Shown here: piece after piece, positions 1-64,000 of the stretch
Numbering within the stretch: position 1 is the first letter of the stretch
Layout: each line of letters opens with the position of its first letter
Source of the DNA: Patiriisocius marinistellae
GTDB lineage: Bacteria; Bacteroidota; Bacteroidia; Flavobacteriales; Flavobacteriaceae
Direction: 5' to 3'
Assembly (NCBI RefSeq): GCF_009014635.1
Contig: NZ_BKCF01000001.1
Location: forward strand, 248,001 to 312,000
Length of the DNA: 64,000 bases
Program-made: the position numbers and the translations under genes
The notes under the pieces: generated by a model
Seen by the model: the letters and a program-made list of their open reading frames with translations, nothing else
The model's database searches: none
Told to the model about the DNA's origin: nothing

Positions 1-1109
1 TCTTCGGTTACCATTAGAGGCTTAAAGGTATCAACCATAACGGCGAGTTCATCACTTCCTTTTTTGCCTATGCTTCGTTCCACGGCGCCTGGGTGTGGAC
101 CGTGTGGAATCCCTGCTGGATGCAGAGATATATGACCTGCATCAATATCGTTACGGCTCATAAAATCACCATCTACATAATATAACACTTCATCGCTGTC
201 AATATTGCTATGGTTGTAAGGTGCTGGTATACTGTCTGGATGATAATCGTACAGTCGTGGGCAAAAAGAACACACAACAAAAGCATCTGTCTCAAAAGTT
301 TGATGTACTGGTGGCGGTTGATGAATGCGCCCTGTAATAGGTTCAAAATCGTGTATTGAAAATGCATAAGGGTAATTATACCCGTCGTAACCCACTACAT
401 CAAAAGGATGTGAGGCATAGACCATTTCAATAATTTCGTCTTTCTTTTTAACTTTCATTAAAAACTCGCCTTTCTCATCATTTGTTTCTAATTCGTAAGG
501 CTTACGAATATCGCGTTCACAAAAAGGTGAATGTTCTAGTAATTGCCCAAACCAGTTTCTATATCTTTTTGGGGTGTAAATAGGCCTGCGAGATTCAACA
601 ATAAACAGGCGATTGTCCTCTGTATCAAAATCTATTTGATAAATAATACCTCGCGGGATTAATAAATAATCACCATATTTAAAGTCAAGATTACCTAAGT
701 GTGTTTTTAGTTTTCCACTACCCTTATGCACAAATAACAACTCATCTGCATCTGTGTTTTTATAAAAATAATCTTTTATACTATGTTTGGGTGCTGCGAG
801 AATAATAGTACAATCACTATTAGTCAACACAGCTTTACGACTTTCTAGATAATCATTTTCTGGTTTTACTTGAAATCCTCTAAAACGATAGGACTGAATG
901 TTATTTTCTTTAGCAATTTTAGGTTTAACACTATATTGGTTTCTAATTTCTTTAACCATCGTAGGACGGTGCTCATGATAAGAATTGCTATACATTCCAT
1001 CAAACCCAATAGTTCCAAAAAGCTGTTCACTATACAATGAACCATCTGGTTTTCTAAATTGTGTATGACGCTTGGGAGGTATTTTCCCTAATGTGTGATA
1101 TAATGGCAT
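1..1109 (-). CDS. hmgA: Homogentisate 1,2-dioxygenase, 3' end cut off by window edge
   Basis: This gene encodes the non-haem iron ring-opening dioxygenase that converts homogentisate to maleylacetoacetate in tyrosine/phenylalanine breakdown. The frame is open from an ATG at 1109 to the window edge, giving about 369 residues. It begins MPLYHTLGKIPPKRHTQF, typical of the bacterial family. Family blocks seen include YRFRGFQVKPENDYLESRKA, LLIPRGIIYQIDF, YASHPFDVVGYDGYNYPYAF and the His-rich HPAGIPHGPHPG, which holds part of the metal site. Family members are about 385 residues, so only the last few codons should be missing. No operon partner is visible inside the window; in relatives hppD often follows, which cannot be checked here. 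The identification is firm. Confidence 0.95.
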   Translation of the reverse strand, partial: MPLYHTLGKIPPKRHTQFRKPDGSLYSEQLFGTIGFDGMYSNSYHEHRPTMVKEIRNQYSVKPKIAKENNIQSYRFRGFQVKPENDYLESRKAVLTNSDCTIILAAPKHSIKDYFYKNTDADELLFVHKGSGKLKTHLGNLDFKYGDYLLIPRGIIYQIDFDTEDNRLFIVESRRPIYTPKRYRNWFGQLLEHSPFCERDIRKPYELETNDEKGEFLMKVKKKDEIIEMVYASHPFDVVGYDGYNYPYAFSIHDFEPITGRIHQPPPVHQTFETDAFVVCSFCPRLYDYHPDSIPAPYNHSNIDSDEVLYYVDGDFMSRNDIDAGHISLHPAGIPHGPHPGAVERSIGKKGSDELAVMVDTFKPLMVTE

Positions 1110-1296
1110 AAGTCTTTATTTTGTAGTCTAACAAATATCGGAAAAATTAATCTCAAATTTCAAAGGTTTGATAACAGATGACGGGTGATTAACTTTTTTT
1201 GGAAAGAATACTTTTTCAAAATTTTAAAAAATTCCGATAGTAAAGAGGAAGTTTCAATTTCAAAAATTAATAATAGTGTTCTAAAATTTAATGGGT

Positions 1297-3531
1297 TTAA
1301 AACCTAAACCCTGCACTCACATGCCACTCTCCAGCTTTTCTCTCTGGTGAACGGGCATATTTAACCTCGACTGGGCCCATAAAAGTTTCTAATCCATAAC
1401 CTATTCCAAAGCCGCTATAATCTATTCCATCAATCCACTGAGCGTCTGTTAGCAAATCATTACCCACGTTTGCGATATTGCCGAAGATTTGAAGATGACT
1501 GTTTTTAAAAATTTCATAATCAATTGACAACATAGATTTCAAATATGAATCTCCTCTTATATTCAACGCCTCATAACCATAAAAGGGAATAATATTATTT
1601 AAGTTTTTAAAACCGTACCCACCTACTAAAAAGTCTAAAGATGATGTGGAATCATCACCTATTTTAAAACCTCCCTCTGTAGTAAAGTACATTGAAAATT
1701 TATCAAGAATTTTTGTTGCATAACCAAATTTTGCTTTTGGAATTGCAAATTGCTCAAAACTATTATTACGCCCTTCTGCAAATGCATAATAATGGATATC
1801 TCCGTCTAGAAAAAAACCACTAGAAGGAAAAAATGCATCATCAAGGCTATCATATTTTGCATAGGCGAAAACACTATAATAATTAGTACTCTCAAAGACT
1901 GTACGTGGATTATTTTGATCGTCAACACCTAACGTTTCTGAAAGCAACCTTAAATATTTGTGTTCTAATCCAGTACCAATAGTAAATGTGCGTTTAAAAA
2001 GGGTTTCAAAAAATAACCGATTTGTAAAGTCATTATATTCTAACTCAAGCTCATTAAGTCCAAATGGAACAGATAATTCTCCCACTTGCACTAATGAAAC
2101 TGGAATATCTTTTTCAAAAAAATCAAACGAGCTATTTAACCCAATACTCCAATAATATCCTTTGTCTATATAATAATTGGCGTTGTATCTAAAATTATCT
2201 CCAATGATAACATCTAAACTTGCAACATCGTTATTGGTTAATAACCGCTTATAAGTCAAATTTACTAATGCTGATGTACGATATAAGTCATCATAATGCA
2301 CTCCAAAACGCAACAACATACGTTGATTAGTTTCCTCTACATTAAATACAACTTTATAACTGCCATCTCCATTTTCAATAAACCGGTAATCGATTGCATC
2401 ATAATTTCCTGTTGCTGAAAGATTATTAACACCGTTACTAAAATCCTTATACTTAATAGTAGCTGGTAATTTTAATTTAAGTTTACCAAGCACGTACTTT
2501 TCAGTATATTTTTTAGTGCCATTTACTTCTACAGTACGAATATCAATTTCATCATTCTGCCTAAATTTAATAGCTTCTTTTTTTCTTGTTTTTTGTTGAC
2601 TAGCATAATTTTTTAAAGAAATATCAAAAGCCGTGGCTGCTTCAAAACCGTTTTTAATAATTTTTCTGCCCTCATTAAATGACACAACAGAAAAATCCTT
2701 TATCTCTGGTCTAATATAAATGTCTGTCATTTCCTTCTTCTTAACCATCGCCTCAATAGTGCGATAATTGTTAATTTGAACTAAGGCATCAAATGCAGAT
2801 TTTAACGCATCTTTATCTCTCAATAAATCCTGAACGTCAACTCCTATAACAACATCAACTCCTTTTTTCTTCAATTCTTCAATTGGGTAGTTGTTAACCA
2901 CACCACCATCAATAAGTACTTGGTCATTTATAATTACTGGAGCAAATAATGAAGGAAGTGCTCCACTAGCTAAAATAGCCCTTGGTAAATATCCGTTTTC
3001 TAACACTACAGGTTTTCCGTTTTCAAGATTTGTTGCAACACAAAAAAATGGAATGGGGAGTTCAGAAAAATTATCGGTTGTATCTACATGCACCATCAAT
3101 TTTGACAGTAGATTGTATACGTTTTGTCCTTTAGAAAGTCCAGAGGGGAATCTTATTTTAAAACCATCAAAAGGAAGCGTGACTCCGTATTTTTCGTCTT
3201 CAGACTTTTCATAAAATGTTGTTGCGCTCCGTGGAATTTCATCTTGAATTAACCTATCAAAATCAACAACTTTAAAAATAGAATCAATCTGTATTCCAGA
3301 ATAGCCTGAAGCATATAACCCACCAATTATAGCACCCATACTTGTACCACCTATATAATCTATGCGCACACCTGCAGAATCAATTGCTTTTAAGACTCCT
3401 ATATGTGCTAACCCCTTTGCGCCACCGCCGCTTAAAACAAGACCAACTTTAAGGTCTTTGTTTTCTATGGATTGGGCATAGGAACCACCTAATGACAATA
3501 CTAATAGAAGTATGAGTATTAAATTTTTCAA
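1297..3531 (-). CDS. Patatin-like phospholipase fused to Omp85/BamA-like barrel
   Basis: This 744-residue protein has a signal peptide (about 1-19) and a patatin domain at about 27-220. The patatin domain shows the oxyanion G-rich stretch SGGGAKGLAHIG, the nucleophile motif GTSMG (Ser64) and the DGG motif with catalytic Asp208. A POTRA-like segment follows at about 330-400 (IRTVEVNGTKKYTEKYVLGK), then a beta-rich C-terminal half ending in VSAGFRF with a terminal Phe, as in outer-membrane barrels. The layout matches type Vd secretion (PlpD of Pseudomonas) and the common Bacteroidetes patatin/BamA proteins. Likely role: an outer-membrane-anchored lipase or esterase, surface or periplasmic. It stands alone on the minus strand, 82 bp after uvrC. 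The substrate and the side of the membrane on which the lipase acts are not known from sequence. Confidence 0.9.
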   Translation of the reverse strand: MKNLILILLLVLSLGGSYAQSIENKDLKVGLVLSGGGAKGLAHIGVLKAIDSAGVRIDYIGGTSMGAIIGGLYASGYSGIQIDSIFKVVDFDRLIQDEIPRSATTFYEKSEDEKYGVTLPFDGFKIRFPSGLSKGQNVYNLLSKLMVHVDTTDNFSELPIPFFCVATNLENGKPVVLENGYLPRAILASGALPSLFAPVIINDQVLIDGGVVNNYPIEELKKKGVDVVIGVDVQDLLRDKDALKSAFDALVQINNYRTIEAMVKKKEMTDIYIRPEIKDFSVVSFNEGRKIIKNGFEAATAFDISLKNYASQQKTRKKEAIKFRQNDEIDIRTVEVNGTKKYTEKYVLGKLKLKLPATIKYKDFSNGVNNLSATGNYDAIDYRFIENGDGSYKVVFNVEETNQRMLLRFGVHYDDLYRTSALVNLTYKRLLTNNDVASLDVIIGDNFRYNANYYIDKGYYWSIGLNSSFDFFEKDIPVSLVQVGELSVPFGLNELELEYNDFTNRLFFETLFKRTFTIGTGLEHKYLRLLSETLGVDDQNNPRTVFESTNYYSVFAYAKYDSLDDAFFPSSGFFLDGDIHYYAFAEGRNNSFEQFAIPKAKFGYATKILDKFSMYFTTEGGFKIGDDSTSSLDFLVGGYGFKNLNNIIPFYGYEALNIRGDSYLKSMLSIDYEIFKNSHLQIFGNIANVGNDLLTDAQWIDGIDYSGFGIGYGLETFMGPVEVKYARSPERKAGEWHVSAGFRF

Positions 3532-3613
3532 ATGTGCCTTTATTATTTTTTTTTGAATTCTTAAACTTTACTATATGTTGATGAATCGATATGTTTAGTC
3601 GAAACTCTCTATA

Positions 3614-5404
3614 CTATTTTTGAAAATGAGTTATAATCTTCTTTGCCCTACTCGCTCCTACTACCTTTGCTAAGTCTTCAAAACTGGCCTCACCAACTCG
3701 CTTTGTACTTTTAAATTTCCGAAGTAATTCTATGGAGGTTTTTTCTCCAATTCCCGGTATGGACTCTAGCGTATTGTTTAATGCTTCTTTGCTTCTAAGC
3801 TGGCGGTGAAATGTGATACCAAAACGGTGCGCCTCATTCCTTAATTGTTGGATAATCTTTAAAGTTTCGCTTTTTTTATCAATATACAAAGGGACAGGGT
3901 CATCTGGATAGAATAACTCCTCTAATCTTTTTGCAATTCCTATAATTGCAATTTTTCCTCGCAACTCTAGAGCGTCAAGTGCTTTTAAAGAAGATGACAA
4001 TTGTCCTTTACCTCCATCTATAATTATAAGCTGTGGCAAGGGCTGTCCCTCCTCTTTTAGCCTTTTATACCTGCGATAGACCACCTCTTCCATCGAGGCA
4101 AAATCATCTGGACCTACTACAGTTTTAATATGAAATTTACGATAGTCTTTTTTACTTGGTTTTCCGTCTTTAAATACTACGCATGCAGCAACAGGATTTG
4201 TTCCTTGAATATTACTATTATCAAAGCATTCAATATGGCGTGGCTCTTCACTTAAACGTAAATCTATTTTCATTTGTGCCATAATTCTATTAGCATGCCT
4301 GTCTGGATCTACAATTTTAGCTTGCTTAAAACGCTCCATTCTATAATACTTGGCGTTACGAATAGAGAGATCGAGTATTTTCTTTTTATCTCCTAGTTTA
4401 GGAATATGAAAACTTATACCTGCTTCAAGATTAATTTTGAATGGAAGGTACACTTCTTTTGATTGTGAGTTAAAACGTTGTCGCAATTCCACTACCGCAA
4501 GCTCTAACAACTCAGCATCACTCTCATCTAGTTTTTTCTTTATCTCTAGGGTATGACTTCTAATAATTGCACCAAAACTTAATTGCAAAAAATTGACATA
4601 ACCATAGCTTTCATCACTAATGACACTAAATACATCAACATTATTAATTTTAGGATTTACAACCGTAGATTTAGCTTGATAATTTTCCAGCACATCTATT
4701 TTGTCTTTAATTCGCTGGGCATCTTCATACAGCATTTCTTCAGCATACTGTTTCATTTGGGTTTTAAATCTAACTAGAGACTCTTTAAAATTCCCTTTTA
4801 CAATATTTCGGATTGCTTCAATATTTTCATTGTATTCGGTTTCAGAATAAAGCCCCTCACATGGCCCAGCACAATTACCTAAATGATATTCTAAACACAC
4901 TTTATACTTGCCGTCTCTTATTTTATCTTCGGCTAAATCATAATTGCAGGTACGCAAATTATACAAGCCTTTAATTAAATCTAGCAACGTGTGTACAGTT
5001 TTCATACTCGTGTACGGCCCGTAATATTCACTACCATCTTTTATAAGGCGGCGTGTGGGGAATACACGTGGAAAACGTTCGTTTTTAATACAAATCCAAG
5101 GATACGATTTATCATCTTTAAGCAGTACGTTATACTTAGGCTGGTATTTTTTAATAAGATTATTCTCTAACAGAAGAGCATCAGTCTCCGTAGCTACCAC
5201 AATATGTTTAATATCAACAATACGCTTAACAAGCATGCGCGTACGTGCATTATCATGCTTTTTAGTAAAATAACTATTAACGCGTTTCTTCAAATTTTTT
5301 GCTTTCCCTACATACAATAACTTCCCATCTTTATCATAATATTGATAAACTCCGGGAGAGTCTGGAAGCGTAGAAATTTGTAAGGTAACAGAAGCTTGAG
5401 CCAT
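3614..5404 (-). CDS. uvrC: Excinuclease ABC subunit C
   Basis: UvrC makes both incisions in nucleotide excision repair after UvrAB loads on damage. The 596-residue protein has the GIY-YIG nuclease domain at the N-terminus (LPDSPGVYQYY ... LLYVGKAKNLKKRV), the Cys-containing segment (CLEYHLGNCAGPC), a UVR-like helix pair near 205-235, the RNase H-like C-terminal nuclease (IECFDNSNIQGTNPVAACVVF and LIIIDGGKGQL, with acidic residues in place) and a final helix-hairpin-helix (LESIPGIGEKTSIELL). Length is normal. A -7-like box lies exactly 4 nt before the ATG, so the mRNA may be leaderless. The call is firm. Confidence 0.97.
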   Translation of the reverse strand: MAQASVTLQISTLPDSPGVYQYYDKDGKLLYVGKAKNLKKRVNSYFTKKHDNARTRMLVKRIVDIKHIVVATETDALLLENNLIKKYQPKYNVLLKDDKSYPWICIKNERFPRVFPTRRLIKDGSEYYGPYTSMKTVHTLLDLIKGLYNLRTCNYDLAEDKIRDGKYKVCLEYHLGNCAGPCEGLYSETEYNENIEAIRNIVKGNFKESLVRFKTQMKQYAEEMLYEDAQRIKDKIDVLENYQAKSTVVNPKINNVDVFSVISDESYGYVNFLQLSFGAIIRSHTLEIKKKLDESDAELLELAVVELRQRFNSQSKEVYLPFKINLEAGISFHIPKLGDKKKILDLSIRNAKYYRMERFKQAKIVDPDRHANRIMAQMKIDLRLSEEPRHIECFDNSNIQGTNPVAACVVFKDGKPSKKDYRKFHIKTVVGPDDFASMEEVVYRRYKRLKEEGQPLPQLIIIDGGKGQLSSSLKALDALELRGKIAIIGIAKRLEELFYPDDPVPLYIDKKSETLKIIQQLRNEAHRFGITFHRQLRSKEALNNTLESIPGIGEKTSIELLRKFKSTKRVGEASFEDLAKVVGASRAKKIITHFQK

Positions 5405-5408
5405 AGCG

Positions 5409-5416
5409 TAAAGATA
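5409..5416 (-). promoter_or_regulatory. -7-like promoter box before uvrC, predicts leaderless mRNA
   Basis: On the minus strand the sequence TATCTTTA, a one-mismatch form of the Bacteroidetes -7 box TAnnTTTG, is followed by CGCT and then the uvrC ATG. The 4-nt spacing is the same as at 24321, 33439 and 52582. A start site at the A of the ATG would fit. No clear -33 TTTG was seen. Confidence 0.5.
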
Positions 5417-5613
5417 ATGGCTTTCCTTTTTTTAGCAGAAATTTTAAGGGTGCAATAAATGTTAATTTATATAAAAATTTGTCCTTAAATTTCAAGAAAG
5501 AGACTATTAAAGTCTTGATTGAGTATTATCATTAATCTATAAAAAGGAATGTTTCACCTGTTAATAAAGGGTTAAATGCACAATAAATAAAACCTAATGT
5601 TAAGCACTTGCGT

Positions 5614-5634
5614 AGTTTTACTAAGTATAAAACT
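5614..5634 (+). promoter_or_regulatory. Inverted repeat, possible operator of the His-rich/TonB operon
   Basis: A perfect inverted repeat with 7-bp arms AGTTTTA and TAAAACT and a 7-bp centre ends 2 nt before the start codon of the His-rich gene. It could be a repressor site or a small hairpin at the start codon. A metal-responsive Fur/Zur-type regulator is a guess based only on the neighbouring genes. AT-rich inverted repeats of this size can arise by chance. Confidence 0.35.
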
Positions 5635-5636
5635 CA

Positions 5637-6029
5637 ATGCACCAACCGCTCACTTTTTTAAAAAACACTATAATTGTCTTCTTGGCAACGTCTTATCTAT
5701 TGACGCCACTTGCTGAAGCTATTGTAGAGGGGATGCATAAATTTTCGCATGCAGTGTCAAAATCGACAGCGCACCACCATCACGGCAACCACCATAATGC
5801 ACATGGCCACGAACACGAGACTATTTCATTTATAGCCGAGCTTTTTTCAGACAAACAGCAAAATAATAACAACGATAAAATTCCGTCGGTTAAAATAGAC
5901 AAGCATTTTTCTGAAATTTCTTACTCATTAAAAACCCCCGAAAGAATATTTAGAACTCATAATTTTAACTACGAGTTCAATGAAGTCACATTTCCGAAGT
6001 CCTTAGACGCTCCACCTCCCGAAGTATAA
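5637..6029 (+). CDS. Small His-rich exported protein upstream of TonB receptor
   Basis: This 130-residue protein starts with a hydrophobic segment (about 8-28, KNTIIVFLATSYLLTPLAEA) that looks like a signal peptide or anchor. A histidine cluster follows at about 46-60 (HHHHGNHHNAHGHEHE), then a charged region ending in DAPPPEV. The cluster suggests binding of a transition metal such as zinc, copper, nickel or cobalt. It lies 101 bp before a TonB-dependent receptor on the same strand, and the two are probably co-transcribed. The layout recalls small His-rich periplasmic proteins beside metal-linked TonB receptors in Bacteroidetes. The family was not recognised with certainty and the metal is unknown. 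Confidence 0.75.
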   Translation: MHQPLTFLKNTIIVFLATSYLLTPLAEAIVEGMHKFSHAVSKSTAHHHHGNHHNAHGHEHETISFIAELFSDKQQNNNNDKIPSVKIDKHFSEISYSLKTPERIFRTHNFNYEFNEVTFPKSLDAPPPEV

Positions 6030-6130
6030 TTTTTACATAGAAAAACAAAATCACTTTGCTAGACAAAAAAGGGTATTTCCCATTTTGTATTAGCTGTGTT
6101 GTTATTCATTTTTATTAAAAAATTATACCC

Positions 6131-8353
6131 ATGAAATTCAAATTATTATGGGGTGTACTACTTTGCTTTGCAACAATGCAAGCGCAATCGCTCAAGGGCA
6201 TTGTAGTAACCCAAAACAATATTCCACTTGTAGATGTGGCAATATTTAATGCTACAAAAGGTAGCCACTCACACACTAACCAAGCGGGAGAATTTACACT
6301 TGACAATGTCACGGTAAATGACAAAATATCTTGCTCCTATTTAGGATACGGTACCGTTTATTATACCGTAGAAGAAACAGATTTTAGCAACCCCGTTACT
6401 ATCACATTGACACAAGGTGCTGTTTCACTTTCTCAAATTGTACTTACTAACGAAATAAATACGCTTAACCAAATTGCAGCCGTTGACCTCAACAAAAATC
6501 CTGTAAAAAACACGCAAGAAGTATTGCGTCAAGTACCCGGATTATTTATAGGACAACACGCAGGAGGAGGAAAAGCAGAGCAAATTTTCCTACGTGGATT
6601 TGACATTGACCACGGGACAGATATTAGTCTTACCGTTGATGGAATGCCAGTAAACATGGTATCGCACGCGCACGGGCAAGGATATAGTGACCTTCACTTT
6701 TTAATCCCCGAAACGGTAAAAAATATTGAATTTGGGAAAGGTCCATATTATGCGAAAAAAGGAGATTTTACCACGGCAGGTTATGTTGACTTTAGCACAA
6801 AAGAACGGATTGACAACAGTAGTATATCTGTTGAATATGGCGATTTTGACTCTTTTAGAACTGTGGGATTATTCAACGTTTTAGACACTGAAAAAAGCGA
6901 CGCATATATTGCTGGGTCTTTTAATAGTTTTGATGGGCCGTATGACTCTCCTCAAAATTTTAACCGTATTAATTTAATGGGGAAATACTCTTATCAACTT
7001 CCTCAGGACCAGAAAGTAACAATTACCGCTTCGCATTTTCAAAGCAAATGGGATGCGAGTGGACAAATCCCGCAACGTGCCGTAGATGCTGGATTGATTG
7101 GACGTTTTGGCGCTATTGATGATACTGAGGGTGGTAATACGAGTCGATCAAACATCTTGATTGCCCATGAAAAGCAAATTTCAGAAACCAAAAAACTGGT
7201 AAGCAGCGCTTATTTTTCGCACTATGATTTTGAGTTGTTTTCAAACTTTACGTTTTTTCTCGAAGACCCTGTAAATGGCGACCAGATTCGTCAATTTGAA
7301 GACCGAAATTTAATGGGCTTTCAAACGGCGTTTACAGAACAAACATCATTGCTAGAAACACCTTTTGAATATACTGCCGGTGGTGGGTTACGATACGATG
7401 ATGTTGATGATATACAGTTATCCCGCACAAAAAACAGACAGGAATTACTAGAGCGTCTTGCCTTTGGTGATGTTAATCAAATGAATGCTTTTGCATTTTT
7501 GAATACGGAATTTGACTTCGGAAATTTTAAACTCAATCCAGGTGTGCGTCTTGATTATTTTAAATTCGATTATGTAAATAGATTGAGCGAATTGTATGAC
7601 AATAAAAGTGAATCAAAAGTTTTTGCGAGTCCAAAACTGAACTTGTTTTACAAAGCAAATAACAACATTCAATTGTTTTTAAAATCGGGTATTGGGTTTC
7701 ACTCAAACGATGCGCGCGTTGTTGTTGCTAATAGTGGCGAAGACATTTTACCCGCGGCCTACGGCGCAGATTTAGGTGGAATTTTTAGAGCCAATGACCG
7801 TCTTATTTTTAATGCTGCCTTGTGGACATTATTTTTAGACCAAGAATTTGTGTACGTGGGAGATGCCGGTATCGTTGAGCCTAGCGGAAAAACAAGACGT
7901 TTGGGCGTTGACGTTGGCGCACGTTTTGAAGCGCTGGACTGGTTGTACTTTTTTGGCGACATTAACTACACCTACGCAAGAAGCACCGAAGAGCCTAGTG
8001 GACAAGACTACATTCCGCTAGCGCCAGATTTAACGAGCACCGGTGGTGTTACTTTTGAGGATTTGCAAGGTTTTTCTGGCGGACTCAATTACCGCTATTT
8101 AAAAGACCGTGCGGCAAACGAGGACAACAGTATTATTGCCGAAGGGTATTTAGTGACAGATTTTAATGTGAATTACACATATAAGAATATAGATTTTGGA
8201 ATTATTATCGAAAATCTTTTTGATACCGAATGGAACGAAACCCAATTTGCTACAGAAAGCCGTTTATTCAATGAGCCAGAACCTGTGGAGGAAATTCATT
8301 TCACCCCGGGAACGCCTTTCTTTTTGAGAGGAAAAGTAACGGTGAACTTTTAA
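6131..8353 (+). CDS. TonB-dependent outer-membrane receptor, CarboxypepD_reg type
   Basis: This 740-residue protein has a signal peptide (1-19), a CarboxypepD_reg-like beta-sandwich at about 21-95 (LKGIVVTQNNIPLVDVAIFN), a plug domain at about 115-215 (VLRQVPGLFIG ... IFLRGFDIDHGT) and a 22-strand-type barrel that ends in TVNF. The plug holds the unusual stretch DGMPVNMVSHAHGQGYSDLH, rich in His, seen in a subfamily whose substrate I cannot name with confidence. With the His-rich protein just upstream, metal or metal-chelate import across the outer membrane is the best guess. A strong terminator follows at 8386. No SusD partner is present, which argues against glycan import. Confidence 0.9.
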   Translation: MKFKLLWGVLLCFATMQAQSLKGIVVTQNNIPLVDVAIFNATKGSHSHTNQAGEFTLDNVTVNDKISCSYLGYGTVYYTVEETDFSNPVTITLTQGAVSLSQIVLTNEINTLNQIAAVDLNKNPVKNTQEVLRQVPGLFIGQHAGGGKAEQIFLRGFDIDHGTDISLTVDGMPVNMVSHAHGQGYSDLHFLIPETVKNIEFGKGPYYAKKGDFTTAGYVDFSTKERIDNSSISVEYGDFDSFRTVGLFNVLDTEKSDAYIAGSFNSFDGPYDSPQNFNRINLMGKYSYQLPQDQKVTITASHFQSKWDASGQIPQRAVDAGLIGRFGAIDDTEGGNTSRSNILIAHEKQISETKKLVSSAYFSHYDFELFSNFTFFLEDPVNGDQIRQFEDRNLMGFQTAFTEQTSLLETPFEYTAGGGLRYDDVDDIQLSRTKNRQELLERLAFGDVNQMNAFAFLNTEFDFGNFKLNPGVRLDYFKFDYVNRLSELYDNKSESKVFASPKLNLFYKANNNIQLFLKSGIGFHSNDARVVVANSGEDILPAAYGADLGGIFRANDRLIFNAALWTLFLDQEFVYVGDAGIVEPSGKTRRLGVDVGARFEALDWLYFFGDINYTYARSTEEPSGQDYIPLAPDLTSTGGVTFEDLQGFSGGLNYRYLKDRAANEDNSIIAEGYLVTDFNVNYTYKNIDFGIIIENLFDTEWNETQFATESRLFNEPEPVEEIHFTPGTPFFLRGKVTVNF

Positions 8354-8385
8354 ATTAAGAGTGACGAATTACAAAGAGAAAAATG

Positions 8386-8421
8386 AAACCTCTTAGATTT
8401 ATTGATCTAAGAGGTTTTTTT
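8386..8421 (+). terminator. Rho-independent terminator after TonB receptor gene
   Basis: A 13-bp perfect stem (AAACCTCTTAGAT and its complement) with a 6-nt loop is followed by a T run. It lies 33 bp after the receptor stop codon. The A-rich 5' flank could let it work for the opposite strand as well. Confidence 0.9.
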
Positions 8422-8473
8422 AGTAGTAATGTCTGGTTGAGCGAATCGAAACTTACTTTACGAAAACGAATAG

Positions 8474-8491
8474 TTCTCGACTGCGCTCGAA
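8474..8491. repeat. Intergenic TTCTCGACTGCGCTCGAA element
   Basis: Between two convergent genes lies TTCTCGACTGCGCTCGAA, an imperfect palindrome much richer in GC than its surroundings. A related TTGAGCGAATCGAAAC stretch sits about 25 bp upstream. From general experience such TCGACTGCGCTCGA pieces recur in gaps between genes in many flavobacterial genomes as short mobile or REP-like palindromes. Only one copy is seen in this window, so its repeat status rests on that recollection. Confidence 0.5.
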
Positions 8492-8539
8492 CGGATGTTT
8501 AGCTTTAAACCAAAATACTTTTTTATCTATATTTTCAAC

Positions 8540-11278
8540 TTACTCTTTTAATACTTGAAACACGCCAGTTCCTTGCGCTGTAGTGACTTTTATAAAATAC
8601 ATTCCTGCCGCTAAAGAAGAAACGTCCACCACTTTTCCATCTGCGGAAATTTGTGCTGTTTTAATTTCTTGCCCTAGCGTATTTAATATTTGTAAGCTCT
8701 CAATAGCAAACGCTGTTTGGATGTTGAATTTTGTTTGTGTTGGGTTTGGGTAAATTATCACATCATTTAACAAATTATCTTCTATCCCCAGTTCATCCAC
8801 ATAGGTTGTTGATGTTACATTTGTTAATACGGGTGGGTTGAAATCAAAATAGATGTCTGCGCGGTTGTTCACCTCATCGCCTAAAATAATACCGGGAAGT
8901 GGCTTTATTTTAAACGTTACATACCCATTACTACCCTCTGGGTCATTGATCTCTGCGGGAAGATTTATATTGTCAAAAATAAAATCTATCTGCCCTTCGA
9001 TAAGTGTAGTTTCCATGTCATGGCTTGCCGTTAATACTCTAAAAGTAGAAAAATCTAAGAGCTCATCCAGCACATCTACCACGCGCACATTGATTGCACT
9101 TGCTGTTCCCAAATTTTGGAAACGCACAATGTAATGTAAATATTGGTCTGCATCCTCAACCAATATTTGATGTCCTTGTACACATGTTTTATCGTTAGGG
9201 TCAAAAGAGTTGACAATGACCTGCGGAAAGTAAAATTCATTATCCTCTGGCGTGGCATCGCCAGCCGTAGGACTAATCGTTACTGTAAATGGCAAAACAT
9301 CGCCACTTTCATTTACGGGTGGTTGCTCTAATAAAAAGGTAGCTTCAATCGTGCCTTCTTGAAAAGGAACCAACGTACCCACATTAAAAGTCAAGGTGCT
9401 TGTCGTTTGACCCGTAGGGCTTGGTGCTGACTCCACAAAATCTACTTGCACATCGCTAAAAGCAACCGTAACATCTCCCGTCAATGTTGTTGTACCTACA
9501 TTTTCATACACAATTTCATACTGCGCTTCAAAGCCAGGTCTTGCTGCATTTATTGGGAAAATAGCAACAGTTAAATCATTTGCAGTAGTGTTGGGTTGTA
9601 CACAAAAATCTGCTGTTTGTGTTTGATCAAAGCCTACAAATGTGTTTGTGGCGGTTGCGGGATTGGTGTCAAAATATGGGGGTAATCCTAGGACTTGCGT
9701 GATGTAGGTATTTTCTGAAACCGTAATCTCATATTCTCCATTCTCATTACTACTATTAGCAAAGTTGCTTACACCATCTGTTGCGTTTAATAAATAATTT
9801 GCCACGCCATAGCTACCAGCACCACAATTATTGCCATTGGCGTCATAGGTTACAGTGCCCTCAATACGGTTTAACTCACCGTCAGCAAGTGAACAATCTT
9901 CTACAAATGAAGTAAATGGTGGAATGTTCCAGTTTTGGGCTGTGGCTTCGTTAACGTCGTCTACACAGATGAAGTTTAGGTTGGGGTTGTTTTGAGCGGT
10001 TATATTTAAATTTTCTAACGTAGTGTTTTTTAAATTCATTGAATTTAAATCAAGTGAGCCATCAACAGATATTTGCGATATATTTATATTGTTTGAAAAG
10101 TCTAAGTTCTCGAACTCAGAGTTATTTAAGGATATTTCAGATAAATTTATATTTTGAGACAAATCGATTGTTGACAACGAGGTATTATTACACTCAAAAT
10201 AATCTAGTAATGTCAAATTATCAATATCTAAAAAAGGGATGTTTAGGTTGTTAATTTCTAATTCATTAATTAACGGATTATTACTCAAATCAAGTTCTGA
10301 TAATGAAGTGTCACTTAAAATTAATCTTTCTAAATTAACGTTTGAAGACAAATCAATTGTAGCTAAGTTTGTGTCCACTAAAGACAACACTTTTAAATTT
10401 GTATTGTTACTTACATCAACTGTCGTTAAATCATTACTATTAAAAAAAAACTGTTCTAATAAAGTCAAGTTGGATATATCAACAGTATTAATTTCTTGAT
10501 TTCCTATTTTCAATATTTTCAACTCGTTATTTTCTGATACATCTATGGAAGACAAATTATTACTAGAGATTGATAGCTCTTCTAAATTGATTAGAGTGTT
10601 CACATTAAACTCTGTAATACTATTACCAACTATTTGAATTTTAGTTAAGTTAAACAATGAAGATACATCTAGACTTGTAATATTTGGGTTGCTAAGTGAT
10701 ATAAATGTCTCCAAGCTCGTAAGGTTTTCAATATCAAAATCATCTATTAACGTCCACCAAACATTTAGCGTTTTCAATGATGAAGTATTTGGAATTTCTA
10801 AATTTGTCAAGACCGGATTAATACTATTTCCCAAAAAAACGATTGTTTCTAGATTTATATAATTAGACAGGTCAAGTTCGGTTAAATTTGACCGTTGAAA
10901 ACCAATATATTTTAGATTTAAGCTATTGGGTAATATAATATTTTGAACATTTTCATCATTTAAAAAGAATATCTCTAAACTCACTAATGCAGTTAAATTA
11001 ATCTCATTAATTCCATTATTCTGTATTCTTAGATTTTTGAGATTTATAAAAGCCTCTAGTCCAGTTAAATCACTTATTCCACCTTGATTTAGTCTAAGTT
11101 GAAAATCAGCAAAATTCTCAGCCTCTGAAACTTGTATCTCTCCATCCCCGTTTGTATCAATTGGAGGGTTGAAATTTAATAATGCATTTTTAAAATTAAC
11201 ATCAGGAATATTCACAATCTGTGAAAAAGAAGTCGCTGTAAAAATGAGGGTGATGCAAAGGAGTAAAAATCGAGTCAT
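8540..11278 (-). CDS. Secreted leucine-rich-repeat protein with T9SS sorting domain
   Basis: The ATG at 11278 gives a clean signal peptide (MTRFLLLCITLIFTATSFSQ) and 912 residues; a frame start at 11302 would add eight residues that spoil the n-region. Residues about 40-455 are degenerate leucine-rich repeats (LDLSNN and NxxLxxLxL units of about 21 residues). Then come a cysteine-containing linker, a SpaA/DUF11-like beta region, a DUF7619-type domain near 695-800 (NSFDPNDKTC ... DIYFDFNPPVLTN) and a C-terminal type IX sorting domain (IYPNPTQTKFNI ... GMYFIKVTTAQGTGVFQVLKE). Likely exported by the Por/T9S system and surface-attached or released, as an adhesion or binding protein. The LRR half of the gene is more AT-rich than the 3' half. 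Confidence 0.88.
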   Translation of the reverse strand: MTRFLLLCITLIFTATSFSQIVNIPDVNFKNALLNFNPPIDTNGDGEIQVSEAENFADFQLRLNQGGISDLTGLEAFINLKNLRIQNNGINEINLTALVSLEIFFLNDENVQNIILPNSLNLKYIGFQRSNLTELDLSNYINLETIVFLGNSINPVLTNLEIPNTSSLKTLNVWWTLIDDFDIENLTSLETFISLSNPNITSLDVSSLFNLTKIQIVGNSITEFNVNTLINLEELSISSNNLSSIDVSENNELKILKIGNQEINTVDISNLTLLEQFFFNSNDLTTVDVSNNTNLKVLSLVDTNLATIDLSSNVNLERLILSDTSLSELDLSNNPLINELEINNLNIPFLDIDNLTLLDYFECNNTSLSTIDLSQNINLSEISLNNSEFENLDFSNNINISQISVDGSLDLNSMNLKNTTLENLNITAQNNPNLNFICVDDVNEATAQNWNIPPFTSFVEDCSLADGELNRIEGTVTYDANGNNCGAGSYGVANYLLNATDGVSNFANSSNENGEYEITVSENTYITQVLGLPPYFDTNPATATNTFVGFDQTQTADFCVQPNTTANDLTVAIFPINAARPGFEAQYEIVYENVGTTTLTGDVTVAFSDVQVDFVESAPSPTGQTTSTLTFNVGTLVPFQEGTIEATFLLEQPPVNESGDVLPFTVTISPTAGDATPEDNEFYFPQVIVNSFDPNDKTCVQGHQILVEDADQYLHYIVRFQNLGTASAINVRVVDVLDELLDFSTFRVLTASHDMETTLIEGQIDFIFDNINLPAEINDPEGSNGYVTFKIKPLPGIILGDEVNNRADIYFDFNPPVLTNVTSTTYVDELGIEDNLLNDVIIYPNPTQTKFNIQTAFAIESLQILNTLGQEIKTAQISADGKVVDVSSLAAGMYFIKVTTAQGTGVFQVLKE

Positions 11279-11407
11279 AGCAATGTTTTCAAAAAATATC
11301 ACTAAAGAAAAATAAAAAAATGGAGGAAGGGTGTTAATTTGTTAGAAATTTGCATTTTTATTGAAAAAGCGAAGTTTGTGTAATCTAAAATCCTAGTATT
11401 CTTTTCG

Positions 11408-11415
11408 TATCTTTG
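11408..11415 (+). promoter_or_regulatory. -7 promoter box of toxin-antitoxin operon
   Basis: TATCTTTG matches the Bacteroidetes TAnnTTTG box exactly and lies 16 nt before the antitoxin ATG. No convincing -33 TTTG at the usual distance was seen. Confidence 0.5.
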
Positions 11416-11431
11416 GGTATAAAGCACTGTT

Positions 11432-11653
11432 ATGACTACAATATCCATAAAAGAAGAATTACATTTTGACCGCACCTCTTTTGATACATTAGAGGAGTTT
11501 CAAATGTATGTACTACTTAAACAAAACAATCAACAATTTACAGAAGAGCAAGTTGCTTTAGTTAAAGAACGTATTGCAGAAGCAGATCTTTGTGAAGAAC
11601 CTGGATTAACTTGGGAACAGGTAAAAAAAGCATTAAGAACAAAAAATGCATAA
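11432..11653 (+). CDS. Putative antitoxin of type II toxin-antitoxin pair
   Basis: A 73-residue acidic protein (MTTISIKEELHFDRTSFDTL). The C-terminal part (EEPGLTWEQVKKAL) resembles addiction-module antitoxin tails such as PF09720-type components. It overlaps the following RelE/ParE-like gene by 8 bp, the usual antitoxin-first order with translational coupling. It should wrap and inhibit the toxin and may repress its own promoter. No clear DNA-binding fold can be assigned by eye, so the antitoxin call rests mainly on its partner, size and gene order. Confidence 0.75.
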   Translation: MTTISIKEELHFDRTSFDTLEEFQMYVLLKQNNQQFTEEQVALVKERIAEADLCEEPGLTWEQVKKALRTKNA

Positions 11654-11936
11654 GGTTTCAATTAGACCTTTGGCACTTGCTGATATTGATAATATCGTTG
11701 ATTTCTACAATGATTTGAATAACACCCTTTCCGAAGATTTAATTTCTGAATTAGATATTTGTATACATACAATATCAAAAAATCCTCAAGCATTTCAAAA
11801 ACGGATTGAAGATGCCAGAATCATCTACTTAAAGAGGTTCCCGTATGGGATTTTTTATAAAATATACCCTAAAGAAGTACGTATAATTGCAGTAATTCAC
11901 ACAAGCAGAAATCCAAACATTTGGAAGAAAAGATAA
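11646..11936 (+). CDS. RelE/ParE-family toxin
   Basis: This 96-residue basic protein begins MHKVSIRPLALADIDNIVDFY, the typical N-terminal helix-strand of RelE/ParE toxins. It contains the family core RIIYLKRFPYGIFYKIYPKEVRIIAVIHTSRNPNIWKKR, with the conserved R-x-FPY-x-IFY pattern and the final HTSRNP block. Members either cut mRNA on the ribosome (RelE) or poison gyrase (ParE); sequence alone does not decide. The start codon lies inside the antitoxin gene (8-bp overlap). Nothing suggests inactivation. Confidence 0.88.
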   Translation: MHKVSIRPLALADIDNIVDFYNDLNNTLSEDLISELDICIHTISKNPQAFQKRIEDARIIYLKRFPYGIFYKIYPKEVRIIAVIHTSRNPNIWKKR

Positions 11937-11959
11937 ATGTTGCTTCATCTAAAAAAGGA

Positions 11960-11985
11960 TGCATTGTATTATACCTTACAATGCA
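11960..11985. other. Perfect inverted repeat after toxin gene
   Basis: Arms TGCATTGTA and TACAATGCA (9 bp, perfect) are separated by 8 bp and lie 23 bp after the toxin stop. There is no clear T run, so it is a weak terminator candidate at best; it could also be a processing hairpin or protein site. Confidence 0.4.
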
Positions 11986-12070
11986 GTACATCATATTTTA
12001 ACACACATTTAATTCCCCATCCCAAATACAATTTGATTTTTTTCTACCTTGCAACTACTAAGCACTTTTT

Positions 12071-12949
12071 ATGAATATTGCTGTTTTATCGCGGGGCGAA
12101 AATTTGTATTCCACGCAGAGTTTAATCAAAGCTGGAGAAAAACGAAATCACGATATTGAGGTCATCGACCCCACGTATTGTAATGTGATGATTCAAAAGA
12201 ATAAAGCCTTATTGCAATATCACGATGAAATAGTTGATGACTTGCATGCTGTTATCCCTAGAATTGCATCTTCAAACACTTTTTACGGTACTTCTTTAGT
12301 ACGTCATTTTGAAGCGATGAAAGTGTTTTCTACCGTTTCATCCTTTGGGATTCTTGAAGCTCAAGACAAATGGGCTACCTTTCAAATACTTGCAAGTGCT
12401 GGGATTCCCATGCCCAAGACAACGTTAGGTTCGCATTATTATTTGGCTGATTTTTTAAAAGATTTTGGCGAAGGCCCGGTGATTATAAAGCTCGTATCTG
12501 GAACACACGGTAGCGGTGTTATCCTCTGCGAAAACTATAAAAATGCGCTTTCGACAGTTGAAACATTACAATCAACACAAACAAAGTTCGTAATGCAGGA
12601 GTATATTGAAGAGTCAAAAGGTAGTGATATTCGTATTATTGTAGTTGATGGTAAGGTAGTTGCATCTATGAAACGAAAAGCGGCAGCAGGAGATTTTAGG
12701 TCTAATTTACACCGCGGAGGTTCTGGTAATCCTATTGATTTGAGTGATGCAGAAAAGGAGATTGCTATAAAGGCTGCAGAAGTTTTAAAATTAGGCGTGT
12801 GTGGTGTTGATATTCTTCAATCAAAAAAAGGACCTTTATTGTTAGAAGTAAATTCGACTCCAGGGTTGGAGGGTATTGAAACAATTACAGGAATTGATGT
12901 TGCAGGAAAAATAATTGAGTATATTGAGAAAATGGTCAATAGTAAATGA
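12071..12949 (+). CDS. rimK: RimK-family ATP-grasp ligase (first copy)
   Basis: This 292-residue protein is of normal length for RimK, which adds glutamates to the C-terminus of ribosomal protein S6 in E. coli. An N-terminal Rossmann-like part (NIAVLSRGENLYSTQSLIKA) is followed by the ATP-grasp domain from about 95. ATP-binding and metal features include [49 protein letters not shown] and LLLEVNSTPGLEGIE. It heads a run of same-strand genes: RimK, retropepsin-like protease, RimK again, then an aspartoacylase-family hydrolase. The actual substrate here (S6 or another peptide) is not shown. It is clearly related to the second copy at 13515 but diverged in the N-terminal half. Confidence 0.92.
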   Translation: MNIAVLSRGENLYSTQSLIKAGEKRNHDIEVIDPTYCNVMIQKNKALLQYHDEIVDDLHAVIPRIASSNTFYGTSLVRHFEAMKVFSTVSSFGILEAQDKWATFQILASAGIPMPKTTLGSHYYLADFLKDFGEGPVIIKLVSGTHGSGVILCENYKNALSTVETLQSTQTKFVMQEYIEESKGSDIRIIVVDGKVVASMKRKAAAGDFRSNLHRGGSGNPIDLSDAEKEIAIKAAEVLKLGVCGVDILQSKKGPLLLEVNSTPGLEGIETITGIDVAGKIIEYIEKMVNSK

Positions 12950-13018
12950 TATGTGGCTGATGAAAGATAATTATTGATGGAAAATTTTTAAAAATTACCC
13001 ACCTAAGTGGATATAAAT

Positions 13019-13468
13019 ATGAAAGAAAAAAAAATTAAAAAAGAAATAGGGCGCGTTGATAAAGCAGATTTTCCACTATTAAAATTAGAAAATATTGATA
13101 TTAAAATTGATACTGGAGCTTTTACTTCTAGTATTCACTGCAAAAATGTAATTGTTGAAAATAATTATTTAAAATGTACTTTTTTAGATGAAGAACACCC
13201 TTCATATCATGAAAAGGAATTTATCTTTGATGCGTATGATGTGCGCGTAGTTCGTAGTAGTAATGGCGAAACACAAACCAGATATCGTATATTGACCGAA
13301 ATTATTCTTTTTAATCAAACATATCCTATTTTTTTAACCCTAAGTGATCGAGGTGAAATGAAATACCCAGTACTTATAGGGAGAAAATTTCTGAATAAAA
13401 AATTTGTTGTAGATATTAATGCAACAAACAAATCCTATAAATTAAAAACTAAAGTCGCATCAAACTAA
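13019..13468 (+). CDS. RimB-type ATP-dependent zinc protease family protein (retropepsin-like)
   Basis: With an ATG start at 13019 the protein has 149 residues; an upstream GTG at 13007 would add four. It carries the aspartic protease-like motif IDTGAFTSSIH (Asp31-Thr-Gly-Ala), the FDAYDVRVVRSSNGETQTRY block and the closing YPVLIGRKFLNKKFVVDIN motif of the family PF05618, described as ATP-dependent zinc proteases and since recognised as retropepsin-like. In Pseudomonas the relative RimB works together with RimK. Here it sits between two rimK genes on the same strand, supporting a role in trimming or controlling the RimK-made modification. It has no signal peptide, so it should act in the cytoplasm. 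Confidence 0.88.
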   Translation: MKEKKIKKEIGRVDKADFPLLKLENIDIKIDTGAFTSSIHCKNVIVENNYLKCTFLDEEHPSYHEKEFIFDAYDVRVVRSSNGETQTRYRILTEIILFNQTYPIFLTLSDRGEMKYPVLIGRKFLNKKFVVDINATNKSYKLKTKVASN

Positions 13469-13514
13469 AATTTCCGAAGCATAAAAAAATCGGTAATCAA
13501 GCAAAAAAACACTC

Positions 13515-14390
13515 ATGAATATTAAAATTTTATCTGCAAACGCAAATCTTTATTCTACAAAAAGACTTCTAGAAGCTGCTAAAAAAAGAGGGCACGATAT
13601 TGAAGTTATTAATCATACCAAATGTGATATTGTTATTGAGAAGAAAAATCCAGTGATTTATTACAAAGGAAAACAATTAGATAAAGTTGATGCAGTAATA
13701 CCAAGAATTGGAGCTTCAGTTACTTTTTATGGAACTGCTGTGGTAAGACAGTTTGAGATGATGCACTGCTTTACTACTACAGAGTCTGTTGCATTAGTAC
13801 GTTCTAGAGATAAACTGCGAAGTCTTCAAATTTTATCTCGTGCTGGTTTGGGGTTACCAAAAACAATTTTTACAAACTATAGTAAAGACGTTAAACATAT
13901 AGTAGATCAAGCCGGCGGCGCACCTGTTATCATCAAATTACTTGAAGGAACACAAGGGATAGGTGTAATTCTAGCCGAAACAAAAAAAGCAGCAGAATCT
14001 GTCATCGAAGCTTTCAATAATTTGCAAGCAAGAGTAATTGTACAAGAGTTTATTAAGGAAGCTGGTGGTGCAGATATTAGAGCTTTTGTTGTGGATGGAC
14101 AGGTAGTAGGCGCTATGAAGCGTCAAGGTAAAGAAGGTGAGTTTAGGAGTAATCTTCATAGAGGTGGAAGTGCTTCTGTCATTGAACTTACTGATGAGGA
14201 AGAACGTGCAGCTCTTAAAGCGGCAAAAGCAATGGGTCTAGGTATTGCGGGTGTTGACATGCTTCAATCGTCTCGTGGACCGCTAATTCTTGAAGTTAAT
14301 AGCTCGCCAGGACTTGAGGGTATTGAGACGGCAACAGGTAAGGATATTGCTACAATTATTATTAAGTATATTGAGCGTAATGTAGATTAG
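13515..14390 (+). CDS. rimK: RimK-family ATP-grasp ligase (second copy)
   Basis: A 291-residue paralogue of the gene at 12071, with the same fold order: N-terminal part ([20 protein letters not shown]), ATP-grasp residues [49 protein letters not shown] and [19 protein letters not shown]. All ATP/Mg-binding motifs look intact. It lies 46 bp after the protease gene; a copy of the recurrent 9-mer TTTCCGAAG (13471) lies in that gap. Two intact RimK copies imply different acceptors or amino-acid donors, or a two-step tail. Which of the two is the S6 ligase cannot be told by eye. Confidence 0.92.
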
Positions 14391-14459
14391 AAGCGTTCAT
14401 TACAACTGTCGTTCTATAATTTAAACTTTAAAACATACTCTAAATTTTTTGCAAAATAT

Positions 14460-15458
14460 ATGTCTATAGATAATACCGATTTAATAATTCTTGGCGAAAA
14501 AGTAAAACTGGGAGAAAGCAAGACTATCAATTTTAGTTTTGCAAAACTTTATACCTCTACTAATGTAGAAATCCCTGTAATTATTGAACGCGCAAAAATT
14601 CCTGGACCTACAATTTTATTAACTGGAGGTATTCATGGAGATGAAATTAACGGTGTTGAGATCGTTAGACAAATAATTGCAAAGAAAATAAACAAACCCG
14701 CTAAGGGGACTATTATATGCATACCTATTCTTAATATTTTTGGATTCTTAAATGCAGAACGTGCCTTCCCAGATGGTAGAGATTTAAACCGGGTTTTTCC
14801 TGGCACAAAGACAGGCTCATTAGCAAGTAGAGTTGCATATCACTTTTCTAAAGAAATTTTGCCCCTTGCAGACTATTGTATGGATTTTCATACTGGAGGA
14901 TCACAACGTTTTAATGCAGCACAAATAAGAGTATCTCCTAATAATAAAAGGTTAGTAGAATTAGCAGAGGTTTTTAATGCGCCATTCACCGTTTTCTCAT
15001 CAAACATGGGAAAAACATACCGTTCAACATGTGAGCAAATGAATATTCCTTGTCTGCTTTTTGAGGGTGGGAAATCACTTGAAAGTAATAAAAATATTGT
15101 AAAAGAAGGGGTTGAAGGTATTCTAAGAGTTTTGGATCATTTAGGGGTTTTAAACTCAAATTTTTCACCAGAAGTAGCACAAAAAAAACCTGTTATCATA
15201 GAAAAAAGCAGATGGGTTCGAGCACAGCGAAGCGGACTTTTGCATGTAAAAATTGACTGCAATAAGCATGTTAAAAAAGGTGAATTTCTTGCGACAATTA
15301 CAGACCCATATGGAAAAATGCGTTTTAAAGTTACTGCTCCTAACGAAGGCTACATAATAAATGTAAATCATGCACCCATTGTTAATCAAGGTGATGCAAT
15401 TTTTCATTTATCCACTTCAATTAATGATCCTGCAGGATCAGAAGAAATTGAAAATTAA
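14460..15458 (+). CDS. Succinylglutamate desuccinylase/aspartoacylase family hydrolase
   Basis: This 332-residue protein belongs to the AstE/AspA metallo-amidohydrolase family. The zinc ligands expected in the family are visible: GGIHGDEINGVE (His59, Glu62) and DFHTGG (His144), with RDLNRVFPG between them. The C-terminal part (GLLHVKIDCNKHVKKGEFLATI) looks like a short biotinyl/lipoyl-like beta domain, common in this branch. It follows the rimK/protease/rimK genes on the same strand and its stop overlaps the next start by 1 bp (TAATG). In this context it may remove an acyl or glutamyl group from what the RimK ligases make; that is an inference. Confidence 0.88.
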   Translation: MSIDNTDLIILGEKVKLGESKTINFSFAKLYTSTNVEIPVIIERAKIPGPTILLTGGIHGDEINGVEIVRQIIAKKINKPAKGTIICIPILNIFGFLNAERAFPDGRDLNRVFPGTKTGSLASRVAYHFSKEILPLADYCMDFHTGGSQRFNAAQIRVSPNNKRLVELAEVFNAPFTVFSSNMGKTYRSTCEQMNIPCLLFEGGKSLESNKNIVKEGVEGILRVLDHLGVLNSNFSPEVAQKKPVIIEKSRWVRAQRSGLLHVKIDCNKHVKKGEFLATITDPYGKMRFKVTAPNEGYIINVNHAPIVNQGDAIFHLSTSINDPAGSEEIEN

Positions 15459-16027
15459 TGGACAAAAGAGCTTTAAGAGAAAAATACAAAACCTTACGTG
15501 CTGCACTTGGTGAAAATGAGCTTGAAGATTTAAGCTTAGCCATTTCAAATAATGCACTACAATTGCCTATTTGGGACGCCACAAACTACCATATTTTTCT
15601 CCCTATCGCTGGCAAAGCTGAGGTTAACACTGAGTATTTATTGCATATTCTACAAGGAAAAGACAAAACAACTATAGTTCCAAAAGCCCATTTTAAAACG
15701 GGCGAAATGACACATATTTTACTACAAGAAAATACCGTGTTAAAGCTAACAGGGCATGGTATTCCAGAACCAGAAAATGGAATTGAAGTTACCCCTCAAA
15801 TTATTGAGGTGGTCTTTGTACCATTATTAGCATATGATAAAAAAGGAAATAGAGTGGGCTACGGAAAAGGATTTTACGATAGATTTTTGAGCGCTTGTAA
15901 ACCCTCTTGTATTTTTGTAGGATTGTCTTTTTTTGAACCTGAAAATATGATTGAAAAATCAAAATTTGATATCCCTCTTCATTATGTTATCACCCCAAGC
16001 AAAAATTATACAATTAGCGAACTTTAA
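15458..16027 (+). CDS. 5-formyltetrahydrofolate cyclo-ligase
   Basis: This 189-residue enzyme returns 5-formyl-THF to the folate pool as 5,10-methenyl-THF using ATP (EC 6.3.3.2). The family shows the N-terminal basic helix (MDKRALREKYKTLRAAL) and the C-terminal signature VVFVPLLAYDKKGNRVGYGKGFYDRFL, both present. The start ATG shares its A with the stop of the upstream hydrolase gene, so translation is probably coupled. It ends 21 bp from the converging lspA gene. Length and motifs are normal. Confidence 0.95.
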   Translation: MDKRALREKYKTLRAALGENELEDLSLAISNNALQLPIWDATNYHIFLPIAGKAEVNTEYLLHILQGKDKTTIVPKAHFKTGEMTHILLQENTVLKLTGHGIPEPENGIEVTPQIIEVVFVPLLAYDKKGNRVGYGKGFYDRFLSACKPSCIFVGLSFFEPENMIEKSKFDIPLHYVITPSKNYTISEL

Positions 16028-16048
16028 TGTTCCTCTAATAAAAGTTAA

Positions 16049-16666
16049 TTAAGCAGCAACATTTTCGGTTTTCTTTGGGAATGCCTTTTTGTTAAATACT
16101 AACAATAAACCAACTCCCGTACTTATTGCCACATCTGCAACATTAAATACTGGGTCAAAGAATGTAAATGGTTTTCCGCCCCAGATAGGTATCCAGCTAG
16201 GCAACACACTATCATATAAAGGGAACGATAACATGTCTACAACTTTACCATGAAATAAGGTACCATACCCACCTTCCTCTGGAAGAAACGTTGCTACATT
16301 ACGCACACTATCTTCAAATAAAATACCGTAGAAAACAGAGTCAATTATATTTCCCATAGCTCCTGCAAAAATTAATGCAATAGCAACTAGCAATACATTT
16401 GAAGCGTTTTTTCTTGCACTATCCCATAGCCAATAGCCTATACCAACAATTGCAACTAGCCTAAATAAAGTTAAAAAAAGCTTTCCATAAGTTCCTGGAA
16501 TTTTTGCTCCCCAAGCCATGCCTTCGTTTTCTACAAACAAAATTCTGAACCAAGAAAACACTTCGACTTCTTCATGAAGTTGAAATGTAGTTTTTATATA
16601 AATCTTTGAAATCTGATCAATCAATAAGACCAAAACTATAAGAAAAATCGACTTTTTTATTGACAT
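16049..16666 (-). CDS. lspA: Signal peptidase II (prolipoprotein signal peptidase)
   Basis: LspA removes the signal peptide of lipoproteins at the inner membrane. The 205-residue protein has four predicted membrane segments, the DQISK motif near the N-terminus, the VENEGMAWG block and the two catalytic-Asp motifs VVDMLSF and FNVADVAIS. It is longer than proteobacterial LspA because of an insertion before VVDM, which is usual in Bacteroidetes. It is the last gene of a minus-strand series ileS, dksA-like, 210-residue protein, lspA. IleS-LspA proximity is widespread in bacteria. The window encodes several lipoproteins that would need this enzyme. Confidence 0.95.
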   Translation of the reverse strand: MSIKKSIFLIVLVLLIDQISKIYIKTTFQLHEEVEVFSWFRILFVENEGMAWGAKIPGTYGKLFLTLFRLVAIVGIGYWLWDSARKNASNVLLVAIALIFAGAMGNIIDSVFYGILFEDSVRNVATFLPEEGGYGTLFHGKVVDMLSFPLYDSVLPSWIPIWGGKPFTFFDPVFNVADVAISTGVGLLLVFNKKAFPKKTENVAA

Positions 16667-16697
16667 AAACTGGGTATAATTGCTGGCAAAAATAACA

Positions 16698-17330
16698 CTA
16701 TTTTTCGGTTTGGGTTAAGGATATATTTCCGTCCCTACTCTCTACGGAAATGTTAGTCACATGACCCCTAGAAAGATTGTTTAAAACAGTTCCGTTTTTT
16801 GAAATACCAACGCCCGAAACGTTTCCTATTACAGCTATATCAACATCACCAATTAACGTCATGATTGTTGCATTTCCGAAGTAATTACTAATAAAACAAT
16901 TGCCACGTTCTAATGAAACATTTAAATTTTTGAAAACTCCACGCCCCCAAAACGAACCAATATCTGATCCTATTTCAACATTCATTTTTTCTGGAATTCT
17001 ATATTCTAAAATAACCGAGAGTACTTTGTGAGCCGAAAGCTTGTCATTAATAGCGGTAAAATATGGTGCGTATTTTATACCTAGCTGTAGTTTGCTTTGA
17101 TTATCCTGCTCAGTAATCATCACATCATTTGAAGTCTCTCCTGCAATGGTTGCCTTTAGAGAAATGGTGTTTCTACTTTCGGCAATAACATGAATTTCAA
17201 AAACGCTGTTTCCATTAATCACTAAGGTTTTAAGTGATTTAGCATCGTATTGTTTCTCAAGTATTTTTTGGGAATGAACAGTTGCAGTTAGGAACAGCAA
17301 TAAAAGTGTGGATGTTATAAATTTTGGCAT
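16698..17330 (-). CDS. Exported protein of unknown function, DUF4097-like beta repeats
   Basis: This 210-residue protein has a clear signal peptide (MPKFITSTLLLLFLTATVHS). The mature part is made of short beta-strand repeats (VEIGSDIGSFWGRG, LNVSLERGNCFIS, MTLIGDVDIAVIG, ISVESRDGNISL), like DUF4097/head GIN-type beta-helices that sit in the periplasm or outer membrane. No catalytic motif was recognised. The gene lies between dksA-like and lspA on the same strand but is preceded by a terminator-like hairpin 10 bp before its start, so it may be transcribed separately or by read-through. Confidence 0.7.
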   Translation of the reverse strand: MPKFITSTLLLLFLTATVHSQKILEKQYDAKSLKTLVINGNSVFEIHVIAESRNTISLKATIAGETSNDVMITEQDNQSKLQLGIKYAPYFTAINDKLSAHKVLSVILEYRIPEKMNVEIGSDIGSFWGRGVFKNLNVSLERGNCFISNYFGNATIMTLIGDVDIAVIGNVSGVGISKNGTVLNNLSRGHVTNISVESRDGNISLTQTEK

Positions 17331-17339
17331 AAAAATAAA

Positions 17340-17367
17340 AAACGCCCTAATTTAAGTTAGAGCGTTT
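17340..17367 (-). terminator. Terminator-like hairpin after dksA-like gene
   Basis: Read on the minus strand, AAACGCTCTAA and TTAGGGCGTTT pair (one G-U) and a T-rich tract follows. It lies 22 bp after the dksA-like stop and only 10 bp before the next ATG, so it may attenuate expression of the downstream exported protein and lspA. Confidence 0.8.
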
Positions 17368-17389
17368 ATAGTATAATATTAAATAAAAG

Positions 17390-17773
17390 TTATGCTTGCA
17401 TATTTTTTGCTTCAATGCTCAATGTTGCATGAGGCACTAACTTTAAACGCTCTGGATTAATTAATTTTCCAGTTACACGACAAACACCGTATGTTTTATT
17501 TTCAATACGAATTAACGCATTTTTAAGGTCACGTATAAATTTTTCTTGGCGTATTGCAAGCTGTGATGATGTTTCTTTGCTCATCACTTCACTTCCCTCA
17601 TCAAAGGCTTTGAATGTGGGAGAAGTGTCATCTGTTCCATTATCACTATCGTTTCTGTAAGCGCTTTCAATTAAATCTAATTGTTCTTTAGCGGCAACTA
17701 TTTTTTCTTTGATTAGATCTCTAAATTCTGCTAATTGTGCATCACTATATCTTGTTTTTGATTCTGTTGACAT
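17390..17773 (-). CDS. TraR/DksA-family RNA polymerase-binding protein
   Basis: DksA-family proteins bind in the RNA polymerase secondary channel and tune transcription, often with ppGpp. The 127-residue protein has the coiled-coil stretch (about 10-90) with acidic tip residues, and the C-terminal globular part YGVCRVTGKLINPERLKLVPHATLSIEAK. Only one cysteine (Cys98) remains of the four that bind zinc in E. coli DksA, a pattern usual in Bacteroidetes and similar to zinc-independent DksA2. It starts 5 bp after ileS and is almost certainly co-transcribed with it. Confidence 0.9.
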   Translation of the reverse strand: MSTESKTRYSDAQLAEFRDLIKEKIVAAKEQLDLIESAYRNDSDNGTDDTSPTFKAFDEGSEVMSKETSSQLAIRQEKFIRDLKNALIRIENKTYGVCRVTGKLINPERLKLVPHATLSIEAKNMQA

Positions 17774-17778
17774 AAGTT

Positions 17779-20700
17779 TTAAATTTTGTTAATCTTCAAT
17801 TTGGTTGTAATTCCATCAAAAGCAATTTCTGTTCCATTTGCTACATCCTCCTCAAATTGAAGCGTGTCTGTTAGTGTTTCCTCTTTAATATAAGTTACAT
17901 TTTCGGTAACTGCTTTTTCGAGCATTTCCTCTCTTTGTAACGTAACAATAATGTGATCTGTTACTTCAAAATCACTATCCTTTCTTAAATTTTGAATTCG
18001 ATTAACTAATTCTCTTGCAACGCCTTCATTTTTTAAGCTTTCAGAAATCGTTACATCTAGAGCAACCGTTATTCCTGCGTTGTTTGCAACAAGCCAACCT
18101 TCAATGTCTTGTGAGTTGATAATCACATCATCAAGTGTCAATGTAGTGTTTTTTTCTGAAATGTTAAGCGCCATCTCACCATCTTTTTCTAACAATTTTA
18201 TTTCTTCTTGTCCAAATCCTTGAATTGCAACGGCAACCATTTTCATGTCCTTACCAAAACGTGGTCCAAGTTTTTTAAAATCTGGTTTGATTTGCTTTAC
18301 TAAAATACCTGATCCTTCATCAATCAGCTCTATCTCTTTTACATTTACTTCACTTTTAATCAAATCACTAACTGCTTCAATTTCTTTTCTAGTAGCTTCA
18401 TCAAGCACTGGAATCATAATTTTTTGAAGTGGTTGACGAACTTTAATTTTCTCTCTTTGACGTAACGATAAAACAAGCGATGAAATTGTCTGCGCTTTTT
18501 GCATTCTGCGCTCTAAGCTACTATCGATTAATGCAGTGTTAGCTTTAGGAAAATCACTTAAGTGAACAGATTTATGGTTTTGATCACCCTTAGTTACGGC
18601 AGTTAAGTCCTTATAAAGCCTATCCATAAAAAATGGTGCAATTGGAGCTCCTAGTTTTGCAACTGTTTCAAGACATGTGTATAATGTTTGATACGCACTT
18701 ATTTTATCTTCTGCATAACTACCTTTCCAAAAGCGCCTTCTACTCAATCGTACAAACCAGTTACTTAGATTTTCTCCTACAAAATTTTGAATCGCTCTTG
18801 CAGCTCTTGTTGGTTCATAATCAGAAAAAGCTTCATCTACGGTTTGAATCAAAGTATTTAATTCACTTAAAATCCATCTATCAATTTCTGGTCGTTTTTC
18901 GTTACTAATATCTGCTTCAGAATAATTAAAATTATCCAGATTTGCATACAAGCTAAAAAAACTGTATGTATTATAAAGCGTACCAAAAAATTTATTACGC
19001 ACTTCACTTATTCCATCAAGGTCAAACTTTAAATTATCCCAAGGATTTGCATTACTTATCATGTACCAGCGCGTAGCATCTGGCCCATAAGTTGCTAACG
19101 TTTCAAAGGGGTCTGCCGCATTTCCAAGACGCTTAGACATTTTCTGTCCGTTTTTGTCAAGTACAAGCCCATTACTTACTACATTTTTATACGCAACATC
19201 ATCAAATATCATTGTCGCAATTGCATGTAATGTGTAAAACCATCCACGTGTTTGGTCAACACCCTCTGCGATAAAGTCTGCTTTACGCCATGTATTCTCT
19301 ACTTTTTCTTTATTCTCAAAAGGATAATGCCATTGCGCATACGGCATTGAACCACTATCAAACCAAACGTCAATAAGATCTGCCTCACGTTTCATGGGTT
19401 GCCCAGTTGCAGAGACTAAAACAATACCATCCACAATGTTTTTATGCAAGTCAACTTTTTCATAATTTTCTTCTGAAAAGTCACCCACATTAAAGCTCTC
19501 GTAAATATCATTTGGCATTAAGCCAGCCGTGACTGCTTTTGCCATTTCGGCTTTTAATTCTTCTATACTACCAATGACGATTTCTTCTTTTCCGTCTTCG
19601 GTTCTCCAAAGAGGTAATGGAATTCCCCAATAACGTGAACGTGATAAATTCCAGTCGTTTGCATTTGCTAACCAATTACCAAAACGACCTTCTCCTGTTG
19701 CCTTAGGCTTCCAATTAACTTCTTTGTTCAACTCATGCATACGATCTTTAAAGTCTGTTACTTTAATGAACCAAGAGTCTAATGGGTAGTATAAAATTGG
19801 TTTATCTGTTCGCCAGCAGTTAGGATAACTATGGACGTATTTTTCAACATGAAATGCTTTATTTTCGGTTTTTAATTTAATTGCCAATTCAACATCAATA
19901 CTTTTTTCTGGTGCTTCGCCATCATTGTAATATTCATTTTTGACATATTTTCCAGCAAATTCGCCCATTTCAGGTCTAAATTTTCCTTGTAAATCTACCA
20001 ATGGCACTAAATTTCCGTCTTCGTCCTTTACGAGCATTGGAGGAACCTCAGGTACTGCTTGTTTTGCAACGAGTGCATCATCTTGACCAAAAGTAGGTGC
20101 CGTATGCACGATTCCCGTTCCATCTTCAGTAGTCACAAAATCACCCGCAATAACTCTAAAAGCATTTTCAACTCCTGCATCTGGAATTGCGTAATCTAAT
20201 AATTGCTCATAGCGAATATCAATTAAATCTGCGCCTTTAAATTCTTTAAGAACACAAAAAGGGATTTTTTTATCTCCTTGCGTGTATGCGTCAACAGCAT
20301 CTTCATTTTCAGTTTCAGTGTATTTACCACCAAATTGTTTTCCAACTAAATTCTTTGCAAGAATTACATTGATAGGCAAAAACGTGTATTGATTAAATGT
20401 TTTAACAAGCACATAATCTATTTTAGAACCTACTGTCAATGCTGTATTACTTGGCAATGTCCAAGGCGTGGTTGTCCATGCAATAAAGCAAATATTGTTA
20501 CTAACCTCAGCTAAAAAATCTGGTAATGTGTTAGGCACAGCCTTAAACTGAGCTACCACCGTAGTATCTGTCACATCTTGATAGGTACCTGGCTGGTTTA
20601 ACTCATGACTACTTAATCCTGTTCCTGCTTTTGGCGAATATGGCTGGATAGTGTAGCCTTTGTAAAGTAAATCTTTGTTATAAATCTGTTTTAGCAACCA

Positions 20701-21186
20701 CCAGACAGATTCCATATATTTTGGTTTGTAGGTAATGTATGGGTCTTGCATGTCTACCCAATAACCATACTCCTCCGTCACTTTGTTCCACACATCTGTA
20801 TAACGCATTACTGCTTTTCTACAGGCGTCGTTATAAGCTTCGACAGAAATTTTCTTTCCAATATCCTCTTTTGTAATTCCAAGTTCTTTCTCAACCCCTA
20901 ATTCTATTGGCAAACCATGCGTATCCCAACCTGCTTTACGGTCAACCTTAAATCCCTTTTGAGTTTTATAGCGACAAAAAATATCCTTAATGGCGCGTGC
21001 CATTACGTGGTGAATACCGGGCATTCCATTTGCAGATGGTGGGCCTTCAAAAAACACAAAAGGTTCTGCTCCTTCACGAATAGCAATACTCTCTTCAAAA
21101 ATATTTTCTTCTTTCCAAAAATCGAGTATTTCCTCGCCCAGTTTTGGAAGGTCCAATCCTTTGTATTCTTTAAATTTTGTTGCCAT
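17779..21186 (-). CDS. ileS: Isoleucine--tRNA ligase
   Basis: IleS charges tRNA-Ile. The start at 21186 (MATKFKEYKGLDLPKLGEEI) is preferred over an in-frame ATG 33 bp upstream because it matches the usual N-terminus; it gives 1135 residues. The class I HIGH motif appears as GMPGIHHV near residue 55, and KMSKR near 683. The editing domain and the anticodon-binding C-terminal part are present, but the C-terminal zinc finger of the E. coli type is not seen. Length and KMSKR fit the eukaryote-like IleS2 class, many members of which tolerate mupirocin. It heads the ileS-dksA series. Confidence 0.96.
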   Translation of the reverse strand: MATKFKEYKGLDLPKLGEEILDFWKEENIFEESIAIREGAEPFVFFEGPPSANGMPGIHHVMARAIKDIFCRYKTQKGFKVDRKAGWDTHGLPIELGVEKELGITKEDIGKKISVEAYNDACRKAVMRYTDVWNKVTEEYGYWVDMQDPYITYKPKYMESVWWLLKQIYNKDLLYKGYTIQPYSPKAGTGLSSHELNQPGTYQDVTDTTVVAQFKAVPNTLPDFLAEVSNNICFIAWTTTPWTLPSNTALTVGSKIDYVLVKTFNQYTFLPINVILAKNLVGKQFGGKYTETENEDAVDAYTQGDKKIPFCVLKEFKGADLIDIRYEQLLDYAIPDAGVENAFRVIAGDFVTTEDGTGIVHTAPTFGQDDALVAKQAVPEVPPMLVKDEDGNLVPLVDLQGKFRPEMGEFAGKYVKNEYYNDGEAPEKSIDVELAIKLKTENKAFHVEKYVHSYPNCWRTDKPILYYPLDSWFIKVTDFKDRMHELNKEVNWKPKATGEGRFGNWLANANDWNLSRSRYWGIPLPLWRTEDGKEEIVIGSIEELKAEMAKAVTAGLMPNDIYESFNVGDFSEENYEKVDLHKNIVDGIVLVSATGQPMKREADLIDVWFDSGSMPYAQWHYPFENKEKVENTWRKADFIAEGVDQTRGWFYTLHAIATMIFDDVAYKNVVSNGLVLDKNGQKMSKRLGNAADPFETLATYGPDATRWYMISNANPWDNLKFDLDGISEVRNKFFGTLYNTYSFFSLYANLDNFNYSEADISNEKRPEIDRWILSELNTLIQTVDEAFSDYEPTRAARAIQNFVGENLSNWFVRLSRRRFWKGSYAEDKISAYQTLYTCLETVAKLGAPIAPFFMDRLYKDLTAVTKGDQNHKSVHLSDFPKANTALIDSSLERRMQKAQTISSLVLSLRQREKIKVRQPLQKIMIPVLDEATRKEIEAVSDLIKSEVNVKEIELIDEGSGILVKQIKPDFKKLGPRFGKDMKMVAVAIQGFGQEEIKLLEKDGEMALNISEKNTTLTLDDVIINSQDIEGWLVANNAGITVALDVTISESLKNEGVARELVNRIQNLRKDSDFEVTDHIIVTLQREEMLEKAVTENVTYIKEETLTDTLQFEEDVANGTEIAFDGITTKLKINKI

Positions 21187-21469
21187 TTGTGGTTCTGTAT
21201 TTTTACCTTGATTTTTCAAAAGCTTTTCAAAGAGTTTTTTTTGAATTCTGAAATTTTAAATGCATTAAAATTTCAGAATCAATTATATTCCATTTTAAGG
21301 GTGCGAATTTACAGAATTTTGATTTAAATGTATAGTAGTAAAACTATTCATAACTATAGCAAACAAAATAATTGAATTGCGGTTAATTATGTTACATATA
21401 CCTACGTTCGTGCTACTAATCAAAATTACCTTATTTTTAAACTTCACTAACTACCATTATTTTAGTCTT

Positions 21470-23515
21470 ATGTTTAAAAAATACCTCGCAACCATTTTCC
21501 TGTTGCTATTTTGTATGGGCATTCCCCCTGTCAACGCGCAAGACGAAATTTCTATTGAAGAGCGTATTGAAAAACTAATGCAACTTGTTGAAAATTCTGA
21601 AGGTATTGAAAAACTACAATGGCTAGACAGTCTTTCAAATATAATTGCCTACGATACAAATTTTATGAATGATAGTATTGTACTCACAACTATAAAATTT
21701 GCTAAAAAATTAGACTCGTTCAACACAGCAACTTGGCACATTGCCAATGAAATTTATCATCTAAACTCAAGAAAAGGAACGCCAGAAAAATCGAAAGAAT
21801 TATTTCTAAAATCGATGAAACATAGAGCGAAAGTAAATGACCCCAATGTGCTATGTAAATACTTTTATGAAGGTGGAAATACGCATTACTTTTTAGGTGA
21901 ATTTGAAACAGCGCTACAACTTTTTGACAGCACTTTTATACAAGCTAAAAGAGCAAATAACAATCGTTTTATTGGGCTAGCTAAGCTAGGAAAAGGGCAG
22001 GTCTACACAGATTCTGGAGACTTTGGCAACGCATCTTTAACGTTACAGGACGCTATAAAATTCTTTACCATAAAACAAGATTCTACAAGTATTATCGAGG
22101 CTAAAAATTCGTTGTCAATTTTATATAGCAAAAATGGTTTTTATGATGAAGCAGAGACAGAACGAAACGAGATAATCAAATTCGAAGTTGCCGGTGGGCA
22201 TTTCAATACATTACCAGCAGTATATTATAATGCAGCTGCAGATTACAATAAACAGGATAGACAAATGGATAGAATTGTCTCCTTAAAATTATCACTGGAA
22301 GCAGCTAGAAAGTCTGACCATATAAATTTTTATGAGCCCATCATGTTAACGGGACTTATTGCTGCATATGCTGAAAATGATAGTTTACAAGAGGCAAAAT
22401 TTTATTTAAAAAAAATATACAAAAATAAAGAGCAAAATACTTCTGGACAGTTTAGGGACTATTATCTGGGCGCTATTAAAAATATGGCATTCGCCGAAAT
22501 GGAGTACTCAAAAGCAATAGAGTATGGCACCGAATATTTAAAATCAAAACGCCAAGGAAAACAATACGAAGAAATACAAGCTGCCGAAAAATTTTTGGCT
22601 AAGGTGTATCAAACCATTGGAGAAAAAGGGAAGGCGTTTGACCATTATATTGAATATTCTAAAATAAAGGATAGTATTGAAAATGCTAAAAAAGTACGCG
22701 TGCTATCTTATTACCAAACCATCTATGAAACTGAAAAACTTGATTTAAAAATTAAAGCGCAACAAAAAGATATTGCGTTTATTAATGAAATGAACAAGGT
22801 GAGAATGCAATGGTTTTTCTTGGTTATACTTTTGTTAATTGGAATTTTTGGGGTTTTCTGGTTAGCTCGCTCTCGAAATTACGCAAGAAATAAACAAAAA
22901 CTTCAAGAAGAATTCACTAAGGATGTTTTAAAGACGCAGGAAAAAGAGCGTGCTCGCATTGCGGGTGAACTTCACGATAGCGTGGGTCAAAAATTATTGA
23001 TACTTAAAAACTCCTTAGTTCAAAAAGACAATGGGGATAAAAAGGAGATAGATTTAGTGGGCGATACCATTAAAGAGGTGAGAGAGATGAGCCATGGTTT
23101 ACATCCGTTTCAGTTTGAGAAATTGGGGCTTGTGCAATCACTTAAGAACATGGTGGAGACATTTCAGAAAAACTCAAACATTTTTTATTCCGAAGATATT
23201 GAAATTGAATACTTAAAATTTCCGAAGGAAAAAGAAATATACGTATTTAGAATGTTACAAGAAGCCATAACTAATGTTGAAAAACATAGTGATGCAACGG
23301 CATGTAATCTTACTGCAACAGAAAGTAACAATCAAATAATTTTTATATTAAAAGACAATGGAAAAGGTTTTGATTTAAATAAAAATACCACTGAATGGAA
23401 AGGATTAGGCATGAAAACTCTAGAAGAAAGAGCACGGTTTATTGATGCAAATTTACAAATAGACTCCCTCCCACACAAAGGTACGACCATCACGCTAAAA
23501 ATACCAATAAAATGA
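21470..23515 (+). CDS. TPR-containing sensor histidine kinase, HisKA_3 type
   Basis: The ATG at 21470 gives a proper signal peptide (MFKKYLATIFLLLFCMGIPPVNAQ) and 681 residues; the longer frame from 21377 adds an unlikely 31-residue leader. The sensor part (about 30-430) is built of TPR-like helical repeats and is predicted to be periplasmic. One membrane segment lies near 446-468 (WFFLVILLLIGIFGVFWLA). The dimerisation/phosphoacceptor motif ERARIAGELHDSVGQ follows (His near 502), then an HATPase domain (LQEAITNVEKHS, DNGKGFD, KGLGMKTLEERA). It overlaps the LuxR-type response regulator by 4 bp. The TPR sensor probably reads a protein or envelope signal. Confidence 0.92.
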   Translation: MFKKYLATIFLLLFCMGIPPVNAQDEISIEERIEKLMQLVENSEGIEKLQWLDSLSNIIAYDTNFMNDSIVLTTIKFAKKLDSFNTATWHIANEIYHLNSRKGTPEKSKELFLKSMKHRAKVNDPNVLCKYFYEGGNTHYFLGEFETALQLFDSTFIQAKRANNNRFIGLAKLGKGQVYTDSGDFGNASLTLQDAIKFFTIKQDSTSIIEAKNSLSILYSKNGFYDEAETERNEIIKFEVAGGHFNTLPAVYYNAAADYNKQDRQMDRIVSLKLSLEAARKSDHINFYEPIMLTGLIAAYAENDSLQEAKFYLKKIYKNKEQNTSGQFRDYYLGAIKNMAFAEMEYSKAIEYGTEYLKSKRQGKQYEEIQAAEKFLAKVYQTIGEKGKAFDHYIEYSKIKDSIENAKKVRVLSYYQTIYETEKLDLKIKAQQKDIAFINEMNKVRMQWFFLVILLLIGIFGVFWLARSRNYARNKQKLQEEFTKDVLKTQEKERARIAGELHDSVGQKLLILKNSLVQKDNGDKKEIDLVGDTIKEVREMSHGLHPFQFEKLGLVQSLKNMVETFQKNSNIFYSEDIEIEYLKFPKEKEIYVFRMLQEAITNVEKHSDATACNLTATESNNQIIFILKDNGKGFDLNKNTTEWKGLGMKTLEERARFIDANLQIDSLPHKGTTITLKIPIK

Positions 23516-24138
23516 ATTCTACAATTGTTATAGCAGACGACCACCCCATATTATTAACTGGTACAAAAGCTTTTTTAGAAAGTAAAAATTTTACTATTCT
23601 AGCAACTGCGATGGATGGAAATGATGCTTATAATAAAATTGTAAAATATGAACCCCATGTGGCAATTTTGGACTTTGATATGCCCAAACTCAATGGCTTA
23701 GAAGTCGCAAAAGAATGTCAGTCTAACAATATTGACGTTATAATTATAATATTGACCTTATTTAAGGAGGAAGCAATTTTACAGGAAATAGGAAAATCAA
23801 TTCAAGGGTATTTGTTAAAAGAAGACGCCCTTCAAGAAATTGAACTTTGTATTAAAAAGGTTTTGTCTGGAGAAACCTTCGTGAGTAAAAATATTGAATC
23901 TGGCATTCATTTTCCGGCAAGTAGCGAAGAGCTAAACAACCTCACCATTGCCGAATCTAAAATATTGCGTTACCTAGCAAAAAACTTTTCTTCATCTCAA
24001 ATTGCCGAAGAACTCTTTATCTCAAAACGAACGGTAGAAAAACACCGAAGCAACATTATTAAAAAACTAGAAATCCCACCGTCTCAAAATGGTTTATTGC
24101 TTTGGGTGCAAAAACATCCTGAGCTTTTTCAGGAGTAG
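23512..24138 (+). CDS. LuxR/NarL-family response regulator
   Basis: This 208-residue protein has a receiver domain (ADDHP with acidic residues 9-10, phosphoacceptor Asp54 in AILDFDMP, Lys in YLLKED) and a C-terminal LuxR helix-turn-helix (ESKILRYLAKNFSSSQIAEELFISKRTVEKHRSNIIKKL). It starts inside the kinase stop codon (ATGA overlap), so the two form a cognate pair. Its recognition-helix region SKRTVEKHRSNIIKKL is identical to that of the solo LuxR protein encoded 195 bp downstream. Both may therefore read the same DNA site, and the paired palindromes at 24282 and 24578 are the obvious candidates. Confidence 0.94.
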   Translation: MNSTIVIADDHPILLTGTKAFLESKNFTILATAMDGNDAYNKIVKYEPHVAILDFDMPKLNGLEVAKECQSNNIDVIIIILTLFKEEAILQEIGKSIQGYLLKEDALQEIELCIKKVLSGETFVSKNIESGIHFPASSEELNNLTIAESKILRYLAKNFSSSQIAEELFISKRTVEKHRSNIIKKLEIPPSQNGLLLWVQKHPELFQE

Positions 24139-24208
24139 AATTATTTAGAATACTTTAGTTTTCGATTTCATTTTCATTTTCGATTTCAAAGCGGTTGCTG
24201 AGTGATTT

Positions 24209-24222
24209 ACAGCTATAGCTGT
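24209..24222. promoter_or_regulatory. 14-bp perfect palindrome ACAGCTATAGCTGT
   Basis: A perfect palindrome in the 194-bp gap between the response regulator and the solo luxR gene. It is neither followed by a T run nor repeated elsewhere in the window. It could be a regulator site; its function is unknown. Confidence 0.3.
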
Positions 24223-24281
24223 TCAATCAATCTTACAATTTGTTTTCTGAAAAATGTATCGAAGCACGATTTCCAAGAGGA

Positions 24282-24299
24282 TACGTAGGTCTACGTATT
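24282..24299 (+). promoter_or_regulatory. Palindromic operator candidate, copy A (before solo luxR)
   Basis: TACGTAGGTCTACGTATT contains the inverted arms TACGTAG and CTACGTA around GT. The same 18 bases recur at 24578. In both places exactly 21 nt separate the repeat from a -7-like box. The position, just upstream of the -33 region, suits an activator site bound by a LuxR dimer. Confidence 0.75.
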
Positions 24300-24320
24300 C
24301 CACAGCCCGCTACTTGCATT

Positions 24321-24328
24321 TACCTTTG
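24321..24328 (+). promoter_or_regulatory. -7 box of solo luxR gene, predicts leaderless mRNA
   Basis: TACCTTTG is a perfect TAnnTTTG box, followed by TGTT and the ATG at 24333. The 4-nt gap predicts transcription starting at the start codon. Confidence 0.6.
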
Positions 24329-24332
24329 TGTT

Positions 24333-24572
24333 ATGGCATCTAACCACCCCATATCACGAACATCAAGAAAGAAACTCGCCGCGTTAAGCTCGACCGAAAT
24401 TGTTATTCTTAAGCTAATAAAACTTGGTTGCACTTCCATTCAAATTGCTGAGCGTAGAGATTGTTCTAAACGCACTGTAGAGAAACACCGTAGTAATATT
24501 ATTAAGAAATTAGGTTTAACCTCTTCGCAACAGGCGCTATATTTCTATTTAATGAAAAACCCTGATTTTTAG
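24333..24572 (+). CDS. Small solo LuxR-type helix-turn-helix regulator
   Basis: The start at 24333 (MASNHPISRTSRKKL) gives a 79-residue protein that is little more than a LuxR DNA-binding domain (LSSTEIVILKLIKLGCTSIQIAERRDCSKRTVEKHRSNIIKKLGLTSS, split here only by the protein's end). There is no receiver domain. A longer frame from 24240 would run through the palindromic repeat and the -7 box and is rejected. The recognition segment matches that of the upstream response regulator. The gene is flanked on both sides by the same 18-bp palindrome, suggesting it activates or represses itself and the 1968-residue exoprotein gene downstream. Confidence 0.85.
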   Translation: MASNHPISRTSRKKLAALSSTEIVILKLIKLGCTSIQIAERRDCSKRTVEKHRSNIIKKLGLTSSQQALYFYLMKNPDF

Positions 24573-24577
24573 CACAC

Positions 24578-24595
24578 TACGTAGGTCTACGTATT
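24578..24595 (+). promoter_or_regulatory. Palindromic operator candidate, copy B (before FG-GAP gene)
   Basis: An exact second copy of the 18-bp sequence at 24282, starting 5 bp after the solo luxR stop codon and 43 bp before the ATG of the giant secreted protein. The distance to the following -7-like box is again 21 nt. No further copy was found in the window. Confidence 0.75.
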
Positions 24596-24616
24596 GTTTT
24601 TAAAACCTAGGAGCTA

Positions 24617-24624
24617 TATCTTTA
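24617..24624 (+). promoter_or_regulatory. -7-like box before FG-GAP gene
   Basis: TATCTTTA fits TAnnTTTG with one mismatch. It lies 21 nt after operator copy B and 14 nt before the ATG at 24639. The equal spacing at copy A supports its reality. Confidence 0.5.
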
Positions 24625-24638
24625 AAAAAACTTAAATT

Positions 24639-27600
24639 ATGAATAATTTTCACAAAAATCTGTTGCCACTTTACATCCTGTTACTTTTTAGTATTTCTTC
24701 AATTGCTCAGGCATCATTCGTAGGCACAGTTCCTGGAAGCGGAGGTCAAAATATTGCGGCAAATACGAATATAGAAATATTTTTAATCCCTGGACCTATA
24801 GATAATGCCACCGTAAATTCTAATAATATTATTGTTTTAGGTTCTCAGTCTGGTATTCATTCCGGGGTCTTCAGTTCTTTCGATTCTTCATCATCTAGTG
24901 TTACGTTTAATCCTTCTCAGGATTTTTTACCTGGAGAATTGGTTACAATCCACGTTACTGATGGAGTGATGAGCGGTGGTGATGCAATAAATGGTCCTGG
25001 AATGGATAGTTTTACCATCGTTGGTGCTCCACTCGATCCAGCAGGGTCTAGTTATTTTCAAACAATTATTGATGCTCCAAATAATCTTATTAATGACGAT
25101 GCCACAACGTTAGTTGATCTTAATGGCGATGACAATCTCGATATTGTAACAATAATACAAAATGAAGGAGCAGTTTGGTATCAAAATAGTGGAGGGTTAG
25201 ATCTTGTATATACAAAGCAACCTCTTTTATCACCTAATGATGATTCAATTAGTCATATAGTGACAGGAGATATTAATGGAGATGGTGATATAGATTTTAT
25301 TGCAGCAAATAATGATGAAGAAGTTTATTGGTATGAGAGTAGCGGTGGGTTAAACCCTACATTTACGGCTCATTTAGTTAGTGATCCTGGTTTTCCTATG
25401 ACAAATTTTTTCTTCTTTCGTTCACTTAATGTTGGAGATTTAAATAATGATGGCGAATTAGACATTATTGTGGGGACAATAGATGGTCTTTATACATTTG
25501 AAAACAACGGTAATGGCAACTCATTTTCTCGAAATACTCTAATAACAGATAGAGTTCAAGAGGTTGTAGTGAGAGACTTAGATAGAGATAATGATTTAGA
25601 TATTATAGTAATAACTGCAATAATTGTAAGTGGGTCTTTTGAATATTCACTACGGTGGTTTAATAATAATGGAAATGAAAACCCTAGCTTTACAAATACA
25701 TTTATTGATGATACGGAAGTAGTATTTGACCTTATAGTTGGTGAAATATCTGGGGATAACGCTCTTGATATTGTTATACGCCAAAACCAAAGTCCAAGAA
25801 TAAGGAAATTTACTAACAATGGTGCAAATACTTTTACAGCAGGTGCAATAAATCTATCAACTCAATACACCTCTATTGCCTTAGCAGATTTTGATGGAGA
25901 TGGGGATCAAGATTTAATGGCAAATAGAAGTTTTTCTCCTAGTTTTACGACTATTTTTTATAACAGTGGTAGCGGTTCATTTAGTTCATCGAGCATTGGG
26001 TCTACAATTTTAGCTGGAAATATTCTAAAAGGAGATATTGATGGAGATGCTGATATTGATGCAGTTTTAGTCCGCTCTAATAATCTAGCATTTCTAAGAA
26101 CCAATCTGAGCAAACCTAACTTGTTAACTACAACACCCGTATTTAATGGCCTTAATATTTCAGCAGATAGTAATATTACTTTCAACTTTGACGCAGCAGT
26201 GAATGCTGGCTTAAATCCAGTTAATTCAATTATAATATGTGGCTCACAATCTGGTGAAATAACGGGAGACCTTACTGGAGTAAATACGGCAACGCTTACA
26301 TTTAACCCAACCAAAAACTTCACTGCAAATGAGATTGTTAGTATTAGTATTACAAATGATTTAGTATTAAACCCGTCCACTTTTACTTTTACCTTAGGTG
26401 TTAGTCCATTGAGTCCAGGAGAATTTACAAATGATCAAAACAACATTACAACAACTGCAGACTTTGCATGGGATGTTGAATCTGCAGATCTCGATGGCGA
26501 TGGAGATTTAGATGTAATTTCGTCTTCGCTTGGAGCTGATACTGTTGGCTGGTATGCTAATGATGGTTCCGGCAATTTTGGTGCGCTCAATACCATTTCA
26601 ACTACAATGGCAAATCCACGTGATGTTAGTTTAGGTGATCTTGATGGTGACGGTGATCTTGATGTTTTGGTAGCAGATAGTAGTTTGGACATAATTGGCT
26701 GGTTTGCAAATAATGGCTCAGGCACTTTTGGAAGCATACAAAATATTGCTACATCTCGTAACGACGCTTATAGCGTTACTGCAGCAGATTTAGATAATGA
26801 TGGTGATTTAGATGTCTTAACATCTTCTGATAATGGTGTAGAACGATTTACCAATGATGGCTCAGGTACATTTACGCTGGCACAAGTTGTAAACCCTTCA
26901 GATTCGCGTGGTGTATTCACAACAGATTTAGATAATGATGGCGATTTAGATATAATTGCAACATTTACCGATTTTGGTCAGGTAGCAAGATTTCTCAATG
27001 ATGGTACAGGTAATCTTGAAACTCCTAATATTGTAGCAAACTGGACATCTGGCATAAACACATTAGGCGTTTCATTAGCAGATGTGGATTTAGATGGCGA
27101 TATCGATGTGATTTCTTCTTCAAGTTTAGATGATGCTATATCTTGGTTTGCTAACGATGGTAACGGATTATTCTCTGCTTCTTCTGGAAATATAATTAGC
27201 ACGGCAAGTACTTTTATCACAGATATTACAAATGCAGATTTAGATGGTGATGGCGATTTTGATATTATTATATCCGATTTTAATGATGACCAAGTTACTT
27301 GGTTTGAAAATGACGGCTTAGGCGTTTTCGGAGCTTCAACAATAATCACATCTACCGCAGATGGTGCAAGAGCTGTTTCTGCTGCCGATTTAGATGGTGA
27401 TGGTGACGTAGATATCTTGTCAGCTTCACAAATAGATGATCGCATTGCGTGGTATGAAAATTTTGCATTTCAAATAGAAGACACTAATCCTACTATCCAC
27501 GCAATTAATGTTCCTGTTACGCAGGATATAATGCTTGGTTTTACTGAAGATGTAGATCCCTCTACAATCACTAATACAAACATAACAATTACAGGCAACC

Positions 27601-30545
27601 AAGGTTTTCCTTTAAGTTTTACACCAACCGTAATAGATACAGACGCAACTTTAAATCCTAACAGAGACTATTTTCCTGGTGAAAAAATTACTACGGTTGT
27701 TACTACGAATGTAGAAAATACAACAGGTTCAAATTTAGCCGATTCATATTCTTTTCAGTTTACTGCGGCGGTAAGTCCAGATAGTCCAGGCGAATTTCCT
27801 TTTGAACCTGAATTTTCTGGAGATACGGGTAGCTTTTATGATCTAATTCAAAAAGATTGGGATGGCGATGGTGATTTAGATTTTATAGGGAGAAATAATA
27901 CTAATGACGTAGAATTCGCCTGGTTTGAAAATGATGGCACCGGTTTACTTAGTGCGTCACAAAACTTAATAGATTTACCTGATGACATTGTAGATTTTAA
28001 AATTGGAGATATAAATGGTGACGGAAATTTAGATATCATTACATTCGATTATTCAAATACTGTTGAAGAAGTGATTTTTGGCTATTTCCCTAATGATGGT
28101 GCTAATGGAGTAAATGAAGAAATTATTATTGGCACCTATACTCTTATAGATAATGATGATGCCATATTCGCATTTGATATAGCCGATATTGATAACAACG
28201 GTCATCTTGACGTAATAGTTACAAATGATAATTTTGAAACCACTATTATATGGTATACTAACGATGGCAATGGAAACTTTAATGCTAACCAACTAACTTA
28301 TGATCTTTGGGCTGTAAGAAGTCTTAAAATCGCAGATATAAATAATGACGGAAATTTAGACCTAATTTTACCAGAATTTGGTACTAATGGATTTGTCTGG
28401 GTTGAAAATGATGGATTAGGATCTTTTGGCGAAGCTCATACAATTTCAACAATACCTTATGATTATCAAATTGCAGATTTAGATGGAGATGGAGATGTAG
28501 ATATAGTAACAGCAAGCGGTAGTTTTCCTGATTATGTAATAGGTTGGTTAGAAAATGATGGTCTTGGCGTATTCGAACCTATAGAAATAATTGATTCATT
28601 ATCTGGAAATATTAGGCTTGGTGATTTTGATGGTAATGGCAGTATAGATGTGCTTGTACAAATAGGCTCTAATGTTTTATATTGGTATGCTAACGATGGC
28701 TCAGGAAGTTTTGGGAATCGACAAGTTTTGCCAAATGGATTGTCTGCTTCTACACATTTTGATATTGGTGATATAGATAATGATGGTGATTTGGATATTT
28801 TAGGTGGGATTGGGAATGAAGCACATTATTTAGAAAATGCAGGGTTGGGTGAATGCACAGGTATTACCACAACATATACCATTGCCGATGGCTGGAACAA
28901 TGGAGTGCCCAGTGCAACAGATATTGCAATTATCTTAGAGGACTACAGCAGTTTCCTCGGAAATATAACAGCTTGTGAGCTTATTATTCAAAATGGAGCC
29001 ACGCTAACCATTGAAGCAGAAACCTTTGTGAGTGTAGAAAATGATATTACCGTTGATGGAATCTTACAAATAGCTCACACGGGAAGTCTTGTTCAAACAA
29101 ACAATGATGCAACAGTAATCAATAATGGTACTATAAATGTATATGTAACCACTCCCGAAGTAGCACCCAGAGATTTTATAATTTCTGGAAGCCCTATGAC
29201 CGCAGAAACACGAGAAGGAGTGCACAATGCATCCTTTAGAGTACTAGAGCATTCCACACTGGACTTTTTCCCTAACCCACTCGTCGATGACTTTTATGCT
29301 CCCAATACCGTTGCAAATTTTGCTAACACCAGTCTAGACGATTGGTCACAACACTCAGGAATTTTAAACCCCGCCGAAGGATACCTCGTATACCCACAGG
29401 CAAGTATTATAGACGGTAACCAGTCCTACAATCTTTTATTTGAACAAGGAACACTGAACAACGGCGTACACGAATATGCCATGGAGTACCATATAGACAA
29501 GAACTCCAGTCCTAATATATTGGCAAACCCCTACCCGTCTGCCATTGATGCCGAGAAATTTTTAATAGCAAATCCATTAATAGATGAAGTATATTTCTGG
29601 GAACACCTTACTGAGCCAGACAATACATTTCCAGGAGGTAGCTCGGCAAACTTTAGTATGGAGGATATCTCTATGTATAATATTTCTGGAGGGATTGCCG
29701 CAGGAACCCAAGCAATAAATGGAGGGACAGAACCTAATGGATTTATCGCTACTTCGCAAGGTTTTGGTGTAAAAGCAAATGCTGCAGGAACGGCTACCTT
29801 TAACAATAGCATGCGGGTAACAACGGGCAATAACACCCTACGTTCCCCTACGGCAGACAGAAATAGGATTTGGATAAAGATGGAATCCATGGACTACGAC
29901 TTGAGCAGTGAAACATTGATTGCCTTCGACCCCAATGCCACACAAGGTTTTGATGCCGGATATGATAGTGACCAGCTAGGGAGGATAGTATCGTTATATT
30001 CTCATTTGCCTAACGGCGAAATGTCACTTGGTATTCAAACAAGGGAACAATTTGACACTAGTATTCAGGTGCCCATGGGCTATGCATCACAAATCAATGA
30101 TGGAGAAACTTTTAAAATCACCGTCAAGAATATGGATGGGGCACAGCTAGAAAATGTTCAAGTATATCTCGTAGACACCTTTGAAAATTCCACCACAAAC
30201 CTTACTCAAGAAGGAATGTATATGTTTACTTCGGCAATGGGCAATTACCCAAATCGTTTTATACTTAAATTTATGGATGAAACAATTCTTGAAACTTCTG
30301 AAATTTTTAATGATGAAATTTCGATAGTGCCTAATCCTACTAAAGGTATATTATTTGTAAATTCAGTAAATGCAATCATCAAAAATATATCGGTTTTTGA
30401 TTTGCAAGGAAGATTGGTAAACAAGGTATTCGGAAATAAAACATACGATTTAAAGGTTGATATTTCAACATTAAGCAGCACTGTGTATTTCTTGCATATA
30501 AATACCGAAAATGGGTCGTTGATAAAGAAAATAATCAAAGAGTAA
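24639..30545 (+). CDS. Giant secreted FG-GAP/VCBS repeat protein with T9SS sorting domain
   Basis: The 1968-residue product has a signal peptide (1-23). Three Ig-like Big_5 modules (about 25-130, 487-585, 947-1045; pattern ITFNFDAAV, FTANEIVSISIT) alternate with long arrays of VCBS/FG-GAP units carrying calcium-binding-like DLDGDGDLDV motifs and WFANDGSG. From about 1404 comes a different beta-rich module (ITACELIIQNGATLTI, GNPMT-like ISGSPMTAETREGV), found in other flavobacterial adhesins. The end (about 1890-1968, ISIVPNPTKGILFV ... GSLIKKIIKE) is a type IX sorting domain. Probable role: calcium-stabilised surface adhesin or matrix protein. It lies directly downstream of a solo LuxR gene and the shared palindrome. 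Confidence 0.92.
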   Translation: MNNFHKNLLPLYILLLFSISSIAQASFVGTVPGSGGQNIAANTNIEIFLIPGPIDNATVNSNNIIVLGSQSGIHSGVFSSFDSSSSSVTFNPSQDFLPGELVTIHVTDGVMSGGDAINGPGMDSFTIVGAPLDPAGSSYFQTIIDAPNNLINDDATTLVDLNGDDNLDIVTIIQNEGAVWYQNSGGLDLVYTKQPLLSPNDDSISHIVTGDINGDGDIDFIAANNDEEVYWYESSGGLNPTFTAHLVSDPGFPMTNFFFFRSLNVGDLNNDGELDIIVGTIDGLYTFENNGNGNSFSRNTLITDRVQEVVVRDLDRDNDLDIIVITAIIVSGSFEYSLRWFNNNGNENPSFTNTFIDDTEVVFDLIVGEISGDNALDIVIRQNQSPRIRKFTNNGANTFTAGAINLSTQYTSIALADFDGDGDQDLMANRSFSPSFTTIFYNSGSGSFSSSSIGSTILAGNILKGDIDGDADIDAVLVRSNNLAFLRTNLSKPNLLTTTPVFNGLNISADSNITFNFDAAVNAGLNPVNSIIICGSQSGEITGDLTGVNTATLTFNPTKNFTANEIVSISITNDLVLNPSTFTFTLGVSPLSPGEFTNDQNNITTTADFAWDVESADLDGDGDLDVISSSLGADTVGWYANDGSGNFGALNTISTTMANPRDVSLGDLDGDGDLDVLVADSSLDIIGWFANNGSGTFGSIQNIATSRNDAYSVTAADLDNDGDLDVLTSSDNGVERFTNDGSGTFTLAQVVNPSDSRGVFTTDLDNDGDLDIIATFTDFGQVARFLNDGTGNLETPNIVANWTSGINTLGVSLADVDLDGDIDVISSSSLDDAISWFANDGNGLFSASSGNIISTASTFITDITNADLDGDGDFDIIISDFNDDQVTWFENDGLGVFGASTIITSTADGARAVSAADLDGDGDVDILSASQIDDRIAWYENFAFQIEDTNPTIHAINVPVTQDIMLGFTEDVDPSTITNTNITITGNQGFPLSFTPTVIDTDATLNPNRDYFPGEKITTVVTTNVENTTGSNLADSYSFQFTAAVSPDSPGEFPFEPEFSGDTGSFYDLIQKDWDGDGDLDFIGRNNTNDVEFAWFENDGTGLLSASQNLIDLPDDIVDFKIGDINGDGNLDIITFDYSNTVEEVIFGYFPNDGANGVNEEIIIGTYTLIDNDDAIFAFDIADIDNNGHLDVIVTNDNFETTIIWYTNDGNGNFNANQLTYDLWAVRSLKIADINNDGNLDLILPEFGTNGFVWVENDGLGSFGEAHTISTIPYDYQIADLDGDGDVDIVTASGSFPDYVIGWLENDGLGVFEPIEIIDSLSGNIRLGDFDGNGSIDVLVQIGSNVLYWYANDGSGSFGNRQVLPNGLSASTHFDIGDIDNDGDLDILGGIGNEAHYLENAGLGECTGITTTYTIADGWNNGVPSATDIAIILEDYSSFLGNITACELIIQNGATLTIEAETFVSVENDITVDGILQIAHTGSLVQTNNDATVINNGTINVYVTTPEVAPRDFIISGSPMTAETREGVHNASFRVLEHSTLDFFPNPLVDDFYAPNTVANFANTSLDDWSQHSGILNPAEGYLVYPQASIIDGNQSYNLLFEQGTLNNGVHEYAMEYHIDKNSSPNILANPYPSAIDAEKFLIANPLIDEVYFWEHLTEPDNTFPGGSSANFSMEDISMYNISGGIAAGTQAINGGTEPNGFIATSQGFGVKANAAGTATFNNSMRVTTGNNTLRSPTADRNRIWIKMESMDYDLSSETLIAFDPNATQGFDAGYDSDQLGRIVSLYSHLPNGEMSLGIQTREQFDTSIQVPMGYASQINDGETFKITVKNMDGAQLENVQVYLVDTFENSTTNLTQEGMYMFTSAMGNYPNRFILKFMDETILETSEIFNDEISIVPNPTKGILFVNSVNAIIKNISVFDLQGRLVNKVFGNKTYDLKVDISTLSSTVYFLHINTENGSLIKKIIKE

Positions 30546-30571
30546 CTAATCAATGTTTTTCTTTAAAAGAG

Positions 30572-30605
30572 ACCTGTCGAATAAAACTCGGCAGGTTTTT
30601 TTTTA
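30572..30605 (+). terminator. Terminator after FG-GAP gene
   Basis: Stem ACCTGTCGA with TCGGCAGGT (one G-U pair), 7-nt loop and a long T run, 27 bp after the stop codon of the giant gene. Confidence 0.9.
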
Positions 30606-30660
30606 TAATACTGTTAACTTTATCAAATTAGAGACATTAATTATAAAGCAAATACATATT

Positions 30661-31521
30661 ATGAAAACAATTATACAAGCATTAGTCATCAGCATCTTTA
30701 TTTTTAATGTTGCTAAAATTTCGGCACAAGAAAAAAAGGAAACTGTTAACGACGTTATCGAAGAAGGCATAGAGCGACGTGCCGAAGAAAAAAAAGAAGA
30801 ACTTAAAAACAAGCGAGGTCGAGATTGGGCTAAAAAACCAACGATTGATATGTCTCCCACTGATAGTGAAATTAGAGATGTGCTACGTATTACTACGGGT
30901 CAAGACAAAGCAAAGGTAAGAGATAGTTATACCTTTGAAGTGGCCATTACTACACAAATTCAAGACTTGTCAAAACGCAAGCCTAAAAAGCAATTAATGA
31001 CACAACATTACGGGCCTGCAGCGACGATGATGGCTATGGAAAAAGGGCAGCTAATGCTTACTGACCTCAATAGCGAAACCATTGTTATAATCAATACTAA
31101 AAGTAAAACAGCGCAAACTATGTCTTCTGCATTTATGGGAAAATTTATAGGTAAGGCCTTGGATTATATGGTGGAAAATGGTGATGATGTTTCAGAAACC
31201 CCAAAAATTACAAAACTAGAAGGCACTAAAACTATTGCAGGATATACCGCTGAAGGTTACCATATGGAAACAGAAGATGGTGCTGTTGAAGTATGGTATT
31301 CTACGGCTATACCAACTTCATTTTTTAAAAATGCGGCAGGATTTATGTCAAAATATATGACTATGCCAGCAAATAATGAGTCGTTAGGGTACCCATTATT
31401 AATAACTCAAATTAACAAAAAAGGAAAGAAAACAACCGAAATGCGAGTAACTGAAATTAATATGTCCCCTTTGACTATTACTATGAGTGATTACAAAGTG
31501 ATGAATGTTTTTGGGAATTAG
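30661..31521 (+). CDS. Exported DUF4412-type protein
   Basis: The start at 30661 gives a signal peptide (MKTIIQALVISIFIFNVAKISAQ) and 286 residues; an in-frame ATG at 30553 lies before the terminator and is rejected. A charged, Lys/Glu-rich helix (about 24-60) follows, then a beta-rich domain that resembles DUF4412 (LEGTKTIAGYTAEGYHMETE, EVWYSTAIPTSFF, MRVTEINMSPLTITMSDYKV). The family is common in Bacteroidetes and of unknown function, located in the periplasm or outer membrane. It is a single gene between a terminator and a converging lipoprotein gene. Confidence 0.75.
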   Translation: MKTIIQALVISIFIFNVAKISAQEKKETVNDVIEEGIERRAEEKKEELKNKRGRDWAKKPTIDMSPTDSEIRDVLRITTGQDKAKVRDSYTFEVAITTQIQDLSKRKPKKQLMTQHYGPAATMMAMEKGQLMLTDLNSETIVIINTKSKTAQTMSSAFMGKFIGKALDYMVENGDDVSETPKITKLEGTKTIAGYTAEGYHMETEDGAVEVWYSTAIPTSFFKNAAGFMSKYMTMPANNESLGYPLLITQINKKGKKTTEMRVTEINMSPLTITMSDYKVMNVFGN

Positions 31522-31600
31522 CCAGAATTTTTCAAAAGAGCGGTATTAAAATTATTCGTTTATATTTAACGTCTAATTCTACCCTCTTTTGAAAAAATAA

Positions 31601-31637
31601 AAAGGCGTTTCGATTCAAAAAAACGAAACACCTCTTT
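31601..31637 (-). terminator. Terminator of lipoprotein gene (minus strand)
   Basis: Read on the minus strand, GGTGTTTCG and CGAAACGCC pair (one G-U), and a T tract follows. It lies 17 bp after the stop of the 173-residue lipoprotein gene and may also stop transcripts from the converging DUF4412 gene. Confidence 0.85.
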
Positions 31638-31653
31638 ATAACTTTCAAAATTT

Positions 31654-32175
31654 TTATTGTCTTACAAATCCTATTTCAATTACATAAGTATCTTCAAATC
31701 CACCTCCGCTAAACATCTCTTCATAGCGTGTGTCAAATGAATTACCAGAATAATTTGAAACAGTAAATAGTTGCGCATCATCATTATCAAAATCAAGCAA
31801 TAAAGTTCCGTTTGCTTCATTAACAATAAAACTTCCCTCACCATCGATCGACGTTAATTCAGTCTCAATAATTACTTCACCGTCTTCGGTATCTGTATAC
31901 GTAATTGTATATGTCCCTTGCGCAGCAAATGTTCCATTACTATTAAAATTCCAGTTAACATTAAAGTTTGAACCTTCTGTCAAATAAGTATTTGTTATAG
32001 TGGTTCCGTCTGCATTTATAAGTACTTCAACATCACTACTTCTTAAATAGCTAAAAGAATAATCACCTGCAATACTAGATTGAGTAAATGCCACAGCATT
32101 ATCATCATCATTCTTACATGATGTAAATGTGATTGCTACCAACATGATAGCGAATAAAAAGTGTAGTTTTTTCAT
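31654..32175 (-). CDS. Lipoprotein of unknown function, lipocalin-like
   Basis: This 173-residue protein has a lipoprotein signal ending in TFTSC (Cys about 20) followed by KNDDDN, acidic residues right after the lipid-bearing Cys as in Bacteroidetes lipoproteins. The rest is beta-rich (AGDYSFSYLRSSDVEVLINADG, GTFAAQGTYTITY, GEGSFIVNEANGTLLLDFD), like small lipocalin-like or DUF4923-type domains. No active-site motif was seen. It is transcribed alone from a TATATTTG box. Confidence 0.75.
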   Translation of the reverse strand: MKKLHFLFAIMLVAITFTSCKNDDDNAVAFTQSSIAGDYSFSYLRSSDVEVLINADGTTITNTYLTEGSNFNVNWNFNSNGTFAAQGTYTITYTDTEDGEVIIETELTSIDGEGSFIVNEANGTLLLDFDNDDAQLFTVSNYSGNSFDTRYEEMFSGGGFEDTYVIEIGFVRQ

Positions 32176-32197
32176 TTTTTAAATTTTAAATTTTTGG

Positions 32198-32205
32198 CAA
32201 ATATA
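32198..32205 (-). promoter_or_regulatory. -7 box before lipoprotein gene
   Basis: TATATTTG on the minus strand matches TAnnTTTG exactly, 22 nt before the ATG at 32175. Confidence 0.55.
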
Positions 32206-32376
32206 ACTACAACTTTAACTTATATATTATTAAACCTTATATTTCAGTACAGCTATTCATTAAACAACTAATAACGTTTTATTTAGGATTTTAATTCTAT
32301 TATTAATTAGAATATTAAATATAGCTTTTATCTACTATTTTTAAATATGTATCTTTCTTGACTAAACCTTACTGCA

Positions 32377-33318
32377 TTGAAAAAAATTATTTTAATTCTA
32401 TTTTTTTTTACAACAATCACAACCGCACAAGATTACGTTGACATCCTTAAAGTAAGTTACGGCAACTCTTTTAATCATAGTTTTGAGGGATTTACTGATG
32501 AAATGAATATTAAATCACTTGATGCTGATTTTACATATCCCATTGTAATTGATGAGAATAATGCAATAATTACTGGTTTTTTACACAGCAATAATAATTT
32601 GCAATTATTTCCAGATTCATTCTTAACTCAAAATCCATTAGCTCCACAATCATTATCTAAGCGTATAAATCTCTACAGCACTGTATTAAAAATAGGTCTC
32701 GCAACAAATTTTAACGAGAAATGGAGCGGAACTTTTGTAGTCCTACCCAACCTGTCATCAGATTATAAGGATATCTCTAGCGATGACCTTTATCTTGGTG
32801 GCGTTGCGGTTATTAAATATCAAAAAAACGAACATTTAAAGTATCGCTTAGGGATTTACGCAATGGATCAAGCTTATGGAATATTCACAACCCCCATACT
32901 AGGTTTCTATTATTTAAGCCCAAATGAGCGATTAGAAGTAGATGCTTCATTACCTATTTCGGCCGATGTTAATTACCGTTTTGAAAACTGGGCAGTTGGT
33001 GTTGATTATTTTGGTATAGGTAGAAGTTTTGATATTCATCAAGAGAACACACCAGACTATTATGTGGATTATGGCTCACTTGATTTTTCCATTTATGCGC
33101 AATACGCAATGCTTGAAAAAAGTATTTTATTAAGAGGAAAACTTGGTTATAGTGATATTGACGCAGAAGCGTATGAAGATGGAGATAATATTGATCTAAG
33201 AATTTCTGCATTCGATTTTGGTTCTGAGCGCACCCAATTAAACCCTATAAATAGTGGTGGTATATTTGCAAAAGTTGAAGTTCTTTACCGTTTTAATTTG
33301 AGCAAAGTAGATAAATAG
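32377..33318 (+). CDS. DUF6268-like outer-membrane protein, TTG start
   Basis: The frame begins at a TTG, which yields a good signal peptide (MKKIILILFFFTTITTAQ) and 313 residues. The only upstream in-frame ATG (32347) runs into a stop after four codons, so TTG is the likely true start. The mature protein is beta-rich with an aromatic, barrel-like pattern (DADFTYPIVIDENNAIITGF, WSGTFVVLPNLSSDYKD, LRGKLGYSDID) and ends in EVLYRFNLSKVDK; it resembles DUF6268 outer-membrane proteins. Function unknown. It is a single gene. Confidence 0.72.
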   Translation: MKKIILILFFFTTITTAQDYVDILKVSYGNSFNHSFEGFTDEMNIKSLDADFTYPIVIDENNAIITGFLHSNNNLQLFPDSFLTQNPLAPQSLSKRINLYSTVLKIGLATNFNEKWSGTFVVLPNLSSDYKDISSDDLYLGGVAVIKYQKNEHLKYRLGIYAMDQAYGIFTTPILGFYYLSPNERLEVDASLPISADVNYRFENWAVGVDYFGIGRSFDIHQENTPDYYVDYGSLDFSIYAQYAMLEKSILLRGKLGYSDIDAEAYEDGDNIDLRISAFDFGSERTQLNPINSGGIFAKVEVLYRFNLSKVDK

Positions 33319-33438
33319 TAATGCATTTTTTTCTTCGGAAATATTAGATTAATAAAACATATCGTTTTTAATTTAATTGAATCAAACTTCCTCACTTTAC
33401 TAACAGCTACCAAGTAAACAACACCAACTATTTTTTCC

Positions 33439-33446
33439 TATCTTTA
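33439..33446 (+). promoter_or_regulatory. -7-like box, predicts leaderless mRNA
   Basis: TATCTTTA is followed by ATCC and the ATG at 33451, the same 4-nt gap as at uvrC, the solo luxR gene and the DtxR-type regulator gene. Confidence 0.5.
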
Positions 33447-33450
33447 ATCC

Positions 33451-33807
33451 ATGGATAGAGCTTGCCCAGAATGTGGAAATAAAATAATAGGTCGTGCAGA
33501 TAAAAAATTCTGCAGTGATGGCTGCCGAAATTCCCATAATAACACCCTAAACAAAGACCAAAGCAATCTAGTACGTAACATTAACAATAGACTTCGCAAA
33601 AACTACCGAATTCTTCAAAAAGCCAATGGAAAAGAGAAAACTAAAATCAAAAAAGACACGCTCTTAAAACATGGTTTTAATTTTAAATTTTTCACAGGAC
33701 AGTACGTCACAAAAACAGGAAGTGTTTATTTTTATGTGTATGACCAAGGATACCTTCCGTTAGAAAACGACTGGTATTTATTGGTTAAAGTAGATTTACA
33801 AGTATAG
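33451..33807 (+). CDS. Small zinc-ribbon protein of unknown function
   Basis: This 118-residue protein begins with a four-cysteine zinc ribbon (CPECGNKIIGRADKKFCSDGC; Cys near 5, 8, 21, 25). A basic helical region follows, rich in Asn/Lys/Arg (NLVRNINNRLRKNYRIL), and then a beta-rich tail (GSVYFYVYDQGYLPLENDWYLLV). The Cys pattern is of the kind seen in DUF2116-type and related zinc ribbons. It is probably cytoplasmic and may bind nucleic acid, but no function is established. Two inverted copies of the 9-mer TTTCCGAAG flank this gene (33333 and 33851). Confidence 0.78.
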   Translation: MDRACPECGNKIIGRADKKFCSDGCRNSHNNTLNKDQSNLVRNINNRLRKNYRILQKANGKEKTKIKKDTLLKHGFNFKFFTGQYVTKTGSVYFYVYDQGYLPLENDWYLLVKVDLQV

Positions 33808-33916
33808 TTATTATAGTAATCCAACCTCTAAATTTAACGATGTAGTCACTTTTCCGAAGCTATTTTTAAAAGCATTATAAAAGTGCTATTTTTATCCGGC
33901 TAATCCACCATCCCTC

Positions 33917-36262
33917 ATGAAACATTTAAGTGCAATCATTTCGTTTGTTGTCGTTTTATTATTAGTATTCATCAGTTTTGAAACCTTAATGCCCAGTGGC
34001 GGATCACTCGCCTCAACTCCTGATACTGAGTTTTCTACTGAACGTGCATTAGTCCCTTTGAAAGAAATAAGTAAAAAACCACACTTTCATGGTACAGAAG
34101 AACATACGAGAGTTCGTAGTTTTCTTGTTTCAGAATTACAAAAATTAGGGTTAGAAGTAGAGGTTCAAGAAGGCTTTGTTCTCAGTGGAGCCCGAAGAGG
34201 ATTGATAAAACCAAAAAACATTGTCGCCCGTTTAAAAGGAAACGGAAGAGGAAAATCGTTAGTGCTTCTCTCACATTATGACAGTGCCTTAGTCCCATCT
34301 CTTGGGGCAAGTGATGCTGGTAGCGGTGTGGTGACCATTCTTGAAAGTTTACGTGCTTACAAAGCAAGTGGAAAAACTCCTACTAATGATGTTGTTATAC
34401 TTTTTAGTGATGGCGAAGAAATAGGTCTCGATGGCGCATCGCTTTTTGTAAACGAACATCGCTGGGCAAAAAATGTGGGGTTAGTGCTCAATTTTGAAGC
34501 CCGTGGAAGTGGCGGCCCTAGTAATATGATTGTTGAAACTAACGGTGGAAATACAAATCTCATTAAAGCTTTTGCTGCTGCAAAAGTGGAATTCCCCGTA
34601 GCATCATCACTTATGTATAGTGTGTATAAAATGCTGCCAAATGATACTGATTCTACCGTTTTTAAGGAGGATGGTGATATTGAAAGTTTCTTTTTCGCTT
34701 TTATAGATGACCATTATGACTACCACACTGTAAATGACAATGTAGAAAATCTGGACATTGAAACCTTGCAGCATCAAGGCACCTACCTTTTACCGTTGTT
34801 ACATTATTTTGCTGATGCTGACCTCAATGCATTAAAAACACTAGAGGATAGTGTTTATGTAAATATGCCTTTTATCAAGTTTATTCACTATCCTTTTTCG
34901 TGGATTTTGCCTATGGTAGTAATAGCAGGGGTTTTATTTTTTATTTTACTATTTTATGGTATTTCAAAACATAAACTAAACTTAGCGAGCATAGGTCGTG
35001 GTTTTTTGCCTTTTTTATTTTCATTAGTGTTGTGTGGGATAATCGGGTTTTTTGGTTGGAAATTAATAGAATGGCTGTACCCTCAATATGCTGAGGTACA
35101 ACATGGTTTTAAATATAATGGCCATTGGTACATTGCCTTTTTTGTAAGTTTGTCTCTTGCAATTATATTTATAGTTTATCATATATTTTCAAAACGTACT
35201 ACCGTTGTAAATTTATTAGTCGCGCCATTATTTTTCTGGATAATTTTAAATCTAGCTATTTTTATGTTTATTAAAGGAGCTGGGTTTTTTATTATTCCCA
35301 TTTTCTTTGGTTTATTATCTTGGTTTATATTGTTAAAATGGAGTACGCCTAGTTACATTGGCATGGCGTTATTAGGTGCGCCTGCAGTTTTTATCTTCGC
35401 TCCTCTTATTCAGTTTTTTCCTATAGGCTTAGGGTCAGATCATATTGTAATTAGCTGTGTTGTAACGGTTCTATTATTTGGTTTGTTATTACCCGTTTTA
35501 GGCTTTTATAAAATGAAAAACATATTAGCCTATTTATTTTTTGGCGTAGCATTTGTCTTTTTCATTATATCTCATTTTAAAAGTGAATTTTCTGAAACTC
35601 GCCAAAAACCCAATAGTCTTGTTTATTATCAAGATATTGACAATGGTGATGCTTTTTGGCTAACATATGATACTATATTAGATAATTGGACAAAATCATA
35701 TTTAGGAGAAAAACCAAAACCCGCAGCAAATTATGTAGAAGCTTCTGCTGGTAGCAAATATAATTCTGGCTATACTTATGCTGGTGTTGCACCTAAAATT
35801 GACATTCCACCTTTTAAAATTAGATTAGAAAAAGATACCATAACTAATGGTTTGCGAGATGTTACATTTACTTATTTACCACAACGTGATGTACATCAAA
35901 TAATGTTATATGCAGACAAAGACATTGCCTTTGAAAAGCTCTCGTTTAATGGAGTTTCTCCAAAAACAACAGATGTTTTAGGGCAGCACTTTTTTAATCG
36001 ACCACACAATAACTTGTTGCGTTATTACGTAGCAGACAAAGACTCATTAGAGGTGCGATATGTGCTCCCCGAAAAAGCTCCTCAAGTTACTTTTAAAGCA
36101 TTAGAATACTCATTAAATTTAATGGATAATAAAATACTTAATGTAAAAGCAAGAGAAAAAACAATGATGCCTAAACCGTTTATTAATACTGATGCGGTGA
36201 TTGTAAGTAAAAGTTTTAAAGTAACCGAAATGAATAACAAGAAAGTAGATAGCGTTCAATAA
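33917..36262 (+). CDS. M28-family zinc aminopeptidase with membrane C-terminal part
   Basis: This 781-residue protein has an N-terminal signal anchor, then an M28 peptidase domain at about 40-310 with the zinc-site blocks SHYDSALVPSLGASDAGSGV (His, Asp), FSDGEEIGLDGA (catalytic Glu, zinc Glu), FEARGSGGPSNM and DDHYDYHTVNDN (His). From about 320 to 560 there are roughly eight to nine membrane helices, followed by a beta-rich extracytoplasmic tail. The layout resembles the ER metallopeptidase ERMP1/Fxna type found in many Bacteroidetes. It would cut peptides on the periplasmic face. The SDR gene 4 bp downstream is probably co-transcribed. Confidence 0.9.
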   Translation: MKHLSAIISFVVVLLLVFISFETLMPSGGSLASTPDTEFSTERALVPLKEISKKPHFHGTEEHTRVRSFLVSELQKLGLEVEVQEGFVLSGARRGLIKPKNIVARLKGNGRGKSLVLLSHYDSALVPSLGASDAGSGVVTILESLRAYKASGKTPTNDVVILFSDGEEIGLDGASLFVNEHRWAKNVGLVLNFEARGSGGPSNMIVETNGGNTNLIKAFAAAKVEFPVASSLMYSVYKMLPNDTDSTVFKEDGDIESFFFAFIDDHYDYHTVNDNVENLDIETLQHQGTYLLPLLHYFADADLNALKTLEDSVYVNMPFIKFIHYPFSWILPMVVIAGVLFFILLFYGISKHKLNLASIGRGFLPFLFSLVLCGIIGFFGWKLIEWLYPQYAEVQHGFKYNGHWYIAFFVSLSLAIIFIVYHIFSKRTTVVNLLVAPLFFWIILNLAIFMFIKGAGFFIIPIFFGLLSWFILLKWSTPSYIGMALLGAPAVFIFAPLIQFFPIGLGSDHIVISCVVTVLLFGLLLPVLGFYKMKNILAYLFFGVAFVFFIISHFKSEFSETRQKPNSLVYYQDIDNGDAFWLTYDTILDNWTKSYLGEKPKPAANYVEASAGSKYNSGYTYAGVAPKIDIPPFKIRLEKDTITNGLRDVTFTYLPQRDVHQIMLYADKDIAFEKLSFNGVSPKTTDVLGQHFFNRPHNNLLRYYVADKDSLEVRYVLPEKAPQVTFKALEYSLNLMDNKILNVKAREKTMMPKPFINTDAVIVSKSFKVTEMNNKKVDSVQ

Positions 36263-36266
36263 AAAT

Positions 36267-37076
36267 ATGAGTAAAACAATCGCAATTGCAGGATTAGGCT
36301 GGCTAGGAAAACCGCTAGCACAGCATTTAATGATACTTGGATATAAAGTAAAAGGTTCTGTAACTAGCCAAAAGAAAGCTGGTGGATTACAAAACAATGG
36401 TATAGATGCGTATGCAGTAAATATTACCGAGGAAGGTGTTTTAGGTTCACCCCAAGGTTTTTTAAAAAACACAGATGTATTAATAATTATGATTCCTCCG
36501 GGGCTACGCCGTAACTCGGGTGCAGATTATGTGTTAAAAATGTCTCATTTTTTAGCCGAAATTAAACAATCCAAAATTGAGAAAGTGGTTTTTATAAGTA
36601 GCACGTCAGTTTATGGAGATGAACAAGGCGTTGTTACCGAAAAAGACATCCCCGAACCCAATACTGAAGCTGGAAGACAACTATTTAAGGTAGAGCAATT
36701 GTTTTTTAATACACCAGATTTTAAAACCTCTATCCTACGTTTTGGCGGACTTATGGGAGGTACACGTCAACCTGTAAAATATTTAGCTGGAAGAAAAGAT
36801 TTAAATGGTGGCAATGACGCGGTAAACTTAATCCATAGAAATGATTGTATCAAGATATTACTGCGTATTATAAATAAAGACAGCTTTGGGACTATATTTA
36901 ATGGTGTACACCCTGAGCATCCTTTAAAGAAAGATTTTTATTATAGTGAAGCGTTAAAACTGGGACTTGAACCACCACAATTTTCAAATGAAGAAATTTC
37001 AGAAGGGAAACAAGTGGATTCTTTAAATCTTAAACTAGTATTGGGTTTTGAATTTAAAAACCCTTTAAATCAATAA
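36267..37076 (+). CDS. NAD(P)-dependent SDR-family epimerase/dehydratase-like protein
   Basis: This 269-residue protein starts with a Rossmann motif (IAIAGLGWLGKPLAQHLMILG) in the GxGxxG form and contains SSTSVYGDEQGVV with the Tyr of the SDR catalytic set. It resembles YeeZ/YbjT-like extended SDR proteins. The substrate is not predictable. It begins 4 bp after the M28 peptidase gene, so it is probably in the same transcript, and a strong terminator follows. Confidence 0.85.
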   Translation: MSKTIAIAGLGWLGKPLAQHLMILGYKVKGSVTSQKKAGGLQNNGIDAYAVNITEEGVLGSPQGFLKNTDVLIIMIPPGLRRNSGADYVLKMSHFLAEIKQSKIEKVVFISSTSVYGDEQGVVTEKDIPEPNTEAGRQLFKVEQLFFNTPDFKTSILRFGGLMGGTRQPVKYLAGRKDLNGGNDAVNLIHRNDCIKILLRIINKDSFGTIFNGVHPEHPLKKDFYYSEALKLGLEPPQFSNEEISEGKQVDSLNLKLVLGFEFKNPLNQ

Positions 37077-37097
37077 TCAAAATTTTTAAGATTAAAA

Positions 37098-37133
37098 AAA
37101 AATCTCGATAGCAATGCTACCGAGATTTTTTTT
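37098..37133 (+). terminator. Terminator after SDR gene
   Basis: Arms AAATCTCG and CGAGATTT with an inner AGCAATGCT and T/A runs on both sides; it could serve the SDR gene and the converging M13 peptidase gene. Confidence 0.9.
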
Positions 37134-37179
37134 AATCTTTTGTATTCAATGCTCTTTTTTAATTGAGCATCTAACTAAA

Positions 37180-39249
37180 CTACCAGATTCTTACTCTGTT
37201 TTCTGGAGCTACATACATAGGATCACCTTCTTTGATGTCAAATGCTTCGTAGAATGCATCAACATTTTTAAGGGGCTCTGTTGCTCTCCAACGTCCTGGT
37301 GTATGTGGATCTGTCTTTACTTGTGTTCTTAAAGACTCATCACGTTGCTTTGTTCTCCATACGGTTGCCCAACTCATAAAGAAACGTTGCTCTGGAGTAA
37401 ATCCATCAATAGGTTCTGGTCTTCCATTATCTTTATAGTAACGCTGTAAACCATCATACGCAGCTAGTACACCACCTAGATCTCCAATATTTTCTCCAAG
37501 TGTAAATTTTCCATTTACATAAACACTGTCTAAAACTTCTATAGCATCATACTGCTCAGCAAGTGCTCCACCTCTTTCACCAAATTTTTCAAGGTCTTCT
37601 TCAGTCCACCAGTTTACTAAATTTCCGTCGCCATCAAAACGAGCTCCACTATCATCAAATGCATGTGAAATTTCATGACCAATCACAGCTCCTATTCCTC
37701 CATAATTTACAGCCTCATCAGCTTTGTAATCGTAAAATGGAGGTTGTAAAATTGCCGCTGGAAATACAATCTCATTATTAAATGGATTGAAATATGCATT
37801 TACAGTTTGAGGAGACATTCCCCACTCTGTACGGTCAACTGGTTCGTTAATTTCAGATAGATTATCTTTTAATCCCCATGCTCCAACAGCTAGCATATTT
37901 TCATAATAACTTTTATCTGCCGAAACATCCATTGAGCTATAATCCTCCCATTTATCAGGATACCCTATTTTAACAGTAAATTTATCAAGCTTCTCAACTG
38001 CTTTTACTTTTGTTTCCTCACTCATCCAGTCTAATGCTTGAATACGATCTTGGTATGCAGCAATTACATTTGCAATCATCGTTTCTGCTTTTTCTTTTGC
38101 CTCTGGTGGAAACATTTCGTCAACATATAATTGACCAAGCGCCTCACCCATTGTACCATTTACAGTAGCTAATGCACGTTCATCTGCTGGACGTTGTTTT
38201 TTAGCACCACTCAATGTTTTGCTATAAAAGTCCCAATTAGCTGTTTCAATCTCCGTAGTCAATTGCCCTGCTGCACCATTTAAAGTTGCCCAACGCATTA
38301 CTGTTTTCCAAGTATCTACATCACCTTGCGCAAGTGTTTTCTGTACTACATCCATATATTTAGGTTGCATTACAATAACAGTATCTAATTCTTTTTCAAC
38401 ACCTAAATCCTTAAATGCTTTTTTCCATTGGATTGAAGGAGCCATTTTTTGAACTTGATCCATAGAACGTGGATTGTTGAAATTCCTAAAGTCTCTACTT
38501 GCCACCTTGTCTAAACGCGGTGTTGCTAGCTTAGTTTCAAAAGCTAAAATAGTTTCAGCTTGTTTACGTGCACTAGTCTCATCATCACCTAAAAACTGTA
38601 ACATTCTAGTAATATGATCTACATATTGACCACGAATCTCAACAGACTTAGCGTCCATATTTGTATAATAATCTCTATCTGGAAGACCTAAGCCGCCAGG
38701 AGTAATGTATGCTGAGTTTATTGAGCTATTGCTTGGGTTTGAAAAAGCCGCAACCCCTACAAAAGGTTGAGATACAGAAACAGCATCTTCCGTCATTAAA
38801 CGTTGAAAATCTTCAACGGTTTTCATTGCTTCAATTTTAGCAAGTGTTGCTTTTATAGGCTCAATACCCGCTTGATTTCTAGCAACAGTATCTAACTTAG
38901 AATTAAAAATCGCTAGTGCTTTAGCTTGATCAGTCCCAGCATCATATTTTCCACTTTTTTCTGCTTTTTCTAAGATTGCAAGTACATCTGCATCTGTTTT
39001 TTTACGCAATACACCAAAACCTCCCCAACGTACTTGATCGTCTGGAATTTCAGTGTTTTTCATCCAGCTACCATTCACATAGTTATAAAAGTCTGCTTTA
39101 GGACTTAATGTTGTGTCCATATTTGAAAGGATAATCCCGCGTTCTTCGGTATCCTTAGCTACGTCACCTTTCTTTGTATCATCGCATGACACGAAAAGTG
39201 TTGTAGTAGCGGCCACCGCAGCAGCCAAAATCCATTTATTGTTTTTCAT
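37180..39249 (-). CDS. M13-family (neprilysin/PepO-like) metallopeptidase lipoprotein
   Basis: This 689-residue protein has a lipoprotein signal (ATTTLFVSC, Cys near 22). The N-terminal M13 lobe starts at about 45 (DFYNYVNGSWMKNTEIP). The catalytic lobe has NAYFNPFNNEIVFPAAILQPP, the zinc motif HEISH (525-529) and GENIGD with the third zinc ligand Glu near 586. It ends in RVRIW, close to the CxxW-like end of the family. It should degrade peptides in the periplasm or at the cell surface. All catalytic residues are present. It is transcribed alone. Confidence 0.95.
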   Translation of the reverse strand: MKNNKWILAAAVAATTTLFVSCDDTKKGDVAKDTEERGIILSNMDTTLSPKADFYNYVNGSWMKNTEIPDDQVRWGGFGVLRKKTDADVLAILEKAEKSGKYDAGTDQAKALAIFNSKLDTVARNQAGIEPIKATLAKIEAMKTVEDFQRLMTEDAVSVSQPFVGVAAFSNPSNSSINSAYITPGGLGLPDRDYYTNMDAKSVEIRGQYVDHITRMLQFLGDDETSARKQAETILAFETKLATPRLDKVASRDFRNFNNPRSMDQVQKMAPSIQWKKAFKDLGVEKELDTVIVMQPKYMDVVQKTLAQGDVDTWKTVMRWATLNGAAGQLTTEIETANWDFYSKTLSGAKKQRPADERALATVNGTMGEALGQLYVDEMFPPEAKEKAETMIANVIAAYQDRIQALDWMSEETKVKAVEKLDKFTVKIGYPDKWEDYSSMDVSADKSYYENMLAVGAWGLKDNLSEINEPVDRTEWGMSPQTVNAYFNPFNNEIVFPAAILQPPFYDYKADEAVNYGGIGAVIGHEISHAFDDSGARFDGDGNLVNWWTEEDLEKFGERGGALAEQYDAIEVLDSVYVNGKFTLGENIGDLGGVLAAYDGLQRYYKDNGRPEPIDGFTPEQRFFMSWATVWRTKQRDESLRTQVKTDPHTPGRWRATEPLKNVDAFYEAFDIKEGDPMYVAPENRVRIW

Positions 39250-39301
39250 TTTAATTAGTTTTATTAGGATGTTAGTAATAAAAAAGTGTATTGTGTTACA
39301 G

Positions 39302-39895
39302 TTAATTTTGATTATCTTTTAGTTCGGCTTTGAAAATGGAATCAGCTTTTTTCTTTTGCAGCTCTAATTCCTTTTTTTCATTGTCTGTTCGTTCAAAATC
39401 AATCGCGTCTTTTTCAAATTTACCATTGATTTGAGTAATTAAATTTGATGTTGCTATGTTCATTTCTGAAATGTGCTGCTGGACACTAATGGAGTCAACC
39501 TCTACTCTATTTACTTCTTGAAAAAGTAATGATGCTCGAGTCTTTACAACTAAAACCCTTGAGTAAATTTGCTGAGTATCTAATGTATCTGGTATCTTTT
39601 TTATTAAGGAATCCACTCGCGCAACCAGTCTTTCGCTACCTGCTTTAAGCTGGTTGATGTTATTTCCGTTAATTTCAAAAGCTTCAGTTCTAAAATCTTC
39701 AAAAACAGCCCAGTCTGAAACATAGTTGATAGCTTCGGGTGAAATTAAAGGAAATTGGTATGTTTTATTTCCGAAGAACGTATTCTCTAAATTTTGATTT
39801 TGAGAGTTCTCTTCATTTTGATTTTCTATATTTTCACAACTCGCCATACAAACAATGGCAAAAAAAATAAGGGCTGTAAATTTCAGAAAGCTCAT
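39302..39895 (-). CDS. Lipoprotein of unknown function, helical
   Basis: The start at 39895 gives a lipoprotein signal (MSFLKFTALIFFAIVCMASC) and 197 residues; a frame start 21 bp upstream is less likely. After an Asn/Glu/Gln-rich linker the protein is mostly helical (YSRVLVVKTRASLLFQEVNRVEV, IDFERTDNEKKELELQKKKAD), with coiled-coil character at the end. No family was recognised. It lies 52 bp beyond the start of the M13 peptidase gene on the same strand, so they may share a transcript. Confidence 0.65.
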   Translation of the reverse strand: MSFLKFTALIFFAIVCMASCENIENQNEENSQNQNLENTFFGNKTYQFPLISPEAINYVSDWAVFEDFRTEAFEINGNNINQLKAGSERLVARVDSLIKKIPDTLDTQQIYSRVLVVKTRASLLFQEVNRVEVDSISVQQHISEMNIATSNLITQINGKFEKDAIDFERTDNEKKELELQKKKADSIFKAELKDNQN

Positions 39896-40033
39896 AATAC
39901 CTTTAAAGAAAAGCAAATATAGTTTTTCTGTTACAACTCTACATTTATTTTAGAAATATATGGGTGTTTTAATCGTTATATTTACCCCTAAAATTTTGGC
40001 AGTTGCCATTCAAACCCCATTGATACAAACAAT

Positions 40034-40987
40034 ATGTCTTTAAAAAAAAGAATTTTAATAATTGGTGCCTGCGGGCAAATAGGAACTGAATTGACTGCAA
40101 AGTTGCGTGATATCTACGGAAATAATAAAGTTATTGCTAGTGATATTTATGAAGGTTCTGATGAGTTGATGAAAAGTGGTCCATTCGAGATTATTGATGC
40201 TATGGATTATGATGCAATCCAAGATGTAATTATTAGTTATGAAATTACTGATGTTTATTTAATGGCAGCAATGTTGAGTGCTACTGGTGAAAAATTTCCG
40301 ATGAAAGCTTGGAACTTAAATATGAATTCGCTTTTCAATGTTTTAAACCTTGCAAAGGAAGGGAAGATTGATAAAATATTTTGGCCGTCAAGTATTGCTG
40401 TCTTTGGTCCTACCACTCCCAAATCTGATACTCCACAACGCACCGTTATGGAACCTTCAACCGTTTATGGAATAAGTAAACAAACGGGAGAGCGCTGGTG
40501 TGAATATTATAGTAAACGTTACGGAGTAGATGTAAGAAGCATACGCTATCCTGGTTTAATAAGTTACAAAACATTACCTGGTGGCGGTACGACAGATTAT
40601 GCTGTAGATATTTACCATAAAGCTTTAAAACACAAAAAGTACATATGTTTTCTTAATGCTGAAACTACGCTACCTATGATGTTTATGGACGATGCTATTA
40701 GAGCCACTGTAAATATTATGATGGCTGCAGAAGAGGATATTAAGATTACAAGTTCATATAATGTAGCTTCAATGAGTTTTAATCCAGAAGAAATTACAAA
40801 CAGTATTAAAAAACATATTCCTGATTTTGAAATAAGTTATGAGCCAGATTTTAGACAAGCTATTGCAGATTCTTGGCCACAAACTATTGACGACAGTACT
40901 GCGCGCGAAGATTGGGGATGGGAACATCAAATTTCTCTTGATGAAATGACTGCAATTATGATAGAGAATTTGAAAGAAAGTTACTAA
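40034..40987 (+). CDS. SDR-type L-threonine 3-dehydrogenase / NAD-dependent epimerase
   Basis: This 317-residue protein has an N-terminal NAD-binding motif (ILIIGACGQIGTELTAKLR), the SDR catalytic set in WPSSIAVFGPTTP and STVYGISKQTGE (Tyr-x3-Lys), and RSIRYPGLISYKTLPGGGTTDYAV. This combination is typical of the SDR-type threonine dehydrogenase of Bacteroidetes and animals (EC 1.1.1.103), which turns threonine to 2-amino-3-oxobutyrate. A nucleotide-sugar epimerase is the less likely alternative. It is a single gene before tRNA-Asn. Confidence 0.88.
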   Translation: MSLKKRILIIGACGQIGTELTAKLRDIYGNNKVIASDIYEGSDELMKSGPFEIIDAMDYDAIQDVIISYEITDVYLMAAMLSATGEKFPMKAWNLNMNSLFNVLNLAKEGKIDKIFWPSSIAVFGPTTPKSDTPQRTVMEPSTVYGISKQTGERWCEYYSKRYGVDVRSIRYPGLISYKTLPGGGTTDYAVDIYHKALKHKKYICFLNAETTLPMMFMDDAIRATVNIMMAAEEDIKITSSYNVASMSFNPEEITNSIKKHIPDFEISYEPDFRQAIADSWPQTIDDSTAREDWGWEHQISLDEMTAIMIENLKESY

Positions 40988-41078
40988 AGTATTTACTTTA
41001 GAAGAATATGATTAGTTTTTTTAAAATAAAAGATTTAAAAAAAAATTGAAATTTATTTTATCAAAATTAAAAAACATT

Positions 41079-41086
41079 TATATTTG
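41079..41086 (+). promoter_or_regulatory. -7 box of tRNA-Asn gene
   Basis: TATATTTG matches TAnnTTTG, 41 nt before the tRNA. A T4 stretch lies 19 nt upstream as a weak -33 element, and a GC-richer GCATCCGC start region follows, as is common for stable RNA promoters. Confidence 0.6.
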
Positions 41087-41127
41087 CATCCGCTAAAGGC
41101 AATAGTCTTTAATTTTCTATATGAAAT

Positions 41128-41201
41128 TCCTCTTTAGCTCAGTTGGTTAGAGCATCTGACTGTTAATCAGAGGGTCCTTGGTTCGAGCCCAAGAAGAGGA
41201 G
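41128..41201 (+). tRNA. tRNA-Asn (anticodon GTT)
   Basis: A 74-nt cloverleaf: acceptor stem TCCTCTT/AAGAGGA with discriminator G, D-arm AGCTCAGTTGGTTAGAGC, anticodon stem CTGAC-loop with GTT at 41162-41164, and T-arm CTTGGTTCGAGCCCAAG. No CCA is encoded. A terminator follows at once. Confidence 0.97.
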
Positions 41202-41206
41202 CGAGT

Positions 41207-41240
41207 AAAGCCTGTATATCTTTGATATGCAGGCTTTTTT
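41207..41240 (+). terminator. Terminator after tRNA-Asn
   Basis: 14-bp stem AAAGCCTGTATATC/GATATGCAGGCTTT with one G-U pair and a T run, 6 bp after the tRNA. Confidence 0.92.
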
Positions 41241-41526
41241 GATTTATTAAATATAATTTTACCCCGTTTTATATCCCATTTTTACTTTTTTTAATCAAAT
41301 TGTCCTTTTTCGTGACTAATCAAATCTTACCAATTTTTAAGTTTTTTTTTAAATTATCACTAATATATAAAAACATTTATTGTCTCATTTAAAACATTTT
41401 ACAGACATAAAATCCTACCTAATATATGCAACATCTTCACTATCAGTAATCAAGACATTACATAGCAGACCTCCGAATAGAAGATGTATATTAATTATAC
41501 CTCTAAGATTATAAAAATTACTATAA
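41241..41526. other. Gene-free AT-rich stretch
   Basis: About 290 bp between the tRNA terminator and the rseP terminator. There is no convincing frame, RNA gene or repeat; it is simply very AT-rich with several homopolymer T and A runs. Confidence 0.6.
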
Positions 41527-41560
41527 AAAAACCCAATCTAGCTAAGCCAGATTGGGTTTT
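41527..41560 (-). terminator. Terminator of rseP (minus strand)
   Basis: A stem of AAAACCCAATCT with AGATTGGGTTTT around a 10-nt loop, 20 bp after the rseP stop. Read on the minus strand it is followed by a T run. Confidence 0.92.
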
Positions 41561-41580
41561 CAAAATTGTAAACAATTGCG

Positions 41581-42894
41581 CTATCCTTTAAATAACCACC
41601 TATAAATATCATTCCCGTTTGCGAATAATACCAAGCCTATTAAAAGGAAGAAACCTACCATTTGCGCATATTCCATAAACTTGTCGTTAGGCTTACGCCC
41701 ACTTACCATTTCATAAAGTAAGAACATTACGTGTCCACCATCAAGTGCAGGAATAGGCAGAATATTCATAAAAGCAAGAATTATAGATATCAACGCCGTT
41801 GTTTCCCAAAAGCTCAACCAGTCCCATTGATCAGGGAATAAATTTCCTATCGCTCCAAAACCTCCTACCTGTGAAGCTCCTTTACTTGTAAAAACATATT
41901 TAAACTGGCGTACATAATCACCTAAAATACCCATTCCGTAACTAATACCTCCAGTAATACTCTCTCCAAAACTATACGACTCACGTATAGTTTTATTAAA
42001 CGCATTTAACCCTACAACACCATCTTCATTAGGCGTGACTCTCAAAATTGTAGGAGCACCATCACGTATAACAACAAAATTATTTTGTTTTAACCCATTA
42101 GCCTTTACAGCCTCTTGAAAATCATTCCAGTACACAATTTTTTTCCCATTAACCATGGCTATTTGATCACCCACTTTAAAACCTGCAGCCTCAGCAGGAT
42201 AATCTTCTCCCACCTGCTCAATAATAGGTTTATTACGTGCTCTAAAAGGTTTTAAAACATCATTTTGAAACATGGTAGTCCCAATGTCCTCTGGCATTGT
42301 AATACTTTCTTCTGTTCCGTCTGCATGTAAAACCTCAATTGTATTTACGTCCCTTAAAAAAAGATATTTATTAATTTGAGTTACGTTTTTAAATTCCTCA
42401 CCATTTACAGTTAAAATTTTATCACCATCTTCAAATCCCATTGGTTTAAAAGACTCATCAACTGCAAAACCATCTGGCAATTGTTCATTAGTCGTAATAT
42501 CTCTACCGTAGAATCCTAAAATTCCCATATAAATTACAAAACCTAAAATAATATTTACAGTTACACCACCAAGCATAATTATCAAACGCTGCCATGCTGG
42601 CTTACTTCTAAACTCCCATGGCTGCGGAGGTTTTTCCATTTGTTCCTTGTCCATGCTCTCATCAATCATTCCAGATATTTTCACATAACCCCCTAATGGC
42701 AACCATCCTATTCCGTAGACGGTATCGCCTATTTTTTTACTGAATAATGCAAATTTTACATCAAAAAATAAAAAGAACTTCTCTACGCGTGTTTTAAATA
42801 ATTTGGCTGGAATAAAATGCCCTAATTCGTGCAAAACGATTAAAAAGGACAAACTCAATAATAATTGTATTGCTTTAACTGCAAATGGACTCAT
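41581..42894 (-). CDS. rseP: RIP metalloprotease RseP (site-2 protease)
   Basis: This 437-residue inner-membrane zinc protease cuts membrane-embedded substrates such as anti-sigma factors and signal-peptide remnants. The first helix carries HELGH (His22-His26), the following GWLPLGGYVKISGM block is typical, and the C-terminal helix has NILPIPALDGGHV with the third ligand Asp. Two PDZ-like segments lie between (about 130-210 and 215-290, with GFEDGDKILTVNGEEF and GFKVGDQIAMVNGKKI). Length and order are normal for the family. It is monocistronic, with its own terminator. Confidence 0.95.
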   Translation of the reverse strand: MSPFAVKAIQLLLSLSFLIVLHELGHFIPAKLFKTRVEKFFLFFDVKFALFSKKIGDTVYGIGWLPLGGYVKISGMIDESMDKEQMEKPPQPWEFRSKPAWQRLIIMLGGVTVNIILGFVIYMGILGFYGRDITTNEQLPDGFAVDESFKPMGFEDGDKILTVNGEEFKNVTQINKYLFLRDVNTIEVLHADGTEESITMPEDIGTTMFQNDVLKPFRARNKPIIEQVGEDYPAEAAGFKVGDQIAMVNGKKIVYWNDFQEAVKANGLKQNNFVVIRDGAPTILRVTPNEDGVVGLNAFNKTIRESYSFGESITGGISYGMGILGDYVRQFKYVFTSKGASQVGGFGAIGNLFPDQWDWLSFWETTALISIILAFMNILPIPALDGGHVMFLLYEMVSGRKPNDKFMEYAQMVGFFLLIGLVLFANGNDIYRWLFKG

Positions 42895-43127
42895 ATATAA
42901 ATTTTTTAACTATAATTTTTGTGGGGTTTCAAAAATCGAACCCAAAACGCAACGACTGCCACAATGAACAACTCGCCTCAATTTTAACGCACAAAAGTAA
43001 TGCAATCACTGCGGTTAAAAAAATATCATTTCTTAGTTAAAGTCTCACTTCGGAAATTTTAAAAACTCCAAAACTTTATACTCAAAATATTAACGTCTGG
43101 TAGGATGAAAAAATAAGTTTTAGGTCG

Positions 43128-43135
43128 TAATTTTG
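43128..43135 (+). promoter_or_regulatory. -7 box before SCO-family gene
   Basis: TAATTTTG fits TAnnTTTG exactly and lies 22 nt before the ATG at 43158. No clear -33 TTTG was found. Confidence 0.5.
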
Positions 43136-43157
43136 CTGAAATTACAAAGACGGAAAC

Positions 43158-43856
43158 ATGCTTCAGTTTTTTTCAAAATACAAGTTTTTAGGAATCGTTT
43201 TATTGGTGCTTTCTGCAATTACAATAAGCATTATCTACACCATTTTAAAACCAGTTGAAGTTTTACCTATCTACCAACCTTCAAAAGTTAATGCTGAGAT
43301 GGTTGATCCATCAATTCAACATCAAAAAAAATACCACACAGTGGGTGATTTTAGCTTAACAAACCAAAATGGAAAAACCATCACCCAAGCTGACTTTAAT
43401 GATAAAATTTATGTTGCAGATTTCTTTTTTACTACCTGCCAGACCATTTGCCCAATTATGACAGATAATATGGAGCAATTGCAAAACCAATTAAAAAATA
43501 ATGCTGAGGTAAAGCTTCTCTCTCATACTGTAATGCCAGAGTATGACACGCCAGAACGACTTAAAGAATATGCTATTAAAAAAGGTGTGGATGATAGTAA
43601 ATGGAATTTAGTCACTGGTGACAAACTAGAAATCTATAACCTTGCCCGCAAACAATATCTTGCAGCGAAAGAAAATCCAGGCGACCCATTAGGACTCGTA
43701 CATACTGAAAACTTTGTGCTAGTCGACAAACAAAAACGTATTCGTGGTTTTTATGACGGGACAGTTGAAGAGGACATGGATAAGGTTTTAAATGATATTG
43801 ATATCCTTCAAAACGAAGGAAAAAAATCTTTGTTTTTTGGACTATTTCATTACTAA
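43158..43856 (+). CDS. SCO1/SenC-family copper/thiol protein
   Basis: This 232-residue protein has an N-terminal membrane anchor (about 9-29) and a thioredoxin-like domain with the SCO motif FFTTCQTICP (Cys94-x3-Cys98) and the conserved distal His182 in LVHTENFVLVD. SCO proteins deliver copper to the CuA site of cytochrome oxidase or act as periplasmic thiol reductants. No oxidase genes lie next to it here. It is a single gene flanked by inverted copies of the recurrent TTTCCGAAG 9-mer (43048 and 43930). Confidence 0.93.
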   Translation: MLQFFSKYKFLGIVLLVLSAITISIIYTILKPVEVLPIYQPSKVNAEMVDPSIQHQKKYHTVGDFSLTNQNGKTITQADFNDKIYVADFFFTTCQTICPIMTDNMEQLQNQLKNNAEVKLLSHTVMPEYDTPERLKEYAIKKGVDDSKWNLVTGDKLEIYNLARKQYLAAKENPGDPLGLVHTENFVLVDKQKRIRGFYDGTVEEDMDKVLNDIDILQNEGKKSLFFGLFHY

Positions 43857-43983
43857 GCCACTTTCATTTACTTTTTTAAAGATGTTCAACAACATTGATG
43901 TAACGCTTCATTAATTGAGCCCATTATATTTCCGAAGTAGGAAAACTCTTTGTAATTCTCATTTAAGTGTATAAAATTTACCT

Positions 43984-43991
43984 TATTTTTG
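43984..43991 (+). promoter_or_regulatory. -7 box before feoA
   Basis: TATTTTTG fits TAnnTTTG and lies 27 nt before the feoA ATG. A Fur-type operator could not be recognised by eye. Confidence 0.5.
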
Positions 43992-44018
43992 CTTATTTAA
44001 AATCAATCTAGATAGTAA

Positions 44019-44246
44019 ATGGCAACCATAGCATCATTAAAAAAAGGGCAGCGCGGCATCATTAAGGAGTTTTCTGTAGATGTTGTGCCCTTAAAATTGT
44101 TAGAAATGGGATGCCTTCCAGGTAACGAGGTGGCGCTCGTTCAAACAGCGCCTTTTCAAGACCCTCTTTATTTGAATATCAACGGGAGTCATCTTGCTAT
44201 TCGTAAAGAAACGGCTGCTCAGATTGAAATTGATATCGTGGATTAA
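44019..44246 (+). CDS. feoA: FeoA ferrous iron transport accessory protein
   Basis: A 75-residue SH3-like FeoA domain (MATIASLKKGQRGIIKEF ... LKLLEMGCLPGNEVALVQTAPF ... LAIRKETAAQIEI). It assists FeoB in ferrous iron uptake. Its stop codon shares one base with the feoB start (TAATG), so translation is coupled. The start is preceded by a -7 box 27 nt upstream. Confidence 0.95.
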   Translation: MATIASLKKGQRGIIKEFSVDVVPLKLLEMGCLPGNEVALVQTAPFQDPLYLNINGSHLAIRKETAAQIEIDIVD

Positions 44247-46345
44247 TGGCAAAACAAATTAACGTTGCACTTATAGGAAACCCAAATACTGGAAAGACAT
44301 CTGTATTTAATAGATTAACGGGTCTTAATCAACAAGTGGGAAATTATCCCGGAATCACTGTTGAAAAAAAACAAGGAATTTGCAAACTTCCACGTGGTGT
44401 AAAAGCTCATATCCTTGATCTTCCTGGCACCTATAGTTTAAATGCTTCTTCACTAGATGAAAATGTTGTAATTGAATTATTATTAAATAAAAACGACAAG
44501 GATTTCCCAGATGTCGCAGTTGTAGTTACTGATGTTGAAAACCTAAAACGTAACCTTCTCCTATTTACTCAAATAAAGGATTTAGGAATACCAACAATCC
44601 TTGCCATAAATATGGCAGACAGGATGAAACGTAAAGCAATTTCGCTAGACGTAGAGCAGTTAGAACAAAGGCTTGAGACTAAAGTAGCGCTTATTAGTTC
44701 TAGAAAAAATGATGGCTTTGAAAACTTAAAAGAACTTATCATTGCCCATAAAACGCTATCTACAAAGCCAAGTTTAAATGCTTCGGTTATTGCTCCTGAG
44801 TATTTTGATAGGCTTAGAAAAGCTTTTCCAAATCAAGATTTGTATAAATTATGGCTCGTAATTACACAGGATGTAAATTTTGGGAAGTTAGACCGAAAAG
44901 AGATGAAAGGGGTTGCTTCATTTCAAACCGAAAGTACGAGTAATTTAAAACGTTTACAGCAAAAAGAAACTATTGCACGTTACCAGTTTATAAATGGTGT
45001 CCTTAAAGAAACACTCACTATTGACACCGCTAATGCTAAAGATTTAAGGAGTAGATTAGACCGTGTTTTAATGCACAAAATATGGGGGTATGTTATATTC
45101 TTTGCTATTTTACTCCTCATCTTCCAAGCTATTTTTGATTGGAGTAGTTACCCAATGGACTTTATTGATAGTTCCTTTGCCTCTTTTAGTGAGTGGACAA
45201 AAAATAATCTACCCGCGGGTGATTTTACAAATCTTATAAGCGAAGGAATCATCCCAGGACTTGGTGGTATCGTAATATTCATCCCGCAGATTGCATTTTT
45301 GTTTTTCTTTATTTCCATCCTTGAAGAAAGTGGCTATATGAGCCGAGTTGTTTTTTTAATGGACCGAGTTATGCGACGGTTTGGATTAAGCGGAAAAAGT
45401 GTTGTTCCCTTAATAGCAGGAACCGCCTGTGCCATTCCAGCAATTATGGCAACCCGAAATATTGAAAACTGGAAAGAACGGTTAATTACTATTCTTGTAA
45501 CACCATTTACAACTTGTTCTGCAAGGCTACCCGTTTATCTTATTATAATTGCACTTGTAATACCTGAGCAAAAAGTACTTGGAATCATAAGCCTACAAGC
45601 ATTAACACTTATGTTTATGTATTTATTAGGTTTTGGAGCTGCTATATTTTCAGCTTGGGCATTAGACAAAGTGTTGAAAATTAGGAGTAAGACATTCTTT
45701 GTTGTAGAGATGCCTAATTACAAACTTCCATTATTCAAGAATGTAGGGATTACGGTACTGGAGAAAACAAAATCATTTGTTTTTGGTGCTGGTAAAATTA
45801 TTTTAGCAATTTCAATCATCCTTTGGGTGTTAGCTTCTTACGGTCCAGGCGACTTTAATAAGGCTTCGGAAATTGTACAACAACAAAATATTTCAACTAA
45901 CATTTCAGAAGAAGAAATAGAGACTCAAATTGCGTCTTTTAAATTAGAGAATAGTTACATTGGACATGTAGGTAAATTTATAGAACCTGCCGTACGACCA
46001 TTAGGTTATGACTGGAAAATAGGGATTGCTTTAGTAAGTTCTTTTGCTGCGAGAGAAGTTTTTGTGGGTACTCTTGCTACAATTTATAGCGTAGGTAGTG
46101 ATGAGGAAGAAACAATTAAAAATCGCATGGCAGCCGAAGTAAACCCAATTTTAGGAACTCCATTATTTAATTTTGCTAGTGGTGTTTCGTTATTATTATT
46201 CTATGCATTTGCAATGCAATGTATGAGTACGCTTGCGATTGTTAAAAGAGAAACAAATAGTTGGAAATGGCCCATGTGGCAATTAGTGGTTATGACTGTG
46301 ATTGCCTATGTTGTAGCACTTGGGGCATATCAATGGTTAAAATAA
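44246..46345 (+). CDS. feoB: FeoB ferrous iron transporter
   Basis: This 699-residue inner-membrane Fe(II) transporter has an N-terminal G domain (G1 GNPNTGKTS at 11-19, G2-like GNYPGITVE, G3 DLPG, G4-like NMAD) and then the two Gate/core membrane regions. The core contains ISILEESGYMSRVVFLMDR and PLIAGTACAIPAIMATR with the Cys of the pore motif, and FTTCSARLPVY. Length is normal for Bacteroidetes. It is between feoA (1-bp overlap) and the small Cys-rich FeoB partner gene (11 bp downstream), forming a complete feo operon. Confidence 0.97.
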   Translation: MAKQINVALIGNPNTGKTSVFNRLTGLNQQVGNYPGITVEKKQGICKLPRGVKAHILDLPGTYSLNASSLDENVVIELLLNKNDKDFPDVAVVVTDVENLKRNLLLFTQIKDLGIPTILAINMADRMKRKAISLDVEQLEQRLETKVALISSRKNDGFENLKELIIAHKTLSTKPSLNASVIAPEYFDRLRKAFPNQDLYKLWLVITQDVNFGKLDRKEMKGVASFQTESTSNLKRLQQKETIARYQFINGVLKETLTIDTANAKDLRSRLDRVLMHKIWGYVIFFAILLLIFQAIFDWSSYPMDFIDSSFASFSEWTKNNLPAGDFTNLISEGIIPGLGGIVIFIPQIAFLFFFISILEESGYMSRVVFLMDRVMRRFGLSGKSVVPLIAGTACAIPAIMATRNIENWKERLITILVTPFTTCSARLPVYLIIIALVIPEQKVLGIISLQALTLMFMYLLGFGAAIFSAWALDKVLKIRSKTFFVVEMPNYKLPLFKNVGITVLEKTKSFVFGAGKIILAISIILWVLASYGPGDFNKASEIVQQQNISTNISEEEIETQIASFKLENSYIGHVGKFIEPAVRPLGYDWKIGIALVSSFAAREVFVGTLATIYSVGSDEEETIKNRMAAEVNPILGTPLFNFASGVSLLLFYAFAMQCMSTLAIVKRETNSWKWPMWQLVVMTVIAYVVALGAYQWLK

Positions 46346-46356
46346 ATTAAAAAATT

Positions 46357-46515
46357 ATGCAAACAACACTTGTAATTATCACATTTATTATTGCAGCAGG
46401 TTATCTGTTCAATAAATTTATTCTTGCTTCATTTTTAGAGAAGAAAAAAACATCTGTAGGAACTCTAGACGGCGGAAATACAAAATGTGGGAAGAGTGAC
46501 TGTGGTTGTCATTAA
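46357..46515 (+). CDS. FeoB-associated Cys-rich membrane protein
   Basis: A 52-residue protein with one membrane helix (MQTTLVIITFIIAAGYLFNK) and a C-terminal Cys/His motif ending CGKSDCGCH. It starts 11 bp after feoB. This layout matches the small FeoB-associated Cys-rich proteins found after feoB in many phyla, thought to help FeoB in the membrane. It is short and easily missed by gene callers. Confidence 0.9.
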   Translation: MQTTLVIITFIIAAGYLFNKFILASFLEKKKTSVGTLDGGNTKCGKSDCGCH

Positions 46516-46612
46516 TTTTAATTACGTCTAAAAATAATTACAGTTTTAAGCAAAAATGACGCTGATATCAATATAAAAAAACAGCGTATTTCTATATACT
46601 ATTAAAAACACC

Positions 46613-47017
46613 TTATTCTTCTATTTTGATTTCCTCCATAACAAGTAACTCATATTTCAACTTTCCTTGAGTGGTGCTGGTAGGATATGGGGATAAACTT
46701 ACAGCTTTAAAAACCGTGTTTTCAGTATTCGCAATTACCTTTTGTCTTCCTTTCTGGAAGAGTATAATTTCGGTAGTTTTTTTACCATTGTAGTCAATGA
46801 CAACCTCAACTTTAGATTTTCCTGCCCAAACACAATCAACATCACTGGGGCATCTTGAGTCCTCTAAAACTTCAGAAAGCATTATTGAAACACCATCTTT
46901 TACTATTGTTTCGCCCAAGGGTACTTTAAAAACAATTGTGGGAACTTTTACCTTACTGTTTTGGGCAAAGCCGAAATGTACCGTAAAAACTAAAAATAAT
47001 AAAGCTATTTTTTTCAT
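46613..47017 (-). CDS. Exported protein with CPxxVxCxWxG motif
   Basis: This 134-residue protein has a signal peptide (MKKIALLFLVFTVHFGFAQ) and a compact beta-rich domain containing LSEVLEDSRCPSDVDCVWAGKSKVEV. The two cysteines probably form a disulfide. The DSRCPxxxxCxWAG motif recurs in small exported Bacteroidetes proteins whose role I do not know. It is the last gene downstream of the metal ABC transporter operon on the minus strand (75 bp after the permease gene) and may belong to it. A short hairpin lies in front of its start codon. Confidence 0.7.
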   Translation of the reverse strand: MKKIALLFLVFTVHFGFAQNSKVKVPTIVFKVPLGETIVKDGVSIMLSEVLEDSRCPSDVDCVWAGKSKVEVVIDYNGKKTTEIILFQKGRQKVIANTENTVFKAVSLSPYPTSTTQGKLKYELLVMEEIKIEE

Positions 47018-47025
47018 ATCTATTT

Positions 47026-47037
47026 CTCCCTAAGGAG
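47026..47037 (-). promoter_or_regulatory. Short hairpin at the start of the 134-residue protein gene
   Basis: CTCC-CTAA-GGAG lies 8 nt before the start codon. On the transcript this reads ACCTCCTTAGGGAG, where the Shine-Dalgarno-like GGGAG pairs with the CTCC before it. A similar small hairpin precedes the outer-membrane protein gene of the same operon (51852). Confidence 0.35.
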
Positions 47038-47092
47038 GTAAATTATTAATTAAACTTCAACCTTAAGACTGAAAGAACAATGCCACATTTTA

Positions 47093-48253
47093 CTAACCTC
47101 TAAACAAAAAGAAATCCTCTTTTAAGTGTTCAATTTTTTCATCCTTGTTTGTGATAATATATTCTAATGCGGTATTTGTAAAATCTGAACCTTTTTTAGT
47201 CAACGAAATAATTTGTTGATCAATTGTAATCATGTTGTTCTTTAGAGCTAAATCTACCACTGTTTTTGCTTTTACGTGTTGCCAATTTATATGCTCTCTC
47301 AAGTGATTGATATGACGTTCCTTTAACTCTTGATGGTTGTTTAAATGAAGTAAAAATGTTAATAATGATACTTCTATGCGCTGTTGTTTCTGTCTATAAA
47401 GTACAGATATTAACCCTTTTTTGGGTGCAAATAAATAAATTGTTAAAAATACAAATCCAAGCATTGTTGAAATTGAACCAGCAATCGAAGCGTCTAACCA
47501 GTGGGCCAACCAATATCCAGCAATCGCAGCAAATATTCCAAAGCAAACCGAAAGAGTTAGCATTTTTTTCAAGTTTGATGTCAATAAATATGCCGTCGCT
47601 GCTGGTGCAATCATTAATGCAACTACGAGAATCGCTCCCACTGCATCAAAAGCTCCTACGACCGTTACTGATGAAATTGACATCAATCCATAATGCATAA
47701 TCGCTGGAGAAAAACCGAGTGCTGAGGACAAACCAACATCAAATGTACTAACCTTCAATTCTTTGAAAAACAAGAATAATAAGAGAAGTGTACTTAATAA
47801 AATGACCCCCATAATTATGAGCGATTTTGGCCCAATATCAACTCCCCCTAGGATTAGTCTATCAAATGGTGCAAAAGCTAATTCTCCTAATAAAACTGCG
47901 TCAACGTCTAGGTGGACATCGTTTGCATTTTTAGCGATTAAAATAACTCCAATGCTAAACAATGCTGGAAAAACTAACCCAATGGCAGTATCTTCTTTAA
48001 CCAGCCCTGTTTTCTGTATTCGTTCCACGAGCACGACCGTAATAATCCCTGTAAATGCAGCAAGAATAATTAATAATGGGGAGTTTAAATCTTCGGTAAT
48101 AAAGAACCCAAGAACAAGCCCAGGGAGTATGGAATGGCTAATAGCGTCACTAATTAAGGCCATTTTCCGAAGTACTAAAAACACTCCTGGAATGGCACAT
48201 GCAACAGCAACTACTGCAGCAATTAATTGTATTTCAATTTGCGGGCTATTCAT
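47093..48253 (-). CDS. Metal ABC transporter permease with C-terminal winged-helix-like domain (1)
   Basis: This 386-residue protein has an ABC-3/ZnuB-TroC-type permease part at about 1-285 (IPGVFLVLRKMALISDAISHSILPG near the start; 8-9 helices). The C-terminal 100 residues (LLTFLLHLNNHQELKERHINHLREHINWQHVKAKTVVDLALKNN, cut here for length; then MITIDQQIISLTKKG) look like the winged-helix part of DtxR/MntR-type regulators. Chlamydial YtgCR is a known permease-repressor fusion of this sort. It overlaps the preceding permease gene by 8 bp. With it, the ATPase and the binding protein it should form a manganese, zinc or iron importer. Confidence 0.9.
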   Translation of the reverse strand: MNSPQIEIQLIAAVVAVACAIPGVFLVLRKMALISDAISHSILPGLVLGFFITEDLNSPLLIILAAFTGIITVVLVERIQKTGLVKEDTAIGLVFPALFSIGVILIAKNANDVHLDVDAVLLGELAFAPFDRLILGGVDIGPKSLIIMGVILLSTLLLLFLFFKELKVSTFDVGLSSALGFSPAIMHYGLMSISSVTVVGAFDAVGAILVVALMIAPAATAYLLTSNLKKMLTLSVCFGIFAAIAGYWLAHWLDASIAGSISTMLGFVFLTIYLFAPKKGLISVLYRQKQQRIEVSLLTFLLHLNNHQELKERHINHLREHINWQHVKAKTVVDLALKNNMITIDQQIISLTKKGSDFTNTALEYIITNKDEKIEHLKEDFFLFRG

Positions 48254-49373
48254 TAACTTCTAATTGTTTATTAAACAAATTTTCAGCCTCATTAAATCCT
48301 TTTTCTGTCATCGCCCACTCTTGCTTATTAAGTGTTATCCATTCTTTTTCCTCCATTTCACGAAGCGATTTTTTTGTAAATCCCTGAAAATTATTTAAAA
48401 TTTTAATTGCGTGTGGGTGTGAAATATTCTCATGTGTTTGAGCAATTCCAAACATGAGTTGAAGTGTTTTTTTCAATTGTAAATCATTACGATTTCTTCT
48501 GAAACGTAACTCCCTAAAAAGCAATCCACGTCCGGGAGAAAATATAAAAGAAACCAAAACAAATACACTGGCAACCAAAACAATTACTGGGCCAGTAGAA
48601 AGATTGTTTTGACTAGCACTAATAGCAGTTCCAAAGACTCCCGAAAATGCACCAAATATAGCAGCTAAAAACACCATTACACTTAATTTATTGGTCCATT
48701 GTCTTGCTGCTGCTGCTGGAGCTAATAACATAGCACTCATCAATACAACCCCCACTGTTTGTAAACCAAGCACAATCGCTAATACTATAAAAAATGTAAT
48801 GAGAATATCAATAAACCGTGTATTAAAGCCTAGTGTTTTTGTATAATCTGCATCAAATAATAGAAGTTTAAATTCTTTCCAAAATAGCACCATAATAAAC
48901 AATGCAATTGAAGTGACGATTATCATTAAATTGACATCACTTTCAACAAGTGTTGCCGCTTGACCAAAAAGGTACTTATCTAACCCTGCCTGATTTGCAT
49001 TGGGTTGTTTTTGAATAAACGTAAGTAATAACATTCCAAATCCAAAGAAAAGAGAAAGTACTAATCCTAATGCCGTGTCACTTTTTAAATGCGTTTTTGT
49101 CGTCATTCCCTTAATCCAGAATGTTCCTATTAAACCACTAACCAATGCGCCTAATAATAAAATATTTGTATCCTTCGCTCCTGTAATTAAAAATGCAATT
49201 GCAATCCCAGGTAATGCCGCATGCGAAATTGCATCTCCTAAGAGGCTTTGTTTACGCAACACAGCAAAACTACCAAGCATCCCACAAATAGCTCCCAAAA
49301 CGGCTGTACCTAACGTAATTGTTCGTAATGTGTAATCGTTAGTTAGTAGTTGAAAATATTCGCTGATACTCAT
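48246..49373 (-). CDS. Metal ABC transporter permease with C-terminal winged-helix-like domain (2)
   Basis: This 375-residue protein is a second ABC-3 family permease (GMLGSFAVLRKQSLLGDAISH at about 31-51; 8-9 helices to about residue 285). It also carries a C-terminal extension (NDLQLKKTLQLMFGIAQTHE ... KKSLREMEEKEWITLNKQEWAMTEKGFNEAENLF), with the helix-wing pattern of DtxR-like domains. Two different permeases suggest a heterodimeric channel as in TroCD/MntBC-type importers. The gene follows the ATPase by 11 bp and overlaps the next permease by 8 bp. Confidence 0.9.
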   Translation of the reverse strand: MSISEYFQLLTNDYTLRTITLGTAVLGAICGMLGSFAVLRKQSLLGDAISHAALPGIAIAFLITGAKDTNILLLGALVSGLIGTFWIKGMTTKTHLKSDTALGLVLSLFFGFGMLLLTFIQKQPNANQAGLDKYLFGQAATLVESDVNLMIIVTSIALFIMVLFWKEFKLLLFDADYTKTLGFNTRFIDILITFFIVLAIVLGLQTVGVVLMSAMLLAPAAAARQWTNKLSVMVFLAAIFGAFSGVFGTAISASQNNLSTGPVIVLVASVFVLVSFIFSPGRGLLFRELRFRRNRNDLQLKKTLQLMFGIAQTHENISHPHAIKILNNFQGFTKKSLREMEEKEWITLNKQEWAMTEKGFNEAENLFNKQLEVNE

Positions 49374-49384
49374 TTAGTCGATAG

Positions 49385-50122
49385 TTATTTATTTACTGCA
49401 ACTTTATAATTTATACCGTAGGTTTTTGTTAAGTTATCATCGTTAAAGATTTCTTTTACAGGTCCTGTAGCAATTTTCTTTACGTTTAAAAATGTCACCC
49501 AATCAAAATACTCAGGAACAGTTTGTAAATCATGGTGAACTACAACTACCGTCTTTCCTGCTTTTCTAAGTTCCTTTAAAATGTTAATAATTGCAATTTC
49601 GGTAGTGGCATCTACACCTTGAAAAGGTTCATCCATAAAATAAATTGCTGCATTTTGAACTAAGGCTCTTGCTAGGAATACACGTTGCTGTTGCCCACCA
49701 CTCAATTGACTTATTTGCCTATTTTTAAAGGAAAGCATACCTACTTTTTCTAAAGCCTCTAATGATGCTTTTTTCTCTTTTTGGCCAGGTCGCTTTATCC
49801 AGCCTAGGCTCCCGTAGGTACCCATCATTACAACATCAATGGCTGTCGTTGGAAAATCCCAATCTACACTTCCTTTTTGGGGAACATAAGCAACTAATTT
49901 ACGTTGTTTATCATAAGGCTTCCCATAGATAGAAACACTCCCTGCAATAGGGTCAATAATTCCTAAAATTGATTTTATCAAAGTAGATTTTCCTGCCCCA
50001 TTAGGGCCAACTATCGCCATTAATACGGCTTCGGGTACAACTAGATCTATATCCCACAACACGGGTTTATAATTGTAGGCTACCGTTAAATCATCAACTT
50101 GTATTGCTATCTTTTGTTTCAT
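49385..50122 (-). CDS. Metal ABC transporter ATP-binding protein
   Basis: This 245-residue ATPase has Walker [11 protein letters not shown], the Q-loop in [23 protein letters not shown] (typical of the Mn/Zn family), the signature [15 protein letters not shown], Walker B YFMDEPF and the switch His in VVVVHHDL. It powers import by the neighbouring permeases. It starts 1 bp after the stop of the binding-protein gene and is followed within 11 bp by the permease genes. Confidence 0.95.
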
Positions 50123-50123
50123 C

Positions 50124-51041
50124 TTAATTTAGTGCATTAACAATAGTGCTCACGTTGTAACGAAACATTCCAAGATATGTTCCCTCAATAGTACCAGCAT
50201 CTCCTAGTGCATCGCTAAATAAAGATCCTCCTATTTTCACTTCGTGATTTTTTGATAATACTGCCGCTTGTAAAGCTTCAATAGTACGTCTTGGAACAGA
50301 GCTTTCAATGAAAATTGCTTTTACTTTATTATCAATGATAAACTGAGATAGCTTTTGAACATCTTGTACTCCAGCTTCTGTTGCTGTTGAAAGCCCCTGT
50401 AAACCTACAACATTAAACCCATAAGATTTACCAAAGTAATTAAATGCATCATGTGCTGTAACTAATATTCTTTTTTCTTTGGGAAGCGTAGCTATTGTAT
50501 TTTTAACTTCAGACTGTAAAACATCTAATTTTAATAAAAATACTTTTTCATTTTCAATATATGTAACTGCATTTTTTGGGTCTTTTTTAGATAACACATC
50601 TGCTACTTTTTTGGCGTATGTTTTAAAAAATTCAATATTAAACCAAACATGTGGGTCGTAGTTTGAGGCAAAATACTCTGAGCCAATTAATTCTCCTTTT
50701 GGCAAATATTCACCAAGAGCAATGGTTTCTTTTTTTGATTCCATCTTTTCAAAAACCTCCACTAGTTTTCCTTCAAGATGAAGACCATTGTAGAAAATAA
50801 CATCGGCATTAAAAAGTTTTGATACATCGCCCTCACTTGCTTTGTATAAATGTGGATCAACTCCTGCTCCCATTAAACCTTGAACATTGACCATATCACC
50901 CCCTATATTTTTAACAAGGTCTGTTATCATCGACGTTGTTGTGACAATGTTTAATATTTCGGCTTTGCCATCTTCTTTTCTTTCATTTTTGCAACCCAAT
51001 ATGGCTATCGTTATGGCTAATGCAACAAATTTTTTTATCAT
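50124..51041 (-). CDS. Metal ABC transporter substrate-binding lipoprotein (TroA/ZnuA family)
   Basis: This 305-residue protein has a lipoprotein signal (AITIAILGC, Cys17) and the cluster A-I fold. The likely metal ligands are His64 (GVDPHLY), His131 (DPHVWFN), His197 (VTAHDAF) and Asp277 (LFSDALG), the His3-Asp set of TroA rather than the His2-Glu-Asp set of PsaA. There is no His-rich loop as in many ZnuA proteins. Manganese or zinc are the likely cargo; the nearby MntR-type regulator favours manganese. It would sit on the periplasmic face of the inner membrane. Confidence 0.93.
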
Positions 51042-51063
51042 GTTTTTCTTTTTGAAATATTAA

Positions 51064-51843
51064 TTATTTGAAAATCCTATAGCTTAGTCCAGCACTCACT
51101 AACAAATCTTGACCTTTTGTAATACTAGTTCCTATGGTTGCATCCAGCTGTAAGTTGGGTAATATTAAATATGTAACTCCTGTATCCCAAAAGTGATTTG
51201 CACTGCTGTTTTCTGGCAAATCTCCATAAAGCTCAAGATAAAAACCGTATGAATCTGTAATGCTATATCCATAAGCTACTGTATAAATATATGCTGCCCC
51301 CAATGTATCTGCTTCCCACTGTGCACCTAGATTATAGGCAATACTAGATTTTTTTGAAAGCGTGTGATCAAAGGCAAACCTAAAATCTATCGCTGTGTTT
51401 TCTGGTTTGTAATCGTTCGCTGCAGAGAAGGGTAAAAACAAATGCCCAATTAGACCTATTGTAGGCATTAAACCTTTTTCTTCAGTAATATTAACTTTAA
51501 CTCCAGCAAGCAACGGGGAGAGGCCGCTTAACACATTTGGGGCTACATTACCGTTGACCGTAGTTCTTGCCTCTTCAAAATTCCAGCCCAATCTTAATTC
51601 TAGATTTTCTAAAAGACCATACCTAAGTAATGTTGTGTTGTACACAAACGTTTCTTCTTTTATGCTGTTTTCTTCAAATGATGTGTAAAAAGCTCCAGTT
51701 TCAATCTGCAAAGCTCCTTTAGGGACGGTGTTTGGAGCCTCAGTAGCATCTGGTCTATCTGTTATTAACTCTGCCTTTTCGTCTTGAGAGAAAGCGTGAA
51801 AAGACACCAAAAATAACATTATTAAAGAGAGTTTTATTTTCAT
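51064..51843 (-). CDS. Putative outer-membrane channel of the metal operon (phenol_MetA_deg-like)
   Basis: This 259-residue protein has a signal peptide (MKIKLSLIMLFLVSFHAFSQ) and a beta-barrel-like sequence that starts with ELITDRPDATEAPNTVPKGALQIETGAF, the usual start of the phenol-degradation MetA-like outer-membrane family. It ends in YRIFK. It lies between the DtxR-type regulator gene and the binding-protein gene, all on the minus strand (22 bp before the latter), so it is probably the outer-membrane entry step or a metal-related barrel. No TonB box or plug is present, so passive transport is assumed. Confidence 0.8.
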   Translation of the reverse strand: MKIKLSLIMLFLVSFHAFSQDEKAELITDRPDATEAPNTVPKGALQIETGAFYTSFEENSIKEETFVYNTTLLRYGLLENLELRLGWNFEEARTTVNGNVAPNVLSGLSPLLAGVKVNITEEKGLMPTIGLIGHLFLPFSAANDYKPENTAIDFRFAFDHTLSKKSSIAYNLGAQWEADTLGAAYIYTVAYGYSITDSYGFYLELYGDLPENSSANHFWDTGVTYLILPNLQLDATIGTSITKGQDLLVSAGLSYRIFK

Positions 51844-51851
51844 TTATTATG

Positions 51852-51863
51852 CCCTCGTAAGGG
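51852..51863 (-). promoter_or_regulatory. Short hairpin before the outer-membrane protein gene
   Basis: CCCT-CGTA-AGGG lies 8 nt before the start codon at 51843. On the transcript it pairs a purine-rich GAGGG, which resembles a ribosome-binding site in a group that rarely has one. See the similar element at 47026. Confidence 0.35.
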
Positions 51864-51920
51864 TGATTATTAAATTAATTATTTGTGTTTAATATATAAT
51901 TGAATGATGTAAGACAGTTA

Positions 51921-52577
51921 TTAAGCTGTTTGTATATATAGATTTTCTGCAATCTTTTGTGATATAAAAAATTGATCTCGTCCTACTTGAATAATCATTG
52001 AGCCATCAAAAAATTCTTTGCCAAGAACACTAATTTTAGTGCCAATAGTAATTTTTTTCTTGTCCAAATATTGCAAATACTCCGTACTTGTTTCTTTCAC
52101 TCCTACACAAACGCCACTTTGTTTTTTCTTTAATTCTGAAAGTAGTTTCTTTTCTGTGTTTTTAAAATTACCCTTGGCGTCTGGAATGGGGTCTCCATGT
52201 GGATCAAAAGCTGGATTGCCTAAAAACTTATCAAGCCTATTTATTAGCTCTTCACTATGAACATGTTCTAATTGCTCTGCAATTTCATGCACTTCGTCCC
52301 AATGAAATTTTAACTTATCTACCAAAAAGACTTCCCACAACCTGTGTTTTCTTATAACGTTTGCCGCTATTATCCTGCCTTCTTCGGTAAGTTGTACGCC
52401 TTTATATTTTCTATATGAAAGTATTTTTTTTTCAGCAAGCTTTTGCACCATATCAGTTACAGAAGATGGCTTTGTTTCCATACTTTCTGCAATAGCATTT
52501 GTACTTACCTCTTTACCAGCTTCCTGTTGTAAATGGTAAATTGATTTTATATAATTTTCTTCGGCTAATGAATACAT
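51921..52577 (-). CDS. DtxR/MntR-family metal-dependent transcriptional regulator
   Basis: This 218-residue repressor has an N-terminal winged helix (MYSLAEENYIKSIYHLQ ... ETKPSSVTDMVQKLAEKKILSYRKYKG), a dimerisation/metal-binding domain (EHVHSEELINRLDKFLGNP, FDPHGDPIPD) and a C-terminal FeoA/SH3-like domain from about 150 (KKITIGTKISVLGKEF). The extra domain is as in DtxR/IdeR and long MntR forms. It lies upstream of the metal transporter genes on the same strand and should repress them when the metal is plentiful. A -7 box sits exactly 4 nt before the ATG. Confidence 0.95.
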   Translation of the reverse strand: MYSLAEENYIKSIYHLQQEAGKEVSTNAIAESMETKPSSVTDMVQKLAEKKILSYRKYKGVQLTEEGRIIAANVIRKHRLWEVFLVDKLKFHWDEVHEIAEQLEHVHSEELINRLDKFLGNPAFDPHGDPIPDAKGNFKNTEKKLLSELKKKQSGVCVGVKETSTEYLQYLDKKKITIGTKISVLGKEFFDGSMIIQVGRDQFFISQKIAENLYIQTA

Positions 52578-52581
52578 ACGG

Positions 52582-52589
52582 CAAAGGTA
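52582..52589 (-). promoter_or_regulatory. -7 box of DtxR-type regulator gene, predicts leaderless mRNA
   Basis: TACCTTTG on the minus strand is a perfect TAnnTTTG box followed by CCGT and the ATG at 52577. ATGTGTACATAT about 25 nt further upstream is partly palindromic and could be an operator. Confidence 0.6.
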
Positions 52590-52650
52590 ATTTTATTTTT
52601 CGATATGTACACATTTTATTTTTAGCTTAGACTAAAAATAAAAATTAAAT

Positions 52651-52683
52651 AAAAAATTAAGAGCAATCTGCTCTTAATTTTTT
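52651..52683 (-). terminator. Terminator after DnaJ-domain gene
   Basis: A 15-bp perfect stem of AAAAAATTAAGAGCA with its complement around a 3-nt loop, T runs on both strands, 17 bp after the stop of the DnaJ-domain gene. It separates that gene from the metal regulon. Confidence 0.92.
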
Positions 52684-52700
52684 ATTTATATTACTAAGGA

Positions 52701-53480
52701 CTAGAACCCTCGCTCTTTTTGCAATTGCTCATAAGCTTCTTGTACTTTTCTAAACTTTTCCTCAGCCCCTTTTTGATAGGCCTCATCCATATGTACTAAT
52801 TTATCTGGATGATACTTTTTAACCATTTCTCGGTAGGCTTTTTTAACTTCAGCGTCAGTAGCATTACGGTCAACTTCAAGTATTTTATAAGCACTATCTG
52901 GGTTTTTAAAAAACATAGCTTTTATGCTTTCAAAATCTGCCATTTGTATACTCAAATAACCAGCAATACGCTGAATCATATTTACCTCAGCCGTGGAAAC
53001 TGTTCCGTCTGCGTTTGCAACACTAAAAAGAAAATGGAGCATTTGCAACCTAGATTCATATCTCGTTCTTGCTCGCAACATCATACAAATACGTTGCGGA
53101 TCCATTTCTCTACTTTTAATAACTTCATTAAAAGTTTTAAATGTAGCGTTTGCACGCTCTTTCCCATATGCTTGCACAAAGTATTGTCGCACATAATCAA
53201 GCTCACTTTGACTTACAGTGCCATCTGCCTTGATAACAAATGAAGATAGAGAAATTAGATTAAGTTCAAAATCTGCTGGAGTAACCCGTGAGCCTCTTGT
53301 TGCCTGTTGAAAAATATCACTAAAAGGACCTCGGCTTTGTCTTTGTCCTCCAGCTGTACCTTGATTGGGTCCCTTTTTAAAATTTAACCTATCAATAAAA
53401 CTCCCAAGTACAAAACCTGCCACGGCTCCTGGAAATCTATAAATGGAATAGCCTATAATAGCTCCTAAAATACTAAACAT
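52701..53480 (-). CDS. DjlA-like co-chaperone (TerB + DnaJ domain)
   Basis: The ATG at 53480 ([22 protein letters not shown]) gives 259 residues and a Gly-rich membrane segment at the very N-terminus, as in DjlA; in-frame ATGs at 53498 and 53507 are alternatives. A TerB-like helical domain spans about 75-180 ([20 protein letters not shown] and [21 protein letters not shown]). The C-terminal J domain contains [11 protein letters not shown] with the HPD motif that activates DnaK. It should anchor a DnaK partner at the inner membrane. Confidence 0.92.
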
Positions 53481-53665
53481 AAATAAAATTTTGTGCATCA
53501 ATTGCAAGACACAAAGATAAGTAATGAAGTGAGAGTATTTGTTACAAGCCTATTGTAAAGTTTGACTTCGGAAATATTAATCATTTTAAATTTGATATAT
53601 CAATTTGCTTTATCGCTCCATCTATTTTTGGAATTTGAAAAGGACAATTAGAATGTTCATTTTTG

Positions 53666-53673
53666 TACCTTTG
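53666..53673 (+). promoter_or_regulatory. -7 box of bacilliredoxin gene
   Basis: TACCTTTG matches TAnnTTTG and lies 25 nt before the ATG at 53699. Confidence 0.6.
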
Positions 53674-53698
53674 TATACTAATATTTAATACAAAAATT

Positions 53699-54109
53699 AT
53701 GTATCCAGCAGAAATGGTAAAGCCAATGCGCGAAGATTTAACAGCGATTGGGTTTCAAGAATTATATACAGAACAAGACGTTACCGAAGCAATGAGCAAA
53801 GAAGGAACTACCCTCGTTGTTGTAAATAGTGTATGTGGATGTGCAGCAGCAAATGCACGCCCAGGAGCTAGAATGTCATTGCAAAATGCAAAAACGCCAG
53901 ACCATTTAGTAACTGTATTTGCAGGTGTTGATCGTGAAGCGGTTGATGCAGCACGTGCACAAATGGTACCTTTTCCTCCAAGTTCACCATCAATGGCTTT
54001 ATTTAAAAATGGAGAGTTAGTGCACATGTTAGAGCGTCACCACATTGAAGGAAGACCAGCAGATATGATTGCTGAAAACCTTAAAGGTGCTTTTAATGAG
54101 CACTGTTAA
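53699..54109 (+). CDS. Bacilliredoxin (BrxA/BrxB, YphP family)
   Basis: The ATG at 53699 (MYPAEMVKPMREDL) is the family start and lies after the -7 box; a frame start at 53663 falls on the promoter and is rejected. The 136-residue protein has the thioredoxin-like fold with the CGC motif (Cys46-Gly-Cys48, VNSVCGCAAANARPGA). In Firmicutes bacilliredoxins remove bacillithiol from oxidised proteins, and several Bacteroidetes also make bacillithiol. It is a single gene flanked by inverted TTTCCGAAG 9-mers (53566 and 54328). Confidence 0.95.
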   Translation: MYPAEMVKPMREDLTAIGFQELYTEQDVTEAMSKEGTTLVVVNSVCGCAAANARPGARMSLQNAKTPDHLVTVFAGVDREAVDAARAQMVPFPPSSPSMALFKNGELVHMLERHHIEGRPADMIAENLKGAFNEHC

Positions 54110-54341
54110 GTGTCTAGTTTAATATAGCAATTTATTAAAAGTTAATGCACTGTTGAAATTTAAACTTTCGATTTTCCATGTAGGTTTCGATTGTGTTCAA
54201 CCAGACATTATTAAAGGTTAAAATTGAACGAGATTTTTCGTTTTCTTTTAACCTTTCGCATTTTACTGTACTTTTAACCACATTCCATAGGGTTTTCTCG
54301 CAGCGCGGAAATTTAATGGAAGTCACATTTCCGAAGTATTT

Positions 54342-55091
54342 ATGAAAAATTTATTACAGCTTTTGAGCTATCCATTTTCGGTTTTATTTTATCTTTCATT
54401 TGGGTTATGTATTGTAATATTCCATCCTATTCAATGGGTTTGTCTTAATGTATTTGGGTATAAAGCCCACAAAGACTCGGTTGATATTTTAAATTGGTTT
54501 CTTCTACGTTGTTTAAATGTTTTGGGCACTCGTTTTAGTTTTACTGTCGAAGGAGAAATCCCTAAAAACGTTCCTATTATAATTGCTTCAAACCATCAAA
54601 GCATGTGGGATATCCCTCCTATTATTTGGTATTTGCGTAAAATTCACCCAGCTTTTATATCTAAAAAAGAGTTAGGAAAAGGAATTCCTTCCATTAGTTT
54701 TAATTTAAAGTATGGCGCATCAGTATTAATTGACCGAAAAAAACCTGTAGAAGCTACTGAAAAAATAATAGAAATAGGTAAATACGCGCAAGCCACAAAT
54801 AGAAGTGTGGTAATTTTCCCAGAAGGAACTCGAAGCAGAGACTGGAATCCTAAGCCTTTTAAGTCTCGAGGATTGCTTACGTTATTTGAACAAATGCCAG
54901 ATGGTTATGTGTTGCCTGTAAGTGTCAACAATTCATGGAAATTACAACGTTATGGGATGTTTCCTATGCCATTAGGGGTTCATTTAAAGCATTATGTGCA
55001 TCCGGTTGTTAAAATTTCGGCGTATGCTAACAAAGAAGATTTAATTTCTGAAATTGAACAAATTGTTACTACTCACGTAACTGAAAAATAA
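54342..55091 (+). CDS. plsC: 1-acyl-sn-glycerol-3-phosphate acyltransferase
   Basis: This 249-residue membrane-bound acyltransferase makes phosphatidic acid. An N-terminal hydrophobic segment (about 10-40) precedes the NHQSMWD motif (His85-x4-Asp90) and FPEGTRSRD (Glu161). Both catalytic motifs are intact. A TTTCCGAAG copy ends 5 nt before the ATG. It ends 1 bp before the HD-hydrolase gene, so the two are in one operon. Confidence 0.95.
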   Translation: MKNLLQLLSYPFSVLFYLSFGLCIVIFHPIQWVCLNVFGYKAHKDSVDILNWFLLRCLNVLGTRFSFTVEGEIPKNVPIIIASNHQSMWDIPPIIWYLRKIHPAFISKKELGKGIPSISFNLKYGASVLIDRKKPVEATEKIIEIGKYAQATNRSVVIFPEGTRSRDWNPKPFKSRGLLTLFEQMPDGYVLPVSVNNSWKLQRYGMFPMPLGVHLKHYVHPVVKISAYANKEDLISEIEQIVTTHVTEK

Positions 55092-55092
55092 A

Positions 55093-55755
55093 ATGGACCA
55101 GACAAAAGAACAATCTGTTATAAATCAAACTATTCGTTTTGTAAAAGAAACCTTAAGAGATGCCGAAGGTGGACATGACTGGTTTCATATTGAACGAGTT
55201 TACAAAAATGCGCTCCTCATTGCAAAGGGTGAAAATGTAGATTTATTTGTAGTTTCATTAGGAGCATTGTTACATGATATTGCAGATTCAAAATTTTATG
55301 ATGGCGATGATACTGTGGGGCCTAAAATGGCAAGAACATTTTTAATGGCGCAGCAAATTTCAGAAGATGTTATTACGCATGTTGTTAAGATTATTGAAAA
55401 TATATCTTATAAGGGGGGCAATGCCGTGAAAACATTTAGCTCTATGGAATTAAATGTAGTGCAGGATGCAGATAGACTTGATGCAATAGGGGCAATAGGT
55501 ATTGCGAGAACGTTTAATTACGGTGGCTTTAAAAACCGTAAAATTTATGACCCTGAAATTGCTCCGCAACAAAACATGACTCCTAAAGCGTATAAAAAAT
55601 CTACAGCACCAACTATCAATCATTTTTACGAAAAATTATTGTTACTAAAAGATAAAATGAATACTGAAACGGGCAAAAAAATTGCACAAGAAAGACATAC
55701 TTTTATGGAGCTATTCCTTGAACAATTTTACGGAGAATGGAATGGTGAGCGCTAA
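55093..55755 (+). CDS. HD-domain phosphohydrolase
   Basis: This 220-residue protein has an HD metal-binding set: HDWFHIERV (His28, His32), LLHDIADSKF (His61-Asp62) and a further Asp in VQDADRLDAIG. It belongs to the YedJ/YpgQ-type HD hydrolases. Substrates in the family are nucleotides or unknown phosphate esters. It follows plsC by 1 bp and converges on the large paralogue gene at 55758 with a 2-bp gap. Confidence 0.9.
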   Translation: MDQTKEQSVINQTIRFVKETLRDAEGGHDWFHIERVYKNALLIAKGENVDLFVVSLGALLHDIADSKFYDGDDTVGPKMARTFLMAQQISEDVITHVVKIIENISYKGGNAVKTFSSMELNVVQDADRLDAIGAIGIARTFNYGGFKNRKIYDPEIAPQQNMTPKAYKKSTAPTINHFYEKLLLLKDKMNTETGKKIAQERHTFMELFLEQFYGEWNGER

Positions 55756-55757
55756 AA

Positions 55758-58700
55758 TTAATACACAAAACTATCTAATGTTACTTTATCTAACTGCGCG
55801 TCCAATCTCACTAATTTAACCAGCTTTTCCTCTTTAGGCGTTCCAAAATCTTTATAAATAGTATACTTTAAATATGGGGGAATATGTGTTTCACCTTCTT
55901 GACCTGTATATCTAATATTGACCAGCCATTTTCCAGCATCTGCATCATCTACAATAAATTCCTTAGACACATTAGCGCCTTGATTTTCTTGTGACGATTG
56001 CCATGTGTAAAATTTTTTCTTTGGGTCTACAAATTGAAATTCAAAAGGAGCTTTAGGGTCACTCCAGCTTAATGTTAAACGCACATCAATATTAAAATTG
56101 ATGGTTAACCAATCATTAGGAAGTCTACTAAAGTCAATTTTATGCTTATGAATACTAATTAAACGCTTAAGTTCATTACTTATAGGTACTTCTAAACTAG
56201 AAAAGTCCACTCCCTTTATTTGATCCCCCAACATATTTATATATAATTCTAGTGACTTTTCAAATTCACCAGTTTCTTGATAAATAGCCGCGACATCTCT
56301 ATATGACTGTGGCAATGAGGGGTCTAGTTCTAAAATTCGTTCGTATATTTTTTGAGCGTTTAGGTATTCACCCGCATATTCATTAAGGTATGCTAGTATG
56401 CGTAATGCTTTAATATTATCTCCTATTATCTGAGCAAAATCTGATCTTACAACAGAGGCAACTCCTGCGTCGATATTGTTAAAATAGAGGGCCATGTCAA
56501 CATAGAAATCAACTTTGTCAATATTATTGCTTCTAAGTTTTTTGTAAGTTTCAAATTTTATTTTTATGCTTTTTTGGAGTGTTAGTGAGTCTACAAAATT
56601 ATTTGTTATTGCATCAAAGTTTAAAATGGGGACTTCCTCTTTATAATCATTGTTCTTGATTGTATAATCCTTTTTTGCAGTATTAAAATTACTACTAGAG
56701 TTGTTTTTTGTTGTAATAAGTAAAACACCTCCAAAGGCTTTACTACCATATATATTAGTCGCAGCAAGGTTTGCTAGTGCAGTAACACTAGTTATAGTTT
56801 GAGGGTCAATAATACGTAAAATCTCTTGTGTTGTTGGCACATTATCAACTACTACAAGCATGGGTGATTGCTTTATAGCTCCTGCACTTCTTTGATGAAA
56901 AACTGTTCTTGTGTCTAAATCTACAACCACATTAGGCAACTTTTGAGCCACCGTAAAAAAATCTGTATCAGTGGGAGCAATAAATCTTGATAAACCACTT
57001 TCTACTTGATATCCTATAACGTTTCTATCTTTTTTTCCATAAGCTGTTTCAATTTGTTGATTTTGACTTTTCTCTTTTATTTGACCTTCTAAAGCAACCG
57101 TATCTAGCATTTCGGCTTTATTGGTAAGAGAAATTGAATAATTTTCTGCCTCTGTTACAATAATCGTTTTAGGGTACATCCCTAAATGTTTAACAAATAA
57201 AATATCGCCTTTGATTGCTGGTAATGAAAAAGTTCCATCTCCTTTAGAAACGTATTCCTTAAGCGAGCCTTGTTTGAAAATACGCACATTTTGAAGCGGT
57301 ATCCCTTTTGAGACTATAGTTCCAGTTTTTATATTCTCTTGAAAATAGGTTCCTGCTTTAGTATTTAAATTTTCTACTTCTTCTGTGTAATTATTATTTT
57401 TTAGTGGATCTATTCCATAACTTCTTAACTTTTGATCTATAATATCTGGGTGAAATTTAGTAGTAATTACAATTCTGGCTGGACATTTTAAAACACTTCC
57501 ATAGGGCGCGTAAATTGTAATTATAGCCATAGCAGATACATTTATCGCCTCTGCTGGCACCTCAATTCCATCCACTAAAAACTTAGCACACATACCTTTT
57601 ACTGATGTATACGTGCGACCATCAACTCCTACGCCAGATTTTACTCCGTGCCATCCATTAATAATCTCAGAAATTTGACCCACTCCTTTTTTCCAATCTT
57701 TTTTATATAAGGTGCGGATAGGAACCATTCTACCATTTTCTACTTTATCTGTCTGAGATTTTTCATCATAAGCATACTCTGGAGCTTTGCTCATAGTGCC
57801 TTTTAGTTCTACTTCATCTAGTATTTCTGCTTTAGTTGCTAGAGTAATGTCATAGAAACTATCATCTGTTATTACAATTTTTTTAGGATAATGTCCCAGA
57901 CTATAAATTGTTAACTCATCCCCAGAAACTGCTGGAATACTAAAAAAACCATTTTGATCTGTATAATATTCCTCTATACTACCTTCCTTCACCACCATTG
58001 CATAGTTAACTTCTTTGTTGCTAGAAGCAACAACACCTGTAATAATCTCTATTGTTTTATCTTCGGAAATTATTGTTTGATTATTACTCTGTGCAGCATT
58101 ATGATAAATACCGTTAGTGAATATTGTAATCTCTTTAAAAAAGGGCAATGCAGCTTCTTTTGCATTCAAATTAAGAACACTGAACGGTATCTCTTGGTTT
58201 ATTTGTGGTTTTCCAACGATTGGTTTTTGTTGTGCAATTAATAAAACCTCATCTATTTCTTGATATTTAATATTTCCGAAGTCAGAAAAACCCTTATACT
58301 CAATTGCGTCTATTATCGATGGAATTGCTAAGGATGCATTTTTTGAACTATTGTAGGTCTCTTTAAAAATAATAGTTTCATTGAAAATGGTTAGTGAAAT
58401 TTCAGAAAAGCTATTGTTTGAAATATAGTCCATCAAAAAAGCTTTTTCGCTCTCAACATCTCTATTTTTGGGCCTTTTTGAAGCATCCCAAAAGACAGCA
58501 ACCTTTTTTGATACTTCTTTAATTATTTGCTCCTCTTTTTTTGATTGAAGGTAAATAATACCACGGTTATTTATCATTTGACGTATTGCCGAAACATCAT
58601 TACGTAACATTTTATAACCAAACGCGCTTACCTTTAACGTGCTTGAGTTGTCGATAACTTCATGATATTTACGATAGGTAAAATTTCCTTTTTCATTAGT

Positions 58701-58865
58701 GATCACACCTACACCTTGATTGGTTACTCCCACCCGTGCATTTTTAATAGGCTCATTTGTCCCTTGATCAATTACTGTTCCTCTAAAAACAGTTTGTGCA
58801 TTTATTAATGTAACAGTAATCAAACATAGAGCGAATACTATTTTTTGCCTGCATAGATATTCCAT
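55758..58865 (-). CDS. Large envelope protein: CarboxypepD_reg, degenerate vWA, two plug-like modules, TPR, DUF2135-like
   Basis: This 1035-residue protein has a signal peptide (1-23) and no beta-barrel. By eye the order is CarboxypepD_reg (25-105), vWA-like region (122-260; AVFWDASKRPKNRD, MIDAS serines lost), CarboxypepD_reg (273-355), TonB-plug-like (357-470), CarboxypepD_reg (513-593), plug-like (595-720; PNVVVDLDTRTVF, LVVVDNVP, NIYGSKAFGGVLLITTK), TPR helices (790-880) and a DUF2135-like sandwich (925-1010; FEFQFVDPKKKFYTW). It is a paralogue of the gene 5 bp upstream, with the CarboxypepD_reg/plug pair duplicated. Probably a periplasmic or surface assembly or signalling protein; true function unknown. 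Confidence 0.82.
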   Translation of the reverse strand: MEYLCRQKIVFALCLITVTLINAQTVFRGTVIDQGTNEPIKNARVGVTNQGVGVITNEKGNFTYRKYHEVIDNSSTLKVSAFGYKMLRNDVSAIRQMINNRGIIYLQSKKEEQIIKEVSKKVAVFWDASKRPKNRDVESEKAFLMDYISNNSFSEISLTIFNETIIFKETYNSSKNASLAIPSIIDAIEYKGFSDFGNIKYQEIDEVLLIAQQKPIVGKPQINQEIPFSVLNLNAKEAALPFFKEITIFTNGIYHNAAQSNNQTIISEDKTIEIITGVVASSNKEVNYAMVVKEGSIEEYYTDQNGFFSIPAVSGDELTIYSLGHYPKKIVITDDSFYDITLATKAEILDEVELKGTMSKAPEYAYDEKSQTDKVENGRMVPIRTLYKKDWKKGVGQISEIINGWHGVKSGVGVDGRTYTSVKGMCAKFLVDGIEVPAEAINVSAMAIITIYAPYGSVLKCPARIVITTKFHPDIIDQKLRSYGIDPLKNNNYTEEVENLNTKAGTYFQENIKTGTIVSKGIPLQNVRIFKQGSLKEYVSKGDGTFSLPAIKGDILFVKHLGMYPKTIIVTEAENYSISLTNKAEMLDTVALEGQIKEKSQNQQIETAYGKKDRNVIGYQVESGLSRFIAPTDTDFFTVAQKLPNVVVDLDTRTVFHQRSAGAIKQSPMLVVVDNVPTTQEILRIIDPQTITSVTALANLAATNIYGSKAFGGVLLITTKNNSSSNFNTAKKDYTIKNNDYKEEVPILNFDAITNNFVDSLTLQKSIKIKFETYKKLRSNNIDKVDFYVDMALYFNNIDAGVASVVRSDFAQIIGDNIKALRILAYLNEYAGEYLNAQKIYERILELDPSLPQSYRDVAAIYQETGEFEKSLELYINMLGDQIKGVDFSSLEVPISNELKRLISIHKHKIDFSRLPNDWLTINFNIDVRLTLSWSDPKAPFEFQFVDPKKKFYTWQSSQENQGANVSKEFIVDDADAGKWLVNIRYTGQEGETHIPPYLKYTIYKDFGTPKEEKLVKLVRLDAQLDKVTLDSFVY

Positions 58866-58870
58866 AACTG

Positions 58871-61800
58871 TTATTTTTTAAGGTGGGTTATCAATTTTTT
58901 GAGTGTGATTTTTTCTGAAATTTCACCCAAATTGACAACTTGAATTTTTGTTTGTTGTGACGCTAGTCCAAAATCTTCATAAGTAGTCATTTTTAAATAT
59001 ACTGGATTTTTAATATCTTCTCTTTCAAATGAATGTGTGTTTATGAGCCAATCACCAGATACCTCATCATCTATAATAAATTCTTTACTGTGTAAGCCAT
59101 TTTCAATCTCTGATGTAATGAGCTCCGTATCTTCAAACTCCGTATGGGAGAAGGTGAAGTATTTATTTTCTGGGTTTACAAATTGTATTTTAAATTCGGC
59201 GAGTGGGTCGTTCCATTCAAAGACAATCCTGTAGTCTTTTTTAAAGGTTAGTTCAAGCATCTCTGGTGGAAGTTCTTTATAGTCAATTTGAGATTTATGA
59301 TTAGCTACGAGATAACGTAGCTCGTTTATTACTGTGGGAGCAGTATTAGTAAAATCTACATTAGGTATAGTATTAAAGTACATTTGTGTGTACAATGAGC
59401 CCGCCTCTTTATAGTTTTTTGTATTGGTATAGGCTCTAGCAACATCTAGGTAAGATTGTACTTTTGAAGGAAAAGAATCTACAATATATTGATAAACCTC
59501 TAAAGCCTTTTCGTGATTGCCTATTTCTTCTAGTTTGTATGCTGCTGTTTTTAGGGCTTTTAAATTTTTAGGAGCCAGCTCTAAAATGGTTGAATATATT
59601 GTAGAGGCATATTTTTTATCCCACTTTTTAAAGTAGTCACCAGTATTTACATAAAATGAAATTGTTTTTGAATCCTGAGTATTTAATAATAGCGCGTACT
59701 TACTTTTTGCATCAGTAAAAGAACCTGCATCTTTTAAAGTAGTTATGTAAGTTGGCTTCGCTATGTTTTGATTTACTTGCTCTAGCATGGGCAGTTGCTC
59801 TTTATAAACATTACCTTTTACAGTAATATCTGGAGTTTTATTAGCAAAATTATCACTAGCGGTATCTTCTATATTAAATGAGTTTTTTAGTTTAACTACA
59901 ATTAACCCAAAAGCTCCTAAAGACCCATATCTTGTCGTAGCAGCTATTGATTTTAAGAGTGTAACGCTTTCAATTTTTTCTGCACTTATTCTTGGTGCAA
60001 GTTGACCGCGTTGTTGATCGTATGCCAGGCCGTCAATAATTAAAGCGGGCAATCCACCATTAATTCCACCATTCATAGTTCTAGTAAAACCATAAATAGG
60101 CTCTTGTGGCGGAACATTTTTAAGATTAATTACACTAACACCTGGCATCTTCATTAATATCTTCATCAAATCAATATCGGTACCTAGAATTTCTTCGCTG
60201 GTAATTCTATTTGCTAATGAATACCCGACACTCCCTCTCATTCTTTTTCCAAAAGGTGTGTCTACTAACTCCTCAGCCCTATCTTTTGCATTTGTCTTTG
60301 CCTTTAGCTCTACCTCAGCGAGTTTCTCTGCGTTTAAGGCTAATGAGATGTTTAGTTTTTTTAGTGCAGAAACGACCGTGTCTTTGGTTTTCATTCCAAT
60401 AGCATCAATAGTTAATTTATCCCCAGCTTCTGCATTAATTGAGTATGCCCCTTTTTTGTCTGTTTCAACAATTTCAAAACTGTCGTTTAAAACTATATAG
60501 GCTCCTTGTACTGGACCTTCTTCATTGTATACTATGCCATATACATTGGCTCTTGTGTCATTTGTTGAATTCTGATAATCCTCAATATTTTCTGTATTCT
60601 CTAGTAAAAATTCTAAAGCAGTTTTTACGTCATATTTTGTGAGGTCTAAATAAGTTCCATTATTATAGTTCGCTACGCTCTGCAATATTTCATGGGCTGC
60701 TATTTTTTTACTATTTACAGTAAATATTTCTAAAAACCCTTTAGACTCTATATTAGAAAGCTGAGAAATACCATCACTAAATAATAAACCTAACGAAGCA
60801 TTAAAATTGTTTTGTTTTAATACAGCTGAAAATGATGATGCACCAAAATAGGTACTCTCTTCTAGATAATTTAAGACTTCGTTACTGTTTCCGTTTCTTA
60901 TTTTAAATTCTTTGGTTTCGTAAATACTGGTGTTGAATTTTGAAACTTTTATATCGATGTTGTTACATTTCCGAAGGTATTTTCTTAATAATTTTGACTC
61001 TTCATCAAAATCCCTATTGCGCATAGAAAAGGAGGTGTCCCAAAAAATTTCCGCTTTTTTAGGTAATTCTCTTATAGTAGTTATTTGTTGTGGATTTTGC
61101 TGTGTGTAAGAAGCTATCAAACTGAATGCTAATTTTGTTTCTTTTTGACGTAGCCAGCGATCTTGACTTATTTTTTTTGTGTAAGAAGTTCCATTATACG
61201 AACTTGAAGAAACCGCAAAATAGATAACATCGCCATATACCTCCACAAGTTCTAGACTTACAATAATATCATTGTCTGCTTTAATTTTATACTTTTTAAG
61301 CGGTATTGTCTCTATCCCTTTTTTGTTTGAAACAGTATGAAAGATATTTTGAGATAATAAATTTTTTCCAGGAAACCCTCTATGATAATCATAGACGTTT
61401 ACACGAATTAATAAACTGTCTGAGAGATTTTCAACTATATTAAATGTAAGATCATGGAGCAAGGTGTTATCATGTTTAATGTCAATTTTTGTTGCTAGCT
61501 CACCGCCCAAGCCTTCAATTTCATGCCAATACCCTATTCCTTTTGCCGAATAAGCTTTGCTACCCAATCTTTCTAATGATCTCTTTTGACTTGTGATGGT
61601 TACCTCGTTAAGATTATATTGTTCTGGTATTAATGTTATTTTAACCGAAAAGTTTATTAGTTTCTCTATTTCCTCAAATGTAATTTCCTTTGATTCATAA
61701 CCTATGGCAGATATTTGTAGTGGTACTTGTTTTACAATGCTATTATCAAAAGCTAAACTAAACTGCCCTTGTTCATTAGTTGTTGTACCTATAGCTTTAT

Positions 61801-61939
61801 CAAAAAAACCTACATTAACATAAGGAATGGATTGTTGTGTTTCTGCATCAATTATAGACGCTTTTATAAATGTGTTTGATTGACCGTATAGTTGTATCGT
61901 TATAAAAAAGGTAATTAGTACTAGTATAAATTTTTTCAT
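58871..61939 (-). CDS. Large envelope protein: CarboxypepD_reg, vWA with MIDAS, plug-like module, TPR, DUF2135-like
   Basis: This 1022-residue protein has a signal peptide (MKKFILVLITFFITIQLYGQ), CarboxypepD_reg (22-105), a beta-jelly-roll-like region (115-290), and a vWA-like domain (297-450) with a full MIDAS DTSFS (Asp301, Ser303, Ser305) and LLFSDGISQ. Then come CarboxypepD_reg (462-535), a TonB-plug-like module (550-688; ILMKMPGVSVINL, PALIIDGLAYD, TRYGSLGAFGLIVVKLK), TPR helices (765-855) and a DUF2135-like sandwich (900-995). No barrel follows the plug. It leads a two-gene operon with its paralogue. I know no characterised protein with this order. Confidence 0.82.
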   Translation of the reverse strand: MKKFILVLITFFITIQLYGQSNTFIKASIIDAETQQSIPYVNVGFFDKAIGTTTNEQGQFSLAFDNSIVKQVPLQISAIGYESKEITFEEIEKLINFSVKITLIPEQYNLNEVTITSQKRSLERLGSKAYSAKGIGYWHEIEGLGGELATKIDIKHDNTLLHDLTFNIVENLSDSLLIRVNVYDYHRGFPGKNLLSQNIFHTVSNKKGIETIPLKKYKIKADNDIIVSLELVEVYGDVIYFAVSSSSYNGTSYTKKISQDRWLRQKETKLAFSLIASYTQQNPQQITTIRELPKKAEIFWDTSFSMRNRDFDEESKLLRKYLRKCNNIDIKVSKFNTSIYETKEFKIRNGNSNEVLNYLEESTYFGASSFSAVLKQNNFNASLGLLFSDGISQLSNIESKGFLEIFTVNSKKIAAHEILQSVANYNNGTYLDLTKYDVKTALEFLLENTENIEDYQNSTNDTRANVYGIVYNEEGPVQGAYIVLNDSFEIVETDKKGAYSINAEAGDKLTIDAIGMKTKDTVVSALKKLNISLALNAEKLAEVELKAKTNAKDRAEELVDTPFGKRMRGSVGYSLANRITSEEILGTDIDLMKILMKMPGVSVINLKNVPPQEPIYGFTRTMNGGINGGLPALIIDGLAYDQQRGQLAPRISAEKIESVTLLKSIAATTRYGSLGAFGLIVVKLKNSFNIEDTASDNFANKTPDITVKGNVYKEQLPMLEQVNQNIAKPTYITTLKDAGSFTDAKSKYALLLNTQDSKTISFYVNTGDYFKKWDKKYASTIYSTILELAPKNLKALKTAAYKLEEIGNHEKALEVYQYIVDSFPSKVQSYLDVARAYTNTKNYKEAGSLYTQMYFNTIPNVDFTNTAPTVINELRYLVANHKSQIDYKELPPEMLELTFKKDYRIVFEWNDPLAEFKIQFVNPENKYFTFSHTEFEDTELITSEIENGLHSKEFIIDDEVSGDWLINTHSFEREDIKNPVYLKMTTYEDFGLASQQTKIQVVNLGEISEKITLKKLITHLKK

Positions 61940-62092
61940 GCTAAAAGAGTTTTATATAATGAAGTCAATTACTAATTGGTGCTATTAAATATAATGAATT
62001 AGACCGTGTATTTGTATATAGAATGTCCCATAATTTATAAATAAAGAGAGCCTAATTTGTTTTTAACAATCTTATATACAATAGTTTAAAAC

Positions 62093-62126
62093 AAAAAAAG
62101 GCGCTAACAAAATATGTGTTAACGCC
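62093..62126 (-). terminator. Terminator of TraB/GumN gene (minus strand)
   Basis: GGCGTTAACA pairs with TGTTAGCGCC (one G-U) on the minus strand and is followed by seven T; it lies 21 bp after the stop codon. Confidence 0.92.
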
Positions 62127-62147
62127 CTATAAACAATTTGTTTGACT

Positions 62148-63014
62148 TTACTCAATAACTGGTGTCACTGTAAATCCTTCTTTTTTAAGTAATGAAATTA
62201 CACCCTGCTCTCCACCTAAATGTCCTGCGCCTACACCATAAAATGTGCTTGCCTTTTTAGAATTTTCAACAATTAATGGAATCCAGTTTTGATTTCTATT
62301 ATCTAGCATTCTATGTAATTGTTCTGGGTCATCACCATAAAATTCATCCATATAATCGTAAAGACCTTCAATATTTTCAGCCTTATAAAGTTCAATCATT
62401 TTATTAAACATATCTTTCATAGCATCTTCTTCCTTAAGCAATTTTACAACCTCATCCATTTGTTCATCATACGGTTGTATATCAAAAACTGCAATTTGAG
62501 AAGCTACCGTTTCTAATCCGTTAATTTCCTTTTGTTGCTCTTTAGCTAGACTTATTAATGTTGCTTCATAGCTTGCAACATCTTTGCCCATATAACCCAT
62601 CATAACCATTGTTGAAACCATCAAAGGCTTAAAAGTGGCTAGATTATCAAGACCTACACCCATGTTACTTAGTAAGTAGGTATCAATCAATGAATATTCG
62701 CTTTCATCCATAAAGTTTTTAAGGTTTCCACCATCTGGCAAGATTGATAATTGCATCATTTCTTGTTGTAATGAAGGGTCATCCATATCTAATTCTAGAA
62801 AAATGTTTTCACTTTCAGTAAATGCATTTTTGACTTTGTCCTTTAAAGCAAAATCTTCTTTAGGTAACATATGGAATGTTCCAAAAACATAACTTGTTTT
62901 AATCCCATTTCCTTCTACTTTCCATAATAGACTATGCTCGTTTTCTTGAGCTGTTGTTGTTGAAATAGCAAATATAAATGCCACTAATGCTAATATATTT
63001 TTTAAATTTTTCAT
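62148..63014 (-). CDS. TraB/GumN family protein
   Basis: This 288-residue protein has a signal peptide (about 1-22). It shows the N-terminal block LLWKVEGNGIKTSYVFGTFHML with the GTxH motif, NIFLELDMD with the conserved Glu, and the C-terminal GAGHLGGEQGVISLLKKEGF motif of the TraB/PrgY/GumN group. Members resemble Tiki-type metalloproteases and may cleave peptides, but bacterial functions are poorly known. It is a single gene with its own terminator. Confidence 0.92.
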   Translation of the reverse strand: MKNLKNILALVAFIFAISTTTAQENEHSLLWKVEGNGIKTSYVFGTFHMLPKEDFALKDKVKNAFTESENIFLELDMDDPSLQQEMMQLSILPDGGNLKNFMDESEYSLIDTYLLSNMGVGLDNLATFKPLMVSTMVMMGYMGKDVASYEATLISLAKEQQKEINGLETVASQIAVFDIQPYDEQMDEVVKLLKEEDAMKDMFNKMIELYKAENIEGLYDYMDEFYGDDPEQLHRMLDNRNQNWIPLIVENSKKASTFYGVGAGHLGGEQGVISLLKKEGFTVTPVIE

Positions 63015-63112
63015 GATATAAAGGTTTAATTGTTCTTAAATAATTTAATTAATAAATGAATGTAATTGTAACGTCAATAATAAATTTTACGAGTGTTATC
63101 ATAAGTGTTAGT

Positions 63113-63217
63113 TTAAAAGATTAGTTTAATTGATAAGTAGATAATCACACCGCAAACGATGCCTACTCCAAATTTTATTAATTGAATTCTAGTTGATGTG
63201 TTATTAGTTGTTTTCAT
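63113..63217 (-). CDS. 34-residue single-helix membrane protein
   Basis: The frame MKTTNNTSTRIQLIKFGVGIVCGVIIYLSIKLIF (given only as the whole short product in pieces: polar head MKTTNNTSTRIQ, then helix LIKFGVGIVCGVIIYLSIKL) runs from the ATG at 63217 to TAA at 63113. It overlaps the end of the upstream 69-residue gene by 14 bp, the sort of overlap seen in coupled genes. Short frames with a hydrophobic end can arise by chance, so support is moderate. Confidence 0.5.
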   Translation of the reverse strand: MKTTNNTSTRIQLIKFGVGIVCGVIIYLSIKLIF

Positions 63218-63413
63218 TTTTCCTGTTTTTTGTGTTATAAATTTGATTTGCTATAATAAAGTATAGTCCAGTTACAAGGAAAGTAAACCATACTTTCGCT
63301 TCTAGGGTAGCTCCAGATTCCATTAGATAATCAAGCCCTATTTCGCTACCTAAAAATGTGACAGCTATTGCAACTACTCCTATGTAGGTTGATTGTGGTA
63401 TGTTTTTATCCAT
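63204..63413 (-). CDS. Small two-helix membrane protein of unknown function
   Basis: The ATG at 63413 gives 69 residues (MDKNIPQSTYIGVVAIAVTF); the longer frame from 63440 would overlap the previous gene's stop. Two membrane helices are predicted (about 9-25 and 38-56), with a charged tail NTKNRKNENN. It starts 7 bp after the stop of the 144-residue membrane protein gene and overlaps the 34-residue frame. No family was recognised. Confidence 0.65.
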   Translation of the reverse strand: MDKNIPQSTYIGVVAIAVTFLGSEIGLDYLMESGATLEAKVWFTFLVTGLYFIIANQIYNTKNRKNENN

Positions 63414-63420
63414 CGTTTTT

Positions 63421-63855
63421 TTAATATAAAATAGACCCATTTTTAAATTTCACAGTTTCTGTTTTTGTTTCTGAAATGAAGTGTAATGTCAACACATCAA
63501 TCTCATTATAACTCTCTACTTCGTTTTTGAGAATGTTGTTAAGTCTTGAAGCTTCATCAACAACCGAAACTTCTTTATTATAATTCATTAAGTTATATTG
63601 AGCTGTTTGCCCATTGATACCATCTTTTTTACTTACGTGAATGCCATAAGATGAAAATTCAAAGTCAACATCACAATTACAATTTTTGGTTAAGATCTTT
63701 TCAATAGCACCTGTATTTCCTGTGTGTGCTTTTATACCATGATACATTCCATATCCAAATGGAATTCCTATAAAAAAAGCTAGTGCAATTCCTGCAATTG
63801 TTAATACTTTTTTAGTAGTTGATGTTTTTTTTGAGTTTGTATTTGTGTCCTTCAT
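63421..63855 (-). CDS. Single-pass membrane protein of unknown function
   Basis: The ATG at 63855 gives 144 residues (MKDTNTNSKKTSTTKKVLTI); a frame starting at 63978 would run through a terminator hairpin and is rejected. A Lys/Thr-rich head is followed by one helix (about 17-40, VLTIAGIALAFFIGIPFGYG) and an extracytoplasmic domain with NCNCDVDF (two Cys) and a beta-rich end (DVLTLHFISETKTETVKFKNGSILY). It appears to be first in a three-gene set of small membrane proteins. No family was recognised. Confidence 0.7.
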   Translation of the reverse strand: MKDTNTNSKKTSTTKKVLTIAGIALAFFIGIPFGYGMYHGIKAHTGNTGAIEKILTKNCNCDVDFEFSSYGIHVSKKDGINGQTAQYNLMNYNKEVSVVDEASRLNNILKNEVESYNEIDVLTLHFISETKTETVKFKNGSILY

Positions 63856-63931
63856 AATATGGTTTTTTAATATCCCGTTTATTTCGGGAGTTGTGATTAT
63901 TTGATGGAACAAACATCTGGCATAAAAAACC

Positions 63932-63975
63932 TTTAAAAAACAGAAGCCTCCCCATTTTAGCAAAATTGGGGAGGC
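63932..63975 (-). terminator. Terminator of a gene beyond the right window edge
   Basis: On the minus strand GCCTCCCC and GGGGAGGC form a GC-rich stem extended by AATTTT/AAAAT with one bulge, followed by a T-rich tract. It would end a minus-strand transcript coming from beyond 64000 and separates it from the small membrane protein genes. Confidence 0.88.
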
Positions 63976-64000
63976 CACAAAAACTCTTTAAGCGTTGCAA

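What the first reader, a model, noticed from the sequence alone, without database searches (positions are those of the whole stretch)
24282..24624. Twin 18-bp palindromes at identical distance from -7 boxes, flanking a solo luxR gene
TACGTAGGTCTACGTATT occurs at 24282-24299 and 24578-24595 and nowhere else in the window. Each copy is followed after exactly 21 nt by a -7-type box (TACCTTTG, TATCTTTA). One promoter drives the solo luxR gene, the other the 1968-residue exoprotein gene. The solo LuxR and the two-component response regulator upstream share the segment SKRTVEKHRSNIIKKL. The simplest reading is one operator class read by one or both proteins, giving autoregulation plus control of the exoprotein.
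Basis: partly seen in the sequence, partly recalled or inferred. Interest (0 to 1): 0.75.

Follow-up and report, generated by a model that had tools for sequence, protein, structure and literature searches.

The report
Shared operator for giant surface proteins
A 16-base palindrome found twice beside a bacterial regulator gene looks like a switch site that recurs in many genomes of one bacterial family at a fixed distance from promoters, in front of giant secreted proteins, curli-type fibre genes and small RNAs, so it may mark a shared program for building the cell surface.

Summary
It is not a chance repeat. In 299 family genomes TACGTAGNNCTACGTA occurs 150 times in 51 genomes, a reversed control twice. 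In 79 fetched sites a TTT[G/A] box sits at the window's distance in 22 of 34 genomes, against a mean of 3.9 at other distances. The site has the NarL-type 7-2-7 form, centred at a predicted -43.5.

The likely reader is the two-component response regulator. In 16 loci chosen by regulator similarity, 15 hold the site; other half-sites reach at most 3. A few regulators with the same helix lack it. The small HTH-only protein, conserved in six genomes between two such sites, probably reads it too; its mRNA looks leaderless in four of them.

The proposed T9SS link holds up: near-matching sites also precede two more giant T9SS proteins (2752, 2611 aa), a curlin gene and a csg-type operon in this genome. 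In relatives the site precedes small-RNA-like units without an Rfam match. Binding, sign of regulation and start sites are untested.

The parts
21377..23515 (+). sensor histidine kinase (TPR region, HisKA_3, HATPase_c), start uncertain
   Evidence: ORF; Pfam HisKA_3 and HATPase_c above cut-off, TPR_12 just below
23512..24138 (+). NarL/FixJ-type response regulator, 208 aa, receiver plus GerE HTH; most likely reader of the operator
   Evidence: Pfam Response_reg and GerE; D9/D10, D54, T82, K103 in the usual receiver motifs (positions, roles recalled)
24282..24297 (.). operator 1, TACGTAG-GT-CTACGTA (7-2-7)
   Evidence: family recurrence; centre at -43.5 from the predicted start
24321..24328 (+). 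-7 box TACCTTTG of the solo luxR promoter; predicted +1 is 24333, the A of the ATG
   Evidence: box occupies -12 to -5 in F. psychrophilum (PMC9723704)
24333..24572 (+). solo luxR gene, 79 aa, GerE HTH only, predicted leaderless
   Evidence: GerE found on the longer 110-aa reading; length; relatives in six genomes counting this one
24578..24593 (.). operator 2, same sequence, starting after a 5-bp gap behind the solo stop codon
24617..24624 (+). -7 box TATCTTTA of the exoprotein promoter; predicted +1 24629, 10-nt leader
24639..30545 (+). T9SS exoprotein, 1968 aa: FG-GAP-like repeats, three Big_5 Ig-like stretches, type A sorting tail
   Evidence: Pfam, NCBIfam TIGR04183

Best explanation
The palindromes are operators of a NarL/FixJ-type response regulator. 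The kinase phosphorylates the regulator (inferred); a dimer binds TACGTAG-N2-CTACGTA centred about 43.5 bp upstream of the start, where it overlaps or abuts the -33 region, and activates sigma-A transcription from the -7 box (inferred from geometry). One copy turns on the solo luxR gene, the other the giant T9SS exoprotein. The solo protein has the same recognition helix but no receiver domain, so it probably binds the same sites without phosphorylation. Most likely it amplifies or prolongs the response (about 60 to 40 over acting as a competing brake). The cassette is the local version of a wider operator class, TACGTA-N4-TACGTA, that also precedes other giant T9SS proteins, curli genes and, in relatives, small-RNA-like units next to paralogous regulators.
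For: Exact pattern in 51 of 299 family genomes, 150 sites by my sum of the table, reversed control 2. Box TTT[GA] at offset 23 from the 16-mer: 48 of 158 site orientations; 22 of 34 genomes against a mean of 3.88 and a maximum of 10 at the other 69 offsets; 17 of 43 sites after removing small-RNA sites and the window. Sample not chosen by site: of 16 loci picked by similarity to the solo/regulator HTH, 15 hold TACGTA-N4-TACGTA with at most one mismatch; the 23 other palindromic half-sites of the same composition reach at most 3 of 16. Of 14 GerE-type HTHs in this genome, 3 of 3 with RTVEKHRSNI have an exact core within 1.5 kb, 0 of 11 others. 41 of 79 sites lie within 800 bp of a detected LuxR-type gene. 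Same kinase-regulator-[site-solo]-[site-exoprotein] cassette in five further genomes. NarL is the only solved-structure match of the solo at E 1e-4; E. coli NarL activates ogt from a 7-2-7 site at -44.5 (PMC7419079 passages).
Against: No binding, expression or start-site data. 248 of 299 family genomes, both congeners in that call included, lack the exact pattern. 12 of 34 genomes have no TTT[GA] at offset 23, and sites beside the larger kinase-regulator pairs have no clear box there (L108, L111, L113, L115). Regulators with the same or nearly the same helix but no near site in the fetched stretch: L043 and L044, L218, L299; their best core match has 2-3 mismatches. Some sites in G107, G130 and G141 precede genes with no evident common theme. 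Within this genome the two-mismatch count does not exceed the control, nor does a three-mismatch scan with a box.
Confidence: 0.72

Rival explanations
1. The solo protein is a brake: it occupies the same operators without contacting RNA polymerase productively and competes with the phosphorylated regulator, limiting exoprotein output.
For: It keeps the recognition helix but differs elsewhere from the regulators; the six solos group together, support 93/89, so it is not just a recent copy.
Against: Both sites sit at what would be an activating position upstream of the box; no data either way.
Confidence: 0.3
2. Only the response regulator reads the operators; the solo protein has a different target or none.
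For: Regulator-linked sites exist in many loci where no solo gene was seen.
Against: The solo stands between two sites in six genomes; the residues RTVE[KR]HRSN are kept in all six solos (four in the alignment, L212, L213).
Confidence: 0.2
3. A different transcription factor, unrelated to the LuxR-type proteins, reads the palindrome.
For: 38 of 79 sites are further than 800 bp from a LuxR-type gene or have none detected in the fetched stretch; four regulators of the right helix type have no site near them.
Against: 15 of 16 loci picked by regulator similarity hold the site; in this genome it goes with one helix type and not with the other 11 GerE-type HTHs; NarL-like 7-2-7 geometry.
Confidence: 0.12
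4. The palindromes are hairpins or terminator parts, or a small dispersed repeat, rather than operators.
For: The second copy can fold as RNA (-4.4 kcal/mol, z -1.85) and is followed by TTGTTTTT; some copies in G130 and G141 look like dispersed repeats.
Against: The terminator scan flagged neither site; sites lie upstream of -7 boxes at a fixed offset in front of different products.
Confidence: 0.04

Closest known systems
E. coli NarL and its 7-2-7 operators (ogt, yeaR)
   Same: Receiver plus GerE HTH regulator; inverted heptamers with 2-bp spacer; a site just upstream of the promoter core element at about -44 (PMC7419079 passages); NarL is the only solved-structure match of the solo protein at E 1e-4.
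   Different: Heptamer is TACGTAG here; promoter is the Bacteroidetes -7 type; targets are surface proteins, curli and small-RNA-like units, not nitrate genes.
GerE-like HTH-only LuxR-type proteins (B. subtilis GerE, recalled)
   Same: A free-standing GerE HTH; the six solos have 71-83 aa.
   Different: Lies between two copies of its presumed operator and next to a two-component pair with the same helix.
CsgD control of curli in enterobacteria (recalled)
   Same: A LuxR/FixJ-family regulator class whose presumed operator precedes curli genes; the regulator matches the CsgD model weakly, 37.5 bits against a cut-off of 250.
   Different: Operator, receiver and promoter differ; which regulator reads the curli sites is unknown.
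GacA and Rsm small RNAs (recalled)
   Same: NarL/FixJ-type regulator genes beside tandem small-RNA-like units, each with an upstream palindrome.
   Different: CsrA found in 0 of 60 family genomes tested, so CsrA titration is unlikely; the window's genome has no match to the RNA model.
PorX/PorY/SigP control of T9SS (abstract starts in the listing; not read further)
   Same: Two-component control connected with type IX secretion.
   Different: That route is described for the secretion machine; here cargo genes carry the operator. The regulator matches the PorX model only over its receiver, 55.6 bits against 300.

Membership tests
NarL/FixJ response regulator (window 23512-24138) | receiver domain plus GerE HTH | tested here: met
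   Response_reg 1e-18 and GerE 6.5e-14
NarL/FixJ response regulator (window 23512-24138) | usual receiver motifs with an acceptor aspartate | tested here: met
   motifs ADDHP, ILDFDMP, ILTLF, LLKED present; roles recalled, phosphorylation not tested
NarL itself (NCBIfam PRK10651) | score above the curated cut-off | tested here: not met
   97.1 bits against 250
7-2-7 operator class of NarL-type regulators | two inverted heptamers, 2-bp spacer, near the promoter core | tested here: met
   TACGTAG-GT-CTACGTA at a predicted -43.5; definition
7-2-7 operator class of NarL-type regulators | binding by the regulator | not testable with these tools
   needs gel shift or ChIP
LuxR solo of quorum sensing | autoinducer-binding domain before the HTH (recalled) | tested here: not met
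   only GerE found, on a reading of 110 aa; the likely protein has 79 aa
T9SS type A cargo (window exoprotein) | C-terminal sorting domain | tested here: met
   Por_Secre_tail 1.5e-12, TIGR04183 2.8e-13
Bacteroidetes sigma-A promoter | TAnnTTTG -7 box | tested here: met
   TACCTTTG exact; TATCTTTA one mismatch; definition in PMC9723704 section 15

The most novel reading that the evidence does not exclude
A surface-building regulon of Flavobacteriaceae-type bacteria that I found no report of: one operator code, TACGTA-N4-TACGTA at a fixed 23 bp from the -7 box, read by a set of paralogous NarL-type regulators, covers giant T9SS adhesin-like proteins, curli operons and a new family of tandem small RNAs. 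In one lineage it has gained a leaderless HTH-only regulator as a built-in feedback element between the kinase pair and its giant cargo.
Probability: 0.45. Interest if true: 0.8.

Novelty: new variant of a known kind. Interest (0 to 1): 0.66.

Why it matters
How Bacteroidetes decide which T9SS cargo to put on the surface is, to my knowledge, largely open; the PorXY/SigP route in the abstracts concerns the machine. A readable operator with fixed promoter geometry would make cargo control predictable from sequence and testable with a handful of reporters. It also ties T9SS giants, curli fibres and a small-RNA family without an Rfam match to one class of two-component regulators, and gives a natural case of an HTH-only protein placed inside a two-component circuit.

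Tried and rejected
Quorum-sensing LuxR solo: rejected, no autoinducer domain found. Terminator or hairpin: rejected as main reading. CsrA titration by the small RNAs: unlikely, CsrA in 0 of 60 genomes while it is found in 3 of 14 control genomes. Rfam identity of the small RNA: none above gathering in 6 loci (only tRNAs) and three weak chance-level matches in 15 loci. Identity with F. psychrophilum Rfp18 or another Rfp RNA: not tested; supplements could not be opened and the sections read give no sequence. Independent local duplication in each genome as origin of the solo: not favoured, the six solos group together on the tree, though stop codons inside the palindrome in L039, L041 and L042 still suggest an old duplication of HTH plus operator. 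Class-wide breadth: TACGTANNNNTACGTA with a TTTR box in 25 of 395 genomes, with control matches in 7 genomes by my reading of the table; weak, not used as main evidence. A local three-mismatch scan with a box gave no excess over control. No structure was predicted.

Literature: TACGTA with LuxR and Flavobacteri, no paper; Bacteroidetes with LuxR solo and helix-turn-helix, two papers, listing only; listings and abstract starts only. PMC9723704: abstract, outline and sections 14, 15 (part 1 of 2) and 20 read. PMC7419079: passages only. That I found no report of this operator rests in the open-licence library alone.

Full report
What is in the window. A kinase gene (21377-23515), a response regulator gene (23512-24138), palindrome 1 (24282-24297), a solo luxR gene (ATG 24333), palindrome 2 (24578-24593) and a 1968-aa T9SS exoprotein gene (24639-30545) follow each other on the plus strand. 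The two 18-mers are identical and each ends 21 nt before a -7-type box. In shuffled windows the 16-mer with up to three mismatches is expected 0.16 times; five matches were found, four of them the two sites read on both strands.

Promoter geometry. In F. psychrophilum the TAnnTTTG box lies at -12 to -5 (PMC9723704 section 15). Placed on the window, the start of solo luxR falls on 24333, the A of its ATG, so the mRNA would be leaderless; the exoprotein start falls on 24629 with a 10-nt leader. Both palindromes are then centred at -43.5. That paper puts leaderless mRNAs at 5.5% of those mapped. E. coli NarL activates ogt from a 7-2-7 site at -44.5 that abuts the -35 element (PMC7419079 passages). 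The palindrome here has the same 7-2-7 form (TACGTAG-GT-CTACGTA).

Recurrence. TACGTAGNNCTACGTA without mismatch occurs in 51 of 299 family genomes, 150 sites by my sum of the table, up to 15 in one genome; the reversed control pattern occurs once in each of two genomes. The other 248 genomes, two congeners among them, have none. I fetched regions with 79 of those 150 sites, from 34 of the 51 genomes, the window's two included. A TTT[GA] box at offset 23 from the 16-mer (the window's spacing) is present in 48 of 158 site orientations, in 22 of 34 genomes and 31 of 59 loci; at the other 69 offsets the mean is 3.88 genomes with a maximum of 10. Without small-RNA sites and the window, 17 of 43 sites keep the box at 23 and 10 have it at 22, against a mean of 3.5 over all offsets other than 23. 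So palindrome and promoter form one element.

Who reads it. 41 of 79 sites lie within 800 bp of a detected LuxR-type gene. Three contexts recur: a regulator with an aspartyl-protease-like gene upstream and small-RNA-like units between it and odhB and sucA genes (Pfam names tested in L097 only); a kinase-regulator pair followed by a giant exoprotein (L078, L080) or by smaller genes (L112); larger kinase-regulator pairs whose sites have GG, CC or GC in the middle (L108, L111, L113, L115). The regulators in these loci carry recognition helices of the type R-T-[VI]-E-K-H-[KR], with Q for E in L111 and D for E in L220. As a test not chosen by site, I took the 16 loci, picked by similarity to the solo profile: 15 of 16 hold TACGTA-N4-TACGTA with at most one mismatch, 32 copies in 178,950 bp; the 23 other palindromic half-sites with the same base composition are found in at most 3 of 16 loci. 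In the window's own genome there are 14 GerE-type HTHs; the three with RTVEKHRSNI (window regulator, solo, and a second regulator at G000:C1:748310) have an exact core within 1.5 kb, and none of the other 11 does. The window regulator and solo share their sites, so these are two independent loci. Counter-examples exist: L043 and L044 (RTVEKHRSNII), L218 and the regulator-like gene of L299 (RTIEKHRSNII) have no site, their best core match showing 2-3 mismatches. Among the congeners' hits, a regulator with RTVEKHRANI has an exact-core site just downstream (L301), and three with STVEKHRKNM have none (L298, L300, L302).

The solo cassette is conserved. Named contigs L039, L041 and L042 and genomes G233 (L212) and G105 (L213) carry kinase - regulator - [site, box at 23, HTH-only gene] - [site, exoprotein]; in L213 a further gene stands before the exoprotein, and in L041 the contig ends inside the next gene, so no sorting tail was seen there. 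With the window that is six genomes. The first site has a box at offset 23 in six of six, though the core has one mismatch in L212 and two in L213. Behind the second site the octamer at 23 is TATCTTTA (window), TAAATTTG (L041), GAGCTTTG (L210), TACCTTGC (L211), TAGCTTGC (L212) and TAGCTTCG (L213). In the window, L041, L212 and L213 the ATG follows the box by 3-4 nt, so leaderless translation is predicted for four of six; L042 has a 24-nt gap and L039 seems to start at GTG. In 397 family genomes the profile of four solos (two of them from genomes in that set besides the window's) matched 189; among the matches listed, solo-sized frames appear in five genomes only (weaker matches were cut from the list). 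The six solos group on one side of a branch (93/89, 63 columns), so this is an old gene with its own history. In L039, L041 and L042 the solo stop codon lies inside the palindrome, and in L039 the regulator's does too, which suggests that HTH plus operator once duplicated.

Targets in this genome. The eight places with at most two mismatches, a number no higher than the control's ten, sort as follows: solo luxR; 1968-aa exoprotein; a 38-aa peptide next to the second regulator (CACATTTG at 23); a 2752-aa HYR-repeat T9SS protein (TATATTGC at 23); a 2611-aa HYR and C-type-lectin T9SS protein (TATATTTG at 22); a csg-type operon with Curlin_rpt, CsgE and CsgF (AATCTTTG at 22); a 324-aa curlin-repeat protein (TATATTTA at 23); and one inside an ORF that reads like ribosomal protein S12 (recalled), taken as chance. 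The genome has 79 matches to the T9SS tail, 76 over the cut-off; six lie in frames of 1900 aa or more, and three of these six have the operator; the upstream regions of the other three were not examined for it. A wider scan at three mismatches with a box gives no excess over the control (26 and 20 against 37 and 21), so only the better sites carry weight.

Curli. Curlin_rpt was found in 21 of 100 family genomes. I fetched 20 regions from 18 of them (242,520 bp; the window's genome, G068 and G093 not among them). TACGTA-N4-TACGTA with at most one mismatch occurs 9 times; 23 other palindromic half-sites of the same composition occur 0-3 times each. The 9 come from 4 of the 20 regions (L269 four, L263 three, L268 and L275 one each), so 16 regions have none. 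In L269 all four copies have a TAnnTTTG box at 23. In three genomes from the exact-site set (L084, L086, L088) an exact site lies between a large gene (glutamine synthetase by Pfam in L088) and curlin-type genes; a TTTG box is near the window's spacing in L086 only, at 22. The own csg-type operon has the same neighbour.

Small RNAs. In many relatives the element is followed by a unit starting GCUAUUAAU, often with a GGG-bearing hairpin, and a terminator; 57 units were found by searching behind the element, one of them (L069) dropped as false and one other not foldable by my rule. In 18 chosen sequences, 9 of 12 terminator-stem pairs show compensatory change. A covariance model finds it in 49 of 149 family genomes and not in the window's genome, under strict filters; Rfam shows no credible match. 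Transcription of these units is inferred.

How it most likely works. Shown: the sequence elements, their spacing, their recurrence, the domain content, the company they keep. Inferred: the kinase phosphorylates the regulator; the regulator binds as a dimer and activates; the solo binds the same sites without needing phosphate and feeds back. Amplifier is preferred over brake because the operator sits at what is an activating position for NarL, but the data do not decide it.

Limits. All evidence is sequence. Gene starts are predicted with ATG-only ORF calls in my scripts. The family name is inferred from named relatives such as Aquimarina, Tamlana and Flavobacteriaceae contigs. Most loci were chosen by the presence of an exact site, so their counts describe sites; searches are not subject to that choice.

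Noticed in passing
L222 3703-5771; L076, L077, L097, L220, L223, L225 and others: A small-RNA family without an Rfam match, often in tandem copies beside a response regulator gene (eight element copies in L222, the first with two core mismatches), each behind its own site and -7 box; model matches in 49 of 149 family genomes.
   Followed up: partly
L228 2022-6939 and L226 4037-5086 (own genome): A csg-type curli operon (Curlin_rpt, CsgE, CsgF) and a separate curlin-repeat gene, each behind a match or near-match of the operator core.
   Followed up: partly
L269 7690, 13093, 14518, 15966: Region with several curlin-type genes and four TACGTG-N4-TACGTA sites, each with a TAnnTTTG box at offset 23; three of them about 1.4 kb apart.
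   Followed up: no
L117 3938-4016: Second kinase-regulator pair of the genome; its site precedes a 38-aa membrane-type peptide, and a gene that looks like an aspartyl protease (by resemblance to the L097 gene, not tested) lies upstream of the pair.
   Followed up: partly
L064, L065, L068 (G130); L070, L073 (G141): Near-identical promoter elements in G130 (exact site, TAACTTCG box, conserved leader) and GTACTTCG boxes in G141, scattered before different genes, like a dispersed repeat.
   Followed up: no
L078 4046-4200, L080 10161-10310: Between two operators, where the window has the solo gene, these genomes have a short unit with a terminator-like hairpin and no solo gene; a third operator precedes a second giant T9SS gene.
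   Followed up: partly
G564 (rows): A same-family genome with six copies of a related element, five of them TACGTATAAATACGTATTG before a box, hinting at a lineage-specific operator variant.
   Followed up: no
L227 1550-2711; L214 4669-5190; L215 7495-8073; L101 and L102: Proteins of phage tail-collar type (Pfam Collar in L227; the others by resemblance) stand near operator-bearing giant genes or sites in several genomes.
   Followed up: partly
window 24639-30545: Sub-threshold Pfam match to TcdB_toxin_midN (20.1 against cut-off 24.8) in the exoprotein; most likely reflects the FG-GAP repeats and is not evidence of a toxin.
   Followed up: no
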